A DNA stretch of 7,560 nucleotides, taken from Acidobacteriota bacterium. GTDB taxonomy: Bacteria > Acidobacteriota > Terriglobia > UBA7540. Where the stretch lies: assembly GCA_003165615.1 (NCBI GenBank), contig PLWR01000478.1, positions 427 to 7,986 of the forward strand. The letters run 5' to 3'. A program made the position numbers and the translations under genes. Shown in pieces: positions 1-7,560 of the stretch (position 1 is its first letter; each line of letters starts with the position of its first letter). The notes below the pieces were generated by a model. That model was not told the DNA's origin and made no database searches. It saw only the letters and a list, made by a program, of their open reading frames with translations.

Positions 1-63
1 TTCCAGAGGGCGAATTACGTCAAGGTGCTCAGCTCGTATGCACTGAAAGCGGGAGCAGCTTGA
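1..63 (+). CDS. C-terminal end of an unknown protein (partial)
   Basis: Frame 1 is open from the left edge and ends at TGA 61-63, giving 20 residues that finish in KVLSSYALKAGAA. This is too short to assign a family. It is read as the tail of a gene mainly because the frame is open and the low-complexity intergenic repeat begins exactly at its stop codon. It could be a chance open frame. Confidence 0.4.
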   Translation, partial: FQRANYVKVLSSYALKAGAA

Positions 64-156
64 TCTTGGATTCAGATTTTGAATCTTGGATTCTGGATTA
101 GGGATTTTGGATTTCGTGTTTTGCATTTTGAATCTTGAATTTTGAATCTTGAATTG
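61..156. repeat. Degenerate heptanucleotide tandem repeat, consensus TGRATYT
   Basis: The stretch can be cut into about 13 consecutive 7-base units, such as TGAATCT, TGGATTC, TGGATTA, TGGATTT, TGCATTT and TGAATTT, with one 6-base unit at 74-79. The right end (129-156) is the most regular, alternating TGAATCT and TGAATTT. It is AT-rich against a GC-rich background and has no convincing coding content. A three-unit relative lies at 5775-5795. Similar TGAATC/TGGATT runs are, from memory, frequent between genes in Acidobacteriota. Function is unknown; replication slippage explains its form. Confidence 0.75.
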
Positions 157-165
157 CAATCTGTT

Positions 166-208
166 CGTGCGCCCGCGCAGACACGCCCTGTGGATGCGCG
201 GGCGTATG
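166..208. repeat. GC-rich inverted repeat / hairpin
   Basis: CGCCCGCGCA at 170-179 is perfectly complementary to 195-204. The stem extends outward to 166/208 with two G-T wobbles, around a 15-nt loop (180-194). There is no U tract, so it is not a classical intrinsic terminator. It lies between the end of the upstream frame and the phosphoesterase promoter and could end or insulate the upstream transcript. Confidence 0.4.
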
Positions 209-268
209 AGTCTATGCCGCAATGTACGCAACTTTGCTTGACACTTCCCGCCTTTCATTTGAATTTCC

Positions 269-298
269 TTGCACCCCCTTCCCATCCGCGCCTAGAAT
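269..298 (+). promoter_or_regulatory. Candidate sigma70-type promoter for the phosphoesterase
   Basis: TTGCAC (269-274) and a near-consensus TAGAAT (293-298) are separated by 18 bp. Transcription from about 305 would leave a leader of under 20 nt that includes the GGAG ribosome site at 313-316. A consensus TTGACA lies further upstream at 238-243, but nothing at the right distance from it is a good -10. The -10 is good and the -35 is weak. Confidence 0.4.
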
Positions 299-322
299 GT
301 GGCGCCATCATAGGAGACCTGC

Positions 323-1189
323 TTGGCGCGCCTCGTTTACACTTCCGACTTACACGGCGACCTTGACCTTTACCGCGCGGCAGGGGAAGCGGCGGTCCGC
401 ACCCGCGCCGACGCCTTGATTATTGGTGGGGACCTTTGTCCCGGTACGCCTTCTGCGGCGTCTCTGCGCCTGCCGATCGATCAACCGGAGTTCCTGCTGA
501 ATCAACTTTCTCCCTTATTGGATGACTGGAAGCAGGCCCATCCTGCGCTGCGCATTTTTGCCATCCCCGGCAACGATGATTGCCAAACCGTTCTTCCCGC
601 GCTGGAAGAACTCGAGATGAATAATCTTATCGAAAACCTGCATCAGGAAATCCGAACCTTGGGCGCCTACACGCTGATGGGCCTTTCCTATGTGCCGCCC
701 ACACCCTTTCAGTTGAAAGACTTTGAACGCTGGGACGACCTGCCGGAACCCGATTCCGATAACTATTCCTATCGCTGCGTTACGGCGACGGCGGGCGGCT
801 TCATGGTGATCGGGGATTTCCACTATTACCTGGATTCCCTGCCCAGCATCCAGCAGGAACTCCAACGCCTCCCCGTCAAGGACCCCCTGCACACGGTGGC
901 GGTCATCCACACTCCACCGTTCGGCACCCAGTGCGATGTGCTTTTTGATGGCAGCCATGTGGGCAGCAAGGCGGTGCGGAGTTGGATTGAAAAAAAACAG
1001 CCGTGCCTCGCGCTGCACGGGCACATCCACGAAAGCCCCAAGCTTTCCGGAACGTTTTTCGACCGCATCGGCTCAACCACCGTCATCAATCCCGGCGCCG
1101 ACCACGCGCGTCCCCATTTGGTTTTCATCGACCTCGATAACCCCGCCGAAATCGAGCATTCCCTCTATGGCAAGAAAGCCGTGCGGTAG
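323..1189 (+). CDS. Calcineurin-like metallophosphoesterase (Icc-related, COG2129-like)
   Basis: This 288-aa protein has the full set of two-metal phosphoesterase motifs in order: D9-L-H11 (SDLHGD), GGD37, PGND (N84, D85), H196 in VIHTPP, and H232-G-H234-I-H236 near the end. All expected metal ligands are present, so it is probably an active cytoplasmic phosphohydrolase. The substrate cannot be told; relatives act on phosphomonoesters or phosphodiesters such as cyclic nucleotides. The late segment GSKAVRSWIEKKQPCLALHG resembles the Icc-related predicted phosphoesterases of bacteria and archaea. No signal peptide or membrane segment is visible. The start is TTG 323: the motif-bearing frame begins there, GGAG at 313-316 sits 6 nt upstream, and no in-frame ATG precedes the first motif. 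It seems to be a single-gene unit bounded by a promoter on the left and the palindrome at 1202 on the right. Confidence 0.9.
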   Translation: MARLVYTSDLHGDLDLYRAAGEAAVRTRADALIIGGDLCPGTPSAASLRLPIDQPEFLLNQLSPLLDDWKQAHPALRIFAIPGNDDCQTVLPALEELEMNNLIENLHQEIRTLGAYTLMGLSYVPPTPFQLKDFERWDDLPEPDSDNYSYRCVTATAGGFMVIGDFHYYLDSLPSIQQELQRLPVKDPLHTVAVIHTPPFGTQCDVLFDGSHVGSKAVRSWIEKKQPCLALHGHIHESPKLSGTFFDRIGSTTVINPGADHARPHLVFIDLDNPAEIEHSLYGKKAVR

Positions 1190-1201
1190 GGCTATTCGGT
1201 A

Positions 1202-1283
1202 GTGACTCATTTTGAGGTGCCACGGGCGTCCCGCCCGTGAAGGGACACGGCCAAGATGGCCGTGGCACCTCAAAATGAGTCAC
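1202..1283. repeat. 82-bp nested palindrome (REP/MITE-like element)
   Basis: The outer arms 1202-1225 and 1260-1283 are a perfect 24-bp inverted repeat. Inside are two further perfect 8-bp hairpins with 3-nt loops: CACGGGCG-TCC-CGCCCGTG (1221-1239) and CACGGCCA-AGA-TGGCCGTG (1246-1264). The DNA or RNA can therefore form either one long hairpin or a 19-bp stem (1202-1220 with 1265-1283) carrying two side hairpins. It begins 13 bp after the phosphoesterase stop and ends just before the vapBC promoter, so it probably also serves as a transcription barrier. The CACGGGCGTCCCGCCCGTG and CACGGCCAAGATGGCCGTG cores look like dispersed repeats of environmental bacterial genomes; that is from memory. 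Confidence 0.85.
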
Positions 1284-1302
1284 CACCGGCTATTCATATG
1301 GC

Positions 1303-1331
1303 TTGACTCCTGGCAAGTGGGATAGCACAAT
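1303..1331 (+). promoter_or_regulatory. Candidate sigma70-type promoter of the toxin-antitoxin operon
   Basis: TTGACT (1303-1308, 5 of 6 consensus) and CACAAT (1326-1331, 4 of 6) are separated by exactly 17 bp. Transcription would begin near 1338, about 35 nt before the antitoxin ATG. It lies between the 1202-1283 palindrome and the antitoxin gene, so the pair has its own promoter. Antitoxins of this kind usually repress their own promoter, but I see no clear palindromic operator here. Confidence 0.5.
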
Positions 1332-1371
1332 CATCTGGTTAGACGGTCAACTATCCAGGAGGACCCATAGA

Positions 1372-1611
1372 ATGACGGTAGGGATTTTCGAGGCCAAGCA
1401 GAAGCTCTCGCAACTGGTTGCGCGGGCAGCCAAGGGCGAAGAGATCGTTATCACCCGACGTGGAATAGAGCAGGCGCGGTTGGTTGCGATGCCGGCGGAG
1501 CGCGGGCGGACCTTGAAAGAGATTTTCGACTCGATCCGGAGTCGCCCCCGGATAAACCTTCCCAAAGGTGTTACGATTAAGAGCTTGATCGAGGAGGGGC
1601 GGCGATTTTGA
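1372..1611 (+). CDS. vapB: Phd/YefM-type antitoxin paired with VapC
   Basis: This 79-aa protein looks like a type II antitoxin. Residues 1-45 (MTVGIFEAKQKLSQLVARAA, then GEEIVITRRG) match the Phd/YefM fold, with the usual alpha-helix followed by an 'I.ITRRG...ARLVA' strand pair. This fold binds the operon's promoter DNA as a dimer. The C-terminal part, ending in KSLIEEGRRF, is the flexible segment expected to fill the toxin's active-site groove. The start is ATG 1372, because AGGAGG at 1357-1362 is 9 nt upstream and because the longer in-frame reading from 1303 would begin inside the promoter. The stop overlaps the toxin start by 3 nt (TTG 1608-1610, TGA 1609-1611), so the two genes are translationally coupled. 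Confidence 0.88.
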   Translation: MTVGIFEAKQKLSQLVARAAKGEEIVITRRGIEQARLVAMPAERGRTLKEIFDSIRSRPRINLPKGVTIKSLIEEGRRF

Positions 1612-2018
1612 CCTATCTGGTTCTTGATGCCTCTATCCCCATTGGTTGGATGGTGGACGCACCGGCGCCACGGCTAGCTCTCCGTGCCCTTCACCTTCTG
1701 CAATCCGGCACGATTGGGGTCGTCCCGGACCTTTGGTACTACGAAGTTTCAAACGCTCTGATCATGGCGGAACGACGGGGAAGGGCATCGGCGCAGGTAG
1801 TCTCCTCACACGTCAGCGATATCGAACGCCTTGCCGCATTTCTGGAACTCAGCCCTACTACCCCCTCAGCGCTTGTTGCCGCGGCTCGCCAGTCGGGGTT
1901 GACAGCTTACGACGCTGCGTACTTCGAATTGGCTCTGCGGCGCAACCTGCCGCTGGCCACACTCGACGACAAGATGCGAGCTGCGGCCCAAAAAGCCGGC
2001 ATAGAACTCCTCCGGTAG
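1608..2018 (+). CDS. vapC: VapC-family toxin, PIN-domain ribonuclease
   Basis: This 136-aa protein has the PIN-domain acidic residues in the expected places: D7 (VLDASI), E46 (YYEVSNAL), D102 (LTAYDAAYFELA) and D120 (LATLDDKM). These coordinate Mg2+ for single-strand RNA cleavage. Length and motif spacing are normal for VapC, so the toxin looks intact. The VapC role is to cut tRNA or rRNA and halt translation when the antitoxin is degraded; the actual target cannot be told. The start is TTG 1608, with GGAGG at about 1593-1597 in the end of the antitoxin gene. The weak TTG start and the overlap would keep toxin output tied to, and below, antitoxin output. Nothing downstream appears to belong to the operon. 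Confidence 0.92.
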   Translation: MTYLVLDASIPIGWMVDAPAPRLALRALHLLQSGTIGVVPDLWYYEVSNALIMAERRGRASAQVVSSHVSDIERLAAFLELSPTTPSALVAAARQSGLTAYDAAYFELALRRNLPLATLDDKMRAAAQKAGIELLR

Positions 2019-2163
2019 AGCCCGCTGCCTCGGTAGAGAAAGGCCCGGGAATATGTCTTTATCCTTGCGCACTTTCCCATCGCAGTAAAACACTCCAGCG
2101 GCCTTTTTGGGCCATAAACCCCAACCGAATCTCCTGGGAAGCCCCTGAGGCGGTGGCTTACAG

Positions 2164-2200
2164 AACAGCTAAGGGTCTGAATAAAATACATTTAGCTGTT
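2164..2200. promoter_or_regulatory. 9-bp inverted repeat enclosing a TAAAAT -10-like box
   Basis: AACAGCTAA (2164-2172) and TTAGCTGTT (2192-2200) are perfect inverted repeats separated by 19 nt. The spacer contains TAAAAT (2182-2187), 5 of 6 to the -10 consensus. The half-sites are one to two helical turns from each other, so a dimeric regulator bound here would cover the promoter core. No good -35 box is visible, which is compatible with activator dependence. It is the best candidate control site for the redox cassette starting at 2263. The rest of 2019-2163 shows no gene or clear signal. Confidence 0.4.
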
Positions 2201-2231
2201 GGCTGAGCATTGGTCTTATAGGTGCTCGGCC
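2201..2231 (+). promoter_or_regulatory. Leader hairpin upstream of the polyferredoxin gene
   Basis: GGCTGAGCA (2201-2209) pairs with TGCTCGGCC (2223-2231) through 9 pairs, one a wobble, around a 13-nt loop. It abuts the inverted repeat at 2164-2200. It would lie at the very 5' end of a transcript begun near 2194, upstream of the ribosome site AGGA (2251-2254). It could protect the mRNA or modulate translation. I see no match to a known riboswitch. Confidence 0.35.
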
Positions 2232-2262
2232 TAATCAATGGCGAGGTGTCAGGATTTCCGCT

Positions 2263-4017
2263 ATGACCCAGCAAAAGCTTCCCCAGCTCCGGCGGCTATC
2301 GCAGATCGTGTTTCTGCTGCTCTTTCTCTTCCTGATGATGAAGACGGAGAGCTTCAGTTCGCTGCGCGCCGTGCGTGACGGAACGCGCCTTCCCTACCCC
2401 GTCAGTTTCTTCCTCCAGCTTGACCCCCTAACGGCACTCAGCAGCGCCCTGGCCAACCACACCCTTTATCGCGGCCTGCTCTGGAGCCTGGTGATTCTGC
2501 TTCCCACTTTCTTTCTGGGCCGATTCTTCTGCGGATGGATTTGCCCGCTGGGAACGCTGAACCATTTCGTGAGTAGTTGGAAATCGGAGCGCAAGCGCGG
2601 CCCCGAGCGCCTGGAGCGCAACCGCTACAAGAAATGGCAGACCCTGAAGTACTACCTGCTGATTGCCGGCTTGGTCTCAGCGCTTTTCGGCGGGTCGCTG
2701 ATTGGGATCCTGGACCCCATTTCGCTGACCGTGCGCTCACTGGGAACGTCGGTGTTCCCGGCGATCAACTATGCGCTGGACGCCATGCTGGGCGCGCTGC
2801 ACCGTTCGCCGATTGCGCCCGTGCGCAGCGTCGGCTACGTTGCCCAACTCGTCCTGAATGAAACCCTGCTCACCTTCCGGCAGCCGCACTATCGCCAGGC
2901 GTTTTTCCTGGGCGCGATTTTCATCGCCATCCTCGTGCTCAACCTGCGTATCACGCGCTTCTGGTGCCGGGCGGTGTGCCCCCTGGGCGCGCTGCTGGGG
3001 ATCGTTTCGCGCTGGTCGATTCTGGGCCTGGAGAAGGACCCCGATCACTGCAACGATTGCAATCGCTGCCTGCTGGACTGCCAGGGCGGCGACGATCCGC
3101 TGCCCAAAGCGAAGTGGCGCAAAGCGGAATGCCACCTGTGCTTCAACTGCGTGGGCGAATGTCCTGTAGCGCCGGGCTTCAGCCCGGCATCGGCGCGTGC
3201 CGCCCCTTCGCTGCGCTCAGGGCAGGCTCTAAAGGGCGGCGATCCATCCAGCGCGGAAAGCGGAATCCGCTTCAAATTCTTCCCTGCAACGCCCACAACC
3301 ATCGACACCCCCAGCTTGCAGCGCCGTCGCGCGCTGGCGGGAGTGGCGGCGGGGGCAGCGCTGTTGCCGGTTCTGCGCACGGGCCCGGGATTCGCGGCGG
3401 CAAGGGATCCGCGTCTCATTCGGCCGCCCGGGGCGCTGGATGAGAAGAACTTTCTCGAACGTTGTATTCGCTGCGGCGAGTGCATCAAGGTGTGCCCCAA
3501 CAATGCCTTGCAGCCGGCGTTGCTGGAAGCGGGGCTGGAGGGTCTGTGGACGCCCGTGCTGGCGCCCCGCATCGGGTATTGCGAGCCCAGTTGCGTACTC
3601 TGTGGCGAGGTGTGCCCCACGGGCGCGATTTGGGAAATCACTCAAGCGGAGAAAGCCTGGTTGCCCGCCAGCGCCGCCAAGAACGCCAAACCCATCCGTC
3701 TGGGCACGGCTTTCTACGACCGCGGGCGCTGCCTGCCCTGGGCGATGGCGACGGAGTGCATCGTGTGCGAGGAGTGGTGCCCCACGTCTCCCAAGGCTAT
3801 TTACCTGCGCCCCGTCGAGGTAACCGATGCCCTGGGGAACGTGAAACAAATTCGCCAGCCTTACGTGGACCCCAACCGCTGCGTGGGCTGCGGCGCCTGC
3901 GAATCCGCCTGCCCGGTCAAAGATCAGCCCGCCGTCTACGTCACCAGCATGGGCGAGAGCCGCTCCAAGACCAACCAGATTCTGTTGAGCCGCCAAACCG
4001 AAGGAGCCCCCAAGTGA
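2263..4017 (+). CDS. Membrane polyferredoxin, NapH/NosR-like half fused to NapG-like half
   Basis: This 584-aa protein is predicted to move electrons across or along the inner membrane through about six [4Fe-4S] clusters. The N-terminal half has about four membrane segments (roughly 13-26, 70-89, 129-150, 213-229) and the NapH/NosR-type CxxxCP pairs C90/C94 and C235/C239. Two ferredoxin motifs follow (C263-C273 and C290-C300, each C-x2-C-x2-C-x3-C). A repeat-derived insert occupies about 303-333. Then RRR (354-356) leads into a hydrophobic stretch (357-371) like a Tat signal or a further membrane crossing. The NapG-like half has C401-C411, C440/444/447/451 (C-x3-C-x2-C-x3-CP), C490 with C499/502/506, and C540-C550. 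In Nap systems NapG is exported and receives quinol electrons through NapH; the same is inferred here. The start is ATG 2263 with AGGA at 2251-2254. The stop overlaps the next gene. Confidence 0.85.
   Translation: MTQQKLPQLRRLSQIVFLLLFLFLMMKTESFSSLRAVRDGTRLPYPVSFFLQLDPLTALSSALANHTLYRGLLWSLVILLPTFFLGRFFCGWICPLGTLNHFVSSWKSERKRGPERLERNRYKKWQTLKYYLLIAGLVSALFGGSLIGILDPISLTVRSLGTSVFPAINYALDAMLGALHRSPIAPVRSVGYVAQLVLNETLLTFRQPHYRQAFFLGAIFIAILVLNLRITRFWCRAVCPLGALLGIVSRWSILGLEKDPDHCNDCNRCLLDCQGGDDPLPKAKWRKAECHLCFNCVGECPVAPGFSPASARAAPSLRSGQALKGGDPSSAESGIRFKFFPATPTTIDTPSLQRRRALAGVAAGAALLPVLRTGPGFAAARDPRLIRPPGALDEKNFLERCIRCGECIKVCPNNALQPALLEAGLEGLWTPVLAPRIGYCEPSCVLCGEVCPTGAIWEITQAEKAWLPASAAKNAKPIRLGTAFYDRGRCLPWAMATECIVCEEWCPTSPKAIYLRPVEVTDALGNVKQIRQPYVDPNRCVGCGACESACPVKDQPAVYVTSMGESRSKTNQILLSRQTEGAPK
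3169..3261. repeat. Interspersed palindromic repeat inserted in frame in the polyferredoxin gene
   Basis: About 93 bases, read as residues 303-333 of the polyferredoxin (APGFSPASARAAP, SLRSGQALKGG), separate the second ferredoxin motif from GIRFKFF, which in NapH-like proteins normally follows CPV almost directly. The DNA holds two hairpins: GCCGGGCT/AGCCCGGC (3171-3188, perfect 8 bp) and GCCGCCCCTT/AAAGGGCGGC (3199-3208 with 3231-3240, 9 of 10 pairs). Read on the other strand it gives ACPERSEG, a string I recall from dispersed repeats in many environmental genomes. The insert keeps the frame and has no stop. The exact edges are uncertain by a few codons. Confidence 0.75.
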
Positions 4018-4523
4018 AAATCTTTGCCCTCTCCATGATCCTTGCCCTTACCGGTATCCTGGCAGCATGCCGGTCCAAAGGGCCTTCGGCCACCCCCGAC
4101 TTCTTTCCCGCCAGCGACGCGGTACCGGGCTGGGTGAAATCCAGCGCGACGCGCACCTTTGAAGCCAGCCGTTTGTACGAATACATCGACGGCGACGCGG
4201 ACAAGTACGTGCAAGCGGGCGTGGTGAAGACGCTCACCAGCGATTACAAGTTCAACGGCAAAACCGACGTTGCCCTTGACGTCTACGTGATGGGGAATGC
4301 CGCGGGGGCGCAAAAAGTCTACAATGCCGAATCGGCGGAAGGAAGCCAGCCCATCACCATGGGTGACGCCGGCCGGTATGCCAAGGGTAGCTTGACGTTT
4401 CGCCAGGGACCGTACTTTGTCCGGATCGTGGCGTACGAAGATTCACCGGATGTGGCCAAGGGCCTGACCGAACTGGCGCATGCGGTCAGCACTCGTCTGA
4501 GCCCGGCGGGCACGGGAGCTTAA
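4014..4523 (+). CDS. DUF6599-like lipoprotein, first copy
   Basis: This 169-aa lipoprotein is read from GTG 4014. The signal peptide MKIFALSMILALTGILAAC ends in a clean lipobox (LAAC, Cys19), so the mature protein is anchored outside the cytoplasmic membrane. The mature part contains DFFPASDAVPGW, YIDGDADKYVQAGVVK, DVYVMGNAAGA and YAKGSLTFRQGPYF. These resemble DUF6599 family proteins (PGW...YIDGxAD...), whose function is unknown; the family name is from memory. There are no cysteines after Cys19 and no haem motif, so it probably does not carry electrons itself. GTG is chosen because AAGGAG at 4001-4006 is 7 nt upstream, it overlaps the polyferredoxin stop as GTGA, and it gives a complete signal peptide. 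The frame is also open far upstream, but that part runs antiparallel in meaning to the polyferredoxin and is not coding. It is closely paralogous to 5966-6595. Confidence 0.88.
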   Translation: MKIFALSMILALTGILAACRSKGPSATPDFFPASDAVPGWVKSSATRTFEASRLYEYIDGDADKYVQAGVVKTLTSDYKFNGKTDVALDVYVMGNAAGAQKVYNAESAEGSQPITMGDAGRYAKGSLTFRQGPYFVRIVAYEDSPDVAKGLTELAHAVSTRLSPAGTGA

Positions 4524-4541
4524 TTTCCAAGAGGAGGCTTT

Positions 4542-5765
4542 ATGGACAGCAAAAATCGCATTGGACGTCGGGAGTTCATCGCTACCTCCGCTGGAGCACT
4601 CGCAGCGGGACTGGGCAGTGCCTGCGGGCGCGTGCCCAGGAGCGAGATTGAAGAGGCCGCTGCCAAAGTGGGCCGCCTTCCCCAACGCGTATTGGACCGC
4701 TCCGGCCGCAAGGTCAGTGTGCTGATCGGCGCGGTGGACGACTGGGCTCCGGAAGTCGTGGAGGCCGCCATCTTGTGCGGGGTCAATTACTGGCACAAAA
4801 GCAATAAGTGGGACCGCGGCTCAGTTCCTCAGGCGATCCGGGAGAATCGCGAAGCCCATTACTGCGAGGTGTGCGTCGACCGCGTGCACGGCAATCACGA
4901 AACCGGAGTCATTGACGAGGAAGCCCACTACCAGTACGTCAAGCAAGCCATCGAGCGCTCCGGCCTGCCCTACTACGACGACATGCTATGTCCGCACTTC
5001 GGCTATCACAACACCGCAGAGCTAAAGGACAACCGGGGGGCCATTCGCGCTTACGAGCGCTTGAAGAAGGAAGGCTTGGTGCGTCACCTGTGCATCTCAC
5101 AGCACAACTACAAAGGCAATGCCCGGGTGCCCGGGGGAGAGGATGCGACTGAGATCCTTCCCGCCGTCGTCGAAGAGGGCTTGTACGAGCACGCCCAGTT
5201 TTTCTTCTCCTTCGGCGACGGGGAAGAGATCAACAAGTTCGTCAGCTTCGCCAAGAGCAAAGGGTTTGGGACCACCGCCATGAAGACCACCCGCGGCGCC
5301 GCGCGCATGCAAGCCGACCCCGAATTCATGAAGCAATTCCCGGCAGGTACTACGCCGCATCATGCCCTGGCGCGCTGGCTGACCACCGCCACCGACCTCA
5401 GCAATGCCGTGATTCGGATCCACAGCCTCGATGAGTTCGTTGACACATACTCGGGCGCCGGTAAGCCGCTGCGAGCCGCTGAGGCTCGCGCCATCGAGAT
5501 GATGACGGTTTACGCGAATCGTGAGGTCTGCCGCCTGTGCAACGATTGCATGAGCCATTGCGCCGAGGGCGTCGCCATCGCCGATATCCTGCGCTATGAG
5601 CGCTACGCCACCGATTACGGCGACCGTGAGCGCGCGCAGCGGCTTTATGCCCAACTCGACAAGCGCGGCGACGCCTGTCAGGTGTGCGGTTCCTGCCTGC
5701 CGCATTGCCCGCAGGGACTCAATATTCCTGTCAAGCTCGCCGACGCGCATCGCCTGCTCAGTTAA
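4542..5765 (+). CDS. Tat-exported aldo/keto reductase-like iron-sulfur protein
   Basis: This 407-aa protein begins with a twin-arginine signal (R9-R10 in GRREFIATSAG, then an Ala/Gly-rich stretch ending near SACG, Cys28), so export in folded form is predicted. Residues about 45-300 follow the aldo/keto reductase TIM barrel, including GVNYW (80-84), CPHFGYHN (H152), the GLVRHLCIS strand (178-186) and AMKTTRG (246-252). The usual catalytic Asp and Tyr positions appear to be His85 and Trp90, and the Lys is not obvious. The C-terminus has two C-x2-C-x2-C-x3-C motifs, C330/333/336/340 and C379/382/385/389, suited to two [4Fe-4S] clusters. It is inferred to exchange electrons with the membrane polyferredoxin encoded two genes upstream; the substrate is unknown. 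The start is ATG 4542, with AGGAGG at 4532-4537, 18 bp after the lipoprotein stop. Cys28 could be lipidated, but the lipobox is poor. Confidence 0.85.
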   Translation: MDSKNRIGRREFIATSAGALAAGLGSACGRVPRSEIEEAAAKVGRLPQRVLDRSGRKVSVLIGAVDDWAPEVVEAAILCGVNYWHKSNKWDRGSVPQAIRENREAHYCEVCVDRVHGNHETGVIDEEAHYQYVKQAIERSGLPYYDDMLCPHFGYHNTAELKDNRGAIRAYERLKKEGLVRHLCISQHNYKGNARVPGGEDATEILPAVVEEGLYEHAQFFFSFGDGEEINKFVSFAKSKGFGTTAMKTTRGAARMQADPEFMKQFPAGTTPHHALARWLTTATDLSNAVIRIHSLDEFVDTYSGAGKPLRAAEARAIEMMTVYANREVCRLCNDCMSHCAEGVAIADILRYERYATDYGDRERAQRLYAQLDKRGDACQVCGSCLPHCPQGLNIPVKLADAHRLLS

Positions 5766-5774
5766 TCCCCGGCG

Positions 5775-5795
5775 TCGATTCTGGATTGGCGATTC
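5775..5795. repeat. Short copy of the 7-bp repeat
   Basis: Three consecutive 7-base units, TCGATTC, TGGATTG and GCGATTC, lie 10 bp after the reductase stop. GATTCTGGATTGGCGATT (5777-5794) matches 16 of 18 bases of 89-106 in the array at the left end of the window, so the two places share one repeat family. There is no coding content. Confidence 0.5.
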
Positions 5796-5823
5796 ATGAT
5801 GAGTGCGCCGGGCAAGATCTAAG

Positions 5824-5855
5824 ACCCGCCCGAAGCGGGTGGCCCCCTGGGCGGG
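5824..5855. repeat. GC-rich inverted repeat after the reductase gene
   Basis: ACCCGC (5824-5829) pairs with GCGGGT (5835-5840). Alternatively CCCGCCC (5825-5831) pairs with GGGCGGG (5849-5855), so two hairpins compete. There is no U tract. It may slow or stop transcription between the reductase and the second lipoprotein gene. The surrounding span 5766-5965 has no gene and no convincing promoter. Confidence 0.45.
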
Positions 5856-5965
5856 ACCGGGTGAGGGGTTACTTGCACACCGGAGGCGGTGGTAACAAAT
5901 CCGGGTTAGAAGCTTTGAAATGATCGCTGGAACAGCAAGGCATTTCACGCCATGGAGCAAAGTCG

Positions 5966-6595
5966 ATGAAGGCGCAAAGAAAGGTACGGAGTTCTTCCTT
6001 GCGGGTCTTTACGCCTTGGCGTCTCCGATTTCTGGAGTCCGATGGACTCCATCGGAGTCCTGTAATCGGACTTGGCGCGAGATTGTTGTATCTTTCACCG
6101 CCCCTCACTTTGATCCTCGCACTCGCCGGCCTGTTGGCAAGTTGCCGTTCCCAGGCGCCTTTCGCTTCCGAGGACTTCTTTCCGGGCAGCGACTCGGTGC
6201 CGGGTTGGATGAAAGAAAGCGCGACGGGTACGTATGACGCCGGCACTTTATGGAAATACATCGACGGCGACGCGGATAAGTATGTGCAAGCGGGCGTGGT
6301 GAAGATGCTCACCAGCACCTACCGGTTCAGCCTCGTTAGCGATGCCTCCATCGATGTGTACGTGATGGGTAACGCTGCCGGCGCACGGAAAATCTACGAT
6401 TCCGAATCGGCACAAGGAAGCCAGCCGCTCCCAATCGGGGATGCGGGGCGGTACGCCAAAGGACTCTTGACGTTTCGCCAAGGACCGTATTTTGTCCACC
6501 TCGTCGCCTATGAGGATTCGCCGGAAATGGCGAAGGCCCTAACCGCCTTGGCCCGCGCCGTCAGTGGCAAGTTGAGTACAACTCCCCGCCAATGA
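5966..6595 (+). CDS. DUF6599-like lipoprotein, second copy (start uncertain)
   Basis: The mature region is a paralogue of the lipoprotein at 4014-4523. Hand alignment from the lipid-anchor Cys is ungapped over about 150 residues and roughly two-thirds identical, with DGDADKYVQAGVVK, DVYVMGNAAGA and TFRQGPYFV almost unchanged. From ATG 5966 (GGAG at 5954-5957) the protein has 209 residues and the lipobox LLASC ends at Cys60, an unusually long signal region whose first about 35 residues are translated repeat DNA. TTG 6083 or 6086 would instead give a normal short signal (LYLSPPLTLILALAGLLASC), but without a clear ribosome site. Either way an exported lipoprotein of unknown function is predicted. 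It lies 200 bp after the reductase gene, so it may be read through from the cassette or have its own start. It is convergent with the - strand gene, 28 bp away. Confidence 0.8.
   Translation: MKAQRKVRSSSLRVFTPWRLRFLESDGLHRSPVIGLGARLLYLSPPLTLILALAGLLASCRSQAPFASEDFFPGSDSVPGWMKESATGTYDAGTLWKYIDGDADKYVQAGVVKMLTSTYRFSLVSDASIDVYVMGNAAGARKIYDSESAQGSQPLPIGDAGRYAKGLLTFRQGPYFVHLVAYEDSPEMAKALTALARAVSGKLSTTPRQ
5969..6017. repeat. Imperfect inverted repeat at the start of the second lipoprotein gene
   Basis: AAGGCGCAAAGA (5969-5980) and TCTTTACGCCTT (6006-6017) are inverted repeats with one mismatch and a 25-nt centre. The sequence resembles the AAGGCGCAAAGA/TCTTTGCGCCTT dispersed repeats seen between genes of many environmental bacteria (from memory). 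It overlaps the first codons of the long reading from ATG 5966. Confidence 0.55.
6024..6070. repeat. Strong 47-nt hairpin
   Basis: TCCGATT (6024-6030) pairs with AATCGGA (6064-6070). After a 3x3 internal loop, the 12-base arms 6034-6045 and 6049-6060 pair with one G-G mismatch around the 3-nt loop ACT. It ends 12 nt before the alternative TTG start of the lipoprotein gene, so it may be either a dispersed repeat or a leader structure. Confidence 0.6.
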
Positions 6596-6623
6596 TCGGT
6601 GCCATGCAATCTGGTTCAGGTTT

Positions 6624-7274
6624 CTATCTTCCGACGGAGGGGATCACCAAGGTGACGTCGCGGTCCAGGCGCATACCCACCAGCGAGCCCGCCGCGAGCG
6701 TAGCCTGTTTTCCCTTGGGGAGGAAGAGCGCGGTCATAATGCCCGCGGCTCCCAGGGCGATGGCGGTTCCCACGCCACCCGCGACTCCAATGGCGGCGGG
6801 AGCCACGACGAGCAGCGCCTGCTGTTTGCGATTGGGGCCCTTACCTTTCAGTTCCCCTTCCGGCCCGACGTTAGGGTCGCTGCCGCTTTCGCTGGAGAAC
6901 ACTTCGGTCAAGGAACCCAGGATCGCCACCTTTTGGCCGTTGGGAAGTTCCACGGTGTCAAAAACAATGGTGAGATAACCACCCTTGCCCTTGCGCGCCG
7001 CGGCCCGTGACTCTCCCACGTGGCCATCAATGCGCACGCCCTTGGAGAGCACGTCGCGGTCTTCCACGGCCACCGGGTCAATCAGCGTACACATGATCCG
7101 GTCGCCCCCCTTGGAGGTGCTGGAATTAATCGTGGTGTGCAACTGGAGCTTGAATTCCGTACCTTCGGGAACCGTGATCTCGTCGACGGCGGGATTATCC
7201 TGCGCAAAGAGGGGCGCCATCGTGCTGCCGATAAGAGAGCAGGAGATCAGTAATGCAAAGATTTTTGCCTTCAT
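6624..7274 (-). CDS. Secreted protein of unknown function with Gly/Ala-rich C-terminal region
   Basis: This 216-aa protein starts at ATG 7274 on the - strand. Residues 1-25 (MKAKIFALLISCSLIG, ending LFAQ) are a signal peptide with a likely type I cut after Ala24 or Gln25. The mature region starts with PEGTEFKLQLHTTINSSTSK and GDRIMCTLIDPV, then HVGESRAAARKGKGG and LTIVFDTVELPNGQKV. Residues about 153-186 are a hydrophobic Gly/Ala stretch, and the end reads ATLAAGSLVGMRLDRDVTLV. This 'tunable beta-domain plus glycine-rich segment plus LPAGT-like strand' layout resembles secreted hypothetical proteins of Acidobacteriota with TrbI/VirB10-like beta structure; that is from memory. Function is unknown. 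A TTG at 7289 could add five residues, but the ATG gives the more typical signal. LISC at residues 9-12 mimics a lipobox but falls too early. It is convergent with the second lipoprotein and has its own promoter region at 7335-7364. Confidence 0.8.
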   Translation of the reverse strand: MKAKIFALLISCSLIGSTMAPLFAQDNPAVDEITVPEGTEFKLQLHTTINSSTSKGGDRIMCTLIDPVAVEDRDVLSKGVRIDGHVGESRAAARKGKGGYLTIVFDTVELPNGQKVAILGSLTEVFSSESGSDPNVGPEGELKGKGPNRKQQALLVVAPAAIGVAGGVGTAIALGAAGIMTALFLPKGKQATLAAGSLVGMRLDRDVTLVIPSVGR

Positions 7275-7298
7275 TCCTATTTCCCCCAAGCGTTGAGC

Positions 7299-7319
7299 GA
7301 CCGGCCGGAACGGACGGTC
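7299..7319 (-). promoter_or_regulatory. Short hairpin in the leader of the - strand gene
   Basis: GACCGGCCG (7299-7307) and CGGACGGTC (7311-7319) pair at 8 of 9 positions around GAA. It would lie in the 5' untranslated RNA between the candidate promoter and the GGGGGA-rich ribosome-site region just before ATG 7274. It could also be a protein-binding site. Evidence is only the symmetry. Confidence 0.35.
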
Positions 7320-7334
7320 AGAGCAGGATATATC

Positions 7335-7364
7335 ATTTCATCATCAAAAGGCCGACGCAGTCAA
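7335..7364 (-). promoter_or_regulatory. Candidate promoter for the - strand secreted protein
   Basis: Read on the - strand, TTGACT (7364-7359) and TGAAAT (7340-7335; 4 of 6) are separated by 18 bp. Transcription would start near 7328 and give a leader of about 54 nt. The rest of the window (7365-7560) contains no gene I can support on either strand. Confidence 0.35.
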
Positions 7365-7560
7365 AGACAAAATCACCATCGGGGCCGAAGGCCTGCCTTT
7401 TGTTCGATGCAGATTCCGTCCCAGGGTTTGGATGGGCTGCTGCCGAGGAATGAGAGTATCACACCGGGGGCGAAGGAGCCGCAAACAAACCTTGCCAGGC
7501 TGTCTGGGACGACTGGAACTCGCCCCCCTAACCCCAATGCTGTTCACTTAAGCTGGCTGG

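Follow-up and report, generated by a model that had tools for sequence, protein, structure and literature searches.

A recurring acidobacterial gene cassette with a NapH-NapG-like fusion, DUF6599 lipoproteins and a Tat-signal aldo/keto reductase-like protein

An earlier note made from sequence alone described four consecutive + strand genes in the window, the 7,560-nucleotide stretch of acidobacterial DNA analyzed here, and open reading frames were found for all four. Their products are a polyferredoxin fusion, two lipoproteins and a protein with the fold of aldo/keto reductases (AKRs), and the first gene also carries an in-frame insert:

2263..4017, + strand: NapH-NapG-like polyferredoxin fusion (open reading frame list, Pfam, NCBIfam, alignment)
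3166..3255, + strand: 90-bp in-frame insert (30 residues) in the fusion gene (alignment with homologues)
4014..4523, + strand: DUF6599 lipoprotein a (Pfam, lipobox Cys19, structure model)
4542..5765, + strand: Tat-signal AKR-fold protein with two CX2CX2CX3C motifs (motifs, 74-row alignment, model)
5966..6595, + strand: DUF6599 lipoprotein b (Pfam, lipobox Cys60 of the called frame, tree)

The first three genes are tightly packed as the note had stated, with a 4-base GTGA overlap (4014-4017) between the fusion and DUF6599 a genes and an 18-bp gap (4524-4541) before the AKR gene, both read directly in the sequence; AAGAGGAGG was spotted by eye just before the AKR start at 4542. The DUF6599 b gene lies 200 bp past the AKR gene and need not share a transcript with the other three. 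Its true start is uncertain because an inverted repeat (6024-6070) sits within the beginning of the called frame. Across positions 1900-6700 there were no promoter-like sites (0.9 in shuffled sequence) and four terminator-like sites (4.6 in shuffled sequence), numbers that carry no information on transcription, and an Rfam search gave no match. Membrane segments, a twin-arginine motif or lipoboxes are present in the products, in line with the prediction that all four are membrane-bound or exported.

The fusion matched Fer4_5 (1.9e-19) and further Fer4 models in Pfam, and its best NCBIfam matches were NapG (100 bits, cut-off 269) and NapH (83 bits, cut-off 213), with 77 bits against another NapH model (cut-off 234). 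We call it NapG/NapH-like because these are its best matches, yet they fall below the curated cut-offs. The NapH-type half has hydrophobic segments at residues 6-24, 68-86, 132-150, 213-231 and 238-256, two CX3CP motifs and two four-cysteine motifs, and the NapG-type half has four four-cysteine groups, so that the NapG/NapH cysteine pattern is present across both halves, with motifs at positions 90, 235, 263, 290, 401, 440-451, 490-506 and 540 that align in eight homologues. An internal twin-arginine, kept in 9 of 9 aligned rows, is followed by an Ala/Leu-rich stretch that falls below the hydropathy threshold used. The 30-residue insert lies between the two halves and is missing from the eight homologues, and a 22-mer from it had no exact match in 90 loci. 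These matches and the cysteine pattern support an Fe-S-rich fusion of NapH/NapG type, the note's putative electron conduit, at scores below the curated NapG and NapH cut-offs.

From known NapH/NapG systems, such a fusion is expected to serve as a route for electrons between menaquinol and the outside. It shares a NapH-type membrane half, a NapG-type half with four four-cysteine groups, an internal twin-arginine and this presumed job of carriage between quinol and the outside with the NapG/NapH quinol dehydrogenase of periplasmic nitrate reductase and with MauM/MauN. Unlike them, the window protein is fused in one chain and scores far below the curated cut-offs, and no NapA-, NosZ- or methylamine-dehydrogenase-type family was among the Pfam and NCBIfam families matched in the window, in keeping with the note's remark that a NapA- or NosZ-type terminal reductase was missing.

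Both lipoproteins matched DUF6599 (PF20244), a family of unknown function, with E-values of 3.3e-20 (a) and 1.6e-17 (b) and scores of 72.9 and 64.2 bits against a gathering score of 27. Lipoboxes follow a hydrophobic stretch in each (LAAC at Cys19 in a, LASC at Cys60 in b), and these two cysteines are the only ones in the proteins, which agrees with the description of two paralogous lipoproteins without redox motifs. The model of lipoprotein a predicts a PknH-sensor/PsbP/Mog1-like fold. Comparison of DUF6599 with PDB sequences gave a best E of 0.27, and a search of open-access full text found no paper naming the family. In the tree, b groups with P0225 (97/98; bootstrap unsettled) and not with a, and on this grouping we ruled out a recent tandem duplication. 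By its sequence b is probably an older paralogue and not a recent copy of a, because it belongs to a different branch of the family.

The AKR-fold protein is unusual. An AlphaFold2 model from the 74-row alignment predicts the (beta/alpha)8 AKR barrel (mean pLDDT 90.5), and AKR-fold structures occupied the matches listed in a fold search, a close one being the non-enzymatic receptor SmbA. Unlike AKRs of PF00248, the protein had no match to that model at E<=0.1; its Fer4 matches were all below cut-off. Precomputed PF00248 assignments were present on 4 of 120 homologues among the matches listed; five canonical AKRs from other loci matched at 2e-27 to 5e-39. The best E against PDB sequences was 0.028.

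Alignment of the 74 rows located the changes. The catalytic Asp position is His85 in 74/74 rows, the Tyr position is Trp90 in 73/74, no Lys aligns with the catalytic Lys, and the His of the tetrad is retained as His152 in 73/74, so that the Asp-Tyr-Lys-His tetrad is not preserved in this family; canonical rows have an IPG-type stretch that is also replaced here. The same 74 rows keep unchanged seven barrel residues whose side chains would suit catalysis or the binding of a ligand, and all eight cysteines, which form CX2CX2CX3C twice (residues 330-340 and 379-389). The N-terminal twin-arginine motif (R9 R10 x F12) is also invariant and predicts export, and the region after it has no segment above the hydropathy threshold used. 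Thus the "Fe-S aldo/keto reductase" of the note keeps its barrel and two Fe-S motifs and loses its canonical tetrad and family match; with His and Trp at the Asp and Tyr positions, it is by its residues not an ordinary AKR. Among known AKRs it stands closest to the Fe-S bearing members (COG1453).

Recurrence was worked out in relatives' genomes. Scanning GTDB genomes with the AKR alignment yielded 30 loci, in which gene calls are open frames, some beginning upstream of the true start. The scan used two peptide patterns, one with N[YF]WH, so the motif is partly selected in those loci; the 60 homologue protein rows and the window protein are free of this bias. Fusion, DUF6599 and AKR genes were consecutive in L002, L003, L006, L007 and L018. 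All four families with a window-type AKR occurred in L007 (DUF362, fusion, DUF6599, AKR) and in L016 (AKR, DUF362, fusion, DUF6599; one strand throughout), and with a canonical AKR in L044, L045 and L046. DUF6599 adjoins the AKR in L017 and in L001, where the contig starts just upstream; L004 has only a DUF362 gene, 8.5 kb distant; the L005 contig starts at the AKR with a DUF362 frame directly after; and L030 is fragmentary, lying at the edge of its contig. No partner gene was found at 19 of the 30 loci (L008-L015, L019-L029; some contigs just 4-6 kb), which carry labels such as Aminicenantes, Deltaproteobacteria, Bacteroidales or Verrucomicrobia. Ten AKR-neighbor proteins were tested; two matched no family and eight matched ordinary ones (ABC transporter, SDR, peptidase, transglutaminase, NadA, pseudouridine synthase, beta-propeller/phosphoesterase, IstB).

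We also searched a sample of 250 genomes from the class of G001, where only some candidates per genome are scored and counts are therefore lower bounds. The window-type AKR (E<=1e-60) was found in at least 7 genomes, all seeds, the fusion (E<=1e-40) in at least 22 and DUF6599 (E<=1e-8) in at least 38. All seven genomes with the window-type AKR also had the fusion (Fisher 1.5e-8, kinship ignored), with the two on different contigs in G009. In 14 of the 15 unseeded fusion genomes DUF6599 was on the same contig as the fusion; the exception was G023, whose fusion lies on a 5-kb contig (L048) cut at one end, with 3 kb free of DUF6599 on the other side, and which has an AKR-DUF6599-DUF362 set on a separate contig (L052). 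Across the 24 fusion loci, DUF6599 lay within 2 kb in 22, the misses (L048, L049) both touching a contig edge, and DUF362 lay within 3 kb in 16. A window-type AKR was within 2 kb in 6/24 and a canonical AKR in 4/24, L016 having both, and an Fe-S AKR was within 2 kb of the fusion in only 3 of the 15 unseeded genomes. The fusion is split over two overlapping frames in L044 and L048.

There were at least 52 DUF6599 places, and all 28 beyond those already covered, L001-L018 among them, were taken whatever their neighbors (L051-L078). An AKR gene lay within 1 kb on the same strand in 25/28, and a DUF362 gene within 3 kb in 19/28. The three without a close AKR were L061, where a weaker AKR lies at a distance of 4.6 kb, L067, in which the contig ends at DUF6599, and L068, with none in 12.5 kb. 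Twenty-two of the 25 adjoining AKRs have the twin-arginine motif and two Fe-S motifs, and L051, L054 and L058 do not have both. Two more fusion-free places are L050, with an adjoining AKR, and L047, with no partner in 16 kb. Under a crude chance model (ten such genes per 4 Mb) about 1% of places would have such a neighbor, and relatedness of the genomes bars a formal value; DUF6599-AKR adjacency is beyond chance.

These fusion-locus and DUF6599-locus counts show that the fusion, DUF6599, DUF362 and Fe-S AKR are four families recurring together, with the fusion and DUF6599 as the stable core. The neighborhood search that the note had proposed thus upheld co-occurrence beyond chance, less so for the Fe-S AKR close to unseeded fusions. 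The grouping is real and recurring, and the window's version lacks DUF362 and has a divergent AKR.

DUF362, with a Tat signal, is the commonest further partner at both kinds of loci. Near fusions these proteins have an N-terminal twin-arginine (R14 R15 in the first row) invariant in 14 rows, and comparison with PDB sequences gave no match better than E 0.07. According to PMC11770544, one Pfam clan holds both DUF362 and DUF2088, the LarA family, giving a likeness to LarA nickel-pincer racemases through this partner; hhalign of DUF362 against LarA with shallow profiles (13 and 12 rows) did not bear out this kinship, at a probability of 0.9%.

LarE-, LarC- and LarB-type genes stand before the fusion in both L035 and L042, and LarE- and LarC-type genes do so in L036, these names being given to genes with PP-loop, Ni_insertion and AIRC Pfam matches (one member per cluster). 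A nickel-pincer cofactor as common thread was rejected, as it left no co-occurrence signal: LarC and LarA are so common in the class (219/250 and 150/250 genomes) that their presence is uninformative. As DUF362 is absent from the window, this lead concerns relatives only.

Beyond gene content, motifs, conservation and recurrence, we infer locations, cluster content, an electron path with a direction and a role for DUF6599. The membrane-embedded NapH-like half would oxidize menaquinol and pass the electrons by way of its Fe-S clusters to the NapG-like half. The latter, placed on the outer face, would hand them on to a pair of C-terminal [4Fe-4S] clusters in the Tat-exported AKR-fold enzyme, whose two cluster motifs would make it the natural receiver in the window. 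Because the AKR tetrad is lost, this enzyme most likely works independently of free NADPH and uses a remodeled His/Arg/Lys site at the barrel mouth to reduce a small substrate, either of carbonyl type or sugar-like. The DUF6599 lipoproteins, with a predicted sensor/PsbP-like fold and no redox motif, would tether the exported partner to the membrane or bind substrate, and in relatives a Tat-signal DUF362 protein would stand alongside the AKR or replace it. We give quinol-driven reduction by the exported AKR-like protein through the fusion a probability of roughly 0.45. Against it stand the AKR loci without partners, the scarcity of Fe-S AKRs by unseeded fusions, and the separate contigs in G009. 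Rather doubtful is the bolder proposal of an NAD(P)H-independent AKR type, an exported barrel connected to the quinone pool by two [4Fe-4S] clusters and the NapH-NapG fusion, with a His-rich and possibly metal-binding site in place of the catalytic Asp/Tyr/Lys; fuller modules would add a Tat-exported DUF362 cousin of nickel-pincer racemases.

Electrons might instead flow the opposite way, with the exported AKR-fold enzyme oxidizing a sugar, polyol or hydroxy acid and the fusion feeding the quinone pool; we regard this as fairly unlikely, given the changed tetrad and the fact that NapH/NapG-type proteins are known as quinol-oxidizing. The AKR-fold protein could also be an electron carrier, sensor or scaffold, with DUF362 or a protein encoded elsewhere as the catalyst, as its replaced tetrad, its closeness in fold to SmbA and the more frequent pairing of fusions with DUF362, the nearby exported partner at most other fusion loci, would suggest; the seven invariant barrel residues argue against this and leave it unlikely. 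Mere synteny, in which the genes co-travel in related genomes with no joint function, fits the partner-less AKR loci and the origin of the fusion counts in a single class, but is very improbable because the same families persist through changes of gene order and partner (the AKR leading or trailing, DUF362 present or absent, one AKR type exchanged for the other) and because adjacency at DUF6599 places so far exceeds the crude model.

The note knew of no named pathway of this composition, and our searches of open-access full text with narrow term sets likewise found no paper on such a cassette; the NapGH-type conduit is known and its partners here are new. Returning to quinol-driven reduction through the fusion, the cassette looks like an uncharacterized link between the membrane quinone pool and chemistry outside the cytoplasm, one that recurs in Acidobacteriota as an exported redox module around a recognizable electron conduit. 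DUF6599 and DUF362, two families without known function, gain from it a common context that can be tested, and the window AKR lineage seems to have abandoned NADPH chemistry.

The NapH-NapG-like polyferredoxin fusion of the window carries an in-frame insert of 90 bp (3166-3255) that separates its NapH half from its NapG half, is missing in eight homologues, and starts with what appears by eye to be a short GC-rich palindrome with arms of 7 bases. The cassette is flanked by the following features:

323-1189, calcineurin-like phosphoesterase
1197-1288, 43-nt inverted repeat, 86% complementary, arms 6 nt apart
1372-2018, toxin-antitoxin pair (antitoxin of the Phd/YefM type, toxin with a PIN domain), immediately 5' of the cassette
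6624-7289, - strand, 221-aa protein that looks exported and matches nothing in Pfam or NCBIfam

The inverted repeat separates the phosphoesterase from the toxin-antitoxin pair. In the related locus L003, a phosphoesterase of 288 aa, equal in length to that of the window, also lies 5' of the cassette (5860-6723). This locus additionally carries, 1.1 kb 3' of its intact aldo/keto reductase (AKR) gene, a fragment (12350-12478) with 88% identity to residues 365-407 of the window AKR, which is a remnant of an old duplication. A window-type AKR was also seen at a contig edge (L005, 1-2114), with a DUF362 frame immediately 3'.

Genes for pyruvate:ferredoxin oxidoreductase and a dihydroorotate-dehydrogenase-like protein lie 5' of the fusion in L003, L018 and L049, at a distance of ~200 bp in L018 and 3.7 kb in L003. 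Other relatives carry the following neighbours, with Pfam and the Tat signal of the glycosidases checked for the L041 member only:

L035 12209-14155, GH127-like glycosidase gene, 3' of DUF362 genes
L041 3396-5345, the same
L042 9733-11625, the same
L035 4664-7690, nickel-pincer-type (Lar) biosynthesis genes
L042 2160-5296, the same
L036 11384-13660, the same

In L035, L042 and L036, these Lar-type genes immediately precede a fusion-DUF6599-DUF362-DUF362 arrangement.
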